Shown here: piece by piece, positions 1 to 64,000 of the stretch
Layout: every line of letters starts with the position of its first letter
How positions within the stretch are numbered: position 1 is the stretch's first letter
Source of the DNA: an uncultured Bacteroidia bacterium
Lineage (GTDB): Bacteria > Bacteroidota > Bacteroidia > Bacteroidales > UBA932
DNA length: 64,000 nt
NCBI GenBank assembly: GCA_902789245.1
Contig: CADAND010000009.1
Span: forward strand, 22,903-86,902
Direction: 5' to 3'
The notes under the pieces: generated by a model
The model's database searches: none
What the model saw: the letters and a program-made list of their open reading frames with translations, nothing else
What the model was told of the DNA's origin: nothing
Position numbers and translations under genes: made by a program

Positions 1-368
1 TCCTCGTGGATGTGGACGCCACCCAGGCCCAGGCCGGCTCCGATCAGGAGCACTGGGTCGGTAAGGAGGAGGGCAAGCCCAATCCCAAGCCGGTCACGAT
101 CATCGAGGCCGTCCCGACGCAGGAGTCCCGCCAGATCGAGTTCGACAACAAGACCATGACCGACGACCACGGCATGCACATCTACGGCATCGCCCAGGAC
201 CAGAACGGCAAGAAGTACTACATGGTCAAGAACTCCTGGGGCGAGACCGGTGCCTACAAGGGCCTCTGGTACGCCACCGAAGCCTTCGTGAAGGCCCAGA
301 CCCTGGACATCACCGTCCACAAGTCCGCCCTCACCAAGGACCTGAAGAAGAAACTCGGCGTCAAGTAA
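1..368 (+). CDS. pepC: Aminopeptidase C / bleomycin hydrolase-type C1 cysteine peptidase (3' end only)
   Basis: This is the C-terminal ~121 residues of a papain-fold (C1) peptidase; the gene begins before the window, so the catalytic Cys is not visible. The frame is open from base 3 with no internal start needed. Two of the three catalytic positions can be seen: the His in DDHGMHIYGIA and the Asn in MVKNSWG, spaced as in PepC/bleomycin hydrolases. The product ends in KKKLGVK, as these enzymes tend to end with a short conserved tail. The family trims peptides, with secreted forms in Bacteroidota. The stop codon shares one base with the pssA start (TAATG), so the two are translationally coupled. 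Confidence 0.85.
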   Translation, partial: LVDVDATQAQAGSDQEHWVGKEEGKPNPKPVTIIEAVPTQESRQIEFDNKTMTDDHGMHIYGIAQDQNGKKYYMVKNSWGETGAYKGLWYATEAFVKAQTLDITVHKSALTKDLKKKLGVK

Positions 369-1087
369 TGAGTTTGCGCAAGCATATCCCCAACGGCATC
401 ACCTCGATGAATCTGATCTGTGGACTCGTCGGGGTGATCGCCGCGTTGAAGCACCAGCTGGACTGGGCGTTCTATGCGATGCTGGCGGCTTCCGTCTTCG
501 ATTTCCTCGATGGGCTGGCCGCGCGGGCGCTGGGCGCCTACTCCGACAAGGGCAAGGAGCTGGACTCGCTCAGCGACCTGGTCAGCTTCGGCTTCCTGCC
601 GGGCCTGATGCTGAGCGTGCTGATGCAGACTTATCGTTTCGACGACAGCCTGTTCAACTGGTTCCCCCTGATCCTGACGCTCTTCAGCGCGCATCGTCTC
701 GCGAAGTTCAACGTGGACGAACGCCAGGCCTCGGGCTTCCTCGGCCTGCCCACGCCGGCCGCGGCGCTGCTGTGCGGCGCCCTGTGCTGCTATTGCTGCT
801 ATTCGCCGGTGGAGTTCCTCTCCACCTGGGTAGCGGGGCCGTGTTTCGTCCCCGCGCTGACGGCCTGCCTCTGCGTGCTGCTGGTCAGCGAGGTGCCGAT
901 GTTCTCCCTCAAGATACATCGCGGTGATTCCCGCCTGCTCTGGATCAAGCGCCTGACGCTGGCGGCCTTCTTCGTGGCGGCCGCCGTGTTCTGCCTGGTG
1001 GCCGGACACCACTGGTCTCTGACCGTGGTGCTGGGGCTGCTCTTCTACATCCTGAACAATCTTGTTTACGCCGTTTTCAAGCTATGA
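368..1087 (+). CDS. pssA: CDP-diacylglycerol--serine O-phosphatidyltransferase
   Basis: Integral membrane enzyme that transfers a phosphatidyl group from CDP-diacylglycerol to serine, the committed step to phosphatidylserine and phosphatidylethanolamine. The CDP-alcohol phosphotransferase signature DGxxARx8GxxxDxxxD is intact at residues 49-70 (DGLAAR, then GKELD and SLSD). The rest is a series of hydrophobic segments, consistent with about seven or eight membrane spans. The length of 239 residues is normal for the Bacteroidota form. It starts on the A of the upstream stop and ends by overlapping the next start (ATGA), so it sits in a coupled five-gene run. Nothing unusual is seen. Confidence 0.95.
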   Translation: MSLRKHIPNGITSMNLICGLVGVIAALKHQLDWAFYAMLAASVFDFLDGLAARALGAYSDKGKELDSLSDLVSFGFLPGLMLSVLMQTYRFDDSLFNWFPLILTLFSAHRLAKFNVDERQASGFLGLPTPAAALLCGALCCYCCYSPVEFLSTWVAGPCFVPALTACLCVLLVSEVPMFSLKIHRGDSRLLWIKRLTLAAFFVAAAVFCLVAGHHWSLTVVLGLLFYILNNLVYAVFKL

Positions 1088-2181
1088 ATCCCAGACTCTT
1101 CCTGTTGACACTCCTGCTGCTGTTGCCTGTCGCCTGTAAGCGCCAGGTGGAGGTGGCGCGCCAGACCGTTCCCGTGGTGCGGGAGATCCTTTCGGACCGT
1201 TCCGATCCGCGGGCGCAGTTGCTGCGTGGGCGTGTGCCCGTGTCGCAGGCGGATATTACGATTATCGGTCCCGAATTCACCTGTGACCGCCTGGTCGAGC
1301 AGCTTTCCTTCCGGGACCTGCAGGACAACGTGGACGCCCGTTTCATGCCGGACGGCCTGCCGGATTTCGCCGGCGAGACCTTTGTCTGCATCGAGGACGC
1401 GACGCCTTACCGGGAGATCCTGGAGGCGCAGGGCGCCGAAGCGCTCCGCCAGCAGACCGTCTTCCGGGTGCTGGCCGCGCTGGACACGGTCGTCCATATC
1501 AGCCCGTACGATATGGAGGGCCTTTCCACCAAGGCTTCCTCCAAGCTGGTCGTGCTGGCCGATCCTTTCCTCTGCGAGTACGGCGGCAGCGACGTGGACA
1601 CGCTCTTCCGTTCGACCCTCTGCCGCGTTCCCGTCTTCAGCCCGATCGAGAAAATGATTGACCTGGCCTTCGACCGGGACGAGCGCGGCGACCTTTCGGT
1701 CGGCGTGCTCTGCGACGCGCAGCTGGATTCGGCGGGGATCTACGAGAAGATTTTTGCCCGGAAGGCCGCCGAGCGCGGCCGCCGCGGCGCCAGCCTGGTC
1801 TCGATCGGCGTGGGGCAGCGCGACAGCGCGCTTTACCGCTTCCTCGACCGCTACCAGGCAGCCGGCTATGTCAAGCCGTTGGACGTGATCCTGGTGGACG
1901 ACCTGTCGGTCGATGTCGAACAGCTCAAGATCGAGCTGGCGCAGATCGTGTCCGTGATGAATGAAAGTTCGATGACGCTCGGGCGTCTGGTCTCGCGTGA
2001 TTTCTTTTTCATCGACGCGATGGAGACCGTCTCCGGGCAGTGTTACAGTTTCTTGCGGGAGAACAACATGTTCACCCACAATATAGCCAAACCCCAGGTG
2101 ACGGTGTACCGTCCGGTCCGCAAGCCGGAGTCCGAAGACGGTTCGATCATCCTGATTCCCGGTTCTTATGTACAAAATTAG
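1084..2181 (+). CDS. Predicted lipoprotein of unknown function
   Basis: A 365-residue protein with a lipoprotein signal peptide: a hydrophobic stretch followed by the lipobox LPVAC, with Cys18 as the lipidation site. After that the protein is soluble, with alternating alpha/beta character (for example VILVDDLSVDVEQL). It has segments that look like a periplasmic substrate-binding or Rossmann-like fold (VGVLCDAQLD, VSIGVGQRD), but no motif assigns a function. It overlaps pssA by four bases and the exonuclease gene by 14, so it is made with a phospholipid enzyme and RNA-handling enzymes. I do not recognise the family; a substrate-binding-like lipoprotein is only a guess. Confidence 0.6.
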   Translation: MNPRLFLLTLLLLLPVACKRQVEVARQTVPVVREILSDRSDPRAQLLRGRVPVSQADITIIGPEFTCDRLVEQLSFRDLQDNVDARFMPDGLPDFAGETFVCIEDATPYREILEAQGAEALRQQTVFRVLAALDTVVHISPYDMEGLSTKASSKLVVLADPFLCEYGGSDVDTLFRSTLCRVPVFSPIEKMIDLAFDRDERGDLSVGVLCDAQLDSAGIYEKIFARKAAERGRRGASLVSIGVGQRDSALYRFLDRYQAAGYVKPLDVILVDDLSVDVEQLKIELAQIVSVMNESSMTLGRLVSRDFFFIDAMETVSGQCYSFLRENNMFTHNIAKPQVTVYRPVRKPESEDGSIILIPGSYVQN

Positions 2182-2926
2182 CATCCAGCCAGAAGAAATA
2201 GAGAAAATGCCGCTGGGGTCCTTTCCCGGCAAGATCCATGTCATAGACAAGACCGGAATTGATTTCGTGCGCGCGATCGCGTATCTGGGCACGCAGCGTA
2301 TCATCGGTTTCGACACGGAGACGCGTCCTGTCTTTTCCCCGGGCCAGCGCCACAACCATGTGGCGCTCCTGCAGTTGTCCGGCGGCGGGAAGGCTTATCT
2401 GTTCCGCGTCGGGACGATGGGCATGAACCGCCTGCTCTGCGCGCTGATGGCCAATCCGCGCATCCTGAAGGTCGGCGCCGCCGTCCACGATGACGTGCGC
2501 GGCTTGCAGTATTACCGCAAGTTCGACGCGAAGGGCTTTGTCGATCTGCAGAAGATCGCCTATGAGTGGGGCATCCGCGACAAGAGTGTGAAGAAGATGG
2601 CGGCGAACATCCTCGGCGTGCGCATCTCGAAGTCTCAGCAGCTGTCCAACTGGGAGGCGGAGGAGCTTACGGCCGCGCAGCAGATGTATGCGGCGACGGA
2701 CGCCTGGGTGTGCCGGGAGATGTATCTGAAGCTGCTCCAGAGCGAAAAGCATCCGCTGACGCCGGAGGAACTGAATCCGCCGCAGCCGCAGCAACCCCAG
2801 CAGCCGAAGGCGGAGGCTGCACCGGCCGGTGAGGACAAGTCGAAGGCGAAGAAGCGCCGCCGGCGCCACCGCAGCAAGGCAAAGAAGCCTGCCGAGGCAC
2901 AAACGACACAGCAGGACAATGGTTAA
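2168..2926 (+). CDS. RNase D-like 3'-5' exonuclease (DEDDy) with a basic C-terminal tail
   Basis: A DnaQ-fold 3'-5' exonuclease of the DEDDy group. Exo I is FDTET (Asp49, Glu51), exo II is around VHDDV (Asp108/109), and exo III is YAATDAW (Tyr174, Asp178). These acidic residues bind two metals that hydrolyse nucleic acid ends. There is no HRDC domain as in full RNase D. Instead, after residue ~195 there is a Pro/Gln-rich stretch and then a strongly basic tail (KKRRRRHRSKAKK), probably for RNA binding. Such short RNase D-like proteins are common in Bacteroidales. It overlaps the lipoprotein gene by 14 bases and rlmI by 8. Confidence 0.85.
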   Translation: MYKISIQPEEIEKMPLGSFPGKIHVIDKTGIDFVRAIAYLGTQRIIGFDTETRPVFSPGQRHNHVALLQLSGGGKAYLFRVGTMGMNRLLCALMANPRILKVGAAVHDDVRGLQYYRKFDAKGFVDLQKIAYEWGIRDKSVKKMAANILGVRISKSQQLSNWEAEELTAAQQMYAATDAWVCREMYLKLLQSEKHPLTPEELNPPQPQQPQQPKAEAAPAGEDKSKAKKRRRRHRSKAKKPAEAQTTQQDNG

Positions 2927-4301
2927 GGTTTTTCTGAAGCACGGGCGCGACGAGTCGTTGCGCCGCTTCCATCCGTGGGTGTTCAGCGGGGCTGTGGCCC
3001 AGGTGCAGGGTTCGCCCGCCGAGGGCGACATCGTCGGCGTCTATAGCGCCGAGGGGCAGTTCCTGGCCTCCGGTCACTGGCAGGTCGGCTCCATCGCCGT
3101 CCGCATCCTCTCCTTCGACGCCGATCCCACCGCTCCCGATTTCTGGATCAATAGCATCGCCCGCGCCCTGCAGGCGCGTATCGCTGTCGGACTTTTCCCG
3201 CCGGTCACTGAATCGTCCGAGCCGGCAACTGCCTCCGAAAACCGTAGCCACCCTCGGCTCCGTAAGAGGGAGGGGCCCGCAGGCCTTGGGGAGGAGGCTG
3301 CAAGCTCGCTTGCAAGCCTACGCCCAAAGGACTGTGGGAGGGGTCCGGCGCAGCCGGACGTTTTCGGAGACAGTTCGCCGGTCGGCTCAGTGACTGGCGG
3401 AACGAGCTGCTTCCGCCTGGTACACGGTGAGGGCGACGGCCTCCCGGGGCTGATCATTGACTGGTACGACGGAGTGTGCGTCATGCAGGCCCACTCCGTG
3501 GGCATGTTCCGCGCGAAGGCGCAGATCTGCGACGCGCTGAAGACCGTCTTCGGCGAGCGTCTGAAGGCTGTCTATGACAAGAGCTCGGGCACGGCGCCGT
3601 TCAAGGCGGGCCTGGAGCTGATCGACGGCTACCTCTACCGCGCCCCGGGCTTCGAGGCCTCCGAGACGGTGGTGCTCGAGAACGGCCGGAAGTTCCTCGT
3701 GAACTGGGAGGAGGGGCAGAAGACCGGTTTCTTCCTGGACCAGCGGGACAACCGCGCGCTGGTCGGAAAATATGCCGCCGGGCGCCGCGTGCTCAACCTT
3801 TTCTGCTACACCGGCGGCTTCAGCATCTACGCCTTGACAGCCGGCGCCGTGCAGGTCGTCTCGGTCGATTCGTCCGCTCGCGCCATGGATCTCGTCGCCC
3901 GCAACATCGCGCTGAATCCCGGCGAAGCGGAGGTCCACAACTACTGCGAGGACGCCATCGATTTCCTGCACAACACCCCGGAGGGGAAGTACGACCTGAT
4001 CATCGTGGACCCGCCGGCATTCGCCAAGCACCGCGGCGCACTGAAGAACGCGCTGCGCGCCTATCAGCGGCTGAACGCCGCCGCCATCGCCCGCGTGGCG
4101 CCCGGCGGCCTGGTGTTCACCTTCAGCTGCTCGCAGGTCGTCGACAAGATCACCTTCGCCAACACGGTCTTCTCCGCCGCCGCCCAGACCGGGCGCAGCG
4201 TGCGCATTCTGGACCGTCTCTGCCAGGGCGCCGACCACCCGGTCAGCATCTATCACCCGGAGGGGGAGTACCTCAAGGGTCTGCTGCTCTACGTGGAATA
4301 A
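2919..4301 (+). CDS. rlmI: RlmI-type 23S rRNA cytosine-5 methyltransferase with an in-frame palindromic insert
   Basis: SAM-dependent rRNA m5C methyltransferase of the RlmI/RlmK family. It has an N-terminal PUA-like domain (residues 1-~80), then a Rossmann methyltransferase with NLFCYTGGFS (SAM loop), DPPAFAK (target-base motif) and the catalytic Cys in TFSCSQ. I start it at 2919 (MVKVFLKHGRDES), where the family begins; an upstream in-frame extension is not family-like and overlaps the upstream gene. The protein is 460 residues, against about 390-400 for relatives. The excess is residues 94-161, encoded by a ~203-bp palindromic element (3198-3400) between the PUA region and CFRLVHGEGDGLPG. 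Reading frame is kept across the insert and the catalytic core is intact. Confidence 0.92.
   Translation: MVKVFLKHGRDESLRRFHPWVFSGAVAQVQGSPAEGDIVGVYSAEGQFLASGHWQVGSIAVRILSFDADPTAPDFWINSIARALQARIAVGLFPPVTESSEPATASENRSHPRLRKREGPAGLGEEAASSLASLRPKDCGRGPAQPDVFGDSSPVGSVTGGTSCFRLVHGEGDGLPGLIIDWYDGVCVMQAHSVGMFRAKAQICDALKTVFGERLKAVYDKSSGTAPFKAGLELIDGYLYRAPGFEASETVVLENGRKFLVNWEEGQKTGFFLDQRDNRALVGKYAAGRRVLNLFCYTGGFSIYALTAGAVQVVSVDSSARAMDLVARNIALNPGEAEVHNYCEDAIDFLHNTPEGKYDLIIVDPPAFAKHRGALKNALRAYQRLNAAAIARVAPGGLVFTFSCSQVVDKITFANTVFSAAAQTGRSVRILDRLCQGADHPVSIYHPEGEYLKGLLLYVE
3198..3400. repeat. Palindromic element P1 inserted in frame in rlmI
   Basis: The ends are long imperfect inverted repeats: 3198-3242 against 3360-3400. 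The left arm starts CCGCCGGTCACTGA and the right arm ends TCAGTGACTGGCGG. The inner parts, AACTGCCTCCGAAAAC and GTTTTCGGAGACAGTT, pair with one mismatch. The middle carries further G-rich short inverted runs (AGAGGGAGGGG, GGGGAGGAGG, GTGGGAGGGGTC). The whole region is translated without a stop as a Pro/Ser/Gly-rich linker. It resembles the logic of the Rickettsia palindromic elements, though no sequence relationship is claimed. Confidence 0.8.
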
Positions 4302-5645
4302 TTATTTTGCGTCCGCTTCGATCAGCCGGAGGAGCTCGTCGATGGCTTCGGTGTCGGGGATGTGGCGCAGGACGGGCTCGCCGCGGTGGTAGATCGTGAC
4401 TTTGCCGCCGCCTTCGCCCACGTAGCCCCAGTCGGCGTCGGCCATCTCGCCGGGGCCGTTGACGATACAGCCCATCACGGCGATGACCATGCCTTTGAGG
4501 TGCGCCGTGCGGCGCTGGACCTCTTCGAAGGTCTCCTGGAGGTTGTACATGGTGCGGCCGCAGCCCGGGCAGGCGATGTATTCGGGCTTGTAGAAGCGTC
4601 GCCGGGCGGCCTGCATGATCTCGTCGACGAGATACTCGCTCAGACCGGCTTCCGCCGGGATCTCGTCGATCTCGCGCTTCAGCAGCTTCGGTCCCCAGTA
4701 GCTCGCCGCTCCAAGCATCTCCCTGTCGGAGTCGGTCTGGCCTGTCGGCGAAAGCTCAGCCGCAGCAGGATTCGTGGCGCCGAATCCGGTTCCCGCGTCA
4801 GCGGGAAGCGAGGATGGAAGCTGAGACGCAGGCCAGACCGACTCCGCAGCATGCAGCGCGAGGTACTGTGCGACAGGGAGTTCGTTGACCGGAGGCTCGG
4901 TCAAGGAGACGCGGATGGTGTCGCCGATGCCTTCCTGGAGCAGCGAGGCGATGCCGACGCAGGACTTGATGCGTCCGCTGTCGCCGCCGCCGGCCTCCGT
5001 GACGCCCAGGTGCATCGGGAACACGACGCCGCGCTCCTGCATCCGGCGGGCCAGCTCGCGGTAGGCTTCGACCATCACGACCGTATTGCTCGCCTTCAGC
5101 GAGACCACGACGTTCAGGAAATCCGCCTCGATACACATCTCCAGCCATTCCATGGCGGCCATGGCCATCGCATGCGGCGTGTTGCCGTAGCGGTCGGTGA
5201 TATAGCGGCCGAGCGAGCCGTGGTTGAGGCCCACGCGCACGGCGGTGCCGTGCTCCTTGCAGACCTGCAGGAAGCGGGCGAACTGCGCGCGCGCCTGCTC
5301 GTGGTCGGGGTGGAAGTTGCCGGGATTGATGCGGACCTTCTCCACGACGGGCGCCACCTCGATGGCCGTCTCCGACGAGAAATGGATGTCCGCCACCAGC
5401 GGGACGTTGCAGCCTGCCTCGCGCAGCCTGCGCTTGATTTCCGCGACGTGCGGGACGTCCTGGCGGCCGGGCACCGTGATGCGGACCAGCTGCGCGCCGG
5501 CCGCGGCGAGTTCGAGCGTCTGGGCCACGGTGGCCTCCACGTCGGAAGTATGGGTGTTGCACATCGTCTGGACGACGATGGGGTGGCCGGCGCCGATGAC
5601 GAGTGCGTCACCGACCCGTACCGGAAGCGTCTGGATGCGAGCCAT
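4302..5645 (-). CDS. ispG: 4-hydroxy-3-methylbut-2-enyl diphosphate synthase (IspG/GcpE) with a palindromic insert
   Basis: Fe-S enzyme of the MEP isoprenoid pathway that reductively converts MEcPP to HMBPP. The TIM-barrel part is clear (VQTMCNTHTSD, LVADIHF, KVRINPGN, SLTEPPVNE). The C-terminal [4Fe-4S] domain has CPGCGR and MGCIVNGPGEMADADWG, giving the three cluster Cys and the Glu ligand. Residues ~266-307 are a low-complexity linker encoded by an inverted-repeat element (4725-4848), exactly between the barrel and the Fe-S domain. Many Bacteroidota and plant IspG proteins carry an extra A* domain there (about 600 residues in total); this one has 447 and lacks it. The stop abuts the rlmI stop. 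The start overlaps the upstream gene by 38 bases. Confidence 0.94.
   Translation of the reverse strand: MARIQTLPVRVGDALVIGAGHPIVVQTMCNTHTSDVEATVAQTLELAAAGAQLVRITVPGRQDVPHVAEIKRRLREAGCNVPLVADIHFSSETAIEVAPVVEKVRINPGNFHPDHEQARAQFARFLQVCKEHGTAVRVGLNHGSLGRYITDRYGNTPHAMAMAAMEWLEMCIEADFLNVVVSLKASNTVVMVEAYRELARRMQERGVVFPMHLGVTEAGGGDSGRIKSCVGIASLLQEGIGDTIRVSLTEPPVNELPVAQYLALHAAESVWPASQLPSSLPADAGTGFGATNPAAAELSPTGQTDSDREMLGAASYWGPKLLKREIDEIPAEAGLSEYLVDEIMQAARRRFYKPEYIACPGCGRTMYNLQETFEEVQRRTAHLKGMVIAVMGCIVNGPGEMADADWGYVGEGGGKVTIYHRGEPVLRHIPDTEAIDELLRLIEADAK
4725..4848. repeat. Palindromic element P2 inserted in frame in ispG
   Basis: The outer inverted repeat is 4726-4744 against 4830-4847 (GGAGTCGGTCTGGCCTG and its complement), about 18 bases with near-perfect pairing. 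It continues with a weaker AGCTCAGC/GCTGAG pair. Inside are two perfect small hairpins, GATTCG/CGAATC at about 4769-4787 and TTCCCGC/GCGGGAA at about 4790-4807. It is translated in frame as a Pro/Ala/Ser/Gly linker within IspG. Confidence 0.75.
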
Positions 5646-6438
5646 ATACGAGTTCTTTCGCCTGCCGGCGAAGGGCCTTGGTGGTCTTGCCGGAGCGCTT
5701 GGTCAACTGGAAATGCACGCCCACCGATGCGATGATGTCGAGCGGATAGGCGTAGCGGTAATAATACGGGCTGGCGTAGTCCGGCGCGTAGAGTGAGGAC
5801 CAGGACCAGCGGAGGAGTGCGTTGAAGTGGATCTCCACCGGGTCGAACATCAGCGCGAAGCCGGCGCCGCCCTGCAGGCCGTACTCCCAGCGGTTCTCGT
5901 AGGAGCGGAAGGCGTTGGCGTATTGCGGATCCAGGTTGGGGCCGCTGCGCGAAATGCTGTTGCGCCAGCCGCCGTACACGCCCACGTTGGCCATGATCTT
6001 GCCGGGATGGAAGTCCACGTGGATCTGGGCCAGTGCTGGGATTTCGAAGACCTCGATCGTGCCCTGCTCGGCACCGTCGATATCCTGCGAGCGTCCCGTC
6101 TCGGGGTCGCGCTTGAAACCGAAGCCCTCGTAGCCGTGGGCCACGCCCAGCACGAGGCCGAACATCGGGATGTTGTCGAACATCTTGCTGTACTTCGTGA
6201 AGGTGACGCTGACATAGTTGGGCATGACCTGCCAGGCACGGTTGTGCTTGGACGGGGAGTAATACATGTTGGAGAAGGAGACGCCGTAGTTGACGCCGAT
6301 CATCACGTAGTCGTTGATGAGGGCCTTCTTGCCCGGCGGCTCGGCGACGAGCGAGTCGACGTTATAGGTGACTTCTTGCGCCCGGGCGCCGGCGGCGGAG
6401 AGGACGGTCAGCAGGAGGAGGGTCAGGAATCTACGCAT
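5608..6438 (-). CDS. Outer-membrane beta-barrel protein (PorT-like)
   Basis: A 276-residue exported protein with a Sec signal peptide (residues 1-20, cleavage after ARAQ). The mature part is a series of amphipathic, aromatic-rich strands with short turns (VMIGVNYGVSFSNMYY, YGLQGGAGFALMF, LDIIASVGVHFQL), typical of small 8-stranded outer-membrane barrels of the PorT group in Bacteroidota. The C-terminal ~30 residues are basic and lie beyond the last strand; this tail overlaps the ispG start. It is separated by four bases from the lipoprotein gene upstream, so it is part of the ligA-to-ispG run. The exact role is unknown. Confidence 0.7.
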   Translation of the reverse strand: MRRFLTLLLLTVLSAAGARAQEVTYNVDSLVAEPPGKKALINDYVMIGVNYGVSFSNMYYSPSKHNRAWQVMPNYVSVTFTKYSKMFDNIPMFGLVLGVAHGYEGFGFKRDPETGRSQDIDGAEQGTIEVFEIPALAQIHVDFHPGKIMANVGVYGGWRNSISRSGPNLDPQYANAFRSYENRWEYGLQGGAGFALMFDPVEIHFNALLRWSWSSLYAPDYASPYYYRYAYPLDIIASVGVHFQLTKRSGKTTKALRRQAKELVYGSHPDASGTGR

Positions 6439-6442
6439 GGCA

Positions 6443-8227
6443 TCAGTGGAACAGGGCGCCCACGTCGACGCTCTGTGTGAGCTCGGCGCTGGCAGGGATG
6501 TTAAGATAAGGGCTGCCGGAGAAGTCCAGGAAGACGACCAGCTCGGGCTGGCGGCGCTCCAGCAGCGAACCGGTGTCGTTGATGGCGTTGCGGTTGCGGT
6601 CCTCCGTGATGCGGATGCTGTAGCGGCCGGCCTTGATGTAGGGGAAATGCAGGGTGCCGTCCTGCTCCGTGATGAAGCTGCGCAGGACCTTGTCGCGCTT
6701 CTCGCCCAGCAGGTCCACGATGAGCTTGCGGTCCACGCCGGAGAGCTCCAGGTCCAGTGAGCTCAGGGTCTCGTCCGAGGGGAGGCTCACCTTGACGACG
6801 GTGCTGTCGGACCAGAAGCCGTTGATGTCGCGGAAGGCCCGGTAGGGGAGTTTCATCTGATACTCGAAGCCCGGCATCAGCCGATCCTTCGGGCGCAGGA
6901 TGTAGCGGCGCAGGTTGAGGCTGTCACGCTCGACGGTGAACTCGGCGCGGCTCTGCCGCTGGCGGGTGTTGATCGCGAAGAACTGCACGGAGTCGAAGTG
7001 CTCCGTGATGATCGGGAAGTTGAACTCGAGCTCGAAGCCGTTCTGCTCCACCGTTTCGGGCGAAGCCTTGAGACTGTAGACGCAGACGGTGTCGTTGTGC
7101 TTGATGTCGCGCCGCGAGGTCTTGGAGTAGGTGCGCTTGTTCTGCGCCAGCGGGAGGCGGACGATCTCCTGCGTGGGCGTGAGCCGGCCCAGGGAGTCCG
7201 TCTTGCGGTAGTTGACGTAGATCTGCATCGTGTCCGGCGCGGCCCGGCGGCTGTTGACCCAGAGCTCGAGGCTGTCCTGCAGGATGTTGAACTGGCTGAT
7301 GACCTGGTCGGCGCGGTAGCCGCGGATCCACAGGGAGTCGATCCACGCACCCGGCGCCTGGAAGGTGATGTAGGCGGAGCGCTCGGCCGTGCGCTCCTTG
7401 TTCACGATGAACTGCCGGCTGGGCTTCTCGCGGAAGAGCTTCAGCTCGTACTCGCTGCGGCGCGCGAGGCAGCGCAGGGTGTCGAGCATGTCATATTTGA
7501 GCATTTCCGGGACGGTGTCGTGGGCGATCATCACCGGGCGGATGAGCGAGTCGATGAAGGCGACGTTCTCGCTGCCGGCGTCATAGATGTAGTCGTTGTT
7601 CGCGTCCTTGATGGCGTAGATCCGGTAGACGGTGTCCTGGATGAAGGGCAGGGCGAAGAAGCCCCAGTCGTCGGTCTTGACCGCGGCGTAGGGGCGGTGC
7701 AGCAGGATGGCGGAGTCCGCGAGATCGCGGTGCAGGAGCACGGTCGCGTCCTTGACGGGCGCGAGGGTCTGGCAGTCCACGACGGTGCCCGTGACCATCA
7801 TCGAGTCGATCTTCTCTCCGGTCGAGAAGACGTAGGTGTAGCCCGGGAACATGTTGCCTTCGTTGGCGTCGGCGATGGCGTTCGTGAAGGTGATCGTATA
7901 GGTGGTGGCGGGCTGCAGCGGCTCCTCGAAGGAGATGTGCAGGGTGCGGCCGCGCAGGCGCGACTTGGGCTGGCGCGCCAGGGGCGGCGACAGGACGATG
8001 TTGGCCGGCGTCTTGATGGTCACGTATTCGTTGAAGACGAAGTCGAAGCTGGCGCCCTCCACCGGGACGTTGACGGCGCCCGGCAGGGGCTTGATGTCTA
8101 TGATGAGCGGGGGAATGGTGTCCTTCTTGCCGCCGGAGGGGGCCTGCGTCGTGTTGGCGCAGGAGGGGAAGAAGAGCGGCAGCAGGCAGGCGCCGACGAT
8201 GATCATCAGGGGCAGGAATCTTTTCAT
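6443..8227 (-). CDS. Ig-like domain lipoprotein
   Basis: A 594-residue lipoprotein (lipobox FPSC, Cys23). An SbsA-type Ig-like domain follows at about residues 38-135 (PPLIIDIKPLPGAVNVPVEG, then FDFVFNEYV and TYTITFTNAIAD). A carboxypeptidase-regulatory-like segment comes next (TGTVVDCQTLAPVKDATVLL, with FFALPFIQDTVYRIYAI). The rest is a long beta-rich region with no catalytic motif. Proteins of this kind are widespread in Bacteroidota, often beside rel or ligase genes, and are thought to be structural or surface-exposed. It lies four bases after rel and four before the barrel gene. Confidence 0.78.
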   Translation of the reverse strand: MKRFLPLMIIVGACLLPLFFPSCANTTQAPSGGKKDTIPPLIIDIKPLPGAVNVPVEGASFDFVFNEYVTIKTPANIVLSPPLARQPKSRLRGRTLHISFEEPLQPATTYTITFTNAIADANEGNMFPGYTYVFSTGEKIDSMMVTGTVVDCQTLAPVKDATVLLHRDLADSAILLHRPYAAVKTDDWGFFALPFIQDTVYRIYAIKDANNDYIYDAGSENVAFIDSLIRPVMIAHDTVPEMLKYDMLDTLRCLARRSEYELKLFREKPSRQFIVNKERTAERSAYITFQAPGAWIDSLWIRGYRADQVISQFNILQDSLELWVNSRRAAPDTMQIYVNYRKTDSLGRLTPTQEIVRLPLAQNKRTYSKTSRRDIKHNDTVCVYSLKASPETVEQNGFELEFNFPIITEHFDSVQFFAINTRQRQSRAEFTVERDSLNLRRYILRPKDRLMPGFEYQMKLPYRAFRDINGFWSDSTVVKVSLPSDETLSSLDLELSGVDRKLIVDLLGEKRDKVLRSFITEQDGTLHFPYIKAGRYSIRITEDRNRNAINDTGSLLERRQPELVVFLDFSGSPYLNIPASAELTQSVDVGALFH

Positions 8228-8231
8228 GGCG

Positions 8232-10421
8232 TCAGATGTCTGTGCGGATGACGTCCTGGACGCCGTCGATCTTGGTCAGGCCGTCCACCATGCGTTCCAG
8301 GTTTTTCTTGTCGCGGACGAGCAGTTCGATGAATCCTTCGAAGAGGCCGCTCTCCGTGGTGAGCTGGAGCTTGCGGATGTTGATCCCGAAGGTCTGGGAG
8401 ATGAAGCTGGAGATGTCGCTCAGCATGCCGACGCGGTCGATGCCGCGGAGCGAGATGCGGATCGGGTACTCCTGCTGGACGGCGCCCCACTGGGGGATGA
8501 CCATGCGGTTGCCGTACTTGCTGGCGAGGCTCTCCGCGACGGGGCAGGACTTCTTGTGGACGATGACGAGGTTGTCGCTCATCGAGAAGCCGATCACCGG
8601 GTCGCCGGGGATTGGGTGGCAGCATTCGGCGATCTTGTATTCGATCGGGTGCGAGTTGTCCTCGTGGAGGGAGAACTTGCGCTTCTGGCCCGTGGAGAGG
8701 TCCTTTTCGTTGATGATGGCCTTGAATTCCTCGGGACCGAGCAGGCCCAGGCCGATGCGGAAGAAGAGCTCGTCCTCGTCGTTGAGCTGGGTGTAGTCCT
8801 GGAACTTGCGGACCAGCTCGCGGGTGTTCTGCAGGCCCATCAGGCGGACGCGCTCCTCGAAGATGCGCTCACCCTCGCGGGCGATGACGTCGAAGTCGCG
8901 GCGGAAGTATTCGATGACGCGGTTGCGCGCATAGCGTGTGTGCAGGAAGGACACCCATTCCATCTTGGGCCGGGCGTTCTCCGCGGTGATGATCTCCACC
9001 TGGTCGCCGGCCTTGAGGCTGTACGAGAGGGGGACGAGCTTCATGTTCACCTTGGCGGCGATGGCCTTGTTGCCGATCTCCGTGTGGATCTGGTAGGCGA
9101 AGTCGAGGGCCGTGGCGCCGCCGCGGATCGCGCGCTGCTCGCCCTTGGGCGTGAAGACCACGATCTCGCTGCTGACGAGGTCTTTGTGGATGATGTCCAG
9201 CAGCTCCAGGGCGCTTAGGTCGTCGCTCAGGAGGATGTCCTGGACCTCGGCGAGCCACTTGTCCATTTCCGAGTCGTTCTCGGAGATGTAGCCGTCGTTC
9301 TTGTAGGCCCAGTGAGCGGCGATACCCTTCTCGGCGATGTCGTCCATGCGGCGGGAGCGGATCTGGACTTCGACCCAGACGCCGGAGTGGCTCATCAGGG
9401 TGCAGTGAAGGGCCTCGTAGCCGTTGCTCTTGGGCTGGGAGATCCAGTCGCGGCGCCGGGAGAGGTTCTCCCGGTAGAGGTGCGTGACGGTCGAGAAGAT
9501 GAGGTAGGCCTGGCCGCGCTCGGTCTGGATGTTGCTATCGGCCGGGTCGAAGATGATGCGGACGGCGTAGAGGTCGTAGATCTGCTCGAAGGGGACCCGC
9601 TTCGTGCGCATCTTGTACCAGATGGAGTACGGGGTCTTGATACGCTTCTTGACTTCGAACTTGTAGCCGGCTTCCCGGAGCGCCTCCTCGATGGGTGCGA
9701 TGAAGTTGTCGATGTCCTTGTCGCGCACGGCGACGTTGCCCTTGATGCGCTCGGTGATGCGGCGGTAGTCTTCGGGCTCCTTGTAGCGGAGCCAGATGTT
9801 CTCCATCTCGGACTTGACGCTGTACAGGCCGAGCCGGTGCGCCAGCGGGATGAAGATGAACATGGTCTCGGAAAGGATCTTGTCCCGCTTGTGCTCGGGC
9901 ATGTATTCGATGGTGCGGCAGTTGTGCAGCCGGTCCGCGAGCTTGATCAGCACGACGCGGACGTCGTCGTTGAGGGTCAGCAGGATGCGCTTGAAGTTCT
10001 CCGCCTGGAGGCTCTCCGTGCTGGCCGCTTCGCCCTTGCGGTCTTCGTTGTCCAGCACGGTCTTGATCTTGGTGAGGCCGTCCACCAGGGTCGCGATCTT
10101 GTCGCCGAACAGATTGCGGATGTCGTCCACCGTGTAGGCGGTGTCTTCCACGACGTCGTGGAGCAGGGCGGCGCAGATGGATTTGCAGCCCAGGCCGATT
10201 TCCGTGACGACGATCTTGGCCACGGCGATCGGGTGGAGCATGTACGGCTCGCCCGAGCGGCGGCGGACGTTCTTGTGGGCCTGGTTGGCGAACTGGAAGG
10301 CTTTCTGGACGATATCAACTTCTTCCTTGTCCTTGCAGCGCTTGGCGGCGACCTCCATCAGCGAGTCGTAGGCCTCGTCGATGCGGCGAAAATCATCGGG
10401 TGTGAACTGGGAGAAACTCAT
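8232..10421 (-). CDS. rel: Bifunctional (p)ppGpp synthetase/hydrolase (Rel/SpoT)
   Basis: Stringent-response enzyme that makes and degrades (p)ppGpp. The domains follow the family order: HD hydrolase (His63, LLHDVVED with His88-Asp89), synthetase (YDLYAVRIIF, SNGYEALHCTL, VEVQIRS), TGS (VVFTPKGEQRAIRGG), a helical region, and a C-terminal ACT domain (RISLRGIDRVGMLSDI). With an intact HD core it should be able to hydrolyse as well as synthesise. The length of 729 residues is normal. The start shares a base with the stop of the BrkB-like gene (TAATG). It is the only alarmone enzyme in the window. Confidence 0.95.
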   Translation of the reverse strand: MSFSQFTPDDFRRIDEAYDSLMEVAAKRCKDKEEVDIVQKAFQFANQAHKNVRRRSGEPYMLHPIAVAKIVVTEIGLGCKSICAALLHDVVEDTAYTVDDIRNLFGDKIATLVDGLTKIKTVLDNEDRKGEAASTESLQAENFKRILLTLNDDVRVVLIKLADRLHNCRTIEYMPEHKRDKILSETMFIFIPLAHRLGLYSVKSEMENIWLRYKEPEDYRRITERIKGNVAVRDKDIDNFIAPIEEALREAGYKFEVKKRIKTPYSIWYKMRTKRVPFEQIYDLYAVRIIFDPADSNIQTERGQAYLIFSTVTHLYRENLSRRRDWISQPKSNGYEALHCTLMSHSGVWVEVQIRSRRMDDIAEKGIAAHWAYKNDGYISENDSEMDKWLAEVQDILLSDDLSALELLDIIHKDLVSSEIVVFTPKGEQRAIRGGATALDFAYQIHTEIGNKAIAAKVNMKLVPLSYSLKAGDQVEIITAENARPKMEWVSFLHTRYARNRVIEYFRRDFDVIAREGERIFEERVRLMGLQNTRELVRKFQDYTQLNDEDELFFRIGLGLLGPEEFKAIINEKDLSTGQKRKFSLHEDNSHPIEYKIAECCHPIPGDPVIGFSMSDNLVIVHKKSCPVAESLASKYGNRMVIPQWGAVQQEYPIRISLRGIDRVGMLSDISSFISQTFGINIRKLQLTTESGLFEGFIELLVRDKKNLERMVDGLTKIDGVQDVIRTDI

Positions 10422-11356
10422 TATTTGTTTTCAGTGTCCCACGCGGAGACATTATATTGGTCGACATGCTGGAAACTATAGGTAAGCTGCGCCCCGTAGA
10501 TGATGATCTGCCAGCTGAAGTTCAGCCAGATCAGGAAGAGCGGGACGGCGGCGAGGAGGCCGTAGGCCTGGTTGAGCCGCCCCACGAACATCTGCGTGTG
10601 CAGGTAGATGTGCTGGAAGAGCATGAAGATCACGCCGGCGATCAGGGCGGACCAGAAGGCGTATTTGGGCCGGACGTACGTGGCCGGGATGTACTTGTAC
10701 ATCACGGTCATGGTGCCTACGAGGATGGCGTAGAAGATGAGGTTGCCCAGCCACTTGAACAGGCCGCGCACCTCCTTCAGGTCCAGGCCGAAGAGGTCCG
10801 TCATGTTGGTGGCGTAGATGATGCCGGTACCGAAGATGATCATGATGAAGGGGGCCAGGATCAGCACGAGGAAGTAGAAGCCGAAGCGCTTGTAGAGCTT
10901 GCGGGGAATCTTGAGGATGCCCCAGACGTTGTTGAACACGCGCTCCACCTGGAACATCATCCAGAGGATGGCCCAGAGGAACATCAGCGCGGAGATGAGC
11001 CCCAGTCCGCCTCCCTGCGCGCCGGTGAGGATGTTGCCGGCCTTCTCGGAGAGCATCGTGACGATCTCGGGGTGGGAGGGGATGAGCATCTGCAGGCCTT
11101 CGGTGATCTTGCTGTCCAAGCCCAGGCCGCCCGTAACCGCGAAGGCGAAGGCGAGCATGGGGACGAGGGCGAGGGTGATGAAGTAGCTCAGCGACACGCA
11201 CTGGAAGCCCATCCGGTTCTCCGTGAAGGTCTTGAAGGTGATGCGGATGATCTTCCAGGTGCGGACCAGCCAGGCGTAGAACTTGGAACTCCCGCTGGTG
11301 TCGAGGGTCCAGATCCGGTCGCTGAAAAGGTCCGTTATCTTGCTGGTTATCTTCAT
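10421..11356 (-). CDS. YihY/BrkB family inner-membrane protein
   Basis: A 311-residue membrane protein with about six hydrophobic segments and the family's typical N-terminal stretch (FQCVSLSYFITLALVPMLAF) and C-terminal PLFLIWLNFSWQIIIYGAQL. The family was once called 'ribonuclease BN', which is not its function; its role in transport or envelope function is unsettled. It begins nine bases after ligA and is coupled to rel by a one-base overlap. No unusual features. Confidence 0.88.
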   Translation of the reverse strand: MKITSKITDLFSDRIWTLDTSGSSKFYAWLVRTWKIIRITFKTFTENRMGFQCVSLSYFITLALVPMLAFAFAVTGGLGLDSKITEGLQMLIPSHPEIVTMLSEKAGNILTGAQGGGLGLISALMFLWAILWMMFQVERVFNNVWGILKIPRKLYKRFGFYFLVLILAPFIMIIFGTGIIYATNMTDLFGLDLKEVRGLFKWLGNLIFYAILVGTMTVMYKYIPATYVRPKYAFWSALIAGVIFMLFQHIYLHTQMFVGRLNQAYGLLAAVPLFLIWLNFSWQIIIYGAQLTYSFQHVDQYNVSAWDTENK

Positions 11357-11365
11357 CTTGTCTTC

Positions 11366-13615
<2,250 letters not shown>

Positions 13616-13704
13616 TTACGCATTCTCGCGCGGAAAAGCAAAAAAGCAGCCACCGGGAACGAAACAAACCTTCTGCTGCCTTTCCTCTCGCGGGCGGCCG
13701 ACCT

Positions 13705-13796
13705 GCCGGGCACAAAAAAGGGCTCCGGTGTGCCCGGAACCCTGAAATTTCGCTTCCCGGGCACGAAAAGGGGTCATTCTGTGCCCGGAAACCGCT
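13705..13796 (+). repeat. REP-like double hairpin, family A, copy 1
   Basis: A ~92-bp unit made of two hairpins, each with the stem GGGCAC/GTGCCC extended by flanking CGG bases. They are separated by a spacer containing CCTGAAATTTCGCTTCC. It is nearly identical, in the same orientation, to 15626-15717. The differences are confined almost entirely to the loop of the first hairpin. The two copies bracket the outer-membrane gene 13804-14460 and the first RAYT gene. Confidence 0.88.
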
Positions 13797-13803
13797 GAAT
13801 TAC

Positions 13804-14460
13804 CTAGAAGCGGAAGGCAAGGCCTCCCGCGAAGGAGAAGAACCAGCGCATGGGGGTCTCTGCCCCGCCGGTGCCGGTCGACCGGGTCAGGGAGCCGATC
13901 GGATCGAAGTGGAAGGCGGGCATCAGCTTGATGTCGAAGCGCCAGATGCTGTAATTGATGCACATCCCGGCATCCAGCGTCAGCGTGAACGGAGTCCGCA
14001 CATTTGTTTTGGAGCCGGGCGCGGGAGTGCCGGCGATCCAACCCGGCGTCACGCCCCCATAGAACTCGATATCGCTGAAAAGGTTCATCAGGAAGCCGGC
14101 CAGCAGGCTGCCCACAGCCCCGTCCAGCGAAGAATAGCCGTATCCGCGCATCGCGCCGGCAGCCCCAGAATACACCCGCTCCGAGGGGGTACGGGAAGGA
14201 CTCCGCCAGACCACGGAGAGCGGAAGCCCGAAGGCATGCTCCACGGTGGCGACACTGGAGGTCCACTGCAGGCCCGCGCGAAAGCCCAGCCCGGACGAAT
14301 AGAACTGGCCGTACCCGGCGGTCGTCATCAATCTTCCTCCAGTTTCATTGTAAAGTGGTTTATAGACTCCTACGCCCACAAAGGCGTCCCGCATCTGGGC
14401 CGAAGCACAGACAGTCGCCGTCGCCAGAAGGGCGACGAGCAGAATACGTTTACACTTCAT
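13804..14460 (-). CDS. Small outer-membrane beta-barrel protein inside the REP-bounded segment
   Basis: A 218-residue exported protein. I place the start at 14460 (MKCKRILLVALLATATVCASAQ), which gives a clean signal peptide cleaved after SAQ; the longer frame upstream adds a non-signal extension. The mature protein has alternating aromatic strands and ends in FSFAGGLAFRF, a typical last barrel strand with C-terminal Phe. The family cannot be named. It lies between the family-A REP copy at 13705-13796 and the RAYT gene, in the same direction as the RAYT gene and 60 bases downstream of it. It may be an ordinary host gene caught between repeats or a passenger. Confidence 0.6.
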   Translation of the reverse strand: MKCKRILLVALLATATVCASAQMRDAFVGVGVYKPLYNETGGRLMTTAGYGQFYSSGLGFRAGLQWTSSVATVEHAFGLPLSVVWRSPSRTPSERVYSGAAGAMRGYGYSSLDGAVGSLLAGFLMNLFSDIEFYGGVTPGWIAGTPAPGSKTNVRTPFTLTLDAGMCINYSIWRFDIKLMPAFHFDPIGSLTRSTGTGGAETPMRWFFSFAGGLAFRF

Positions 14461-14520
14461 ATAAAGCAATGGTTTCACTACGACCCGCCCTTTCTCCAAA
14501 AAACGCGCCACAGGTCGTGG

Positions 14521-15468
14521 CTATTTCCCAAAGAAAACGGCAAGTTTTCTTTCGTCAATGCGAAGCATTCGTTGAATCTGTTTGTTGGATGCCTTGTAAT
14601 CAAAGTGAAGCGTTCTGGCGAATTCCATCTTCTGGTCCAATGTCAGGATCTCGGGGCGGGCATTCCCATAGCTGTCGCGACAAATCTGGCGGACGATGAG
14701 ATAGAGTTCGTCGTCTGTATAGAAGACACTGTCTCCCAGCATTTTGGCAATATCCTTATACCCCTCCACGCTTCGCGAGACCAGGCTGAAATAGTGACGG
14801 GCATCACGAAAAAAGCGTTCTCCCATATACACCTCGCAAAATGAATCCGGAGAAATATAGCCATCCACCACATTTGCGGCCCCACTGCAAGCAATTGAAT
14901 GGCTGTAGAATAAGCATCTCTTCTGGCGGACAGTCAATTCGCCGAAGGTGATGTCATATCGCTGCTTTGCATCGGGATTAAAATAGTATCGACCGGCACC
15001 CCAAGGATAAGAAAACGGAGTATATTCCGGATGGACCAGATAGCCGTTGCGGTTGACATATGCGATAGAATTCCGGAGGAAGGCCAGGTCATTGATCGGG
15101 AAGATACTTGCTTGAAAAGAGCTCAGGTCTTTGACGTCCCCGGTCGATTGATAGAATCGGGACAGTTTCCTGCGGTATTTGGCAAACCACTGTTCTGCTG
15201 CTTCAAGGGAACCTTCGCCTATCACGTGCAGATGCGTGCCCATGATTTCGAAGGTGATTACATTAACATCTGTTTCCTCATAGAGGGTAGAGGCCATCAG
15301 GTTTATTGCAAACCGGAAGTCAGCATTCGTATCAAACAGGACCAGCTGGCTATCGCCAGGCGTACACAAGTGATAGAAAGGGCCGCGAGAACAAAACAGT
15401 TCTTCGCATTGACGCTCCCGTTCACTGAACGAGAGGGGGCGGTCAAGGAATTCATTGGGTGTTTTCAT
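14521..15468 (-). CDS. RAYT-type HUH (Y1) transposase, copy 1
   Basis: A REP-associated tyrosine transposase-like protein, 315 residues. The HUH motif is HLH (residues 79-81, in FEIMGTHLHV). The likely catalytic tyrosine is Tyr137 in IAYVNRNGYLV, matching the YIxxNPxxxGL region of RAYTs. A long C-terminal part ends in a helical NKQIQRMLRIDER segment that may bind DNA. The start at 15468 is preferred over 15489. It gives the same length as the second copy (20341-21288), aligns every motif, and sits at the same 21-nt distance from a conserved upstream sequence. Flanking family-A REPs at 13705 and 15626 fit the known RAYT/REP association. Strand transfer and cleavage of single-stranded REP DNA are inferred from the family. 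Confidence 0.85.
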   Translation of the reverse strand: MKTPNEFLDRPLSFSERERQCEELFCSRGPFYHLCTPGDSQLVLFDTNADFRFAINLMASTLYEETDVNVITFEIMGTHLHVIGEGSLEAAEQWFAKYRRKLSRFYQSTGDVKDLSSFQASIFPINDLAFLRNSIAYVNRNGYLVHPEYTPFSYPWGAGRYYFNPDAKQRYDITFGELTVRQKRCLFYSHSIACSGAANVVDGYISPDSFCEVYMGERFFRDARHYFSLVSRSVEGYKDIAKMLGDSVFYTDDELYLIVRQICRDSYGNARPEILTLDQKMEFARTLHFDYKASNKQIQRMLRIDERKLAVFFGK

Positions 15469-15489
15469 GACCGCAAAGGTGGGACGCAT

Positions 15490-15519
15490 TAGCCGATTTC
15501 TTTCCCGATTAATCGTTTA
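15490..15519 (-). promoter_or_regulatory. Conserved 30-nt sequence upstream of RAYT copy 1
   Basis: This 30-nt stretch matches 21310-21339, upstream of the second RAYT gene, at 29 of 30 positions. It contains the perfect palindrome CGATTAATCG (15506-15515). It lies 21 nt before the chosen start codon at both loci. It may be an operator, a 5'-UTR element or a transposase-recognition site. Confidence 0.7.
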
Positions 15520-15625
15520 ATCTTCTGTTTCTCTTCTGTATTCTTGATTGCCAATTCATCTCATCCCGGGCGCGACAGGAAAGAATCATTCGTTTTAAGC
15601 GATTCTTTCCCTGTTTTGTCTCATT

Positions 15626-15717
15626 GCCGGGCACGCTGGAGGCCGTATTTGTGCCCGGGACCCTGAAATTTCGCTTCCCGGGCACGAAAAGGGGTCATTT
15701 TGTGCCCGGCAACCGCT
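15626..15717 (+). repeat. REP-like double hairpin, family A, copy 2
   Basis: The second GGGCAC/GTGCCC double hairpin, direct repeat of 13705-13796. The second hairpin and spacer are almost identical to copy 1. The first-hairpin loop instead reads GCTGGAGGCCGTATT, close to the loop of the family-B copy at 21456. It lies upstream of RAYT copy 1 and 3' of the LytTR response regulator. Confidence 0.88.
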
Positions 15718-15738
15718 TCCCGTGGCCGGCAGCAATAT

Positions 15739-16485
15739 CTATCGCAACATCCGCTGCGACAGATATTGCTCGAACGCCGGTCGGTATGCGTCAGAAACGT
15801 GAATAAGCGCGCCGCCGATGGAGATGTCGTAGGAGCCGCCGATGGACTCGATCTGGTCCAGGGCGACGATGTAGGAGCGGTGGACCCGCATGAAACGGGC
15901 GGCGGGCAGCAGCTCCTCGACGGCCTTCATCGTGATGTGCGTGACGAGCGGCCGCTTCTCCGAGCAGAGATACAGCAGGACGTAGTCCTTCATGCCCTCG
16001 ACGTAGCGGATATCGGAGAAGGCCACCTTGTGCAGCTGGCCCTCGGACTTGACGAAGATGGAATCCTGCTGGGCGGAGGCGCTGCCGGTGCCGGGCTCGG
16101 AAGCCGTCTCGGCGCTCTCCAGCAGCTCGAACCACTGGCGGGCCTTCTCGGCCGCCTCGAGGAACTTCTGGTAGCGGATGGGCTTGAGGAGGAAGTCCAG
16201 CGCGGACACCTCGTAGCTGTCGAAGGCGTAGTCCTTGAACGCTGTGGTGAAGATGACGCGCGTCCCGTCCGGGACCATGCGCGAGAGCTCCATGCCGTTC
16301 AGGTCCGGCATCTGGATGTCCAGGAAGACCAGTTGCGGCCGCTGGGAGCGGATGGCCTCCAGCGCCGCCACGGGGTCGGTGAAGGACGCTTCCAGCGACA
16401 GGAAAGAAGTCTTGGAGATGAAGTTCTCCAACATCTTGACGGCCAGCGGCTCGTCATCGACGACAATGCAGCTCAGTGCTTTCAT
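15739..16485 (-). CDS. LytTR-family response regulator
   Basis: A two-component response regulator of 248 residues. The receiver domain (1-~120) has the acidic pair VVDDE (Asp10, Asp11), the phospho-acceptor Asp56 in FLDIQMPD, Thr in FTTAF, and Lys in LKP. After an Ala/Ser/Gly-rich linker (~125-145) comes a LytTR DNA-binding domain (FVKSEGQLHKVAFSDIRYVEG, then FMRVHRSYIV). Its start overlaps the stop of the sensor kinase gene by four bases (ATGA), so the two form an operon. Targets are not evident; the neighbouring TonB-type receptor gene is a plausible one. Confidence 0.93.
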   Translation of the reverse strand: MKALSCIVVDDEPLAVKMLENFISKTSFLSLEASFTDPVAALEAIRSQRPQLVFLDIQMPDLNGMELSRMVPDGTRVIFTTAFKDYAFDSYEVSALDFLLKPIRYQKFLEAAEKARQWFELLESAETASEPGTGSASAQQDSIFVKSEGQLHKVAFSDIRYVEGMKDYVLLYLCSEKRPLVTHITMKAVEELLPAARFMRVHRSYIVALDQIESIGGSYDISIGGALIHVSDAYRPAFEQYLSQRMLR

Positions 16486-17534
16486 GCGAGCAGGTTTTTC
16501 AGGACGATCCGGACTTGGTAGGTGCCGTCTTTCTCGTCGTGTTCGTAGCTATAGGCATCCGGGTAGATGAGCTCCAGGCGGCGCTTGAGGTTCTCCATGC
16601 CGATGCCGGAGCCGATATGGTCCTCGCCGGTCTTCTCAAAGAGGGAATTCTCGCAGCGGAACTCCAGGTCGCGGCCATCCGGGCGCAGAACGACGTGCAC
16701 GAAGGATTTCATCCGCGCGTTGACGCCGTGCTTGAAGGCGTTCTCGATGGGAGAGATGAACAGCAGCGGGGCGATCTTCACGTCGCCGGCAGGCAGGTCC
16801 CAGTCGGTCGTGACCTCGGTGAGCTCATTGCAGCGGAGCTGCATCAGGCGGATGTAATTGTTCATGAAAGCCACCTCGCCCGCGAGCGGGACCTTGTCCG
16901 TGTCCGTGTCGTACAGGGCATAGCGCAACGTGTCGCTGAGTTCGCCGATGCTCTCCTGCGCCTTGTCCGGATCAATCTGCGTCAGGGAGGAGATATTGTT
17001 CAGCGTATTGAAAAGGAAGTGCGGGTTCAGCTGGTGCTTGAGCCAGGTCAGCTCCGCCTCGGAAGCCTTGCGCTTCTCCTCCTGCAGTTGGTACTGGATG
17101 TCGTTGGAGCGGATGATGGAGCGCACGCCGATGGCCAGGAAGATGAACACCAGCTGGAAGAAACCGGCGGTGATGATGGTCGGGATGCGGAAGGCCAGGA
17201 TGTCCCGGCGCTGCAGGTGCTCTCGGATCGGCTCGGGGATTTCCCCGCGGGGATAGAAGTTCGGGGCGTTGAGCAAAGCCATCAGCAGGATATTCAGTAC
17301 GATGAACCAGACCACCTGCTTGCGGAACAGCAACTTGGGGACCAGCACGAAGTAGTTGACCAGGTATACCAGGCTGATCGGAAGAAGCATATAGAACGTG
17401 GGCCAGAAGTTCATGGCGAAGCGGTTGCTGTCGCCGGAGATCAGCCACGTTGCCGCTGCAGGCAGCAGCATCGCGCCGGCCCATATCAGGACCTGCGCGA
17501 TGTTGAGGATGAGACGGTTGTTTTTACGATTCAT
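16482..17534 (-). CDS. LytS/YehU-type sensor histidine kinase
   Basis: A 350-residue membrane kinase of the His_kinase (PF06580) type. Four hydrophobic segments lie before residue ~140 (at about 10-32, 45-70, 75-92 and 117-140). A short coiled linker follows, then the phospho-acceptor box LKHQLNPHFLFNTLNNISS with His172 and an ATP-binding part with N-box ENAFKHGV and G-box GSGIGMENLKRRL. It lacks a periplasmic sensor domain, so the signal is probably sensed in or near the membrane. It is coupled to the response regulator by an ATGA overlap. Confidence 0.92.
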   Translation of the reverse strand: MNRKNNRLILNIAQVLIWAGAMLLPAAATWLISGDSNRFAMNFWPTFYMLLPISLVYLVNYFVLVPKLLFRKQVVWFIVLNILLMALLNAPNFYPRGEIPEPIREHLQRRDILAFRIPTIITAGFFQLVFIFLAIGVRSIIRSNDIQYQLQEEKRKASEAELTWLKHQLNPHFLFNTLNNISSLTQIDPDKAQESIGELSDTLRYALYDTDTDKVPLAGEVAFMNNYIRLMQLRCNELTEVTTDWDLPAGDVKIAPLLFISPIENAFKHGVNARMKSFVHVVLRPDGRDLEFRCENSLFEKTGEDHIGSGIGMENLKRRLELIYPDAYSYEHDEKDGTYQVRIVLKNLLA

Positions 17535-17554
17535 CTCAGGACGCTTTGTTTCTA

Positions 17555-17562
17555 CAAATATA
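17555..17562 (-). promoter_or_regulatory. Putative -7 box (TATATTTG) for the kinase-regulator operon
   Basis: On the minus strand this reads TATATTTG, matching the Bacteroidota TAnnTTTG consensus, about 20 nt before the kinase start at 17534. It lies in the 40-bp gap after the TonB-type receptor gene, so the operon probably has its own promoter. Confidence 0.55.
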
Positions 17563-17574
17563 GTAATTAATCCA

Positions 17575-20061
17575 TTACATCATACCACCTCCCATCATCG
17601 TCGTTCCCAGGCTCTCGGACGTGCTCTCGGTGTTCATTACGTCATCGTTCTTGATGGTCTTGCGGGCGCTCTTGACGCGGGCGTTGCCCTGCTTTCCGAA
17701 GCTCCAGCTGATGCTGAAGTTGAGCTGCTGCATCGGGATCGTGTTCACGCTCACGGAGCGGAAATCCCTGCCCTCGCTGACGCTGCGCATCTGCATGCCC
17801 TTGCCGCCGGTGAGCGGAAGCGTGTAGTTGATGCTGATGCCGAGGCGGTCGTCCAGGAAGCTCTTGGTCAGGCCGACCATCGCCATGCTCATACCGGAGC
17901 TCCAGCCCTGCAGGGAGTAGTTCTTGCCCATGGCGATGACGTTGGCGCTCAGGCTGAAGTCGAGCGGCAGGGCCTGCTGGAAGCCAAGCATCGCATTGTA
18001 GCTCAGGCCGCTGTTGGACTGGCCGAGGACCTCGCTGCGCAGGTCGGTGTAGTTCAGGCCGCCGTTCAGGTAGATGCGGGTGGTCGGGCTGGCGTTCCAG
18101 TTGATGAAGGCGTTCAGGCCGGTCACGCTGCTGCGGACGATGTTGCCGTAGGTCGTGTTCAGGAGGTTGTTCGCGTCGTAGAAGCTGTAGGAGGAGATGC
18201 CGTTTGCGACCAGCTGCTCGCGCAGCGTGAGGTTCACGATCCACTTCGGGCTGTAGAGGTTGTAGACGAGGCTGATGTTGTGGCCGCGCTCGACGTCGAG
18301 TTCGCTGTTGCCGTAGCTGCGGGCGGTCGGATCGGAAGTGTCCACGTAGGGGTTGAGGTAGCTGATGCCCGGACGGCTGATGCGCATGTTGTAGGACAGG
18401 CCGATGTTCTGGGTCTGGCTGATGTTGAACTGCAGGCTGGCCGTCGGCACGAGGCTGCCGTACTGGGTGCTGAAGTTGTTGCCCTGGCCGGCGGCGTAGG
18501 TGACGTTCTGCCAGGTGTGCTCGTAGCGGACGCCGCCGAGCAGGCTCACGGAGCCGAGGGAGACCTTATATTCGGTATAGAGGGCGCCGATGCGGTTGTA
18601 GAAGTCGTAGTCCAGGCTGGCGATCGGATTGAGCTTCCAGTCGGCACCGTCCCACAGGTAGGAGAGCTGGTCGGAGCTGTTGTGGCGGTTGATGAACTTG
18701 GCGCCTGCGCTGAGCGTGCCGGAGATGCCGAGGGGCGTGGTGAAGTCCACTTGGAAGGTGTGGTCGGTGGAGCTCTGCTTGCCGTCGGTCTTGCGGTTGG
18801 TCAGGTCGAGGCCGCCCATCAGCTTGTTGGCGAATGTGTTCTCGCTCAGCGAGTTGGTCGGGGTGCCGGAGAACTGGTAGGAGAAGATCAGGCTGCGGCC
18901 GGGGTTGTCGCTCCAGAGGTGCTGGTAGTCGATGCTGGCGGTGATGGCGTTGGAGGTCATCTTCGTCAGGGAGGTGCCGTCGTAGGCGAAGCCGGTGCCG
19001 TAGATACCGCCGCTCATCGAGGTGGAGGTCAGGCCGTCCATCGAACTGCCCATGTGCATCAGGCCGGCGGTGGCGGAGATGAGATTCTGGTCGTCGATCT
19101 CGTAGCTCGCGCTCAGGTTGCCCATCACCATGGGCATCTTCATCGCCGACTCGCTGTGGGTCGTGGTGGTGCCGCCGCTGACGCCGAGCATCTCGCGGGT
19201 CACGTCGGTCGTGGTGCCGGGCATGCTCATGTACATGCCGTTGCCGTTGAGGCTCCAGGTGAATTTGCCGGCCTGCTGGGTCAGGAAGAGGCCGCCACCG
19301 CCGCCGCGGGTGCTGCCCATCGCACGGACGGAGCCGTAGAAGGCGTCCGCCATGCTCTGGCCGCCCGTGGCCTCGCGGTTGGTCACGAGGTTGAGCACGC
19401 CGCCCACGCCCTCGGCGTCATACTTCACGCCCGGGTTGGTGATGACCTGGATGTCCTTGACGTAGCTCGCGGGCATCATCTTGAAGATCTGGGAAGGGTT
19501 GCCCGAGAACATCTGGCTGGGCTTGCCGTCCACGGTCACCTGGAAGCTGGAGGAGCCGTTCACGGTGATGTTGTCCTGGCCGTCCACGGTCACCATCGGG
19601 ACCTTGCGGAGCATGTCGAGGACCGTGGCGGTCTTCGAATCCACGTCGTCGGCCACGTTGTAGCTCATGCGGTCGACCTCCATTTTGACGAGCGGGCGCT
19701 GTGCGGTCACGGACGCCTCCGCGAGGGCCTCGACGTTGTCCTCGATCAGGATGTCGCCGAGGTCGAGCTTCTCCTGGCCGTCCAGCGTGAAGGGGACGAG
19801 GCGGTCCTGCCGGCCGATGCCGGAGAAGAGGAGCGTGTAGCTGCCCTTGCCCGGGAGGACCTGGGAGAAGAAGCCGTCCATGTCGGTGGTCGTATAGGCG
19901 ATGGGGGTGGTCTCATCCCCGCAGAAGAACTGCAGGACGGCCGCCGGTTCGCCCTGGCGGGTGAGCGCGTCAAGGACGTCGCCCGTGACGGTGGTGCGCT
20001 GTGCGGAAAGGGCCGTGCAGAAGATCACGGCGGTCAGGATGGAAGTGAGGATTCGTTTCAT
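17575..20061 (-). CDS. TonB-type outer-membrane beta-barrel receptor
   Basis: An 828-residue outer-membrane protein. It has a signal peptide (1-20, ending ALSAQ), an N-terminal carboxypeptidase-regulatory-like domain (VTGDVLDALTRQGEP, ~residues 22-100), and a plug region (VLDMLRKVPMVTVDGQDNI, DGKPSQMFSGNPSQI, GVGGVLNLVTN). A large barrel follows, ending in QLNFSISWSFGK and a short Ser/Thr/Met tail. No SusD partner follows, so it is not a classical SusCD pair. Its substrate cannot be told; it belongs to the OMP_b-brl_3-like receptors often found beside LytS/LytTR systems in Bacteroidales. An array of TTCGACGAA motifs lies just upstream of its promoter. Confidence 0.85.
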   Translation of the reverse strand: MKRILTSILTAVIFCTALSAQRTTVTGDVLDALTRQGEPAAVLQFFCGDETTPIAYTTTDMDGFFSQVLPGKGSYTLLFSGIGRQDRLVPFTLDGQEKLDLGDILIEDNVEALAEASVTAQRPLVKMEVDRMSYNVADDVDSKTATVLDMLRKVPMVTVDGQDNITVNGSSSFQVTVDGKPSQMFSGNPSQIFKMMPASYVKDIQVITNPGVKYDAEGVGGVLNLVTNREATGGQSMADAFYGSVRAMGSTRGGGGGLFLTQQAGKFTWSLNGNGMYMSMPGTTTDVTREMLGVSGGTTTTHSESAMKMPMVMGNLSASYEIDDQNLISATAGLMHMGSSMDGLTSTSMSGGIYGTGFAYDGTSLTKMTSNAITASIDYQHLWSDNPGRSLIFSYQFSGTPTNSLSENTFANKLMGGLDLTNRKTDGKQSSTDHTFQVDFTTPLGISGTLSAGAKFINRHNSSDQLSYLWDGADWKLNPIASLDYDFYNRIGALYTEYKVSLGSVSLLGGVRYEHTWQNVTYAAGQGNNFSTQYGSLVPTASLQFNISQTQNIGLSYNMRISRPGISYLNPYVDTSDPTARSYGNSELDVERGHNISLVYNLYSPKWIVNLTLREQLVANGISSYSFYDANNLLNTTYGNIVRSSVTGLNAFINWNASPTTRIYLNGGLNYTDLRSEVLGQSNSGLSYNAMLGFQQALPLDFSLSANVIAMGKNYSLQGWSSGMSMAMVGLTKSFLDDRLGISINYTLPLTGGKGMQMRSVSEGRDFRSVSVNTIPMQQLNFSISWSFGKQGNARVKSARKTIKNDDVMNTESTSESLGTTMMGGGMM

Positions 20062-20090
20062 ATCGTGTGGTTTTTTGTTTGTTTCTGGTG

Positions 20091-20098
20091 CAAAATTA
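20091..20098 (-). promoter_or_regulatory. Putative -7 box (TAATTTTG) for the receptor gene
   Basis: Minus-strand TAATTTTG fits TAnnTTTG and lies about 30 nt before the receptor start at 20061. The repeated TTCGACGAA motifs begin about 30 bp further upstream. Confidence 0.5.
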
Positions 20099-20127
20099 CC
20101 TCACGCAACCCCCTGAATCAATGAACT

Positions 20128-20231
20128 TTCGACGAGCACCCCTTTCCCTTCGACGAAAAACCGGCCCTTTCGACGAAGCGCCGTTTCGCTTCGACGAATC
20201 ACCATCTCCGCACACCTTCTCCGTCGACGAA
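20128..20231. repeat. Array of five TTCGACGAA-type near-palindromes
   Basis: TTCGACGAA or close variants start at 20128, 20149, 20169, 20190 and 20223, so most spacings are 20-21 bp, with a last step of 33. Each is a 9-bp palindrome around a central A. The array lies between the receptor promoter and a family-B REP. It could be a phased operator or a third REP-like family made of short self-complementary stems. Confidence 0.65.
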
Positions 20232-20252
20232 CGGCCGCATGGGAAAGCGGTT

Positions 20253-20340
20253 GCCGGGAGCAAAAAACGGGTCTGACGCTCCCGGAATACGAAATTACTG
20301 GTTTCTGGGAGCAAAATGGTATGTCTCTGCTCCCGGAAAT
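20253..20340 (+). repeat. REP-like double hairpin, family B, copy 1
   Basis: Two hairpins with the stem GGGAGC/GCTCCC, separated by a spacer with ACGAAATTACTGG. It has the same layout as family A (for example CAAAAAA after the first stem in both A copy 1 and this copy) but different stem bases. It ends directly at the stop codon of RAYT copy 2. Confidence 0.85.
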
Positions 20341-21288
20341 CTATCTCCCGAAGAGTGCGATTATGTCGCGTTCTTCCAGTCGCAGCATTCTTTGAATCTG
20401 CTTGTTCCCCGCCTGATACTCGAAGTGCATCTTCTTGGCCATCTCCAGTTTTGCTTCTTTGGGCAAGGAGGCCGGACGTGAATTGTCGTAAGCATCCTTA
20501 CAGAGTTGCCGCACGATGAGAAACAGTTCATCATCGGTGTAGTATACAAGGTCTCCTAGTTGGGATGCAATACTGCGATACACTTCTACATTCCTTGATA
20601 TGAGGAAGAAGTAATTTCTTGCGCTTTGGAACATTCTTTCCGCGAGAGCCAGGTTGCAAAAAGATGACGGTAGAATGTAACCGTTCAAAACAAGGTGGTC
20701 ATCCGGATAATCAATGGTATGGCTTCGGAATAATTGTCTTTTCTCCCGAAAATTCAGATTTCCGTACCGGGTTCCTTGCAAGAATGGGATGTCGGGGTTA
20801 TAGAAGAATCGATTGGCTCCCCAGGGATAGGAAAAAGGTGTATAACGTGTATCTACCAAATAACCATTCCGGTTCACATAGGCTATCGTATTTCGGAGCG
20901 TTTCCAAATTGTCAATCGGAAATAGGGACGCATTGAAACCGGTCAAGTCTTTAACGATGCCCTTGTCCATGAAATACCGTTGTAACCGTCGCTTAAACAA
21001 GTTAAACCATGCAATTATGCGTTCTCTTTCTCCAACCATAACCGCGTGCAGATGGTTCTTCATAATCTCAAACGTCAAGATTGTTACGCCATCGGACTGC
21101 CAGGTGCAAAAAGCAGCGAGATTCATCGCAAAGCGAAAGTCCTCTTCTTCCTCAAAAAGAATTTCCGTCTGCCCGCCGGGTGTACACAGGTGATAATATG
21201 GGCCGTTATTCATAAAAGCGAATTCGCACTGACTTTCTGCTTCGTAGAAAGACAGCGCACGTGGTGTTTTGTTGCGAGATGTATCCAT
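20341..21288 (-). CDS. RAYT-type HUH (Y1) transposase, copy 2
   Basis: A 315-residue RAYT-like protein, homologous along its whole length to 14521-15468 but clearly diverged. HUH motif HLH is at residues 79-81 (FEIMKNHLHAV) and the candidate catalytic tyrosine is Tyr137 (IAYVNRNGYLV), the same positions as in copy 1. Shared blocks include YHLCTPG, FRFAMNL, TPFSYPWGA and the C-terminal NKQIQRMLR. The N-terminal block YYHLCTPGG is shared with copy 1 and may be characteristic of this Bacteroidota subgroup. It is flanked by family-B REPs at 20253-20340 and 21456-21541. The base composition (more A/T than the host genes) suggests acquisition. Confidence 0.86.
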   Translation of the reverse strand: MDTSRNKTPRALSFYEAESQCEFAFMNNGPYYHLCTPGGQTEILFEEEEDFRFAMNLAAFCTWQSDGVTILTFEIMKNHLHAVMVGERERIIAWFNLFKRRLQRYFMDKGIVKDLTGFNASLFPIDNLETLRNTIAYVNRNGYLVDTRYTPFSYPWGANRFFYNPDIPFLQGTRYGNLNFREKRQLFRSHTIDYPDDHLVLNGYILPSSFCNLALAERMFQSARNYFFLISRNVEVYRSIASQLGDLVYYTDDELFLIVRQLCKDAYDNSRPASLPKEAKLEMAKKMHFEYQAGNKQIQRMLRLEERDIIALFGR

Positions 21289-21309
21289 GGCAGCAAAACT
21301 AAAAGTTAA

Positions 21310-21339
21310 TAGCCGATTTATTTCCCGATTAATCGTTTA
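21310..21339 (-). promoter_or_regulatory. Conserved 30-nt sequence upstream of RAYT copy 2
   Basis: It differs from 15490-15519 at one position only, although the two RAYT proteins and the rest of the flanks have diverged. It contains CGATTAATCG (21326-21335) and lies 21 nt before the start codon. Confidence 0.7.
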
Positions 21340-21455
21340 TTATTTTGGGACTACGTAATACTCCAGCACACTGAACGTTGCGAACCGGCATCATTGTTTC
21401 GAAACGCACAAAACATTCGCAACATACTCTTGTTTGAATGATTCATGTGGTCTCT

Positions 21456-21541
21456 GCGGGAGCACTGGAGGCCTGATTTGCTCCCGGCGAACGCATTTTT
21501 CTTATTTCGGGAGCAAAATGGGGGCTATTTGCTCCCGGTCA
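21456..21541 (+). repeat. REP-like double hairpin, family B, copy 2
   Basis: Two GGGAGC/GCTCCC hairpins. The first loop reads ACTGGAGGCCTGATTT, close to family-A copy 2 at 15626. The second hairpin overlaps the last codons and stop of the LytTR gene 21525-22241 (its C-terminal TGSK and TAG come from the stem). It is a direct repeat with 20253-20340. Confidence 0.85.
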
Positions 21542-22241
21542 CTGCGTCCCGGTACTTCCGGGAGATGGGGAGCTGGATGTCGCCGAGATAGAGGAGATCC
21601 ACATCGACGCGGGTGATGGCGGTCCGGTTGACCAGGAAGGCGCGGTGGATGCGGACGAAATGGGGGCTTAGGTTGGCCTCCCACTGGGAAATCGGCGTAT
21701 AGTTCTTGAAGCGCCGTCCGTCTTTGGCGACGACGGTGGTGGCGTCGTCGTTGGACTCCACATAGAGAATATCGTCAACGGGCAGGCTGACCGGCTTGCG
21801 GTCCGAGGTGAAGGAAATGAGGCCGGGCGGCGTGGGACGCTTCCGGTCCAGCCAGGACCCGAAGAAATAGCAGCCCGCGGCCAGCGCGGTCAGGATGATG
21901 GCGATGAAGACGGGATTGGTCAGGAGATGGGGAATGTCCGGCATGAGCTGGGGCGGGATGTGATGCCCTTCCCGGAGGAGAGAAATGTAATAGTGCGCAA
22001 CCAGAAACAGCAGCATCTCTCCGACCAGGATTCCCAGTACGACGAAGACGGCGTCCTTGATTCCCGATTTGCGCTTCCTGAAGTTGACCTTCGGGAAAAA
22101 GAACTTGGCCGCCAGCGCGCCGGGTAGGAAAAGCGTTCCGACGAAGAGCGCTTCCAGGAAGCGGTAGCCCAGGCTGACGAGAATCATCGCCACCAGCAGG
22201 ATGGAGACACCCCAGTAGGATATGATCAGCAGCCGTTTCAT
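21525..22241 (-). CDS. Membrane-anchored LytTR DNA-binding regulator
   Basis: A 238-residue protein with about four hydrophobic segments in the first ~130 residues and a C-terminal LytTR domain (PVDDILYVESNDDATTVV, then FVRIHRAFLVNRTAI). It has no receiver domain, so it is a one-component, membrane-tethered regulator, a layout seen for LytTR regulators paired with small membrane inhibitors. No separate kinase is next to it. Its final codons and stop come from a REP stem. It is divergent from the ExbB-like gene at 22391, which it may regulate. Confidence 0.85.
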   Translation of the reverse strand: MKRLLIISYWGVSILLVAMILVSLGYRFLEALFVGTLFLPGALAAKFFFPKVNFRKRKSGIKDAVFVVLGILVGEMLLFLVAHYYISLLREGHHIPPQLMPDIPHLLTNPVFIAIILTALAAGCYFFGSWLDRKRPTPPGLISFTSDRKPVSLPVDDILYVESNDDATTVVAKDGRRFKNYTPISQWEANLSPHFVRIHRAFLVNRTAITRVDVDLLYLGDIQLPISRKYRDAVTGSK

Positions 22242-22249
22242 GACCTATA

Positions 22250-22257
22250 CAAAAATA
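22250..22257 (-). promoter_or_regulatory. Putative -7 box (TATTTTTG) for the LytTR gene
   Basis: Minus-strand TATTTTTG lies nine bases before the start of the LytTR gene, so the transcript would be nearly leaderless. It lies back-to-back with the 22353 promoter across a short divergent region. Confidence 0.4.
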
Positions 22258-22352
22258 GTAAATAAACCGCATTTCCCGACAATACAAAGCCGACTTTGGG
22301 GATTTAACTCCCCTTCACGGGGTTTCGGCTTGGATAAGAAGATGCCTTCCTG

Positions 22353-22360
22353 TACATTTG
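22353..22360 (+). promoter_or_regulatory. Putative -7 box (TACATTTG) for the ExbB-like gene
   Basis: TACATTTG matches TAnnTTTG, with a TTGG at about 22329 as a possible -33 element, about 30 nt before the ATG at 22391. Confidence 0.55.
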
Positions 22361-22390
22361 CTCCCGGTAACCCACAAAACTCATAGCCTT

Positions 22391-22735
22391 ATGTTCAAGT
22401 ATTTTATGGAAGGCGGTCTCGTCTATATGTCCGTCCTCACGATTCTTCTGGTAGCCCTTTTCTTTGCCGCCTGGAAAGCGCCCCGCTGGGTGAAGGAAAT
22501 CGGCCTGTTCGCCCTGGTATTCGGTCTCGTATCTCCGCTGTTCTCGCTCTATGGCGCCCTGTCCACCCTGCAGCAGGTGGCCATCGATATCGGCGAGGGA
22601 GTCAACGGCCTGTTCGATCTCATCTCTCCGGGCGTGTTCTTCGGCATCAAGGTCATCCTGATCCCAGTGATCTACGGCATGTGCATCTATCTGGTTTCCC
22701 TGGTCATCCGGATCATCCAGAAGCCCCGCCTGTAG
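22391..22735 (+). CDS. Small MotA/TolQ/ExbB-like membrane protein
   Basis: A 114-residue protein with three hydrophobic segments (about residues 10-28, 35-55 and 78-108). The middle and last segments have the pattern of the ExbB/TolQ proton-channel helices (ISPGVFFGIKVILIPVIYGM), but the large cytoplasmic loop of true ExbB is missing. I take ATG 22391 as the start; an earlier in-frame start has no support. It is followed two bases later by a lipoprotein gene. It could instead be the membrane partner of the divergent LytTR regulator. The function is uncertain. Confidence 0.6.
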   Translation: MFKYFMEGGLVYMSVLTILLVALFFAAWKAPRWVKEIGLFALVFGLVSPLFSLYGALSTLQQVAIDIGEGVNGLFDLISPGVFFGIKVILIPVIYGMCIYLVSLVIRIIQKPRL

Positions 22736-22737
22736 CG

Positions 22738-23715
22738 ATGAAACGTTTTTGTTCCCTGCTGTTGGTCGCCCTGCTGGCCGTCTCCTGCTGGCAGGGCCGT
22801 TTCGATCCGCTGAAGGTGAATCTCGACCGGGCGCTGAAGCATCCGGTCAGCGCCCGGGATGTGTACGCGGAGGCCGTGGCGATCCCGCTCCGCTGCCCGG
22901 AAGGGATGGAGCCCGGGCAGGAAACCAGGCTGCTGGACGTCGCTGCGAACCGTTTCTTCCTGCTGGATGGGGAGAAGAACGAGATCCGGATCTTCGACTG
23001 GAATGGCGCGTATGTGACTGCCATCGGAAGCGCGGAGACCATTCTCGATGCCTCCGCGTATCAGGACGAGGTCCTGGATGTCCTGACGCAGAAAGCCATC
23101 ATCGATTATTCCGTGACGGACGGCTCTCTCCTGACGGAATACCCGTTCCTGGACGAGGATATCAGCTTGAAATGCGTCGCTCGTGTGGACGAGGATACCA
23201 TTTTCATGCTGGGCAGCAAGGACGGAATTGCGTATAACTGCGACTATATCGTCGGCATGGTCGGTATCCATCCCTCCCCGATACCGGCGGTAGATTATTT
23301 GATTACGCGCGCGCATGTCCCGGTAGCAGAAATCGAGAATTCCCGCTTTTATCGCAGCAACGGGTCCGTTTACAGCTTTTACACCCGGTCCGGCGAAATA
23401 AGCAGATACACCGGGGATGACTTTGTCTGTGATCCGTACCATTGGGACTTCGGCAAGCGGCAGCCCCGCTTCACCAACGCCCAGGCAACGGCCGACAGGC
23501 TCTATCTAGCTTTCGAGCTGGAAGGGGAGTGCGCCGTCCTCATCTATAACGTGAAGAATAAGCAGTACAACGCCGTCCGGCAGGAGGATTATCCGCTCGG
23601 CATCATCTATGACGGCTGCAACTACCACCTCCGCCCTGCGTCCGACGGCAGTTTCGAAATTGTTCGCTATTCGTTGCTTCCGGCGACTGGCAAGCTGCCC
23701 CCGGCCGGCATTTAG
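22738..23715 (+). CDS. 6-bladed beta-propeller lipoprotein
   Basis: A 325-residue lipoprotein, start at 22738 (MKRFCSLLLVALLAVSC, lipidation at Cys17). It has NHL/propeller-like repeats (NRFFLLDGEKNEIRIFDWNGAYVTAIG) typical of the Bacteroidota '6-bladed beta-propeller' family, whose role is unknown. The last residues (LPATGKLPPAGI) are encoded by the left arm of a palindrome that continues past the stop (element P4), so the native C-terminus may have been replaced. It is two bases after the ExbB-like gene and probably co-transcribed with it. Confidence 0.78.
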   Translation: MKRFCSLLLVALLAVSCWQGRFDPLKVNLDRALKHPVSARDVYAEAVAIPLRCPEGMEPGQETRLLDVAANRFFLLDGEKNEIRIFDWNGAYVTAIGSAETILDASAYQDEVLDVLTQKAIIDYSVTDGSLLTEYPFLDEDISLKCVARVDEDTIFMLGSKDGIAYNCDYIVGMVGIHPSPIPAVDYLITRAHVPVAEIENSRFYRSNGSVYSFYTRSGEISRYTGDDFVCDPYHWDFGKRQPRFTNAQATADRLYLAFELEGECAVLIYNVKNKQYNAVRQEDYPLGIIYDGCNYHLRPASDGSFEIVRYSLLPATGKLPPAGI

Positions 23716-23763
23716 CGACAGCTGTTTTATTTGCCCGCAGGGGGCAGCGTGCCGCCCGCCGGG
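23679..23763. repeat. Palindromic element P4 at the end of the beta-propeller gene
   Basis: The left arm 23679-23709 (CCGGCGACTGGCAAGCTGCC onward) pairs imperfectly with 23733-23763 (GGGGGCAGCGTGCCGCC to CGGG). The stop codon TAG lies in the loop. Arm sequences resemble those of P3 in ligA. It may also work as a terminator, although no T-run follows directly. Confidence 0.6.
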
Positions 23764-23810
23764 TTCCGATTTTGATTACAAAAAATAATCGGATAATTAT
23801 TTCAAAATAG

Positions 23811-23840
23811 TTGCGTAGTTAAAAAATTTAGCTATATTTG
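23811..23840 (+). promoter_or_regulatory. Putative promoter of the blaI-M56 operon
   Basis: The -33-like TTGCG (23811) and -7 TATATTTG (23833-23840) are about 18 bp apart, with the start codon 18 bp downstream. The A/T-rich flank is a likely place for BlaI autoregulation, but no clear operator dyad was identified. Confidence 0.6.
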
Positions 23841-23858
23841 CAGTAAACAACCGCGAGT

Positions 23859-24218
23859 ATGAAACGACTGACCAAAAAGGAAGAGGTGATCATGGATCAC
23901 TTTTGGGAGCGGGGGCCATTGTTTGTCAGGGAGTTACGGGAACTGTACCCCGACCCCAAACCCCACTTCTCCACGCTGTCCACCCAGGTGCGCACGCTTC
24001 AGGAAGAAGGCTTCATCGACCATAAGGCCTACGGCCCGACCTACCAGTACTTCGCCAAAGTCACACGCGAAGAGTACAAGCAGCGTTCGCTGATCGGCCT
24101 GATTGACAAGTACTTCGACAATTCCTACCTGAGCGCCGTCTCGGCGCTGGTCAAGGAAGAGAAGATCTCCGTGGACGAACTCAAAGAACTGATCGACCTG
24201 ATCGAAAAAGAGAAATAA
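23859..24218 (+). CDS. blaI: BlaI/MecI/CopY-family transcriptional repressor
   Basis: A 119-residue winged-helix repressor. The N-terminal DNA-binding part (LTKKEEVIMDHFWERGPLFVREL, then STLSTQVRTLQEEGFI) is followed by the C-terminal dimerisation helices (LVKEEKISVDELKELIDLIE). In the family, a paired M56 metallopeptidase inactivates the repressor by cleavage after a signal. The M56 gene follows two bases after the stop. In Bacteroidota these pairs are widespread and mostly not linked to beta-lactamase; here the next gene is an outer-membrane receptor, a possible target. Confidence 0.92.
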   Translation: MKRLTKKEEVIMDHFWERGPLFVRELRELYPDPKPHFSTLSTQVRTLQEEGFIDHKAYGPTYQYFAKVTREEYKQRSLIGLIDKYFDNSYLSAVSALVKEEKISVDELKELIDLIEKEK

Positions 24219-24220
24219 GC

Positions 24221-25729
24221 ATGTGCGCGTTCCTTTTATATACAGGCAAGGTGGCCGTGGCGCTGCTGGTCTTCTACCTCTTCTACCGTTTCCTCCTGAA
24301 GAAGGAGACCTTCCACCGTTTCAACCGCTTCGTCCTGGTGGGGACGGCGGCGCTGAGCTTCCTGCTGCCGCTGTGCATCATCACCATCCGCAAGCCGGTG
24401 GAACCGGTTCTCGCCGGCCCGATCGAGCCGGTGAGCGCCGGCGCCGAGCTCGCTGCCGAGGCTGAGGCTGTCGCCAAATCCGCCGCCGCGGCTCCCTGGT
24501 GGCAGGTGGCGCTCCCTGTCCTGTTCTGGGCCGGGGTCGCTTTCGTGCTGGTCCGCCTGTGCATCTCCATCCTGTGCATCGCGCGCATCGTCCGCCGGGG
24601 CGAATGCGTCCGCGAGGAAGACGGCTGCCGCATCATCGTTACGGACCGGGACATCGATCCCTTCAGCTGGATGCGCTGGATCGTGCTGTCACGCAGGGAC
24701 TGGGATGGGGAGCACGCGTCCATCCTCGCGCACGAGAAGGCGCACATCGCCTACGGCCACTCGGTCGAACTGCTGCTGGTGGACGTCCTGTCTGCCCTGC
24801 AGTGGTTCAATCCGGCTGCCTGGATGCTCCGCGCGGACCTGCAGGAACTCCATGAGTATGAGGCGGATGACGCTGTCCTTCGCAGCGGGGCCAACCTGAG
24901 AGAATATCAATATCTGTTAATAAGAAAAGCTGTCAGCAAGAGCGGCTACTCAGTTGCCAACAGCTTTAATCACAGTATCCTTAAAAATCGTATTACTATG
25001 ATGTCAAAATCCAAATCCTCTCTTGCGAGAGGCCTGCGGGCGCTGTATCTGCTCCCGCTCATCTGCCTCGGGCTCGGCCTGCAGGCGCGGACCGTCTATG
25101 TCCCGGAGGACAAAGATAGTAAAAACTTCGATTATCACCTCAGTCCTGTGCTGATCGACCAGAATCCTCCTCTGGTTATCCTTCGGCAGGCATGGGGGGA
25201 AGAACACGAGATTACCAAGGAAGAATATGACAATCTCAGTGAGGGACGGATCCGGTCGGTCAGCTTTTTGAAGGGTGAAAGCGCGTATAAGAAGTATGGC
25301 GAAAAAGGGGCGCAGAACGGCGTCATTATCATCACATTGAAGGCGCCGATGGAGATGGATGAAATCGTCGTGGTCAGCTATCGGGACAAAGAGGAGGAGC
25401 CCGTTGCTTTCCGTCTGGTTCCGGATCAGATGCCGAGGTTCCAGGGCGGAGATCTGGGCGAGTTTTCCAAATGGCTCTGCCAGCGGATTGATGTGCCGAA
25501 GGACTGCAATCACGAAGGCACAATGAAGGTGTCGTTCGAGGTGCTGGCCGACGGGACCGTCGGGGACGTCGAAGTAACGGAAAGCGTGTGTCCGGAACTG
25601 GATGCGCTGGTGACTGCCACCATCAAGCAATCCCCGAAATGGGAGCCGGGAACCACGAAGAACGGGACGCCCATCGACACGAATCTGAGAATTCCCATTG
25701 TTTTCAAGGTACGCAATACCTCGAAGTAG
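24221..25729 (+). CDS. BlaR1-type M56 metallopeptidase with TonB C-terminal domain
   Basis: A 502-residue membrane protease. Two hydrophobic segments (about 5-25 and 40-55), an Ala-rich periplasmic loop and a third segment (~97-122) precede the zinc site HEKAH (His171, Glu172, His175), with the third ligand probably in ELHEYEADD. A further membrane segment follows (RALYLLPLICLGLGLQA). The C-terminal periplasmic part holds a plug-like piece (GAQNGVIIITLKAP) and a TonB_C-like domain (LADGTVGDVEVTESVCPELDAL). This fusion is typical of Bacteroidota and could link outer-membrane signals to repressor cleavage. Confidence 0.9.
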   Translation: MCAFLLYTGKVAVALLVFYLFYRFLLKKETFHRFNRFVLVGTAALSFLLPLCIITIRKPVEPVLAGPIEPVSAGAELAAEAEAVAKSAAAAPWWQVALPVLFWAGVAFVLVRLCISILCIARIVRRGECVREEDGCRIIVTDRDIDPFSWMRWIVLSRRDWDGEHASILAHEKAHIAYGHSVELLLVDVLSALQWFNPAAWMLRADLQELHEYEADDAVLRSGANLREYQYLLIRKAVSKSGYSVANSFNHSILKNRITMMSKSKSSLARGLRALYLLPLICLGLGLQARTVYVPEDKDSKNFDYHLSPVLIDQNPPLVILRQAWGEEHEITKEEYDNLSEGRIRSVSFLKGESAYKKYGEKGAQNGVIIITLKAPMEMDEIVVVSYRDKEEEPVAFRLVPDQMPRFQGGDLGEFSKWLCQRIDVPKDCNHEGTMKVSFEVLADGTVGDVEVTESVCPELDALVTATIKQSPKWEPGTTKNGTPIDTNLRIPIVFKVRNTSK

Positions 25730-25739
25730 CAATCTGACC

Positions 25740-25780
25740 GCCGGGAGTGCCGAGACCATCTCCGCTCCCGGCATTTTTAT
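25740..25780 (+). terminator. Hairpin terminator after the M56 gene, REP-B-like stem
   Basis: GCCGGGAG (25740-25747) pairs with CTCCCGGC (25765-25772) and is followed by ATTTTTATT, a good intrinsic terminator 10 bases after the stop. The stem matches the outer stem of family-B REPs, so it may be a half-REP that came to serve as a terminator. Confidence 0.75.
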
Positions 25781-25873
25781 TGCAAAAAGGGGATTTGACA
25801 GCCGTTCAGGGGGATTTTGCCTTGGATTTCCGCCCGCGTGTCGATACTTTTTGCACAAAAGAGTTTAGTAGGT

Positions 25874-28786
25874 ATGTTTAGAAGATTCTTTTTTCTCCTG
25901 GCCGGACTGTTCATGGCCGGCGCCCTCCACGCCCAGGTCGTCGTAATGGACTACGACATGTTCCAGAGCAACCGTAACATCAAAGTCAAGCTGGAGGTGA
26001 AAGACGCCCGGAGCGAAGAACCCCTGCCCTTCGCGACGGTCTATCTCAACCCGCAGGGAGACACGACCATCACCCATTTCGCCCTGTCCGACATGGACGG
26101 AAAGGTGGAGATCCCGGACGTGCCCGTGGGCCGCTACCGGCTGAACGTGGAGCTGATCGGCTACACCCCCTTCGCCAAGGACTGCAACTTCCGCAACTAC
26201 GAGGAGAACCTCGGCGTGATCAAACTGGAGGAGAATCCGGAAATCATTGACGCTGCGTCCATTACGGCGGTCGGTAATGCCATCGAGGTCAAGCAGGACA
26301 CGCTGATCTACAACGCCGCGGCCTTCCACGTGGGCGACAACGCCATGCTGGAGGACCTGATCAAGAAGATGCCGGGCATGGAAGTCGGCGAGGACGGGAA
26401 GGTCAAGGTCAACGGCAAGGAGGTGGACAAGATCACCGTCGGCGGCAAGACCTTTTTCTTCAACGACCCGGCGGCCGCCTTGAAGAACATGCCGGCCAAG
26501 ATTGTGGACAAGATCAAGGTCGTGGACCAGGAGAACAAGGAAGCGGCCTTCTCCGGCATCGCCTCGCAGGATACCCGCGAGACGGTGATGGATCTACAAT
26601 TAAAAGATGAATACAAGCAGGGCTGGTTCGGCAACGCCAAGCTGGGCGGCGGCTACCGACCGGGTAACGACCCCGACGGCCTGGGCGACAACCGGCACGC
26701 GCTGTTCAACGGCAACCTCATGCTCAGCGGCTACAACGAGCAGGACCAGCTGACCATCATGGCCAACGGGCAGAACGCCACGGAACCGGGAAGCAGCGGC
26801 GCCGTGTTCGTCGCCAGCGGCGACGTGGACCTGGTCGATCTGGACATGCTGTCCCTGATCGGCGGCCTGAAAACCTCCGCCATGGCGGGCGCCAACCTCA
26901 ATTCTGACCGGCTCAAGGGCCTGGAATCCACCGCCAGCGTCAGCTACAACTTCTCCGACCAGCTTTCCGGCCACAGCTCCGCGCGCCAGTCCACGCTGGT
27001 GGGGGAGGACCCGCTCTTCACCAACGGCCTGTCCTCCGGCACCAGCCGCAGCCACCGCGTCAATGTGAACTTCGAGCTGAACCGCAAGGACACCAAGCGC
27101 TTCAACTTCCGCTTCGCGCCCAGCTTCCGCTTCAACGCCAGCGACGGCTCGACCCACAACCAGTCGGTCACGTCCAGCGTGAACGGCCTCGAGATCAACG
27201 GCACCAACGCTGACAAAACATCGAACTCCCGCAGCTTCCAGGCCAGCGGCCGCCTCTCCGGCGGCGTCAAGAATTTCGGCAAGGAGCGCCGCAGCCTGAC
27301 GCTGACCCTGAATTATAATTTCAATCAGGACGCGGGCGAAAGCACGGAGATCTCGCGGACCTGGTACGGCGCCACCGTCACCCCGCGCAACCTCCGCTAC
27401 GACAACGACGGCAACAACCGGATGCTGTCCGGCAACCTGAGCTACCTGGAGCCCTTCGGGGAGCACTGGGGCCTGGCGGCCGTCGTAAATCCCGCCTGGC
27501 AGCAGCGTAGCAGCGGCAAGGCCGCCTTCAATGCGGACGGCTCCGCCAACGACTACTATTCTTCGACTTCCCGAAGCGACTACCTGACGCTGCGCGAAAG
27601 CGTCCAGATGCAGTGGCGCAAGGAGAGCAACCAGTTCTATTTCGGCGTCCAGGTCCATCAGACGCGCAACGAGGTCCGCTCCCGCTCGCTGGGCCGGGAC
27701 ACGGAAACCGGCATCGGGGAATGGCTGCACGACTGGTCGCCCTACGTCAGCTTCCGCTACAACACCAAGAGCGGGCACTCCCTGTACGCCTCTTACCAGG
27801 GGAACTCCAACCAGGTGTCCGGCAGCCGGATCACCCCGGTGCTGGACATCTCCAACCCGCTCCAGATCTCCACGGGCAACGTCTATCTGCGTCCGACCTT
27901 CAGCCACCAGGCCTACCTGGACTGGGAATACAACGACAAGAAGACCTTCTCCTACGTGGACGTTTATCTCCTCGGATATATGACCCAGCGCGGCATCCAG
28001 ACGGCATCCTGGTTCGACGCGGACGGCGTCCGTTACTCCGTGCCGGTCAACACCCGCAAGCCATCCTACGAGATGACCGCGTATCTTACTTACCGCCAGC
28101 CGGTCGGCAAACAGAAGCGCCTGACCCTCGGTGTGTCAGCCAATGCGAGCATCGAGGCCAGCATCAGCTACCAGGCGACGGCCCGCCGGGCGGGCATGGA
28201 CCTGCTGACCTTCGACTACAACGCCTTCATGGCGGATTTCTGGGGTGATGCGAGCGGCAGCCGCTTCTACAGCGGGCAGAGCGGCTTCGCCGAGAGCCGG
28301 ACCCGCCGGTTCTCGTTCTATGTCCTCCTGAATGCCGAGTACCGGCTGGACCGTTTCTCCGCCGAACTCACGGCGTCGATGCGGAATGAGCAGAGCCGCT
28401 ACAGCCTGGATCCGAAGGGCAATACGAATTACTGGTCGTTCACCCCGAGCCTGGAGCTGATCTATGAGACCCTCCACGGCTGGGAGTTCAAGACGGATGC
28501 GTCCTATCATATCTACCGGGGTTATGCTCCCGGCTACAACGACCCGTACTGCCTGTGGAACCTCTCGGTCAGCAAGAACATCAAGGCGTTCACGCTTAGC
28601 CTGGGCATCTCGGACATCCTGAACCAGGAGCGCGCCCTGTATCGCAATGTCAGCGCCGAGTACGTCGAAGACACCCGGAGCCTGATTCTCGGCCGCTACG
28701 CCATGTTCTCCGTCAAGTGGAGCTTCGGCAAGATGAACCCTGCCAAGAACGCCCGCGTACAGGATGCGATGTTCAATATGCTGTAG
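25874..28786 (+). CDS. Large TonB-type outer-membrane receptor
   Basis: A 970-residue outer-membrane protein, start chosen at 25874 (MFRRFFFLLAGLFMAGALHAQ), which gives a clean signal peptide. It has a carboxypeptidase-regulatory-like domain (VKDARSEEPLPFATVYL, ~residues 40-115), a plug-like part (MLEDLIKKMPGMEVGEDG, then FFNDPAAALKNMPA) and a long barrel with many S/N/T-rich turns ending in YAMFSVKWSFGK. It carries no SusD partner. It sits ~145 bp after the BlaI-M56 operon and might be under that control. Substrate unknown. Confidence 0.82.
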   Translation: MFRRFFFLLAGLFMAGALHAQVVVMDYDMFQSNRNIKVKLEVKDARSEEPLPFATVYLNPQGDTTITHFALSDMDGKVEIPDVPVGRYRLNVELIGYTPFAKDCNFRNYEENLGVIKLEENPEIIDAASITAVGNAIEVKQDTLIYNAAAFHVGDNAMLEDLIKKMPGMEVGEDGKVKVNGKEVDKITVGGKTFFFNDPAAALKNMPAKIVDKIKVVDQENKEAAFSGIASQDTRETVMDLQLKDEYKQGWFGNAKLGGGYRPGNDPDGLGDNRHALFNGNLMLSGYNEQDQLTIMANGQNATEPGSSGAVFVASGDVDLVDLDMLSLIGGLKTSAMAGANLNSDRLKGLESTASVSYNFSDQLSGHSSARQSTLVGEDPLFTNGLSSGTSRSHRVNVNFELNRKDTKRFNFRFAPSFRFNASDGSTHNQSVTSSVNGLEINGTNADKTSNSRSFQASGRLSGGVKNFGKERRSLTLTLNYNFNQDAGESTEISRTWYGATVTPRNLRYDNDGNNRMLSGNLSYLEPFGEHWGLAAVVNPAWQQRSSGKAAFNADGSANDYYSSTSRSDYLTLRESVQMQWRKESNQFYFGVQVHQTRNEVRSRSLGRDTETGIGEWLHDWSPYVSFRYNTKSGHSLYASYQGNSNQVSGSRITPVLDISNPLQISTGNVYLRPTFSHQAYLDWEYNDKKTFSYVDVYLLGYMTQRGIQTASWFDADGVRYSVPVNTRKPSYEMTAYLTYRQPVGKQKRLTLGVSANASIEASISYQATARRAGMDLLTFDYNAFMADFWGDASGSRFYSGQSGFAESRTRRFSFYVLLNAEYRLDRFSAELTASMRNEQSRYSLDPKGNTNYWSFTPSLELIYETLHGWEFKTDASYHIYRGYAPGYNDPYCLWNLSVSKNIKAFTLSLGISDILNQERALYRNVSAEYVEDTRSLILGRYAMFSVKWSFGKMNPAKNARVQDAMFNML

Positions 28787-28787
28787 G

Positions 28788-28810
28788 CGGCCGGTTTGTT
28801 TTTCCGGCCG
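28788..28810 (+). terminator. Weak hairpin after the large receptor gene
   Basis: CGGCCGG (28788-28794) pairs with CCGGCCG (28804-28810) around the loop TTTGTTTTT. There is no T-run after it, so termination is uncertain. The loop's TTTG may also be the -33 element of the next promoter. Confidence 0.4.
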
Positions 28811-28826
28811 GAATTGTGTAAATTTG
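28795..28826 (+). promoter_or_regulatory. Putative promoter of the phosphofructokinase gene
   Basis: TTTG (28795-28798) and TAAATTTG (28819-28826) are 20 bp apart, a good match to the Bacteroidota promoter, 42 nt before the start codon. Confidence 0.65.
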
Positions 28827-28868
28827 CGGGATTTCAGGAAAAACATAATCAGTTAGTATACTACAGAA

Positions 28869-30098
28869 ATGAAAGATTCCATCATCATCCTTTGCGGTGG
28901 CGGCCCGGCTCCGGGCATGAACACCGTCGTTTGTTCCGTGGCCAAGACCTTCCTGGCCGGCGGTTATCGTGTCATCGGCCTTCACGGCGGTTACAGCGGC
29001 CTCTTCAGCCAGAACCCGCGCACCGAAGACCTCGATTTCTTCAAGGCTGACGCCTACTTCAACCGCGGCGGCTCCTACCTCCAGATGAGCCGTTTCAAGC
29101 CGACGGACAAGGATTTTGAGGAGAACTTCAACCTTTCCCTGTTCACCGAGAACAACATCAAGCTCCTGGTGACCGTCGGCGGCGACGACACCGCTTCCAC
29201 CGCCAACCGGATCGCGAAGTTCCTCGAGGCCAAGAAATACCCCATCGCGAACATCCACGTGCCCAAGACGATCGACAACGACCTTCCGCTGCCGAACAAT
29301 GCCCCGACCTTCGGCTTCAACTCCGCCAAGGACGAAGGCGCCCATATCGCCCGCACCGTGTATGAGGATGCCCGCACCTCCGGCAACTGGCTGCTCATCA
29401 GCGCCATGGGCCGCAGCGCCGGCCACCTGGCCCTGGGCATCGGCGAGGCCACGCACGCTCCGATGACCATCATTCCGGAGATGTTCAACAAGACCGAAAT
29501 CACCATCGACAAGATCGTCAAGCTCACCCTCTCCGCCATCATCAAGCGTACCATCCTCGGCATCGGCTACGGTACCGTGGTGGTCGCCGAAGGCGTCTTC
29601 CATGACCTCAAGGACGAGGACATCAAGGCCGCCGGCATCCACATGACCTACGACGAGCACGGCCACCCCGAGCTCGGCAAGATCTCCAAGGCGGTGCTCT
29701 TCAACGAGCTGCTGGAGAAGGAGATGAAGAAGACCAACATCAAGGCCAAGACCCGTCCGGTGGAGATCGGCTACGACGTCCGCTGCCAGGATCCGATCGG
29801 CTACGACCTGACCTACTGCTCCGAACTCGCCATGGGTGTGTATGAGCTCTTCAAGAAGGGCGAGACCGGCTGCATGGTGTACGTCGACGCGTTCGGCAAC
29901 GCCAAGCCGCTCTACCTGCATGACCTGCAGAACGAGGAGGGCAAGATCCCGCCGCGCCGCGTCGAGATCGAGGGCGGTATCGCCCAGAACTACTTCAACT
30001 TCATCTGCCACTTCATCACCCCGGCCGACTACGAGGCCGCGAAGAAGTACGTCTCCGATCCGGAGGCCTACGACTTCAAGAAGATCCTGAACTGGTAG
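28869..30098 (+). CDS. pfp: PPi-dependent 6-phosphofructokinase
   Basis: A cytoplasmic glycolytic enzyme that phosphorylates fructose 6-phosphate using pyrophosphate, reversibly. The PPi-type signature is clear: GGDDT (residues 105-109), where the second Asp replaces the Gly of ATP enzymes, and PKTIDND (133-139) with the PPi-type Lys. N-terminal GGGPAPGMN and MGRSAGHLA are also typical. At 409 residues it is the short form. It is monocistronic, with its own promoter and a strong terminator. High frequency of preferred GC-ending codons fits strong expression. Confidence 0.94.
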   Translation: MKDSIIILCGGGPAPGMNTVVCSVAKTFLAGGYRVIGLHGGYSGLFSQNPRTEDLDFFKADAYFNRGGSYLQMSRFKPTDKDFEENFNLSLFTENNIKLLVTVGGDDTASTANRIAKFLEAKKYPIANIHVPKTIDNDLPLPNNAPTFGFNSAKDEGAHIARTVYEDARTSGNWLLISAMGRSAGHLALGIGEATHAPMTIIPEMFNKTEITIDKIVKLTLSAIIKRTILGIGYGTVVVAEGVFHDLKDEDIKAAGIHMTYDEHGHPELGKISKAVLFNELLEKEMKKTNIKAKTRPVEIGYDVRCQDPIGYDLTYCSELAMGVYELFKKGETGCMVYVDAFGNAKPLYLHDLQNEEGKIPPRRVEIEGGIAQNYFNFICHFITPADYEAAKKYVSDPEAYDFKKILNW

Positions 30099-30100
30099 GA

Positions 30101-30126
30101 GATTCCGGATCAAGTCCGGAATGACG
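30101..30126. repeat. Short palindrome with TCCGGATCAAGTCCGGA core
   Basis: ATTCCGGA and TCCGGAAT pair around TCAAG and are followed by ATGACG. A similar unit (CCGGGTCAAGCCCGG) lies at 53421-53437. Such units look like a dispersed intergenic repeat. Confidence 0.45.
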
Positions 30127-30129
30127 ATA

Positions 30130-30166
30130 ATAATAACGCCGGCCCAAAGGGTCGGCGTTATTATTT
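30130..30166 (+). terminator. Strong terminator after pfp
   Basis: AATAACGCCGGCCC (30132-30145) pairs with GGGTCGGCGTTATT (30149-30162), around the AAA loop, with A-rich and T-rich flanks, so it probably works for both strands: for pfp and for the converging 5'-nucleotidase operon. Confidence 0.88.
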
Positions 30167-30178
30167 ATTTCGTATTTG

Positions 30179-31618
30179 TTATTTCGCGGAGACGCTCTGC
30201 TTCACGCGGCAGACGCCTGTGTAGTCGATCGTTCCCTGGTGCTCCAGGTACTCCTGGATCAGCGCCGCTGTGGTGCGGTTGAGCGCGCGGCCCTGGTCCT
30301 TGTGCGGGGAGCTTGCGATGGCGGCCGCGTAGCTGTTCGTCACGACCTTGTAAGTCTTCTTGAGGTCGAATTTCCCGCCGTCAGGCAGGGTGAACTTCAC
30401 GTCCTTGATCTTGCTGGGATCCTTCTTGTCGAAGATGACCTCGCAGTTGACGCCGCTCACCTTGGGGAAGCCGTAGTCGTTGTCGGCGTAGGTGATGGCG
30501 ATGAGCATGTCCTTGAATTCCTGGCCGGTAAGCTCCATCTGGACGGTGTCGTTGCCGAACGGGTCGAGGCGCAGCACGTCGCTGACCGTGAACGGGCCGG
30601 CGGGGAGATAGTCGTAGCGGACGCCGCCGGTGTTGGTGAAGGCGATGTCGGAGCCCGTCTCCACGCGCCAGGCGTCGGTCATCATGCAGCCGAGCTCTTC
30701 GTAGCTGGTCATCGGGGCGCTGAGCGTCGCGAGCACGCGCTTGAAGGCGGGGTTGTCGCTGAAGAAGCGCAGCAGCTCGGCCACGGCGGTGTTCTTCTTG
30801 GGATAGCCTTCCACCTTGATGTTCTCGGCCTTGCGGTCGGTGACCTTGCCGTCCTGGACGGTGAGGGTGACGAAGGTGACGTTGTCCAGGCGGTTGGTGA
30901 CCTGGGTGATCATCACGCCGTTGTGCACCTCGCCGCCGTCCAGCTGCGTGTGGGAGTGGCCGCCGATGATGATATCGGCCCAGGGCACGTACTGGGAGAG
31001 CTCCACGTCATCGTCGTAGCCGATGTGGGAGAGGATGATGACGACATCATTCTCGTCGCGCAGCCACTTGTACTCCTGGAGGGTCTCCTCGACAGGGGTG
31101 AAGAGGATGTCGGTGCAGTTGTCCGGGTGGGAGTCGGGGTGGCCCTGCTTGCCGACCTGGACGACGCCGACCACGGCGACGCGCACGTCGTCGATCACGA
31201 ATACCTTATAGGGAATGGTGTTGATGCCCCACTTCGGATCCGGATGGATGTTGCAGCAGACGTAGGGGAAGTTGGACAGGTGGGTGACCGTCGCGAGGCC
31301 GGTCTGGCCGCCGTCGAACTCGTGGTTGCCCAGGGTGGAGCAGTCGAAGCCGATCTGGTTCATCAGGGCCACCATCGGGTAGGTCGGGACCTCGTAGAGG
31401 TCGTTCAGCGGCTCGCCGGTGCGGTTGTCGCCCGCGGACATGATGAGCATGTCGGGGTAGAGGGCGCGCAGGCTGTCCACGATGGCGGCCAGCTGCGGCA
31501 TATTCTCGATCTTGGCGTGGATGTCGTTGACCGAGAGGATACGGATTTCCTTTTTCTCTGCGAAGGCCGCGGATGAGAGCATCAGGACCGCGGCGATGGT
31601 CAGAATCAGTTTTTTCAT
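30179..31618 (-). CDS. Periplasmic 5'-nucleotidase / 2',3'-cyclic phosphodiesterase-type metallophosphatase
   Basis: A 479-residue exported enzyme (signal peptide 1-20, ending AAFA). The metallophosphatase domain has NDIHAK (31-36), GDN (63-65), GNHEFD (97-102) and GGHSHT, all metal ligands present. The C-terminal nucleotide-binding domain has FTNTGGVRYDYLPAG and VVTNSYAAA. Together they make a UshA/YfkN-like nucleotidase that releases nucleosides and phosphate from nucleotides outside the cytoplasm. In Bacteroidales these are often two separate genes; here both domains are fused. It is the last gene of a run that starts with threonine aldolase. Confidence 0.9.
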   Translation of the reverse strand: MKKLILTIAAVLMLSSAAFAEKKEIRILSVNDIHAKIENMPQLAAIVDSLRALYPDMLIMSAGDNRTGEPLNDLYEVPTYPMVALMNQIGFDCSTLGNHEFDGGQTGLATVTHLSNFPYVCCNIHPDPKWGINTIPYKVFVIDDVRVAVVGVVQVGKQGHPDSHPDNCTDILFTPVEETLQEYKWLRDENDVVIILSHIGYDDDVELSQYVPWADIIIGGHSHTQLDGGEVHNGVMITQVTNRLDNVTFVTLTVQDGKVTDRKAENIKVEGYPKKNTAVAELLRFFSDNPAFKRVLATLSAPMTSYEELGCMMTDAWRVETGSDIAFTNTGGVRYDYLPAGPFTVSDVLRLDPFGNDTVQMELTGQEFKDMLIAITYADNDYGFPKVSGVNCEVIFDKKDPSKIKDVKFTLPDGGKFDLKKTYKVVTNSYAAAIASSPHKDQGRALNRTTAALIQEYLEHQGTIDYTGVCRVKQSVSAK

Positions 31619-31619
31619 G

Positions 31620-31817
31620 TTATACCTTGAATTTGATGATTTGTCCTTCGTGCAGCGGGGCGTCCAGGCCGATGTCGTGCCCGTAGGCGTCCTGGATGCG
31701 TCCCTGCTTGAGCAACGTCCGGGGGCGGCGCCGCTGGACGAGGTAGCGCAGCACGGCGTGCTGCGACCTCGCCCCGTCGAAGATGTCGACGACCGTCCGG
31801 TTGACCTGCACCTTCAT
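31620..31817 (-). CDS. Small conserved protein of 65 residues (unknown)
   Basis: Start chosen at 31817 (MKVQVNRTVVDIFDGA). The short protein has beta-strand-like ends (MKVQVNRTVVDIF and GQIIKFKV) around a basic helix (AVLRYLVQRRRP), a pattern like a small beta-grasp/ThiS or TGS fold; this is inference only. It sits between trpB (5 bases downstream of its stop) and the 5'-nucleotidase gene (one base before its start). The tight spacing supports a real gene. No function can be given. Confidence 0.6.
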   Translation of the reverse strand: MKVQVNRTVVDIFDGARSQHAVLRYLVQRRRPRTLLKQGRIQDAYGHDIGLDAPLHEGQIIKFKV

Positions 31818-31822
31818 CCCGC

Positions 31823-33136
31823 TTAGTCGCCGGTGTTGGCGAGGGTGCCGGAGATGTACTGGTCGTAGGCGGTCATGTCCACGAGGCCGTGGCCGGAGAG
31901 GTTGAAGAGGATGGTCTTCGCTTCGCCGGTCTGTTTGCACTTGTTGGCTTCATTGATCGCGGCGGCGATGGCGTGGCAGGACTCCGGGGCGGGGATGATG
32001 CCTTCCGCGCGGGCGAAGAGCGTGCCGGCGGCGAAGGAGTCCAGCTGGCGGATGTCCGTGGCCTCGATGAGGCCGTCCTTGAGGAGCTGGGAGACGATGG
32101 CGCCGGCGCCGTGGTAGCGCAGGCCGCCCGCGTGGATGTTGGCCGGGCGGAAGTCGTGGCCCAGGGAGAACATCGGGATGAGCGGGGTCAGGCCCGTCTC
32201 GTCGCCGAAGTCATATTTGAATTCGCCCTTGGTAAGCTTCGGGCAGGAGGCGGGCTCGGCGGCGATGAAGCGCGTCTTCTTGCCGTCCAGCAGGTTGTGG
32301 CGCAGGAACGGGAAGGAGATGCCGCTGAAGTTGGAGCCGCCGCCGAAGCAGCCGATCACGATGTCGGGGTATTCGCCGGCCATGGCCATCTGCTTCTCGG
32401 CCTCGAGGCCGATGACGGTCTGGTGCAGGCAGACGTGGCTGAGCACGGAGCCCAGCAGGTACTTGCAGTTCGGGGTGCTCATGGCGAGCTCGACCGCCTC
32501 GGAGATGGCGGTGCCCAGGGATCCCTGGTGGTTCGGGTCGGCGGTGAGGATGTCCTTGCCGGCGCGCGTGGACATCGACGGCGACGGGGTCACGAGCGCG
32601 TCGAAGACCTGCATGATGCTGCGGCGGTAGGGCTTCTGCTCATAGCTGATCTTGACCTGGTAGACGGCGCAGTCCAGGCCGTAGAGCTTGGCCGCATAGG
32701 AGAGGGCCGCGCCCCACTGGCCGGCGCCCGTCTCCGTGGTCACGTTGGTCACGCCCTGCTGCTTGCAGTAGTAGGCCTGCGGGATGGCGGAGTTGAGTTT
32801 GTGGGAGCCGAGCGGGTTCACGCTCTCGTTCTTGAAATAGATGTGGGCCGGGGTGCCGAGGGCCTCCTCGAGGCCGTAGGCGCGCACGAGCGGAGTGCAG
32901 CGGTAGTAGGCGTACTTCTCGCGCACGTCCTCGGGGATGTCGATCCAGCGGTCAGTCTGGTTGACCTCCTGGTTGGCGCATTCCTGCGCAAAGAGGGGAT
33001 AGAGGTCTTCGGCCTTGATGGGCTGCTTGGTGCCCGGGTGGATCATCGGCTGCGGCTTGTTGACCATGTCAGCCTGGATGTTGTACCATTGGGTGGGAAT
33101 CTCGGACTCCGGGAGAATGAATCTCTTCTGTTTCAT
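31823..33136 (-). CDS. trpB: Tryptophan synthase beta-like protein (TrpB2 type)
   Basis: A 437-residue PLP enzyme of the TrpB2 group, with the PLP-binding Lys113 in GSHKLNSA, the phosphate-binding glycine loop FGGGSNFSG, and ETGAGQWGAAL. The N-terminal extension (LPESEIPTQWYNIQADM) is characteristic of TrpB2, which makes tryptophan from indole and serine. TrpB2 usually works without TrpA, and no trpA is next to it. The other trp genes are not in the window. Upstream spacing of 15 bases to the threonine aldolase gene suggests co-transcription. Confidence 0.93.
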   Translation of the reverse strand: MKQKRFILPESEIPTQWYNIQADMVNKPQPMIHPGTKQPIKAEDLYPLFAQECANQEVNQTDRWIDIPEDVREKYAYYRCTPLVRAYGLEEALGTPAHIYFKNESVNPLGSHKLNSAIPQAYYCKQQGVTNVTTETGAGQWGAALSYAAKLYGLDCAVYQVKISYEQKPYRRSIMQVFDALVTPSPSMSTRAGKDILTADPNHQGSLGTAISEAVELAMSTPNCKYLLGSVLSHVCLHQTVIGLEAEKQMAMAGEYPDIVIGCFGGGSNFSGISFPFLRHNLLDGKKTRFIAAEPASCPKLTKGEFKYDFGDETGLTPLIPMFSLGHDFRPANIHAGGLRYHGAGAIVSQLLKDGLIEATDIRQLDSFAAGTLFARAEGIIPAPESCHAIAAAINEANKCKQTGEAKTILFNLSGHGLVDMTAYDQYISGTLANTGD

Positions 33137-33151
33137 GACGGGTTATGGCGT

Positions 33152-34201
33152 TTATAAATTGAATTCGATGAAGCCTCCCAGCTCGTCGACCGCGCTCTCG
33201 GGCGTGGCCCAGCTGGTGCAGAAGCGCACGGCGGTGTGGCCCTCGTCCACGATCTGCCAGCGCTCGAAGCCGAAGTTCTCTTCCAGGCGGGGCAGGAGGT
33301 CGTTGGGGACGATGGGGAAGACCTGGTTGGTGGTGTTCTCCACGAGGAAGGGGATGCGCTTGCGCTGGAAGGCGGCGCGGACGCGGTCGGCCATGCGGTC
33401 GGCGTGGCGCGCGAGCTTGAAGTAGAGCCCCTCGTTCATCAGCGTCTCGAACTGGATGCCGAGCAGGCGGCCCTTGGCGAGCATGCCGCCGTTCTGCTTG
33501 ATGAAGTAGCGGAAGTCCTCGGACAGGCGCGTGTCGGAGAAGACGACGGCTTCGCCGAACAGGGCCCCCTGCTTCGTGCCGCCGATGTAGAAGACGTCGC
33601 ACAGGCGGGGCAGATCCTTGGGAAGGACGTCGCAGCCGGAGGCCTCCAGGCCGTAGCCGAGGCGGGCGCCGTCGATGAAGAGGGGGATCTCCCAGTCCTG
33701 GCAGACCTGGTGCAGCTCTTCGAGCTCCTGCCTGGTGTAGATGGTCCCGAGCTCCGTCGGGAAGGAGATATAGACCATGCCCGGCTGGGCCATGTGCTCG
33801 CGGCTGAAGTCGCTGTGGTGCGCCTGGAGCGCTGCCCGCACCTGCGCCGCGCTGATCTTGCCCGCGGGCGAGGGGAGGGCGAGCGCCTTGTGGCCGCTGT
33901 GCTCCACGGCCCCGGTCTCGTGGACGTTGATGTGGGCGCTCTCCGCGCAGAGCACGCCCTGGTGCGGGCGGAGGAGGGCGGAGATGACCGTGACGTTGGT
34001 CTGCGTGCCGCCTACCAGGAAGTGGATGTCTGCGTCGGGGCAGTCAAAGACATAACGGATCCGCCGGGCGGCCTCCGTGCAGTGCGGATCCTCGCCGTAG
34101 CCCAGGGTCTGCTCCAGGTTCGTGGCCTGCAGCGCCTCCAGGATCTGCGGACAGCATCCTTCCAGATAATCGCTTTCGAAATGGAACATATACGCTACCA
34201 A
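33152..34201 (-). CDS. ltaE: Low-specificity threonine aldolase-type PLP lyase
   Basis: A 349-residue fold-type I PLP enzyme. Asp177 in FIDGARLGYG and Lys210 in YIGGTKQGALFGEA are the PLP-binding residues, and TQTNVTVISALLRP and AHINVHETGAVE match threonine aldolases. The reaction cleaves L-threonine or allo-threonine to glycine and acetaldehyde. An alternative start four codons in (34189, MFHFESDY) fits the family as well. It heads a four-gene run with trpB2, the 65-residue protein and the nucleotidase; serine/glycine chemistry links the first two. Confidence 0.9.
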   Translation of the reverse strand: MVAYMFHFESDYLEGCCPQILEALQATNLEQTLGYGEDPHCTEAARRIRYVFDCPDADIHFLVGGTQTNVTVISALLRPHQGVLCAESAHINVHETGAVEHSGHKALALPSPAGKISAAQVRAALQAHHSDFSREHMAQPGMVYISFPTELGTIYTRQELEELHQVCQDWEIPLFIDGARLGYGLEASGCDVLPKDLPRLCDVFYIGGTKQGALFGEAVVFSDTRLSEDFRYFIKQNGGMLAKGRLLGIQFETLMNEGLYFKLARHADRMADRVRAAFQRKRIPFLVENTTNQVFPIVPNDLLPRLEENFGFERWQIVDEGHTAVRFCTSWATPESAVDELGGFIEFNL

Positions 34202-34282
34202 CTAGTCGGTTTCCGTTCTGCAAGGTAAGAAAAAAATCCTTTGGATATACCTGTGGAATGATTATTTTTGTGACAATCGCGA

Positions 34283-34326
34283 CGGAAACGAAAAGGGCCG
34301 CGATTCACATCGCAGCCCTTTCGCAA
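34283..34326. promoter_or_regulatory. Hairpin in the divergent region before ybaK
   Basis: AAAGGGC and GCCCTTT enclose GCGAT/ATCGC, making a two-part stem at about 34290-34322 within the region between two divergent genes, so it is not a simple gene-end terminator. It may be a leader hairpin of the ybaK transcript. A 24-codon open frame (34349-34423) follows but has no convincing family. Confidence 0.4.
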
Positions 34327-34413
34327 TTCTAACCAAAATTATTAACCAATGAAAATCTATTCGACCATACTGATAACAAGCACCGTGCCAAAACATAAAA
34401 TTGATAATAAAAA

Positions 34414-34878
34414 ATGTTAAAAACGAACGCAGCCCGCTTGCTGGACGCCGCCGGAATCCAGTATGAATTAATCCCTTACGAGTACACGGAGGAGGACCTG
34501 AGCGCGCAGCATGTGGCTGCGGAGCTGGGGGAGGACATCGACCGGGTGTTCAAGACCCTGGTGCTGCGCGGGGACCGCACGGGCTTTTTCGTGTGCGTGA
34601 TTCCGGGCGACTTCGAAGTGGACCTCAAGGTCGCCGCCCGGATCTCCGGTAACAAGAGTTGCGAGATGCTGCACCTGAAGGAGCTGCTCCCGACCACGGG
34701 CTACATCCGCGGCGGCTGTTCGCCCATCGGAATGAAGAAGGCGTTTCCCACGTACATACACGAATCCGCGCTGCTCTACGACTTCATCTACATCAGTGCA
34801 GGGCAGCGCGGACTCCAGTTCAAGATCGCTCCGCAGGATCTATTCGATTTCGTTGGCGCCGAGGTCTATCCCATCTGA
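34414..34878 (+). CDS. ybaK: YbaK/EbsC-family aminoacyl-tRNA deacylase
   Basis: A 154-residue trans-editing protein of the YbaK type, which hydrolyses mischarged Cys-tRNA(Pro). Family hallmarks are the KTLV segment (RVFKTLVLRGD), FVCVIPGDFEVDLK with the catalytic-site Lys, GYIRGGCSPIGMKK, and ISAGQRGLQFKI near the end. Length is normal. Its last 39 bases overlap the 3' end of the converging GH43 gene, an unusually long overlap for two unrelated genes. Confidence 0.93.
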   Translation: MLKTNAARLLDAAGIQYELIPYEYTEEDLSAQHVAAELGEDIDRVFKTLVLRGDRTGFFVCVIPGDFEVDLKVAARISGNKSCEMLHLKELLPTTGYIRGGCSPIGMKKAFPTYIHESALLYDFIYISAGQRGLQFKIAPQDLFDFVGAEVYPI

Positions 34879-36219
34879 GCTCAGGGCCTCGTACGAGAAG
34901 CTGACCAGCTTCGCCTCGCCCGTGAGCAGGTAGCCGGGGCGCAGGGCGAAGAAGCCGTTGTAGTTGTTGTGGTGCATGGCTGACACGTCGATGCCTTCGG
35001 CCACGGCCTCCCATTCGCCGTCGGCGGCCATCCGCCAGGTGCTGACGGTGTTGCGCTCGTTGCGGATGCGCAGGGAGCAGTCCGTCCCGGTGGCGTTGAC
35101 GCCCAGGTTGGCGGCTTCGTTGTAGAAGAGATAGAGCGCGGCCTGGCTGCCTTCCGGCACCTCGAAGGTGGCCGAGATCTCGTAGGCGTCGTCCACGGCG
35201 GTCATGAGGTAGAGCTCGCCGCCCCCGAAGCCCGGCTGCCACTTCGACCAGAGGAGTGGATTCTCGGTGGCGCGCAGGGGGCTGTAGTCGCCCTGCAGGC
35301 CGTCCTGCTCCCACTTTGCGCCGTCCTTCTCCGCCAGCACGGGCCAGCCGTCCCGGGTCCACTCGACGCTCTCGATGATGGTGCTGCGGCCCAGGGTGTG
35401 GAAGCCGTTGCGGTAGGCGTGATAGACGACGTACCAGTTGCCGGCGGCGTCGTCGATCAGCGTGCCGTGGCCCTTGGACCACCAGGCCTCGTCGGCGCTG
35501 TAGGTGTGGACCATCGGGTTGTACGGGCTGTTCTCCCACGGGCCGAGCGCGCTCTTGCTGCGCGCCACGACCACCATGTGGCTCGTGACGGGACCGGCGG
35601 TGCCGCCCTCGGCGCTGACGAGGTAGTAGTAGTCGCCGCGCTTGAAGAGCTTCGGGGACTCCAGCCACATGCCCTCGGTCTCCCATTCTGCGGGGAACTC
35701 CCAGCCGTCATAGACCTTCTGCGGGCGTCCCGCCGCGGCCAGTCCGTCCGGGGTCAGGGGCGTGACCCAGCCGTTGTTCGTATAGAGGTAGCGCTGCCCG
35801 TCCTCGGCCACGACGTGGCCCGGGTCGATGCCGCCCACGTCCAGCTTGACCGGAGCGCTCCAGGGGCCTTCCGGGCGGTCGGCCGTGACGACGTAGTTCT
35901 CGCCGCGGCTGGTCGGGTAGTAGATGTAGAATTTGTCACCGACCTTGCAGATGTCGGGGGCGAAGATGGAGTAGTCACCGTCCTCGACGGCGCGCGCGAC
36001 GGGCGTCCAGTGGACCAGGTCCGTGGAGTGCCAGACGAGCAGGGCGGGGAAGTAGGTGAAGGACGAGTGCGTGATGTAGAAGTCGTTCCCGTCGCGCAGG
36101 ATGCTCGGGTCCGGGTAGTCGCCCGGGAAGATGCAGGTCTTGAGCGGCGCCGCCTTGGGAGCGCAGCCGGCCAGGACGGCGATCGCCGCCAGGGCCGTGA
36201 GGAGGGTACGAGTTTTCAT
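34840..36219 (-). CDS. GH43-family glycoside hydrolase lipoprotein
   Basis: A 459-residue lipoprotein (start at 36219, lipobox LAGC, Cys19). The five-bladed GH43 propeller has PDPSILRDG (base Asp37), ITHSSFTYFP, DGDYSIFAPDICK, ESPKLFKRGDYYYL (probable acid Glu) and GHGTLIDD. The C-terminal half (from ~residue 300) is a beta-sandwich. The fold and motifs fit beta-xylosidase or arabinofuranosidase activity on hemicellulose side chains. It acts in the periplasm or at the cell surface and would complement the GH10-CE1 and GH3 enzymes elsewhere in the window. Confidence 0.9.
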   Translation of the reverse strand: MKTRTLLTALAAIAVLAGCAPKAAPLKTCIFPGDYPDPSILRDGNDFYITHSSFTYFPALLVWHSTDLVHWTPVARAVEDGDYSIFAPDICKVGDKFYIYYPTSRGENYVVTADRPEGPWSAPVKLDVGGIDPGHVVAEDGQRYLYTNNGWVTPLTPDGLAAAGRPQKVYDGWEFPAEWETEGMWLESPKLFKRGDYYYLVSAEGGTAGPVTSHMVVVARSKSALGPWENSPYNPMVHTYSADEAWWSKGHGTLIDDAAGNWYVVYHAYRNGFHTLGRSTIIESVEWTRDGWPVLAEKDGAKWEQDGLQGDYSPLRATENPLLWSKWQPGFGGGELYLMTAVDDAYEISATFEVPEGSQAALYLFYNEAANLGVNATGTDCSLRIRNERNTVSTWRMAADGEWEAVAEGIDVSAMHHNNYNGFFALRPGYLLTGEAKLVSFSYEALSSDGIDLGANEIE

Positions 36220-36245
36220 CTCGGTCAATAAATTTTGTGCGAGAA

Positions 36246-36253
36246 CAAAGATA
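36246..36253 (-). promoter_or_regulatory. Putative -7 box (TATCTTTG) for GH43
   Basis: Minus-strand TATCTTTG lies 27 bases before the GH43 start, matching TAnnTTTG. Confidence 0.55.
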
Positions 36254-36272
36254 CTGTTTTTTCAGGACTTGC

Positions 36273-36818
36273 TTACTCCCAGCTGCCGCTGGTGGCGGTG
36301 CCGTCGGCGGCGAAGTTGAAGAGATACTTCATGATGGGTTTGTCCTGATACCTTTCGGCATAGGCGGGAACCTTTTCATACTTCATGCTGGAGCCGCCTT
36401 CCACAGTGGAAATGCCCCCTTTCCCTATTTTTTCGCCGCTCTTGTTGATGCAATCGTATTGGTAGCCGCAGAGGTGCTTTGCGTTGAATACTCCTTCTTT
36501 GGAAGGATCGAAACCGCTCTTCAGCTTGATGTTCACGCGGGCGCCCAGGGTGGCGGGCAGTTGGTTGGATTTCACGGTCTTGGTCCACGTTTTCGAAGTC
36601 ATGGCCTCGGACTTCACGGCCCCGGTGGCGTCGTAGTACTCCACGGTCAGGTCGAATGCGTTGAGGAGGTCGTCGGAGACTTCAAATGAGTAGTCCATCA
36701 CGGCGGCGACGGGGGTGGTGTCCGGTCCCACGGGCTGGTCGGGATTATTCTTGTTGCAGGAGGTGAACAGGGAGGCGCAGCAAAGGACGGCTGCGAGCGT
36801 CATCAGAAATTGTTTCAT
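36273..36818 (-). CDS. Small lipoprotein of unknown function
   Basis: A 181-residue lipoprotein with the lipobox FTSC (Cys21) followed by a polar NKNNPDQPVGPD linker typical of Bacteroidota surface lipoproteins. The remainder is beta-rich with no recognised motif (VMDYSFEVSDDLLNAFDLTV, GSWE at the end). It stands alone, between the Nudix gene (10 bases upstream) and GH43, and could be co-transcribed with the Nudix gene. Base composition is a little more A/T-rich than its neighbours. Confidence 0.55.
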   Translation of the reverse strand: MKQFLMTLAAVLCCASLFTSCNKNNPDQPVGPDTTPVAAVMDYSFEVSDDLLNAFDLTVEYYDATGAVKSEAMTSKTWTKTVKSNQLPATLGARVNIKLKSGFDPSKEGVFNAKHLCGYQYDCINKSGEKIGKGGISTVEGGSSMKYEKVPAYAERYQDKPIMKYLFNFAADGTATSGSWE

Positions 36819-36828
36819 TGTCTTATGA

Positions 36829-37251
36829 TTAGTGTTGATTTTTATTGGTTGTCGAGTTCGTCTTGTTCAGTTCCCGCTCGATGAGGGGGAGGAGCCCCTC
36901 GTCGGCCGGGAGCCAGCGGACGGAGCGGAGCGTTCCGGCGGAGAGCCAGCGGGCGGCTTCGTGCTCGTTGAGGTGCAGGGCTTCGCCGAGCAGCGAGCAC
37001 AGGTAGCAGTGCATCGTGAGGTGGAACTGCGGATAATCGTAATCCACCGTGTGCAGGAAGGCGTCCACGCGGATTTCGGCCGAGAGCTCCTCCCGGATCT
37101 CCCGGACCAGCGCCGCCTCCGGCGTCTCGCCGGGCTCCATCTTCCCGCCCGGGAATTCCCACCAGTCCTTCCAGTCGCCATAGCCCCGCTGGGTGGCAAA
37201 GATCTTGTCCCCCTTCCGGATAATGGCCGCTACGACTTCGATGGTTTTCAT
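36829..37251 (-). CDS. Nudix hydrolase, MutT-like
   Basis: A 140-residue Nudix protein, start at 37251 (MKTIEVVAAIIRKGDKIFATQRG). The Nudix box GKMEPGETPEAALVREIREEL follows the GX5EX7REUXEE pattern with both catalytic Glu residues; the final Gly position is Ala-like (SAEI). FATQRGYGDWKDWWEFPGGK is typical of the MutT/8-oxo-dGTP group, which cleans the nucleotide pool. It is divergent from lpd with a ~80-bp shared promoter region. Confidence 0.9.
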   Translation of the reverse strand: MKTIEVVAAIIRKGDKIFATQRGYGDWKDWWEFPGGKMEPGETPEAALVREIREELSAEIRVDAFLHTVDYDYPQFHLTMHCYLCSLLGEALHLNEHEAARWLSAGTLRSVRWLPADEGLLPLIERELNKTNSTTNKNQH

Positions 37252-37269
37252 GTTGCTCGGAGTGCAGGG

Positions 37270-37277
37270 CAAAGATA
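37270..37277 (-). promoter_or_regulatory. Putative -7 box (TATCTTTG) for the Nudix gene
   Basis: Minus-strand TATCTTTG, 19 bases before the Nudix start. It is back-to-back with the lpd promoter at 37300. Confidence 0.55.
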
Positions 37278-37299
37278 GCGAAAATTCAAAAAATCGCCG

Positions 37300-37307
37300 T
37301 AAATTTG
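37300..37307 (+). promoter_or_regulatory. Putative -7 box (TAAATTTG) for lpd
   Basis: TAAATTTG matches TAnnTTTG and is 25 bases before the ATG at 37332. Confidence 0.55.
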
Positions 37308-37331
37308 CGGAAGACCACAAAGCCTTTTTTT

Positions 37332-38708
37332 ATGCACGATTTAGCCATTATCGGAGGCGGTCCCGGCGGGTACGTTGCCGCGGGGCGTGCCGGCGAGTCC
37401 GGACTGTCCGTCGTCCTGTTCGAGAAGAATAACCTGGGGGGCGTCTGCCTCAATGAGGGGTGCATCCCCACCAAGACGCTGCTGTACAGCGCGAAAGTGT
37501 TCGACTACGCGCAGCATGCCGACCGCTATGGCGTGAGCGTGGAGGCCCCGGCCGTCGATTTCGGCGCCGTCTTTAAGCGCAAGGAGAAGGTGGTCCGCAA
37601 GCTCGTCGCCGGCGTGAAGGCGCAGATGAAGGCGGCGGGCGTGGAGGTGGTCGCCGCCGGGGCGCAGATCCGCGGCCGCAGCGGGGAGGGATTTGCCGTC
37701 GAGGCCGACGGGCAGGAATACATCGCCCGCAAGCTGCTGATCTGCAGTGGCTCCGAGGCGGTCGTGCCGCCCATCCCCGGCCTGCGCGAGAGCGCGGCCG
37801 TCGTGACCAACCGCGAGATCCTCGCGCTCGAGGAGCAGCCCGCGGAGCTGGTCGTCATCGGCGGCGGCGTGATCGGAATGGAATTCGCCAGCTTCTTCAA
37901 CTCCATCGGCACGAAGGTGACGGTGGTGGAGATGCTCCCGAAGATCCTCGGTCCGATGGACGACGAGATCAGCGCGATGCTGCAGGCCCAGTACGCCAAG
38001 AAGGGCGTGGACTTCCAGCTGGGCTGCAAGGTCGTCTCCGTCGAGGGCGACGTAGTTGTCTATGAAAATCCGGCCGGGGAGACCTGCCGCGTGCGCGGGG
38101 ACAGGATCCTCGTGTCCGTGGGGCGCCGGGCGAAGCTGGACGGCTTCGGCCTGGAGAGCCTGGGCGTGGAACTGGCCCTGAATCCAGCTGGCCGGGCGTA
38201 TGGTATCAAGGTGGACGAGCACATGCGCACGAGCGTGCCCGGCGTGTATGCCGCCGGTGACGTCACGGGCTTCTCGCTGCTGGCCCACACCGCGTCCCGC
38301 GAGGGCGAGGTGGCCGTGAACGACATCCTCGGGCGTGCCGACCGGATGCGCTACGATGCCATCCCGGGCGTGGTCTATACCAATCCGGAAGTGGCCGGGG
38401 TGGGACTGACGGAGGCCGAGGCGGCGGCCAGGGGCCTGGACGTGCTCGTCCAGAAGCTCCCGATGGCCTTCTCCGGCCGCTTCGTGGCCGAGAACGAGCG
38501 GGGCGAAGGCGTCTGCAAGGTCCTGGTGGACAGGGCTTCCCGCACGGTACTGGGCGTCCACATGCTGGGCAACCCCTGCTCCGAACTGATCCACGGCGCG
38601 TGCCTGGCCATCGAGCACGGACTGACCGTCGGGCAGCTGCAGGAAACGGTCTTCCCGCACCCGACCGTGTCGGAAATCCTGAAGGAGACCGTCAGCCGGA
38701 TGGGATAG
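37332..38708 (+). CDS. lpdA: Dihydrolipoyl dehydrogenase
   Basis: A 458-residue FAD flavoenzyme (E3) that reoxidises dihydrolipoamide with NAD+. Start 37332 (MHDLAIIGGGPGGYVAA) puts the FAD-binding GxGxxG at the N-terminus, as in the family. The redox disulphide is Cys39/Cys44 in GGVCLNEGCIPTK, an NAD-binding GGGVIGMEFA follows, and the C-terminal active-site His-Glu pair is in FPHPTVSE. No 2-oxoacid dehydrogenase or lipoyl carrier gene is beside it, so it may serve the glycine cleavage or 2-oxoacid complexes encoded elsewhere. Confidence 0.94.
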   Translation: MHDLAIIGGGPGGYVAAGRAGESGLSVVLFEKNNLGGVCLNEGCIPTKTLLYSAKVFDYAQHADRYGVSVEAPAVDFGAVFKRKEKVVRKLVAGVKAQMKAAGVEVVAAGAQIRGRSGEGFAVEADGQEYIARKLLICSGSEAVVPPIPGLRESAAVVTNREILALEEQPAELVVIGGGVIGMEFASFFNSIGTKVTVVEMLPKILGPMDDEISAMLQAQYAKKGVDFQLGCKVVSVEGDVVVYENPAGETCRVRGDRILVSVGRRAKLDGFGLESLGVELALNPAGRAYGIKVDEHMRTSVPGVYAAGDVTGFSLLAHTASREGEVAVNDILGRADRMRYDAIPGVVYTNPEVAGVGLTEAEAAARGLDVLVQKLPMAFSGRFVAENERGEGVCKVLVDRASRTVLGVHMLGNPCSELIHGACLAIEHGLTVGQLQETVFPHPTVSEILKETVSRMG

Positions 38709-38779
38709 CTTTTGCACGCTTTTGAACAAACAGAACATTTTATGGACGGCAGGATGTAAAAATATTCTGCCCGAATGCC

Positions 38780-38787
38780 TATTTTTG
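38780..38787 (+). promoter_or_regulatory. Putative -7 box (TATTTTTG) for the GH3 operon
   Basis: TATTTTTG lies 33 bases before the first GH3 start; no clear -33 box is seen. Confidence 0.5.
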
Positions 38788-38819
38788 TGCCACTAGTCAA
38801 TAACACCAATAAAACCGAT

Positions 38820-41159
38820 ATGAAGAAATCCATTATGATTGCCGCGCTGCTGCTGACGGGCGTCTCCGCCCTGGCTCAGCCGCAGCTGCGCAAGGACAAC
38901 ATCGATGAAGTCCTTGCCGCCATGACCCTTGAAGAGAAAGCCACCCTGCTGGTGGGCGGCGCCCGCGCCCAGATCGTCAACGGCGTCACCTCCGGCGTCG
39001 CCGCCCAGGTGCCCGGCGCGGCCGGCAACACCCGGCCCATCGAGCGCCTCGGCATCCCCGGGACGGTGCTGGCCGACGGCCCTGCCGGCCTGCGCATCCA
39101 GCCGACCCGCCAGGGGACGAGCCAGACCTTCTACTGCACCGGCTTCCCCGTGGGTACGCTGCTCGCCAGCTCCTGGGACACCGCCCTCGTGGAGCAGGTG
39201 ACCACCGCGATGGGTGAGGAAGTGCACGAGTATGGCGTGGACGTGCTCCTCGCCCCGGGCATGAACATCCACCGCAACCCGCTCTGCGGCCGCAACTTCG
39301 AGTACTTCTCCGAGGATCCTCTCCTGTCCGGCAAGATGGCCGCCGCCTATGTGCGCGGCATCCAGAAGAACGGCGTGGGCACCTCCATCAAGCACTACGC
39401 GGTCAACAACCAGGAGACCAACCGCAACGAGGATGACGCCCGCGTGAGCGAGCGCGCCCTGCGCGAGATCTATCTGAAGAATTTCGAGATCGCCGTGAAG
39501 GAGTCCGATCCCTGGACCGTGATGTCCTCCTACAACCAGCTGAACGGCGAGTACACCCAGCAGAAGAAAGACCTGCTCACCACGATCCTGCGCGATGAGT
39601 GGGGCTACAAGGGCATCGTCATGACCGACTGGGGCAACAAGGCCGGGACCGTCAAGTCCGCCTGGGCCGGCAACGACCTCATGGAGCCGGGCAACCAGAA
39701 CGAGATCGACCGCATCATCGCGGGCGTGAAGGACGGCAGCCTGGACATCAAGGATGTGGACCGCAACGTGCGCCGCATGCTCGAGTACATCGTCCGCACC
39801 CCTTCCTTCGCCAAGTATAAGTATTCCAACAAACCGGACCTCAAGGCCCACGCCCAGGTGGCCCGCCAGGCCGCCGGCGAGTCGATGGTGCTCCTCCGCA
39901 ACGAGGGTGTGCTGCCGCTCAAGGACGTGAAGAAGGTGGCCCTCTACGGCTCGACCTCCATCGAATTCGTGGCTGGCGGCACCGGCTCCGGCGACGTCAA
40001 CAAGGCCTATGTCGTGAATATGAAGGACGCCCTCGAGGGTGCCGGCTTCGAGCTGGACGCCCCCCTGATGGACTTCTACCAGAAGACCATCGACCTGGCC
40101 GCCGCGAACCGTGCGCTGACCGCCTCCGGCTTCAGCTGGTTCATGGGATCCCCGCGCATCGCGGAACCTGCCGTCCCCCAGGCTGCCATCGAGAACGAGG
40201 CGAAGTCCAACGACATCGCCATCGTGGTGCTCGGCCGTAACGCCGGCGAGGGTGCCGACCGCAAGATGATGGACGACTTCGAGCTCACCGCCATCGAGCG
40301 CGAGCTGCTCCAGCACGTCAGCACCGCCTTCCATACCCAGGGCAAGAAAGTCGTCGTGGTGCTGAACATCGGCGGCGTGATCGAGACCAACTCCTGGAAG
40401 AACCTCGTGGATGCCATCCTCCTTCCCTGGTCTCCGGGCCAGGAGGGTGCGAATGCCGTCGCCGACGTGCTCACCGGCAAGGTGAACCCTTCCGGCAAGC
40501 TCCCGATGACCTTCCCGGTCAACTTCATGGATCACCCGTCCTCCGCCAACTTCCCGTTCAACTACACGCGCAACAACAACCAGTACGGCGGTTTCGGCGG
40601 CTTCGGCGGCCAGCGTCAGCTCCAGAAGGACGTGGACTACACGAACTACGAAGAGGGTATCTACGTCGGCTACCGCTACTTCAACACCGCCAAGGTGGGT
40701 GTCTCCTATCCGTTCGGCTTCGGCCTGAGCTACACCAGCTTCGCCTACAGCAAGCCGGTCGTGAAGGCTACCGCGAACGGTTTCGAGGCCAGCATCACCG
40801 TGACCAACACCGGCAAGGTGGCCGGTAAGGAAGTGGTCGAGCTCTATGTGTCCGCCCCTGAGGCCGGTCTCGCCAAGCCTGCCTGCGAACTCAAGGCCTT
40901 CGCCAAGACCCGCGAGCTGAAGCCAGGTGAGAGCCAGACCGTGAAGATGGTCGTGGACAACTACGGCATCGCCTCCTTCAATGACGCCAGCTCCGCCTGG
41001 GAAGCCCCGGCAGGCACCTACAAGGTCTGCTTCGGCGCCAGCGTCGAGGACATCCGTGCTACGGCCAGCTACAAGCTGAAGAAGGCGCAGAGCTGGAAGG
41101 TCAACGACTTGTTTGAGCTCAACGTTCCTCTGAACGAGATCAACGTAACACGCAAATAA
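38820..41159 (+). CDS. GH3-family beta-glycosidase (periplasmic)
   Basis: A 779-residue exported GH3 enzyme, start at 38820 (MKKSIMIAALLLTGVSALAQ, signal peptide cleaved after AQ). The N-terminal TIM barrel has ADGPAGLRIQ, the conserved GTSIKHYAVNNQE and the nucleophile Asp270 in GIVMTDWG. The alpha/beta sandwich domain and a C-terminal fibronectin-III-like domain (GYRYFNTAKVGVSYPFGFGLSY, then VTNTGKVAGKEVVELY) follow. Activity is probably beta-glucosidase or beta-xylosidase on oligosaccharides. A Gly/Phe-rich loop (YGGFGGFGGQR) is a local oddity. It is followed ten bases later by a paralogue. Confidence 0.92.
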   Translation: MKKSIMIAALLLTGVSALAQPQLRKDNIDEVLAAMTLEEKATLLVGGARAQIVNGVTSGVAAQVPGAAGNTRPIERLGIPGTVLADGPAGLRIQPTRQGTSQTFYCTGFPVGTLLASSWDTALVEQVTTAMGEEVHEYGVDVLLAPGMNIHRNPLCGRNFEYFSEDPLLSGKMAAAYVRGIQKNGVGTSIKHYAVNNQETNRNEDDARVSERALREIYLKNFEIAVKESDPWTVMSSYNQLNGEYTQQKKDLLTTILRDEWGYKGIVMTDWGNKAGTVKSAWAGNDLMEPGNQNEIDRIIAGVKDGSLDIKDVDRNVRRMLEYIVRTPSFAKYKYSNKPDLKAHAQVARQAAGESMVLLRNEGVLPLKDVKKVALYGSTSIEFVAGGTGSGDVNKAYVVNMKDALEGAGFELDAPLMDFYQKTIDLAAANRALTASGFSWFMGSPRIAEPAVPQAAIENEAKSNDIAIVVLGRNAGEGADRKMMDDFELTAIERELLQHVSTAFHTQGKKVVVVLNIGGVIETNSWKNLVDAILLPWSPGQEGANAVADVLTGKVNPSGKLPMTFPVNFMDHPSSANFPFNYTRNNNQYGGFGGFGGQRQLQKDVDYTNYEEGIYVGYRYFNTAKVGVSYPFGFGLSYTSFAYSKPVVKATANGFEASITVTNTGKVAGKEVVELYVSAPEAGLAKPACELKAFAKTRELKPGESQTVKMVVDNYGIASFNDASSAWEAPAGTYKVCFGASVEDIRATASYKLKKAQSWKVNDLFELNVPLNEINVTRK

Positions 41160-41169
41160 CCAATTTTAG

Positions 41170-43503
41170 ATGAAGAAAGCATTGATTTTCATTTCTTCCG
41201 CACTGCTGGTCGCTGCCTGTTCGGGTGGCGACCCGCAGCTTGGGAAGGCCTCCGTGGATAAGGTCCTCGGAGCGATGACCCTCGAGGAGAAGGTCCATTT
41301 CGTGATCGGCACCGGCATGGCCGGCTTCGGCGATGAGACGGCGACCGCCACCATCGGCGCCACCCGCAAGATCGTGCCCGGCGCCGCCGGTACGACCTAC
41401 CCGATTGAGCGCCTCGGCATCCCCGCCATCGTCCTGGCGGACGGCCCTGCCGGCCTGCGCATCGACCCGACCCGCGAGGGGGAAGACCGCACCTATTACT
41501 GTACGCATTTCCCGATCGGGACCCTGCTCGCCTCCACCTGGAACCAGGAGCTTGTGGAGCAGGTCGGCACCGCGATGGGCGAGGAGGTGCATGAATACGG
41601 CGCCGACGTCTATCTGGCCCCGGCCCTGAACATCCACCGCAACCCGCTGAACGGACGTAATTTCGAGTATTATTCCGAGGATCCCGTGGTGGCCGGAAAG
41701 ACGGCCGCCGCCTATGTGCGCGGCGTCCAGAAGAACGACGTGGGCACCTCCATCAAGCATTTCGCCTACAACAACCAGGAGACCAACCGCACGGGCAACG
41801 ACGCCGTCATCAGCCAGCGCGCCCAGCGCGAGATCTACCTCAAGGGCTTCGAGATCACCGTCAAGGAGGCCGAGCCCTGGACGATTATGACCTCCTACAA
41901 CAAGATCAACGGCACCTACACCTCCCAGAGCCGCGAGCTCGTGACCACCGTCCTGCGCGACGAGTGGGGCTACAAGGGCACCGTGATGACCGACTGGTAC
42001 GGCGGTGACGACGCCGCCGCGCAGATGCGCGCCGGCAACGACATGCTCCAGCCGGGCACCAACCTGCAGTACGAGCAGATCATGGCGGCCCTGAAGGACG
42101 GCTCGCTCAGCGAGGCCGAGCTGGACGTGTGCGTGCGCCGCGTGCTGGAGCTCGTGGCCCGCAGCCCGAAGGCGAAGGGCTATGCCTACAGCAACGCCCC
42201 CGACCTCGCGGCCCATGCCGCCGTGACGCGCCAGAGCGCGCTCGAGGGCATGGTCCTGCTGGAAAACAAGGGTAATGTCTTGCCGCTCAAGGATGTGAAG
42301 AACGTGGCCGTGTTCGGCTGCACTTCCTATGACTTCGTGGCGGGCGGCACCGGTTCCGGCAACGTGAACCGCGCCTACACCGTGTCTCTGCTGGACGGCC
42401 TGAAGAACGCCGGTTTCAACGTGGACGACAGCAAGAAAGACGTCTACCTCAAGCACGTCGCCGACGAGCTGGCGGCCTTCCAGGCCTCCCTCCCGCAGGA
42501 CGGCACGTCCGCCTTCTATCCGACCCCGCGCCCGTCCGAGCTCGTTCCGTCCGCGGCCGAGCTGGCCTCTTCCGCCAGGGCCAACGACATAGCCATCATC
42601 ACTTTCGGCCGCAATTCCGGTGAATTCTTCGACCGCTCCGCGGCCGACTTCGAGCTCTCCGCCAAGGAGCGCAAGCTCCTGCAGGACGTGACCGCCGCCT
42701 TCCACAAGGCCGGCAAGAAGGTCGTCGTGGTGTTGAACATCGGCGGCGTGATCGAGACCGCTTCCTGGAAGAACATCCCCGACGCCGTCCTGCTGGCCTG
42801 GCAGGCCGGACAGGAGGGAGGCAATTCCGTGACCGATATCCTCACCGGCAAGCAGAGCCCGTCGGGCCGCCTGCCGATGACCTTCCCGGTGAACCTGCGC
42901 GACGCCGGCTCCTCCGCCAACTTCCCGATCGACGCCGACACGGGGGTGTACTTCGTCAACCGCCGCGAGGACATCGGCCAGAAGGATGTGGACCGCACGG
43001 TCTACGCCGAGGACATCTACGTGGGCTACCGCTGGTTCGACAAGAAGGACATGGCGGTCTCCTATCCCTTCGGCTACGGCCTGAGCTACACGGGCTTCGG
43101 CTACACGGAGCCTTCCGTGAAGGCCGCGGGCGACGGCTTCGAGGCCAGCGTCAAGGTGACCAACATCGGCTCCGTGGCCGGCAAGGAGGTCGTCCAGCTC
43201 TACGTGAGCGCCCCTGCGGGCGGCCTGGACAAGCCGGTGCGCGAGCTCAAGGCCTACGCCAAGACGCGCGAGCTCCAGCCGGGCGAGAGCGAGGTGGTGA
43301 CCCTGAAGGTCGACGCCTACGGCCTCGCTTCCTTCAACGAAGCCGCCTCCGCCTGGGAGGCCGCTGCGGGCGAGTACACGCTCGCCTTCGGCGCCAGCTC
43401 CCGCGACCTGCGCGAGACGGCGGCCTTCACCCTCGCCGAGGCCAAGTCTTGGCCCGTGAACAATGTGCTTGCTCCCCAGCAGCCGATCCAAAAGCTGCTG
43501 TAA
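41170..43503 (+). CDS. GH3-family beta-glycosidase (lipoprotein paralogue)
   Basis: A 777-residue GH3 enzyme closely related to the upstream one, but with a lipoprotein signal (LVAAC, Cys17) instead of a cleaved one. The nucleophile is Asp275 in GTVMTDWYGGDD. It keeps GTSIKHFAYNNQE and the fibronectin-III-like end (GYRWFDKKDMAVSYPFGYGL). The tandem pair thus puts one soluble periplasmic and one membrane-anchored enzyme in the same operon. Divergence around the Asp (WYGG against WGNK) suggests different substrate preference. Confidence 0.92.
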   Translation: MKKALIFISSALLVAACSGGDPQLGKASVDKVLGAMTLEEKVHFVIGTGMAGFGDETATATIGATRKIVPGAAGTTYPIERLGIPAIVLADGPAGLRIDPTREGEDRTYYCTHFPIGTLLASTWNQELVEQVGTAMGEEVHEYGADVYLAPALNIHRNPLNGRNFEYYSEDPVVAGKTAAAYVRGVQKNDVGTSIKHFAYNNQETNRTGNDAVISQRAQREIYLKGFEITVKEAEPWTIMTSYNKINGTYTSQSRELVTTVLRDEWGYKGTVMTDWYGGDDAAAQMRAGNDMLQPGTNLQYEQIMAALKDGSLSEAELDVCVRRVLELVARSPKAKGYAYSNAPDLAAHAAVTRQSALEGMVLLENKGNVLPLKDVKNVAVFGCTSYDFVAGGTGSGNVNRAYTVSLLDGLKNAGFNVDDSKKDVYLKHVADELAAFQASLPQDGTSAFYPTPRPSELVPSAAELASSARANDIAIITFGRNSGEFFDRSAADFELSAKERKLLQDVTAAFHKAGKKVVVVLNIGGVIETASWKNIPDAVLLAWQAGQEGGNSVTDILTGKQSPSGRLPMTFPVNLRDAGSSANFPIDADTGVYFVNRREDIGQKDVDRTVYAEDIYVGYRWFDKKDMAVSYPFGYGLSYTGFGYTEPSVKAAGDGFEASVKVTNIGSVAGKEVVQLYVSAPAGGLDKPVRELKAYAKTRELQPGESEVVTLKVDAYGLASFNEAASAWEAAAGEYTLAFGASSRDLRETAAFTLAEAKSWPVNNVLAPQQPIQKLL

Positions 43504-43519
43504 TTACTGGTTATTCGTT

Positions 43520-43552
43520 GAAAAGGCCGCCCCCGGGCGGCCTTTTCTTTTT
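43520..43552 (+). terminator. Terminator of the GH3 operon
   Basis: GAAAAGGCCGCC (43520-43531) pairs perfectly with GGCGGCCTTTTC around CCCG, followed by TTTTTC. A strong intrinsic terminator 17 bases after the stop. Confidence 0.9.
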
Positions 43553-43575
43553 CAGGACGACCCCCGAAGGGGGTA

Positions 43576-43607
43576 TTTGCGTTTGGCGAAGATATTTTCT
43601 ACATTTG
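43576..43607 (+). promoter_or_regulatory. Promoter of the aromatic amino acid operon
   Basis: TTTG (43576-43579) and TACATTTG (43600-43607) are 20 bp apart, a full match to the Bacteroidota consensus, 21 nt before the pheA start. No leader peptide or attenuator hairpin fits in this short leader. Confidence 0.7.
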
Positions 43608-43628
43608 TAGGTTAGTTAGTTTTATCCG

Positions 43629-44720
43629 ATGGACAACCTCGAAGAAATCAGAAAGAAGATCGACGCCGTGGACGCGCGGATCGCGCCGCTCTTTGAGCAG
43701 CGCATGGAGCTCGTCCGCGAGGTCACCGCATACAAGACCGCCCATGGGCTCGCCACCTGCGATCCGTCCCGCGAGGACGCGATCCTGCGGCGCGGCGCCG
43801 AGCGGATCCAGGACTGTGATGTCCGTGAATATTACGTCAGCTTCCAGAAGGAAGTGCTGGCGCTCTCGCGCGACTGGCAGCGCCGCCTGAGCAGCGGCCT
43901 GAGGGTTGCCTACAGCGGCGTGCCGGGGGCTTTTGCCTACATCGCCGCCTCGCGCCTGTATCCCGGCGCGCAGCTCGTCTCCTATGACAATTTCGAGCTG
44001 GCCTACCGGGCCTGCGAGACGGGCGAGTGCGACGTGGCGGTGCTGCCCTTCGAGAACAGCTTCGCCGGCGAGGTCTCGTCCGTGACGGACCTGATGTTCT
44101 CCGGCTCGCTCTACGTGAACCAGGTGATGCAGCTGGAGGTCGAGCAGAACCTGCTGGGCCTGCCCGGCGCCGACAAGTCGAAGATCCGCAAGGTCTACAG
44201 CCACCCCCAGGCCCTGGCGCAGTGCGCCGAGTTTATCCAGCGCAACAAGCTGATCACCCGGGAGATGTCCAACACCGCCGTGGCGGCGCAGCGTGTCTCC
44301 CAGAAGCAGGATCCGGCCTGCGCGGCCATCGGCACGGCCGAGGCGGCGGCGCTTTACGGCCTGGAGGTCCTCGAGCCGCGCATCAACACCAGCCGCACCA
44401 ACACGACGCGCTTCGCGGCGTTCTCGCGGATGCTCCGCCTGGACAAGGAGAACAAGGGCAAGATGGACAAGCACTTCATCCTGATGTACACCGTCAAGAA
44501 TGAAGCCGGCGCCCTGGCGCAGACGCTGAACATCATCGGCGCCCACAATTTCAACATGTGCAACCTCCACAGCCGTCCGATGAAGGAGCTGCTGTGGAAT
44601 TACTATTTCTTCGTCGAGCTGGACGGGGACGTGGCGACGGACGAGGGGAGCAGCCTGCTGCAGGAACTCAGTCCGTTGTGCGACCGCCTCAAGCTCGTCG
44701 GCTCTTTCTACACGCGTTAG
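43629..44720 (+). CDS. pheA: Bifunctional chorismate mutase / prephenate dehydratase (P-protein)
   Basis: A 363-residue enzyme for phenylalanine synthesis: chorismate to prephenate to phenylpyruvate. The AroQ-type mutase helices are residues 1-~90 (RKKIDAVDARIAPLFEQRMEL). The dehydratase domain follows (PGAFAYIAASRLYP, PFENSFAGEV) with the substrate motif NTTRFAAFSR. The C-terminal regulatory ACT domain (GALAQTLNIIGAHNFNMCNL, then HSRP) should confer feedback control by phenylalanine. First gene of the operon pheA-aroC-tyrA-DAHP synthase. Confidence 0.95.
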   Translation: MDNLEEIRKKIDAVDARIAPLFEQRMELVREVTAYKTAHGLATCDPSREDAILRRGAERIQDCDVREYYVSFQKEVLALSRDWQRRLSSGLRVAYSGVPGAFAYIAASRLYPGAQLVSYDNFELAYRACETGECDVAVLPFENSFAGEVSSVTDLMFSGSLYVNQVMQLEVEQNLLGLPGADKSKIRKVYSHPQALAQCAEFIQRNKLITREMSNTAVAAQRVSQKQDPACAAIGTAEAAALYGLEVLEPRINTSRTNTTRFAAFSRMLRLDKENKGKMDKHFILMYTVKNEAGALAQTLNIIGAHNFNMCNLHSRPMKELLWNYYFFVELDGDVATDEGSSLLQELSPLCDRLKLVGSFYTR

Positions 44721-44723
44721 CCT

Positions 44724-45815
44724 ATGAAGAATTCCCTCGGAACCAGCGTCATCCTGACGGTCTTCGGCGAGAGCCACGGACCGGCCGTCGGCATTGTGCT
44801 CGACGGCTTGGCCCCGGGATTGCCCGTGGATGAGGCATATATCGCGGAGCAGCTGTCGCGCCGCCGCCCCGCCGGGCCCGCCGATACGGCCCGCGTGGAG
44901 CCGGACCGCTTCCAGCTGGTTAGCGGCGTGTACCGGGGCCGTACGACCGGCACGCCCCTTACGATCCTGATTCCAAACGAGAACGTGCGCAGCAAGGACT
45001 ACGACACCGTGCAGACGGTGGCGCGCCCCGCGCACGCCGACTATACGGCCGAGTGCAAGTACCACGGCTGGCAGGACCCGCGCGGCGGAGGCCATTTCTC
45101 CGGCCGCGTGACGGCCGGCATCGTCGCCGCCGGCGCCATTTGCCGGCAAGCGCTCGAAGCCAGGGGCATCCGCCTGGGCACGCACATCCTGCGCTGCGCC
45201 GGGGTGGAGGACGCGCCGTTCACGGACGTGGCGTCCGAGATCGCCGGCATCGAGGCGAAGCGCTTCCCGCTCATCCTCGACCGCGAGGCGGAGGTGGAGG
45301 CGGCCATCCTCGCCGCCAAGGCCGACCAGGATTCGGTCGGCGGCGTGGTCCAGACCGGCATCTGCGGCCTGCCCGCCGGGCTGGGGGAGCCGTGGTTCGA
45401 TTCGCTGGAAGGCGTGCTCGCCCGGGCGATGTTCGCCGTGGGCGGCGTCAAGGGCATCGAGTTCGGCGACGGCTTCGGCCTGGCCGGGCTGCGCGGCTCG
45501 CAGGCCAACGACCCCTTCCGCATGCGGGACGGGCGCGTGGTCACGGAAAGCAACCGCAACGGCGGCATCAACGGGGGAATCACCAACGGGATGCCTGTCG
45601 TTTTCAATCTCGCCGTCAAGCCGACGCCGTCCATCGCACGGCCGCAGCGGACGGTGGATTATAAGGAAGGAAAAGATGTGGAACTGGCCCTGACCGGGCG
45701 GCACGATCCGGCGATCATCCGGCGGATCTGCCCCGTGGTGACGGCCCTGGTGTCCGTGGTGCTGTGCGACCAGCTCGCGCTGCGCTTCGGCACCGATTAT
45801 CTGGCAGCGAAATGA
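44724..45815 (+). CDS. aroC: Chorismate synthase
   Basis: A 363-residue FMN-dependent enzyme that makes chorismate from EPSP in the last shikimate step. Hallmarks are GESHGPAVGIVLDG near the N-terminus, SRRRPAGP, YHGWQDPRGGGHFSGR and GGINGGITNGMPV. Full length. It begins three bases after the pheA stop and overlaps tyrA by four (ATGA), which places the branch-point supply step between the two branch enzymes. Confidence 0.97.
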   Translation: MKNSLGTSVILTVFGESHGPAVGIVLDGLAPGLPVDEAYIAEQLSRRRPAGPADTARVEPDRFQLVSGVYRGRTTGTPLTILIPNENVRSKDYDTVQTVARPAHADYTAECKYHGWQDPRGGGHFSGRVTAGIVAAGAICRQALEARGIRLGTHILRCAGVEDAPFTDVASEIAGIEAKRFPLILDREAEVEAAILAAKADQDSVGGVVQTGICGLPAGLGEPWFDSLEGVLARAMFAVGGVKGIEFGDGFGLAGLRGSQANDPFRMRDGRVVTESNRNGGINGGITNGMPVVFNLAVKPTPSIARPQRTVDYKEGKDVELALTGRHDPAIIRRICPVVTALVSVVLCDQLALRFGTDYLAAK

Positions 45816-46675
45816 CGAAAGGCTTCATCAATTACCGGAAAATCCTGATTGTCGGCCTCGGCATGATCGGCGGGTCGTACGCCGAGAAGCTCAGCGCGCT
45901 GGGCTTCGAGGTGGGCGCCCTCGTGCGCCGGCAGGAGACGCTGGACTATGCCCTGGCGCACGGGCTCATCGCCCACGGACAGACCGAAGTGACGCGCGAG
46001 TACGTCTCGCAGTTCGACCTGGTGGTCTCCGCCCTGTATCCCAAGGCTTTTGTCGAATGGGTGCGGAAGTACCAGGAGTTCCTGAAGCCGGGCGCCGTGA
46101 TCACGGACGTGACCGGCGTGAAGCGGTCGGTGGTCCCGGCCGTGCAGGAGATCCTGCGTGCGGATGTCGAATTCGTGCCGGCGCACCCGATGGCCGGCCG
46201 CGAGCGATCCGGTGTGGAATTCGCTGACAGCAAGGTCTTTGCGGGTGCCAACTTCATCATCACGCCCACGGAACGCAATACCCCGGAGGGGATCGAACTG
46301 GTGCGCACGCTGGGCTGCATCCTGGGCTTCCGGCACATCGCCGTGCTCACGCCCGAGGCGCACGACGAGATGATCGGCTTCCTCTCGCAGCTCACGCACT
46401 GCATCGCCGTGGCGCTGATGGACTGCAAGGATTCCGAGCACCTGGTGGAGTACACGGGCGACTCCTTCCGCGACCTGACGCGGATCGCCCGGATCAACGA
46501 GAATATGTGGACGGAGCTGTTCCTGGAGAACCGGGACGAGCTGCTGTCGCAGATGGACCTCTTCCTGGAGAAGTTCACGCAGCTGCGTGACGCCCTGGAC
46601 CGGGGGGACGAAGATACCATGAAGGAAATGATGCGCCTGTCGTCGTACCGGCGTTCGTTCTTTGATAAAAAGTAA
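45812..46675 (+). CDS. tyrA: Prephenate dehydrogenase
   Basis: A 287-residue NAD(P)-dependent enzyme that converts prephenate to 4-hydroxyphenylpyruvate for tyrosine. Start is 45812, overlapping the aroC stop; a longer upstream frame is not family-like. A Rossmann domain with GLGMIGGSYAEKL is followed by VTGVKRSVV, the catalytic His in PAHPMAGRERSG, and the all-helical C-terminal domain (LTHCIAVALMD). There is no fused mutase or ACT domain, so the PheA mutase may supply its prephenate. Confidence 0.95.
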   Translation: MTKGFINYRKILIVGLGMIGGSYAEKLSALGFEVGALVRRQETLDYALAHGLIAHGQTEVTREYVSQFDLVVSALYPKAFVEWVRKYQEFLKPGAVITDVTGVKRSVVPAVQEILRADVEFVPAHPMAGRERSGVEFADSKVFAGANFIITPTERNTPEGIELVRTLGCILGFRHIAVLTPEAHDEMIGFLSQLTHCIAVALMDCKDSEHLVEYTGDSFRDLTRIARINENMWTELFLENRDELLSQMDLFLEKFTQLRDALDRGDEDTMKEMMRLSSYRRSFFDKK

Positions 46676-46682
46676 GAAGCGT

Positions 46683-47714
46683 ATGAATATGGTTTTCAAG
46701 CGCAAGCTGCTGATCCCCAAGGAGATCAAGGAGATGTATCCGATCTCTGCGGAAGCCGCGGCAGCCAAGCGCAGCAATGACGAAAGCATCCGGGACGTCC
46801 TGACCGGCGCGAGCCGCAAGCTCCTGCTCGTGATCGGCCCCTGCTCGGCTGACCGGGAGGATGCCGTGATCGAATATATTTCCCGCCTGCGCCCGCTGCA
46901 GGAGCGGGTGGCCGACAAGATCTTGATCGTGCCGCGCATCTATACCAACAAGCCGCGCACGACGGGCCTCGGCTACAAGGGCATGCTGCACCAGCCCAAT
47001 CCGCAGGCGCAGTCCGACATGCTCCGCGGCCTGATCGCCATCCGCAAGCTGCACATGCGCGCCCTGGCCGAGACAGGTTTCTCCTGCGCGGACGAGATGC
47101 TCTACCCGGAGAACCACCGCTTCCTGGACGACCTGCTGTCGTACGTGGCCGTGGGTGCCCGCTCCGTGGAGGACCAGCAGCACCGCATGACCGCGAGCGG
47201 CCTGGACATTCCTGTGGGCATGAAGAACCCGACGGGGGGCGACCTGTCCGTGATGATGAATGCGCTGAAGGCCGCCCAGAGCGCGCACACCTTCATCTAC
47301 CGCAACTGGGAGGTCGAGACTGCCGGCAATCCGCTCTCGCACGCGATCCTGCGCGGCTATGTGGATTCGCACGGGATCTCGCACCCGAACTACCATTACG
47401 AGGACCTGGCGCGTCTGAGCGCCCTGTATGCCGAGAGCGGCCTGCAGAATCCGGGCGTGGTCGTGGACACGAACCACAATAACTCCGGCAAGAAGTACGA
47501 GGAGCAGATCCGCATCGCCAAGGAGGTGCTGCACAGCACCCGCCACAGCGAGCAGATCCGCAATCTGGTCAAGGGCCTGATGGTCGAGTCCTACCTCGAG
47601 GACGGCTGCCAGAAGCCCGACGGCGGTGTCTACGGCAAGTCCATCACCGATCCCTGCCTGGGCTGGGAGAAGACCGAGCGCCTGGTGCTGGACCTGGCCG
47701 AGCTCTGGGTGTAA
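46683..47714 (+). CDS. 3-deoxy-7-phosphoheptulonate (DAHP) synthase, class I
   Basis: A 343-residue first enzyme of the shikimate pathway: PEP and erythrose 4-phosphate to DAHP. Start 46683 (MNMVFKRKLLIPKEIKEMYP) is eight bases after tyrA. It carries VIGPCSADRE, KPRTTGLGYKGML, MKNPTGGDLS and HNNSGKKYEEQ, the metal- and PEP-binding motifs of the AroF/G/H type (type I-alpha). The N-terminal arm resembles the AroFGH regulatory extension. There is no fused chorismate mutase. Its place at the end of the operon puts entry and exit of the pathway under the same promoter. Confidence 0.94.
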   Translation: MNMVFKRKLLIPKEIKEMYPISAEAAAAKRSNDESIRDVLTGASRKLLLVIGPCSADREDAVIEYISRLRPLQERVADKILIVPRIYTNKPRTTGLGYKGMLHQPNPQAQSDMLRGLIAIRKLHMRALAETGFSCADEMLYPENHRFLDDLLSYVAVGARSVEDQQHRMTASGLDIPVGMKNPTGGDLSVMMNALKAAQSAHTFIYRNWEVETAGNPLSHAILRGYVDSHGISHPNYHYEDLARLSALYAESGLQNPGVVVDTNHNNSGKKYEEQIRIAKEVLHSTRHSEQIRNLVKGLMVESYLEDGCQKPDGGVYGKSITDPCLGWEKTERLVLDLAELWV

Positions 47715-49103
47715 TTACCCTAAGATTTTCCGGAAGAGCTTGTAGAGTTTGTAGGGCATGTAGCGGAACGGGAGGTCGAGCCGGCGCGGGGTGATGATGA
47801 CCGCGCGCTCGTGTGTGAAGGCGTCGAAGCTCAGCTTGCCGTGATAGCGGCCCATGCCCGAGTTGCCGACCCCGCCGAAGGGGACCTTCTCGTTGACGAT
47901 GTGCATGATGGTGTCGTTGATGCAGGCGCCGCCCGATGAGGTGTACCGCACGACGGACTTACCGTCGCTCAGTTTCCCGAAGAAATACAGCGCCAGCGGT
48001 TTCTCGCGGCCATTCACGAAATCGACCGCCTCGTCCAGCGTCTCGAAGGTGCAGACCGGCAGGACCGGGCCGAAGATCTCGGTGGTCATCACCGCGGAGT
48101 CCGGCGCCGGGTCCAGGATGACCGTGGGCTCGATGTAGCGCGTGGCCGGGTCGGTCTTGCCGCCGCGCACGGTGCCGGAGGCCTCCGGGCCGGAGATGTA
48201 GGACGCGACGCGGGCGAAGGCCTTGTCGCTGACCATGCGCACGAAGTGCTCCGTCTCCTGGGGATCCTCGCCCAGCAAGGCATGGACCTGGCGGAGGTAT
48301 TCATCCACGAAAGCATCCCGTATCTTCTTATCAATCAAGACGTAGTCCGGCGCAATGCAGGTCTGGCCGGCGTTCAGGGCCTTGCCCCAGGCGATACGCC
48401 TGGCGGCCAGGCGGATGTCGGCGTCGGACGTGATGATGCAGGGGCTCTTGCCGCCCAGCTCCAGCACCACGGGGGTGAGGTTCCTGGCGGCGGCCGCCAT
48501 CACGGTGCGGCCCAGGACCGGGCTGCCGGTGAAAAAGATGATGTCCCAGCGCTCCGCGAGCAGCTGCGTGTTCACCTCCCGGTTGCCCTGGACGACGGCG
48601 ATGTAGCGCTCGTCGAAGGTCTGCGAGATCATTTCCCCGATCACGCGCGAGACGTTCGGGACGTAGGGCGAGGGCTTCAGCATGGCCGTGCAGCCGGCGG
48701 AGATGGCGCCCACGAGCGGATTGAGCAGCAGCTGGAAGGGATAATTCCACGGCGCGATGATGAGCGCGCTGCCCAGCGGCTCCGTGACGATGCGGCTGCG
48801 CGAGGGCAGCATCTGCATCGGCGTGGGCTTGCACTTCGTGCGTGCCCAGCGGGACAGGTGGCGCAGGTGGCCCCGGATCTCGCCGGTCACGAGGCTGACT
48901 TCCGTCAGGAAGGCCTCCTGCTCGGACTTGTGCAGGTCGGTCCACAGGGCCTCGTAGAGCGGCTTTTCCCACTGCTGGATGGCAGCGAGCAGCTTGCGGA
49001 GCATCTCCTTGCGGAAATGCAGGTCGCGGGTGATGCCGGAGGCGAAATACTGGCGCTGGAGCTCGTTCAGCTCACGGATGCGTGCGGGGTCGGTGTTGGT
49101 CAT
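47715..49103 (-). CDS. Aldehyde dehydrogenase (class 3/fatty-aldehyde-like)
   Basis: A 462-residue NAD(P)-dependent aldehyde dehydrogenase. It has APWNYPFQL (~118), FTGSPVLGR (cofactor), the general base Glu215 in LELGGKSP and the nucleophile Cys249 in NAGQTCIAPDY. The C-terminus continues as a basic, amphipathic stretch (FRYMPYKLYKLFRKIL) as in class-3 fatty aldehyde dehydrogenases, which suggests membrane contact. It is the last gene of a run with an acyl-CoA synthetase, an acyltransferase and an aminotransferase. Its stop abuts the DAHP synthase stop. Confidence 0.9.
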   Translation of the reverse strand: MTNTDPARIRELNELQRQYFASGITRDLHFRKEMLRKLLAAIQQWEKPLYEALWTDLHKSEQEAFLTEVSLVTGEIRGHLRHLSRWARTKCKPTPMQMLPSRSRIVTEPLGSALIIAPWNYPFQLLLNPLVGAISAGCTAMLKPSPYVPNVSRVIGEMISQTFDERYIAVVQGNREVNTQLLAERWDIIFFTGSPVLGRTVMAAAARNLTPVVLELGGKSPCIITSDADIRLAARRIAWGKALNAGQTCIAPDYVLIDKKIRDAFVDEYLRQVHALLGEDPQETEHFVRMVSDKAFARVASYISGPEASGTVRGGKTDPATRYIEPTVILDPAPDSAVMTTEIFGPVLPVCTFETLDEAVDFVNGREKPLALYFFGKLSDGKSVVRYTSSGGACINDTIMHIVNEKVPFGGVGNSGMGRYHGKLSFDAFTHERAVIITPRRLDLPFRYMPYKLYKLFRKILG

Positions 49104-49119
49104 GTATGCGAAATGACTA

Positions 49120-50733
49120 CTACTTCTTCTCGTACAGGAAGCGGCGGATCTTGTGGGTCGCCGTTTTGCTGAAGGGCTCCTTCTGAATCTCGACGTCCTT
49201 GATCTTGGAGAAGCGGCTGACCTTCTCGTTGACGAAGTCGAGGACGGCCTGGCGCTTCTTCTCCATATCTTCGATGAAGCGGTCCTGGCCTTCGAGGTTC
49301 CAGTCCAGCACGTTGTCCTCGAACTTGACCAGGGCGATCAGCTGGCCGTTGCGCTGGATGACCAGCGACTCGCCGATGCCGTCGAAGCTGTTGATCACGT
49401 GCTCGATCTCCTCGGGATAGATGTTCTCGCCGGAGGCGCCCACGATCATGTTGCGCAGGCGGCCGCGGATGGAGAAGCGGCCCTTGGCGTCCATCGCGGC
49501 GAGGTCGCCGGTGCGGAACCAGCCGTCCTGGCTGAGGACGGACTGCGTGCGCTCGTAATCCTTGTAGTAGCCCATCATCACGTTCGGACCCTTGACGATG
49601 ATCTCGCCCAGGCCCGTCTCGGGATTGACGTCCGCCAGGCGCACCTGCGCGCCGTGGGTGGCGCGGCCGGTGGAGCCGACGTGGGTCTTGAACGGCGGGG
49701 CCGCGCAGACGAGCGGCGCGCACTCCGTGAGGCCGAAGCCGATGCCGTAGGGGAAGCTGGCGCGGTGCAGGAAGGTCTCCACCTCGGGGTCGAGCTTGGC
49801 GCCGCCGATGCCGAAGAAATGCAGGCGGCCGCCGAAGATCTTCTTCAGCTTGATACCGACCAGCCAGGCCAGCGTGCGCGGGGCGTACTTCTCCAGGTGG
49901 GAGAGGAACTTGCTGCCGCGGATGGTGGGGATGATGCTGGTCTTGTACATCTTCTCGATGATGAGTGGCACGGAGAGCATCGTCGTGGGACGGATCTCCG
50001 CGAGGGTCTGCTTGAGGATGGTCGGGGTGGGGACGCGCCGCAGGTAACAGACGCGGGCGCCGACGGAGTACGGGTACAGCAGGCCGAGGGTCATCTCGTA
50101 GGTGTGCGCCATCGGGAGGATGGACAGGAAGACGGAATGCTTGTTCTCGTGCTGGGCGTACCAGGAGTCGAGGACCGACGCGCAGAAGTTGCGGTGGCTG
50201 AGCATCACGCCTTTCGGCGAACCGGTGGTGCCGGACGTATAGATGATGGCGGCCATGTCCATGGGGTTGGGCGTGGCCACGCGGCCGTCGCAGGTGAAGG
50301 CCGTGTCCTCGTGCTTGATGAACTCGAAGGTGTCGATGTCGATCACCAGGCTGAGCTTGGCCAGTGCCGCGTCGCTCACCTTCTTGAGCTGGCGGCGGGA
50401 GACGAAGAGGGCCTTGGACCCGGAGTGGCTCAGGATGCTCTCTACTTCGCTGGATGATAATTCGTTAAGCATCGGCACAGCAACGCGCCCGTAGGCGACG
50501 GTGGCAAAGAAAGCGATGCCCCAGTGGGGCCCGTTTTCAGAGAGGATGGCCACCTTGTCGGAGGCGCTGATGCCGAAGTTGGAGAGGATGCGCGACAGGT
50601 TGTCGCAGGTCTCCCGGTAACGGGCGTAGGTGTATGACTGCTGTCCGTCTGTATATTCGGCCGCAGTCCGGTTCGCGTACTTCGCAGAAGCGTAGTCGTA
50701 CAGATCGGAGAGGGTCTTGAAATCGTGTCGCAT
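49120..50733 (-). CDS. Long-chain acyl-CoA synthetase-type AMP-binding enzyme
   Basis: A 537-residue ANL-superfamily ligase that activates a fatty acid as acyl-AMP and then the CoA thioester. The P-loop is IIYTSGTTGSPKGVM. Then come GFGLTECAPL (A5), the A7 Asp in GWFRTGDLAAMD, RLRNMIVGASGENIYP (A8), and the C-terminal Lys in FSKTATHKIRR (A10), so all catalytic features are present. It shares a base with the acyltransferase stop (TAATG) and lies 16 bases before the aldehyde dehydrogenase gene, which supports joint fatty acyl or aldehyde metabolism. Confidence 0.92.
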   Translation of the reverse strand: MRHDFKTLSDLYDYASAKYANRTAAEYTDGQQSYTYARYRETCDNLSRILSNFGISASDKVAILSENGPHWGIAFFATVAYGRVAVPMLNELSSSEVESILSHSGSKALFVSRRQLKKVSDAALAKLSLVIDIDTFEFIKHEDTAFTCDGRVATPNPMDMAAIIYTSGTTGSPKGVMLSHRNFCASVLDSWYAQHENKHSVFLSILPMAHTYEMTLGLLYPYSVGARVCYLRRVPTPTILKQTLAEIRPTTMLSVPLIIEKMYKTSIIPTIRGSKFLSHLEKYAPRTLAWLVGIKLKKIFGGRLHFFGIGGAKLDPEVETFLHRASFPYGIGFGLTECAPLVCAAPPFKTHVGSTGRATHGAQVRLADVNPETGLGEIIVKGPNVMMGYYKDYERTQSVLSQDGWFRTGDLAAMDAKGRFSIRGRLRNMIVGASGENIYPEEIEHVINSFDGIGESLVIQRNGQLIALVKFEDNVLDWNLEGQDRFIEDMEKKRQAVLDFVNEKVSRFSKIKDVEIQKEPFSKTATHKIRRFLYEKK

Positions 50734-51287
50734 TAATGAGTAATGTAATTTTCGGGGTAACGGGCGCCCAGGTCCATTTTCTCGTAGATCTCCTGGATGC
50801 GCTTGGTGTCGGCTGCGGCGTCGTCCGTGAGCTCGACTTTCTGGCCGCGGCCCACGCGCTTGCGTTTCCAGTCGAAGTAGCCCAGGTAGACGGGCACGCC
50901 TGCTTCGCGGGCGATCAGGTGGTAGCCGCTCTTCCAGCGCTTGACGGGTTTGCGGGTGCCTTCGGGGGCGATGGCCAGGTGGAACTGCTCCCGGGTGTTC
51001 ATCTCCTGGATGAGGCTGCGCACCAGCGCGGCCGAATTGCTCCGGTCCACGGGAATGCCGCCCATGGCCTTCAGGATCCAGCCCAGGGGCGGGAAGAACA
51101 TCTCCTTCTTGACCATGCAGAGCGCCTTGCCGCCGATGGATTCATAGTACAGGTAGGCGATGAGGAAGTCCCACACGGTCGTGTGCGGGACGCCCAGCAT
51201 GATGCACTTCTTCTCCTCGGGGAGGCCTTCGACGACCGTCCAGCCGAGTTTGCGAAGCGCCCAGCCGCAGAACTTACGCCAACTCAT
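50733..51287 (-). CDS. PlsC-like 1-acylglycerol-3-phosphate acyltransferase
   Basis: A 184-residue acyltransferase, start at 51287 (MSWRKFCGWALRKLGW), since the longer frame overlaps the aminotransferase and is not family-like. The catalytic motif is HTTVWD (the HX4D box), and APEGTRKPVKRWKSG is the glycerophosphate-binding EGTR block. The family acylates lysophosphatidate or related lipids at the inner membrane. This form is shorter than usual PlsC (~240), as in a Bacteroidota subgroup. It overlaps the aminotransferase gene by 14 bases. Confidence 0.88.
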   Translation of the reverse strand: MSWRKFCGWALRKLGWTVVEGLPEEKKCIMLGVPHTTVWDFLIAYLYYESIGGKALCMVKKEMFFPPLGWILKAMGGIPVDRSNSAALVRSLIQEMNTREQFHLAIAPEGTRKPVKRWKSGYHLIAREAGVPVYLGYFDWKRKRVGRGQKVELTDDAAADTKRIQEIYEKMDLGARYPENYITH

Positions 51288-52497
51288 TGGGGTGCAGCTT
51301 CTGGTATTCGGCGAGACCCTCGGCCAGGATGGTGAGCGCCTTGCGCAGGGCGGGCACCTCGAGGACATAGGCGATGCGGACGTGGTTGCGGCCGACGCCG
51401 GGGGTCTTGTAGAAGGACGCGGCCGGGGTCACCATGGTGGTGGCGCCGTCGCGGGAGAAGTCGGTAAGCATCCAGCGGGCGAAGTCCTCCGCGTTCGCGA
51501 CCGGCAGCTCCACGACGGTGTAGAAGGCGCCGAAGGGCTTGGGGGCGAAGACGCCGGGGATGGCGTTCAGCATCTCCACGGCGCAGTCGCGCCGGCGGAT
51601 GTATTCAGCCTTGACTTCGTCGAAGTAGGACTGCGGGGTGTCGAGCGCACCGATGGCGGCGTACTGGCCGAGCACCGGCGGGCAAAGGCGGGACTGGGCG
51701 AACTTGAGCGCCGCGGCCATCACGTCCTTGTTGTGCGAGACGATGCAGCCGATGCGCGCGCCGCAGAGGTTGTAGCGCTTGGAGACGGAGTCGACCAGGA
51801 TGACGTTCTGCTCGCAGCCGGGGATGTTCATCGCGGAGAAGTGCGGCTCGTCGGTGTAGCAGAACTCGCGGTAGACCTCGTCGGAGATGAGGAAGAGGTC
51901 GTGGCGGCGGCAGAAGTCGCCGATCTTGAGCATTTCCTCCTTGGTGAAGAGCTTGCCGGAAGGGTTGCACGGGTTGCTGATGAGCACGGCGCGGGTCTTC
52001 GGCGTGACGAGCTTTTCGAATTCGGAGATATCCGGGACCTTGAAGCCCTCGCGGATGTCGGTCGGGACGGCCTTGAGGGTGATGCCGTTCAGGTAGGCGA
52101 AGGTCTGGTAGTTGGTGTAGAACGGCTCCACGACGATGATCTCGTCGCCGGGATCGGCCGCCACCTGCATGGCGACGGCGAAGGCCTCGCTGCCGGCCAC
52201 GTCGACCAGCAGCTCGCTCACCTCGATGTCGATACCGATTTTCTTATAATACTTCTCGACCATGCCTTCGCGGAGCTCGATCAGGCCCGCGGAGTTGGTG
52301 TAGGAGAGATGATGCATGCCCTTGCATTTGTCCACGACGGCATTGAACGCGCAGTCGGGGGACTTGATGTCCGGAGCGCCTACGTTGAGGTGATACACAT
52401 GGATGCCCCGAGCCTTGGCGGCATCGGAGAGGGGGACCAGCTTGCGGATGGCGGAAGCCGGCATGGCCTGGGTCTTGGCGGAAATGTGCAGGGACAT
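51274..52497 (-). CDS. Class I/II pyridoxal-phosphate aminotransferase
   Basis: A 407-residue fold-type I aminotransferase related to AspC/AlaT, with the start at 52497 (MSLHISAKTQAMPASAIRKL). NVGAPDIKSP, GSEAFAVAM, SNPCNPSGKLF, SDEVYREF and the PLP Lys in VDSVSKRYNLCGARIG are intact. The final Arg in HVRIAYVLE binds the substrate carboxylate. The substrate is not clear. It is the first gene of the run into lipid genes, and divergent from the DUF3737 gene. Confidence 0.9.
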   Translation of the reverse strand: MSLHISAKTQAMPASAIRKLVPLSDAAKARGIHVYHLNVGAPDIKSPDCAFNAVVDKCKGMHHLSYTNSAGLIELREGMVEKYYKKIGIDIEVSELLVDVAGSEAFAVAMQVAADPGDEIIVVEPFYTNYQTFAYLNGITLKAVPTDIREGFKVPDISEFEKLVTPKTRAVLISNPCNPSGKLFTKEEMLKIGDFCRRHDLFLISDEVYREFCYTDEPHFSAMNIPGCEQNVILVDSVSKRYNLCGARIGCIVSHNKDVMAAALKFAQSRLCPPVLGQYAAIGALDTPQSYFDEVKAEYIRRRDCAVEMLNAIPGVFAPKPFGAFYTVVELPVANAEDFARWMLTDFSRDGATTMVTPAASFYKTPGVGRNHVRIAYVLEVPALRKALTILAEGLAEYQKLHPNELA

Positions 52498-52552
52498 AAT
52501 GCTACTAACTTTTATATATTCCTGCAAATTTATCTATTTAATTGCAAAATGC

Positions 52553-52560
52553 TATCTTTG
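52553..52560 (+). promoter_or_regulatory. Putative -7 box (TATCTTTG) for the DUF3737 gene
   Basis: TATCTTTG lies 16 bases before the ATG at 52576, and matches TAnnTTTG. Confidence 0.55.
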
Positions 52561-52575
52561 CAGATAGATTTTTTT

Positions 52576-53418
52576 ATGGAAATCATTATTGACCGCGAAT
52601 TCGGCGGCGAAAGGCCGCTCTATAACAGACATGGACTCCGTCTGGAGAATGTGACCATCCATGCGGGAGAATCCTCCATCAAGGAGGGCTCCGACATTGA
52701 GGCGCACCACTGTCGCTTTGAAGGAAAATACGTTTTCTGGTGCTGCGAGAACTTCCTCGCGGCGGACTGCCACTTCACCGAAGGGGCCCGCTCCTCGCTC
52801 TGGCACAGCCGCGGCATGGAGCTGCGCGACTGCCGGCAGGAGGCGCCGAAGATGTTCCGCGAGAGCGCGGACATCCGGCTGCGCAACGTGGTGATGCCGC
52901 ACGCGCAGGAGACCTTCTGGAGCTGCGACGGGATCGATATCGAGAACGTGGAGGCCCGCGAGGCCGACTATATCTTCATGCACTGCAGCAACATCCGGGT
53001 GCGGAACCTCCAGCTCTTCGGGAACTATTCCTTCCAGCACACCAGGAACGTGGAGATCCACGACAGCAACCTGCAGAGCAAGGATTCCTTCTGGGAAACG
53101 GAGAACGTGACCGTCTACGACTCCTTCATCAACGGGGAGTACCTGGGCTGGCATTCGAAGAACCTCCGCCTGGTGCGCTGCCGCATCGGCGGCACGCAGC
53201 CGCTCTGCTACATCGACAACCTGGTGCTCGAAGACTGCACCTTCGAGCCGGACGCCGACCTGGCGTTCGAGTATTCTTCCGTGCAGGCCACGGTCAAGGG
53301 GCACGTCGTGTCCATCAAGAACCCGCGCACGGGCTCGATCCGCGTGGAGTCGTGCGGGGAGCTGATCCGCGACGCGAACGCCAAGGCGCCGGACGACTGT
53401 GTCGTTCAGATAGGGTGA
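52576..53418 (+). CDS. DUF3737-family right-handed beta-helix protein
   Basis: A 280-residue cytoplasmic protein, start at 52576 (MEIIIDREFGGERPLY). The whole protein is a series of ~20-residue rungs (for example ENFLAADCHFTEGAR, RNVEIHDSNLQSKDSF) as in pectate-lyase-like or pentapeptide-like beta-helices, with no signal peptide and many aromatic and Cys residues facing the core. This matches the DUF3737 family of unknown function, common in gut bacteria. No catalytic residues can be assigned. Convergent with the transporter gene. Confidence 0.85.
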   Translation: MEIIIDREFGGERPLYNRHGLRLENVTIHAGESSIKEGSDIEAHHCRFEGKYVFWCCENFLAADCHFTEGARSSLWHSRGMELRDCRQEAPKMFRESADIRLRNVVMPHAQETFWSCDGIDIENVEAREADYIFMHCSNIRVRNLQLFGNYSFQHTRNVEIHDSNLQSKDSFWETENVTVYDSFINGEYLGWHSKNLRLVRCRIGGTQPLCYIDNLVLEDCTFEPDADLAFEYSSVQATVKGHVVSIKNPRTGSIRVESCGELIRDANAKAPDDCVVQIG

Positions 53419-53420
53419 GG

Positions 53421-53437
53421 TCCCGGGTCAAGCCCGG
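53421..53437. repeat. Short palindrome with CCGGGTCAAGCCCGG core
   Basis: CCGGG/CCCGG around TCAAG between two converging genes. The layout matches the unit at 30101-30126. It may act as a bidirectional terminator or be a dispersed repeat. Confidence 0.4.
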
Positions 53438-53438
53438 C

Positions 53439-55124
53439 TTATGCAATCGCAAACAGAATCAGGAGCTGCGCGACCAGCACCCGCAGGAACATCGTCATCG
53501 GGTAGACCGTGGCGTAGTTGATGGAGGTGTAGTCCGTGCCGTAGGCGCCCTGCGCGAAGGCGAGGACGGCCGGGTCGGTGTTGCCGCCGGACAGCAGGCC
53601 GCAGATCTGGTAGAAGTTCAGCTTGCAGACCAGGCGGGCGACCAGGCCGGTGATCAGCACCGGGATGAGCGTGATCAGCGCGCCGTACAGGATCCACCAG
53701 AAACCGCCGCTGAGCAGGGAGCTGACGAAACTTTCGCCGGCGCCCAGGCCGACCGCGGCGAGGAAGAAGCTGATGCCGATCTCGCGTATCATCATGTTGG
53801 CGCTGAGCGTGGTATAGGTGGTGATGCGCCACTTCGGTCCGAAGTAGCCCAGCAGAATGGCGATGATGAGCGGGCCGCCGGCGAGGCCGAGGCGGACCGG
53901 CTGGGGGATGCCCGGGAAGCGGATCGGGAGCGACCCGAAGACCACGCCGAGGGCGATGCCGAAGAAGATGGGAATCAGGTTGGGGTGGGAGAGTTTCTCG
54001 GGCTTGTTGCCGACGAGCGCGGCCACCTGGTCGATGCCCTTCGGCGTGCCGACGACCAGGATGCTGTCGCCCATCTGGAGGATGAGGTTCGGGCGGGCGA
54101 CGAGCTCCACGCCGGCGCGCATCACGCGGGTCACGGACACGCCGTAACTGTTGCGGATGTGCAGGTCGCGCAGGTGCTTGCCGGTCAGGGACGGCTTGGT
54201 GATGCTCAGGCGGCGCGTGACGATGTGCTCATCCTTCTTCACCCAGTCTTCCAGGTGCATGGGCACTTCCTCGCCGAAGATGATGCGAACCGTATCCACG
54301 TTGGGCTGCGAGGTCACGATGAGGACCTTGTCGCCCTTCTCCAGGACCGTCTCCGGTCCGGGGATGGTGATCTCCCCGTTCCGCATCAGGCGCGAGACCA
54401 GGAACTTGTCACTCACGCCGTTGCTGATCTCGGCCAGGGTCTTGCCGAACACGGCGGGATTCTCCACCTCGCAGTGCATGCGGCGGGCGGAATCCGTCGG
54501 CTTCTCTTCCTGCTCCAGGGCGGTCTGTTCCTTCTGCAGGTCCACCTTGAAGATGCCTTTCAGCAGGATGACGACGAAGATGACGCCCAGCACGCCGAGC
54601 GGGTAGGCGACGGCGTAGGCGGAGGCGAGGCCGGAGGAGGCGGCTTCCGCGGCGGCTCCCGGAGCGCCGTCAGCGATCATGGCGTCGGAGAGCGTCTGCT
54701 GGGCGGCACCCAGGCCGGGAGTGTTGGTCACGGCGCCGGACATCACGCCGACCAGCGTGGTCAAGCTCTCGCCGGTGATCCAGTGGATGGCTACGGTCAC
54801 GAGCACGGCCAGCAGGATCATCCCGCTGGCGAGCAGGTTCATGGTCACGCCGCCCTTCCGGAAGGACTGGAAGAAGCCGGGGCCCACCTGCAGGCCGATG
54901 GAGAAGACGAAGAGGATGAGCCCGAAGTCTTTCATGAAGGCCAGGGCGGTCGGGTTGGCCCGGAAGCCGAAGTGGCTGACCAGGATGCCCAGGAACAGGA
55001 TCCAGGTGGATCCGATCGATATTCCCTTGATTTTTATCTTGCCGAGCAGAAGGCCCGAAGCGATGACAAATGCAAATAAGAGTATTGTGTGGGCGATGCC
55101 CGTTCCGAGGAATAATTCTTTCAT
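53439..55124 (-). CDS. YidE/AspT-type transporter with two TrkA-C domains
   Basis: A 561-residue membrane protein, start at 55124 (MKELFLGTGIAHTILL). It has the family layout: an N-terminal membrane half (with GVMSGAVTNTPGLGAAQQTL), a cytoplasmic loop with two RCK_C/TrkA-C domains (SRLMRNGEITIPGPETVLEKGD and VTRVMRAGVELVARPNLILQMGD), and a C-terminal membrane half (GLLSGGNTDPAVLAF). The repeated TP/DPAV motifs are typical of aspartate:alanine exchangers and YidE-like proteins; the substrate cannot be told. The TrkA-C domains may sense a nucleotide or ion. Confidence 0.92.
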   Translation of the reverse strand: MKELFLGTGIAHTILLFAFVIASGLLLGKIKIKGISIGSTWILFLGILVSHFGFRANPTALAFMKDFGLILFVFSIGLQVGPGFFQSFRKGGVTMNLLASGMILLAVLVTVAIHWITGESLTTLVGVMSGAVTNTPGLGAAQQTLSDAMIADGAPGAAAEAASSGLASAYAVAYPLGVLGVIFVVILLKGIFKVDLQKEQTALEQEEKPTDSARRMHCEVENPAVFGKTLAEISNGVSDKFLVSRLMRNGEITIPGPETVLEKGDKVLIVTSQPNVDTVRIIFGEEVPMHLEDWVKKDEHIVTRRLSITKPSLTGKHLRDLHIRNSYGVSVTRVMRAGVELVARPNLILQMGDSILVVGTPKGIDQVAALVGNKPEKLSHPNLIPIFFGIALGVVFGSLPIRFPGIPQPVRLGLAGGPLIIAILLGYFGPKWRITTYTTLSANMMIREIGISFFLAAVGLGAGESFVSSLLSGGFWWILYGALITLIPVLITGLVARLVCKLNFYQICGLLSGGNTDPAVLAFAQGAYGTDYTSINYATVYPMTMFLRVLVAQLLILFAIA

Positions 55125-55128
55125 GCCG

Positions 55129-55136
55129 CAAAGATA
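55129..55136 (-). promoter_or_regulatory. Putative -7 box (TATCTTTG) for the transporter gene
   Basis: Minus-strand TATCTTTG only five bases before the start codon, so the transcript would be nearly leaderless, or the promoter belongs to an alternative start. Confidence 0.35.
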
Positions 55137-55174
55137 CAAAAAAAGACGGCAGCTTGACAGCCGCCGTCTTTTTT
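55137..55174 (-). terminator. Terminator of the xylanase-esterase gene
   Basis: GACGGC and GCCGTC are flanked by A-runs and T-runs (AAAAAAA upstream, CTTTTTT downstream), forming a terminator usable from both sides, 14 bases after the GH10-CE1 stop. Confidence 0.82.
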
Positions 55175-55187
55175 CATATCAAATCCG

Positions 55188-58692
<3,505 letters not shown>

Positions 58693-58693
<1 letters not shown>

Positions 58694-60162
58694 TAGCGAC
58701 GGGCTTTAAGGGTGAGGAAATTCAGGAGCAGGCCGATGAGCCAGGCCAGCACGAAGTATAGGATGGTGACCGCGAGCAGCGGCATGAATGCGTCGAAGGT
58801 GCGGCTGCGGACGAGGTCGCTGGCGCGCGTGACGTCGATGACGGCGATGTAGCCGACGATGGACGTGCCTTTGAGCAGGGAGATGCATTCTCCCTTGTAG
58901 AGCGGCAGGCCCACGCGGATGGCCTGGGGCAGGACGATGTTCAGGAAGGTGCGCAGGCGGGTGAAACCCAGGGCCAGGCCGGCTTCCGTCTGACCGCGCG
59001 GGACGGACTCCACGGCGGTCCTGAACACGCCGCCGGACGCCGAGGCGAAGTTGAGTGCGAAGGCCGCGATGGCGATGGTCCGGCCGTCCCAGCCCGTGCG
59101 GGCCAGCACCACGTAGAACATGATCAGAAGCAGTACCAGCATGGGGATGCCGTGCATGAAAGCGTCATACAGGCCCACGAAGGAGCGCAGGCTCTTCCTG
59201 TGGCTCAGTGCCATCATGCAGAGCAGGATGCCCAGCAGGGAGCCGAGCAGGATGGACCAGAAGGTGATGTGCAGGGTGGTGAGCAGGCCGTCGGTGATCA
59301 TCTGCCAGCGTTTCTCCACGATGAAGTTCTGCCGGAAGGCGTTCGCCAGCCTCATGTGCAGGGGTTGCTTCTTCGCCTTGGCGGCCTGGACGTCCTTGAT
59401 GTAATAGGCCGGATGCACATTATAATAGGGGTCTCCGAAGGTGACCTGCTGCTGCCGCTCTTCCGTGACGAAGATTGAGCCGCCGATCATGTCGGTCTTG
59501 CCGAGCTGCAGGCTCACGATCATGGAGGCGAATTCGAAAAGCTCTATCTGGATGGGGCGCTTCAGGTAGGCGGCAAAGCGCCTGGCCAGCTCGATCTCAA
59601 AGCCGTTCCATTCCCCGTCCGAGAGGAAGGCGAGGGGGGCGATGGTCTCGCAGTTGGCGTAGCGGAGCGGCTCGCCGGTCGTGTAGGTCTCGACCTGCGG
59701 GAATTCCTCCGGGCGCAGTTCCTCCGATTCGAACCAGTAGTTCAGCATCTGGTCCATCACCCCCGATTCCTTGGTCTCCCGGAGGAACTGGTTGAAGGAA
59801 TCGATCAGGGCCGTATCTTCTTTCCTGAAGGCGAAAGAGGTCGGGAAGGACTCGTCCTGCCGGAATGCCTTCTTGAGGCCCGTGCGGATCAGGCTGGCCC
59901 TGGAGAAGCAGATCTCGTCCACGACGATGGCGTCGACCTTGCCGCTCTTGACGGCCTCCGTGCAGTCGGAAACGGAGCTGTACAGGGAGAGAGAGACGTC
60001 TTTGCGGGGGCTTAGCTGGAAATCATAAACGGAGCCCGCGATCGTGCCGATCTTGTGGCCGGAGAGGTCGGCGTCGCCGTGGATGGCCACTTCTTCCTGC
60101 TTGCCGGCGCATGCGGTGAGCGCCAGGGCGGCCAGGATCAGGAGGTGTTTCAGCTTGGTCAT
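58693..60162 (-). CDS. Solute-binding-domain/permease fusion (ABC importer), copy 1
   Basis: A 489-residue lipoprotein-permease fusion, start at 60162 (lipobox LTAC, Cys18). The periplasmic part has SBP_bac_3 segments in a permuted order. Residues ~33-146 look like the second half of the fold (LSGHKIGTIAGSVYDF, KVDAIVVDE, SGVMDQMLNYWF). Residues ~164-256 look like the first half (EPLRYAN, WNGFEIELARRFAAYL, VTEERQQQVTFGDPYY). A BPD_transp_1 permease follows (~285-489) with its EAA-type loop GLALGFTRLRTFLNIVLPQA. Typical fusions such as GlnP are not permuted. Its neighbour 60198-61676 is a paralogue. Confidence 0.9.
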
Positions 60163-60181
60163 CGTTCTAGATTGTTTGAAA

Positions 60182-60189
60182 CAAAGATA
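60182..60189 (-). promoter_or_regulatory. Putative -7 box (TATCTTTG) for copy 1
   Basis: Minus-strand TATCTTTG, 20 bases before the copy-1 start, in the 35-bp gap between the two paralogues. Confidence 0.5.
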
Positions 60190-60197
60190 GCAAAAAA

Positions 60198-61676
60198 TCA
60201 GGAATTCCGCGTGCCTGCCGTGAGGAGTTTGAGCAGGAGTCCGATGAGCCAGGCCAGCACGAAATACAGGACGGTGACCGTGAGCAGCGGCATGACTGCG
60301 TCGAAGGTGCGGGCGCGCACCAGGTCGCTGGCGCGCGTGATGTCGATGACGGCGATGTAGCCGACGATGGCCGTGCCCTTCAGGAGCGAGATGCATTCCG
60401 CTTCGAACAGCGGCAGCCCGTTGCGGACGGCCTGGGGCAGGACGATGTTCATGAAGGTCTGGAATTTGTTGAAACCCAGTGCCAGGCTGGCTTCCGTCTG
60501 GCCTTGTGGGACGGATTCCACGGCGGTCTTGAACACGCCGGCGGCGGAGGAGGCGAAGTTGAGCGCGAGCGCCGCGATGGCGACGGCCTTGGCGTCCAGG
60601 CCGCTCCGGGCCAGCACCACGTAGAAGAGGACGAGCAGGAGCACCAGCGGGGGGATGCCGTTCATGAAGGCGTCATAGCCTTTCGCGAACGCCTGCAGGG
60701 GTTTGCAGCGGCTCATCGCCATCCAGCACAGCAGGACGCCCAGCAGGGAGCCGATCAGGATGGACCAGAGCGTGAGGCTGAGGGTGGTGCGAAGGCCGTC
60801 GAAGATGATTTTCCAGCGTCGCTCCACCATGAAATTCTGCTTGACGGCGCTCCGCACTTTCGAGGACAGGCCGCCCTGGCCCACGAGTCCCTTTTCGTCC
60901 CGGACGAAGCAGCCGGGCCGCATGTTGTAATAGGGTTCGCCGAAATCGACCTGCATGCTCCGCTCTTTCGTGACGAAAATGCAGCCGCCGACCATGTCGG
61001 CCTTGCCCATCTGCAGGTTGAGCAGGCGGGAGGGCATCTCGAAGAGCCGGATTTCGCAGGGGCGCTTCAGGTAGGCGGCGAAGCGCTGGCAGAGTTCGAT
61101 CTCCATGCCCCGCCACTGGCCGTCGCCGAAGAAGGCCAGCGGGGGCCGTATCTCGGTGTTGGCGTAGCGGAAGGGCTCCCCTTCGGTGTAGGCCTGGACG
61201 ACGGGGTAGGTGGCCGGGTCCGGATCTTCCGGGCCGAACCAGTAGGCGAGCATCCGCTCGTATTCGCCGGAGGCCTGGAGTTCCCGGAAGAAATTGTGGT
61301 AGGCGTTCAGCAGGGTGGTGTCGCCTTTGCGGAAGGCGAAGGCCGTGGGGTAGGCCGTATGCAGGGTGAAGGCTTTGCGCATGCCGAGGCGCCTGAGTTC
61401 GGTCCCGGAGAAGGCGCATTCGTCTGCGATGAGGGCGTCTATCTTGCCGTTTTTCAGTGCGTTGGCACCGTCCGCCAGGCTGCCGTATATGGAGGCTTCG
61501 AGGTCTGTCCGTTCGTTCAGCTGGATCTCGTAGATGGTGCCGGTCAGGGTGCCGATCCGGTGGCCGGCGAAGTCCGCCTCGCTCTCGATGACAACATGCC
61601 TTCCGGCCGCTGTGCAGGCCGAAAAGGCGAGCACGGAAGCCGCGAGGAGGAGTAACCATCTGTCTAGGTGCCGCAT
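60198..61676 (-). CDS. Solute-binding-domain/permease fusion (ABC importer), copy 2
   Basis: A 492-residue paralogue of copy 1 with the same layout: lipobox FSAC (Cys20), the second-half-first binding domain (FAGHRIGTLTGTIYEI, KIDALIADE, then EPFRYANTE, MEIELCQRFAAYL, VTKERSMQVDFGEPYY) and the permease with GLDAKAVAIAALALNF. The permease halves are very similar and the binding halves diverge more, which suggests duplication followed by a change of ligand. It lies 35 bases upstream of copy 1 with separate promoters. Start 61676 gives the lipoprotein signal. Confidence 0.9.
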   Translation of the reverse strand: MRHLDRWLLLLAASVLAFSACTAAGRHVVIESEADFAGHRIGTLTGTIYEIQLNERTDLEASIYGSLADGANALKNGKIDALIADECAFSGTELRRLGMRKAFTLHTAYPTAFAFRKGDTTLLNAYHNFFRELQASGEYERMLAYWFGPEDPDPATYPVVQAYTEGEPFRYANTEIRPPLAFFGDGQWRGMEIELCQRFAAYLKRPCEIRLFEMPSRLLNLQMGKADMVGGCIFVTKERSMQVDFGEPYYNMRPGCFVRDEKGLVGQGGLSSKVRSAVKQNFMVERRWKIIFDGLRTTLSLTLWSILIGSLLGVLLCWMAMSRCKPLQAFAKGYDAFMNGIPPLVLLLVLFYVVLARSGLDAKAVAIAALALNFASSAAGVFKTAVESVPQGQTEASLALGFNKFQTFMNIVLPQAVRNGLPLFEAECISLLKGTAIVGYIAVIDITRASDLVRARTFDAVMPLLTVTVLYFVLAWLIGLLLKLLTAGTRNS

Positions 61677-61685
61677 AAGTGGACA

Positions 61686-61693
61686 CAAAGATA
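61686..61693 (-). promoter_or_regulatory. Putative -7 box (TATCTTTG) for copy 2
   Basis: Minus-strand TATCTTTG, ten bases before the copy-2 start, divergent from the tRNA-Asp promoter. Confidence 0.45.
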
Positions 61694-61744
61694 ATAAAAT
61701 AAAGAGGGCATTCGACCGGGTGTGAAAAAATTTCGGGGAGGCGC

Positions 61745-61774
61745 TTGCAGATTCCCAAAATATATCTATCTTTG
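61745..61774 (+). promoter_or_regulatory. Putative promoter of tRNA-Asp
   Basis: TTGC (61745) and TATCTTTG (61767-61774), about 19 bp apart, 28 bases before the mature tRNA 5' end. Confidence 0.6.
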
Positions 61775-61802
61775 CATCCGCATTCGACAACGAAAGCACC
61801 AA

Positions 61803-61877
61803 GGTGTGGTAGTTCAGTTTGGTTAGAATGCCGGCCTGTCACGCCGGAGGTCGCGAGTTCGAGCCTCGTCCGCACCG
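61803..61877 (+). tRNA. tRNA-Asp (anticodon GTC)
   Basis: A full cloverleaf can be folded. The acceptor is GGTGTGG/CCGCACC and the D-arm is GTTC/GAAT. The anticodon arm CCGGC-CTGTCAC-GCCGG has anticodon GTC. The T-arm is GCGAG-TTCGAGC-CTCGT and the discriminator base is G. The CCA end is not encoded. A Rho-independent hairpin follows directly. The 3' part, from the T-loop onward, is repeated 178 bp downstream. Confidence 0.95.
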
Positions 61878-61919
61878 CTGAAAAGGAGCAAAAACCTGAT
61901 GGTTTTCGCTCCTTTTCTC
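61859..61919 (+). repeat. 61-bp direct repeat, copy 1 (tRNA-Asp 3' end and terminator)
   Basis: From the T-loop (TCGAGCC) to the end of the terminator hairpin, identical to 62037-62097. A tRNA 3' end repeated downstream is the normal trace of site-specific integration. Confidence 0.9.
61882..61917 (+). terminator. Terminator of tRNA-Asp
   Basis: AAAAGGAGC/GCTCCTTTT, with further AAAACC/GGTTTT pairing around TGAT, 5 bases after the tRNA. The same hairpin is found in the second copy of the repeat at about 62060-62095. Confidence 0.85.
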
Positions 61920-62036
61920 ATTTTAGGCCGTTGCTGAACTCGCGACCGGATGCTCCCCTGTAATAGGGGAGCTGGCCGACCGGGAGGGAGGGCTGAGGGG
62001 TCATAGATGGCGCGAACTGCCCGCCGCCAGGCGGGC
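61920..62036. other. Short spacer between the two 61-bp repeats, with internal palindromes
   Basis: The 117-bp spacer has no gene. It holds GCTCCCCT/AGGGGAGC around GTAAT, a CCCGCC/GGCGGG hairpin next to the second repeat, and GAACTCGCGACC (61936-61947), the exact complement of a tRNA T-arm segment. Its G-rich run (GGGAGGGAGGGCTGAGGGGTC) resembles the middle of P1 in rlmI. Confidence 0.6.
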
Positions 62037-62097
62037 TCGAGCCTCGTCCGCACCGCTGAAAAGGAGCAAAAACCTGATGGTTTTCGCTCCTTTTCTC
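62037..62097 (+). repeat. 61-bp direct repeat, copy 2 (duplicated tRNA-Asp 3' end)
   Basis: A perfect copy of 61859-61919, without the tRNA 5' part, so not a functional tRNA. It lies 178 bp downstream of copy 1. Confidence 0.9.
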
Positions 62098-62473
62098 TGT
62101 TATGCTGTTTCCGCTCGGACAGTCGGATAAAAACCTTGGGGAAGATCACTTTACGGATGGCGGACCTTCCCCACGGAATGTGGGTTCTACAATAGTCAGT
62201 GCGGGTTTCGCTGGAGAAGGTGTCAGGCATGAAATGAGACCTTCCCCGGAGGAGACATGTCCCCAAATCTCTCCCCTTTATGTTCGCCGGGAGCGGAGAG
62301 GGCCTTCAGCGCTCCCGGAACACGATTATTTCGACTTCCGGGAGCAAATACCGGCTTTTCTGCTCCCGGCTATACACCGTTCCCGTCCTGCTCCCCGCGT
62401 CCCAAAATCTGTCCCGTTAGAAGCAAAACAGGGGGTAGAATGTCATTTCCGGATTTAGGTTGACTCCGGCTGG
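62098..62473. other. Gene-free stretch with an orphan REP
   Basis: About 375 bp without a plausible gene between the duplicated tRNA end and the IS element. The only clear structure is the family-B REP at 62286-62370. Short open frames here have no family-like sequence. Confidence 0.6.
62286..62370 (+). repeat. REP-like double hairpin, family B, orphan copy 3
   Basis: Two GGGAGC/GCTCCC hairpins with the usual spacer (ACACGATTATTTCGACTTCC), 41 kb from the second RAYT gene. It has no transposase next to it, so it is a candidate for a copy moved in trans. Confidence 0.82.
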
Positions 62474-62557
62474 AGTCTATCCCTGATAGAAGTTGACTCT
62501 GGTTTAACTTATAACTGATGTGGGTTGACTTGTAGTCGTACCCAGGTCGTATCCCGG

Positions 62558-63592
62558 TCAGGGATTGACTGGAGGGCGTAGCCCGGAAGGAGATCCCTGA
62601 CCGATGCACAAAGGTAAAGTATTTTCAGGGATATCCAAAGCTGACTGCTTCTCTCGGATTGCTTTTTCCCGGTAGCTGAACCACATTTTCTCAATGGCTC
62701 CTTCGCAGAAGGCAGCTTGGGCTGGGGTCATCATATTGATGCTCATGTGAGGTCGCTCGTTGTTGTAGAAGTCCACCGCTTGGCTTACAGCGACGATAAC
62801 TTCTTCAATACAAGAGAACTTCATTCCCTTTAAGAGTTCATTCTTCATCGTGTTGTTGATACGCTCTGCCTGAGCATTATCCTTTGGATCTCCGGTTTCC
62901 GTCATACTGATGCGGATGTTATGGTCTTTGAGGAGCTGTATGTACTCCGAGCTGGCATATTGACAGCCGCGGTCAGAGTGATGTATAAGAGAGACGCTCT
63001 CAGCTCCCTCTATGCGTTTAAGTGCCATCCTGAGTGCCTCCACAGGGTACTGGGTCGATAACGTGGGGCCAACACTCCATCCCACAATCTCTTCGCTGTA
63101 GGCATCGAGAATGAGAGACAAAAAGCAGTGTATATAATGATATGCGTCTACCCATATGGTAATGTATGTAATATCACTTACCCATAGTTGATTAGGTGCG
63201 GTTGGAATAAAGTCTTTCACGATGTTTGGATATGTCGGCAGACCGTGTGTTGAGTCCGTTGTCCGAGGCTTTCGGACGCGAAGCCTCACCTTGAGATTAT
63301 GCCTGTCTACGATATCTGCAAAGCGGTCACGACCGACAGGATTATTGCCCTCAAAGTCACGGCGGTACATATACCAGAGCTTGCTGCCGCCCAGACCAGG
63401 ATCCTTCTCTCGGATAGCGCGTATATACTCCAGCACAAAAGCTTCCTGGGCAGCCCTCAGCAATACTCTTGACTCGTCATGTTGATAATATGCCTGCTTA
63501 GATACGCCAAACAATTTGCACAGGCCCAAGACTTCATAGGTCTTGGCATCCTTCGCATGCAGGGCCTCTACTGTTCGGCGCCAGATTTTTTT
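62558..63592 (-). CDS. IS3-family transposase OrfB (DDE integrase part, made by -1 frameshift)
   Basis: The DDE-type catalytic part of an IS3 transposase: Asp in WVSDITYITIW, Asp in HHSDRGCQYAS and Glu in DNAQAERINN, with the N-terminal HTH_21-like YRRDFEGNNPVGRDRF. It lies in the -1 frame relative to orfA. The shared A-run (63586-63592 on the plus strand as seven T) is a typical slippery site, and the fused frame reads on as IWRRTVEALHAKDAKTYEVL without a stop. The coordinates therefore start at the slip; a TTG internal start at 63529 is also possible. A C-terminal tail follows the usual end. Confidence 0.9.
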   Translation of the reverse strand, partial: KKIWRRTVEALHAKDAKTYEVLGLCKLFGVSKQAYYQHDESRVLLRAAQEAFVLEYIRAIREKDPGLGGSKLWYMYRRDFEGNNPVGRDRFADIVDRHNLKVRLRVRKPRTTDSTHGLPTYPNIVKDFIPTAPNQLWVSDITYITIWVDAYHYIHCFLSLILDAYSEEIVGWSVGPTLSTQYPVEALRMALKRIEGAESVSLIHHSDRGCQYASSEYIQLLKDHNIRISMTETGDPKDNAQAERINNTMKNELLKGMKFSCIEEVIVAVSQAVDFYNNERPHMSINMMTPAQAAFCEGAIEKMWFSYREKAIREKQSALDIPENTLPLCIGQGSPSGLRPPVNP

Positions 63593-63957
63593 CTGATCGG
63601 GATCTTGAAGGCATCCTCGGCCAGATCAATCATCATGTCGTAGGCATCTGCACGCATCTTTTCTTGCTTGAGCTCTTTCTTGAGACGAAGAACCTCTTCT
63701 TGAAGAGCTTTTACATCTTCAGGAAGATCGGCGCGAAGTTCTTGCTCAACTTGGTGCTCCGGCTTTATAGACCGTTTCTTCATGATGGGTGCTTTATGCG
63801 GATTATCTTCTGCAAAGTTAGCAATCCATCTCATTACTGTGGTCTTGCTGGCGGGAATAATTTTCGCAATCCGTCTTACCGATAAACCTTCTCTGTAATA
63901 CAGATCAACTGCCTTTTCATAATACTGATCTCTTAACGAGGTTTGATAAATAAACAT
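63568..63957 (-). CDS. IS3-family OrfA (DNA-binding part)
   Basis: A 129-residue OrfA, start at 63957 (MFIYQTSLRDQYYEKAV); a TTG further upstream lies in the terminal repeat. An HTH (LSVRRIAKIIPASKTTVMRWI) binds the IS ends, and a leucine-zipper-like coiled coil (VKALQEEVLRLKKELKQEK) allows dimers. It overlaps orfB with a -1 shift at AAAAAAA, as in the family. The product alone may repress the element. Confidence 0.9.
   Translation of the reverse strand: MFIYQTSLRDQYYEKAVDLYYREGLSVRRIAKIIPASKTTVMRWIANFAEDNPHKAPIMKKRSIKPEHQVEQELRADLPEDVKALQEEVLRLKKELKQEKMRADAYDMMIDLAEDAFKIPIRKKSGAEQ
63586..63592 (-). other. Putative -1 programmed frameshift site of the IS3 element
   Basis: Seven A residues on the coding strand near the end of orfA, directly before the frame change to orfB. 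A stem-loop downstream was not worked out. Confidence 0.75.
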
Positions 63958-64000
63958 TGTTAACTCGTGTTTGCGAGTCAACTTTTTTCAGGGAAAGACA

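Follow-up and report, generated by a model that had tools for sequence, protein, structure and literature searches.

Hairpin doublets of a RAYT-like transposase group in Bacteroidales: stems that follow the enzyme among close relatives and a register near 51 bp

Introduction

When a genome holds several related transposases, each flanked by its own hairpins, which parts of the hairpin change with the enzyme and which stay as they are? The question is raised by a locus of a bacterium related to ruminant-gut species, in which two paralogous genes, designated here RAYT-A and RAYT-B, are flanked by hairpin doublets with different stems. Comparison of close relatives suggests that the stem changes along with the enzyme and that the distance between hairpins, about 51 bases, is kept. 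Co-evolution of RAYTs with their REPs has been published for gammaproteobacteria (PMC2817692, PMC3686654), and REP recognition through stem, loop and GTAG has been studied (PMC8266576), as the accessible text of these papers describes. A search for a published account of the present arrangement, with most subscription journals outside its range, returned known RAYT work and one paper on pig-gut MAGs. Co-divergence as such is already known, and it is the transposase group and its conserved 51-bp register that look new.

Results and Discussion

RAYT-A, RAYT-B and their relatives in the same genome

The window – the whole 64-kb stretch that was analysed (C9:22903-86902) – is part of a 2.28-Mb genome in 28 contigs. 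The genes and hairpins discussed are as follows.

20341-21288, minus strand: RAYT-B, a 315-aa HUH/Y1-type transposase (H79xH81, Y137)
20256-20283: B hairpin 1 of the doublet 3' of RAYT-B (GGGAGC/GCTCCC)
20307-20334: B hairpin 2 of the doublet 3' of RAYT-B, 51 bp from hairpin 1
21458-21485: B hairpin 1 of the doublet 5' of RAYT-B, its loop containing CTGGAGGCC
21509-21536: B hairpin 2 of the doublet 5' of RAYT-B, 51 bp from hairpin 1
14521-15489, minus strand: RAYT-A, a paralogue 52% identical to RAYT-B
13708-13735: A hairpin (GGGCAC/GTGCCC), first of the doublet 734 bp past the RAYT-A stop
13759-13786: A hairpin, second of the doublet past the RAYT-A stop
15629-15656: A hairpin, first of the doublet 5' of RAYT-A, its loop containing CTGGAGGCC
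15680-15707: A hairpin, second of the doublet 5' of RAYT-A
62289-62316: dispersed B doublet, hairpin 1
62340-62367: dispersed B doublet, hairpin 2, 51 bp on

The initial annotation described double GGGAGC/GCTCCC hairpins around RAYT-B, and both sides of the gene bear this out by coordinates and by comparison with shuffled sequence. All four flanking hairpins have perfect stems in the layout GGGAGC-16 nt-GCTCCC; the pattern CGGGAGC-N4-30-GCTCCCG has five matches in the window vs a mean of 0.06 in shuffles, and the A stem pattern has four vs a mean of 0.00. Folded as single-stranded DNA, the two flanking B doublets give z-values of -5.43 and -4.82 (200 shuffles each); for none of the four A and B doublets does any of the 200 shuffles fold as well. 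Repetition of the stem allows a doublet to form either two small hairpins or one long hairpin, and the folding optima include both forms. The 6-bp cores, GGGCAC in A and GGGAGC in B, differ at two pairs, and the compensating nature of these differences, also noted in the initial annotation, holds in both arms of all four flanking hairpins of each family. Additional to that annotation are a third member (C), the 51-bp register and the dispersed B doublet at 62289-62367.

A search of the same genome with RAYT-B yields eight matches: B, A, C, L004, L005, L006 and L007/L008. Paralogue C (C1:225260, 52% identity) has the stem AGGGGC/GCCCCT. The hairpins of A, B and C all consist of a 6-bp core stem, a 16-nt loop and the 6-bp return stem, and stand 51 bp apart, in doublets at A and B and in triplets at C. 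Identity to RAYT-B is 40% for L004, 28% for L005 and 25% for L006. The hairpin-pair test described below finds no recognisable doublet at L004 (C8:61154); as for the outgroups, L005 fails at 50-53 bp and L006 passes at 52 bp, with the stem GGCGCC. L007/L008 (C22:12806-13614) is one split RAYT homologue gene in two fragments, probably a decayed copy.

A 235-aa ORF (13804-14511, minus strand) separates RAYT-A from its distal doublet, which lies 734 bp past the stop, compared with a nearest hairpin within 20 bp at 45 of 72 loci; this ORF may have been inserted later or may be a passenger gene. On the other side, LytTR/kinase genes (15739-17534) adjoin RAYT-A, and homologues of them lie near two B orthologues (L051, L052) and a C-type homologue (L053). 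These common neighbours suggest that, at a single site, RAYT genes have been locally duplicated or replaced.

Protein class and relation to known systems

The best match of an AlphaFold model of RAYT-B (mean pLDDT 77) in a Foldseek search of the PDB is the REP-associated tyrosine transposase 4er8 (E 5e-3, probability 1.00; none reaches E 1e-3), and the second is ISDra2 TnpA, which a profile search also finds, at E 0.016. The predicted fold is therefore that of a Y1 transposase, by a modest match. Neither RAYT-A nor RAYT-B has a meaningful match in Pfam or NCBIfam; Y1_Tnp of Pfam matches three of seven group members at E up to 1, and the match examined in detail, that of L006, stays below the Pfam cut-off. 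Among 118 aligned homologues H79 is present in 118, H81 in 117 and Y137 in 118. From the motif order Y137 is the presumed catalytic tyrosine, and since the HUH and Tyr residues are nearly invariant, RAYT-B is likely to have cleavage activity.

RAYT-B shares the core fold and the HUH-Tyr site with the IS200/IS605 TnpA proteins (ISDra2, IS608), and differs from them in length (about 315 aa vs about 140 aa) and in having hairpin doublets at both ends. IS200/IS605 elements are recognised by near-identical autonomous copies in one genome; of RAYT-B there are none in its own genome, where the other homologues are at most 52% identical. With RAYTs and REPtrons the following features are shared: an HUH-Tyr gene is flanked by palindromes that occur elsewhere in the genome too, each RAYT has its own REP, and co-evolution is reported (PMC2817692, PMC8266576). 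The REPs treated in the accessible text of these two papers carry a GT(A/G)G head and alternate in orientation within BIMEs, whereas those described here show no such head, keep a doublet register near 51 bp and form long arrays that are mostly direct. We conclude that RAYT-B is probably a transposase of the TnpA-REP (RAYT) kind, specific for single-stranded DNA, which together with its own doublets and a co-diverging stem constitutes a REPtron-like unit.

Two further published groups are among the closest. Bacteroidetes TnpA-Y1 subclass 2.6, equivalent to Bertels RAYT group 5, likewise has 'atypical' hairpins without GTAG, with copies elsewhere in the genome; its Y motif, in the accessible part of the report, is YIH[QN]NP, whereas that of the present group is YVNRNG-type, with hardly any Pfam Y1_Tnp match (PMC6006769). 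By their Y motifs (YVFRNP and YIHRNP, respectively), the own-genome paralogues L005 and L006 look closer to subclass 2.6 as there described. In Pseudomonas and Stenotrophomonas, RAYT duplication is accompanied within a lineage by matching REP diversification, and REP class switching occurs; these bacteria belong to another phylum, their REPs have another architecture, and the accessible text describes no fixed register (PMC3686654).

The homologue set

Of 299 genomes sampled from the family to which the window belongs, 163 have homologues (E up to 0.001), representing 12 of 25 genera; when 295 genomes were drawn from the order and 296 from the phylum, the only ones with matches at 1e-20 were the own genome and another of its genus. 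A first set of 100 loci (97 distinct) comprised four from the own genome, seven from Bacteroidales MAGs (yak rumen, buffalo omasum and roe-deer rumen among them) and 89 from family genomes. Loci were fetched mostly down the score ranking and hence form no random sample; several partial matches at contig ends and most low-scoring matches were left out. Duplicates L059, L060 and L096 were removed before counting, leaving 97, and L091 was removed too from the enlarged set; also dropped were loci without a stem call and, in the pairing and head tests, those with odd loops. The enlarged set gave a tree of 118 homologues, 101 of them with a stem call and mostly from one bacterial family. Doublets were recognised by a hairpin-pair score, for which two hairpins with four agreeing arms at a spacing of 50-53 are evaluated and at least 32 is a pass.

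Stems follow the transposase among close relatives

The initial annotation proposed that each transposase and its repeats diverge as lock and key. Across the 101 stem-called loci, stem types are not randomly mixed among transposase clades, and the proposal is supported for close relatives, below 0.5 changes per site; beyond that, agreement is near background. Below 0.25 changes per site the stem is identical at 6/6 positions in 13/13 transposase pairs; at 0.25-0.5 it agrees at five or six of six positions in 34/38 pairs, and above 0.5 the mean agreement falls to 3.4-4.0 of 6. Stem similarity declines as protein distance grows (Mantel r -0.175, with 0/5000 permutations as strong; r -0.208 in the first 82-locus set, in which nearest neighbours score 4.82 vs 3.60 +- 0.14). 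GGGAGC is retained by two B orthologues (L051, L052; 83% identical) from MAGs of yak rumen and buffalo omasum; in a C-type homologue from a roe-deer MAG the core GGGGC persists, with the outer A-T pair often altered.

Could such agreement be linkage only, the locus being inherited whole and the protein exerting no selection on the stem? Linkage alone must explain part of the likeness between orthologous stems: loop sequence is also common to close orthologues (10.8 of 14 positions below 0.25 changes per site), and the B orthologues have the same LytTR/kinase genes in their neighbourhood. At 0.25-0.5 changes per site, however, loops have come near background (8.8 vs about 7.8 of 14) while stems still agree at 5.5 of 6. 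Position by position, agreement at positions 8-15 from the hairpin centre is 76-98% in 46 close pairs and 25-51% in far pairs; the close-minus-far excess is 0.34-0.73 there, as compared with -0.02 to 0.34 within the loop and 0.05-0.23 farther from the centre. The arms also change together: at 52 even-loop loci, 84-95% of the pairs at positions 8-12 are Watson-Crick, vs 5-50% when the partner is slid, and at position 9 all four pair types occur. A stem excess larger than that of the loop, with Watson-Crick pairing maintained by varied pair types, points to a constraint on the stem that goes beyond linkage, and we regard linkage as the sole cause as unlikely.

Some findings speak against a strict stem code. 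Identical stems also recur between distant proteins, in 146/3051 far pairs from different genomes (82-locus set). GGGCAC is found in distant clades (L071/L078/L092, L079, L116) and GGGAGC in L100; L100 and L071/L078/L092 bring both stems together in a second, distant clade, by convergence or because stem space is limited. The GGGCAC array of L116 has spacings of 42, 51 and 52, not a constant 51.

Do paralogues of the same genome avoid sharing a stem? Same-genome pairs with at least five matches number 3 vs 9.46 in the first set (116/20000; 147/20000 on the mean) and 5 vs 10.46 with more loci (304/10000; 608/10000 on the mean); a label shuffle on the larger set gives 248/5000 on the fraction and 1431/5000 on the mean. 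As the signal weakens with more loci, we treat it as a hint only.

Loops and spacers

The initial annotation also pointed to loop and spacer sequences common to A and B. These are real at the two loci: the A loop at 15629 and the B loop at 21458 both contain CTGGAGGCC, an A-run follows the first stem in the hairpins at 13708 (A) and 20256 (B), and CGAAATT, present in the left B spacer, recurs on the opposite strand in both A spacers. In likeness to the B loops, no other of the 81 loci compared ranks above A and two rank above C, with L051, an orthologue of B, lower. The sharing is not a general feature within genomes: homogenisation of loops, which A, B and C had suggested, was rejected (7.56 vs 7.80 of 14 in 36 same-genome pairs), and tracking of the whole protein tree by loop sequence is not significant (151/2000 permutations).

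A register near 51 bp

A hairpin-pair score of at least 32 is attained at 84/100 loci (82/97 distinct) at spacings of 50-53, by 0/300 shuffled flanks (largest 30) and, as a control, by 1/100 ORF interiors; a score of exactly 32 (nine of the 84 passing loci) can arise from a tandem repeat with an imperfect stem. By this score a doublet is missing at 15 of the 97 distinct loci, L004 included, several of which have flanks cut by contig ends. When all spacings of 30-120 are allowed, 75 of the 97 score at least 33, and the smallest best spacing is 51 in 54 of these, 52 in nine, 50 in six and 101-104 in six. Nineteen of 20 additional, lower-scoring group members pass at 50-53 bp, bringing the total to 101 of 117 distinct loci, mostly at 51.

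The stem is present on both sides of the gene at 64 of 82 called loci; the nearest upstream hairpin begins 120-148 bp before the start codon at 31/74 loci, and the nearest downstream hairpin at most 20 bp past the stop at 45/72. Among 462 same-stem neighbour hairpins less than 60 bp apart (a count that includes two duplicate loci), a distance of 51 accounts for 359, 52 for 76 and 50 for 13. Arrays with at least four neighbouring pairs (n=33) are direct in 28 cases, inverted in one and unclear in four. At the even-loop loci neither a strand-specific guide nor a strand-specific conserved head of the GTAG or GT(A/G)G kind at the hairpin foot was found.

Twenty Y1-like homologues from the same family with still lower scores, 12 of which come from genomes sampled before, have no hairpin pair at 50-53 bp (largest score 27). 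We do not regard them as a set without any hairpin pairs, as six attain 32 at other spacings (73 in three, and 74, 65 and 40 in one each; the largest of 40 shuffles is 30). In 6/20 the strongest period is that of direct repeats of 73-74 bp; L179, L183, L187 and L189 (also L177, L182) have direct repeats or hairpin pairs with this period. From these pairs and repeats, the neighbouring homologue group may have a register of its own, at about 73-74 bp.

Might the hairpins instead serve the host, as terminators or as nucleoid or regulator sites, with the gene as a passenger? Fifty-one bp is about five helical turns, which would suit a protein binding double-stranded DNA. Yet the stems follow the transposase clade, same-genome pairs agree at five or more of six stem positions in only 5/47 cases, and pairs at 50-53 bp are absent from the 20 Y1-like homologues just described; we find a host function highly improbable.

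Whether the transposase measures the distance between hairpins is a question that the near-constant register raises, and one that bears on how REP arrays grow. We tentatively propose, as a possible rather than a probable reading, that the enzyme measures about 51 nt between hairpins and amplifies them in 51-nt steps (about 73 in the neighbouring group), that the group is a family-restricted radiation, and that its stems are an address code distinct among paralogues of one genome. A serious alternative, to which we give somewhat less than an even chance, is that the arrays are simple tandem duplications and that the 51 bp arose by chance in a single ancestral unit and have been inherited since, rather than being measured by the enzyme. 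The direct orientation of 28/33 arrays fits it, as do the direct repeats at 73-74 bp in some homologues outside the group, and one ancestral register would pass to all descendants. It accounts less readily for a register that stays at 50-52 though most other sequence of the unit has diverged, and that is held in two-hairpin doublets and dispersed copies as well.

Proposed mechanism

In our preferred reading RAYT-B and its doublets are a REPtron-like unit, with the 51-bp hairpin register on each side of the gene. The enzyme would recognise the pairs of its own stem in single-stranded DNA, mainly at positions 8-13 from the hairpin centre, and would use Tyr137 to cleave next to the hairpin. It would then copy or move hairpin units as long as one register (51 nt), giving rise to dispersed doublets and direct arrays. 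A, B and C would derive from gene duplication, after which enzyme and stem would have changed together by paired substitutions, with the layout and some loop sequence kept. With about 100 naturally matched pairs of transposase and hairpin stem, many of them from the same genome, the code by which HUH enzymes recognise hairpins becomes directly testable.

Dispersed and composite copies

The flanking hairpins are also dispersed in the own genome, the one genome in which dispersal was examined. In the genome-wide pattern searches, 4/13 A matches (lengths 20-27 nt), 1/14 B and 1/22 C matches were set aside, and reversed control patterns gave 2, 3 and 13 matches. Four B doublets away from RAYT-B are 94-100% alike over 79 nt and a fifth is more divergent (65-66%). 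Their left flanks are mostly unlike, those on contigs C2 and C13 sharing about 10 nt, and the right flank beside the hairpin is common to three; their loops differ from those of the gene-flanking copies. The B copies had been guessed from their position at contig ends to be parts of rRNA operons, an idea dropped after the flanks were examined.

A perfect 28-nt A hairpin is present at five dispersed sites, four of which (L023, L026, L028 and L029, on contigs C1, C3, C5 and C7) are composites with C hairpins in a fixed order: C hairpins, a 14-nt junction, then A hairpins. This joining of A and C stems limits the lock-and-key reading and, like the differing loops of the dispersed B copies, weighs against the proposed mechanism. 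GTAG- and CGTC-tagged repeats are described in the accessible text of PMC3733652, and in three of the four composites a CGTCATTCGCCGG-type palindrome resembling the CGTC-tagged repeats lies directly upstream.

Close to the dispersed B doublet of the window, at 61853-62097, the 3' end of a tRNA-Asp gene and the hairpin that follows it are repeated 178 bp downstream, and nearby are ORFs with what we take to be a resemblance to IS3-type transposase.
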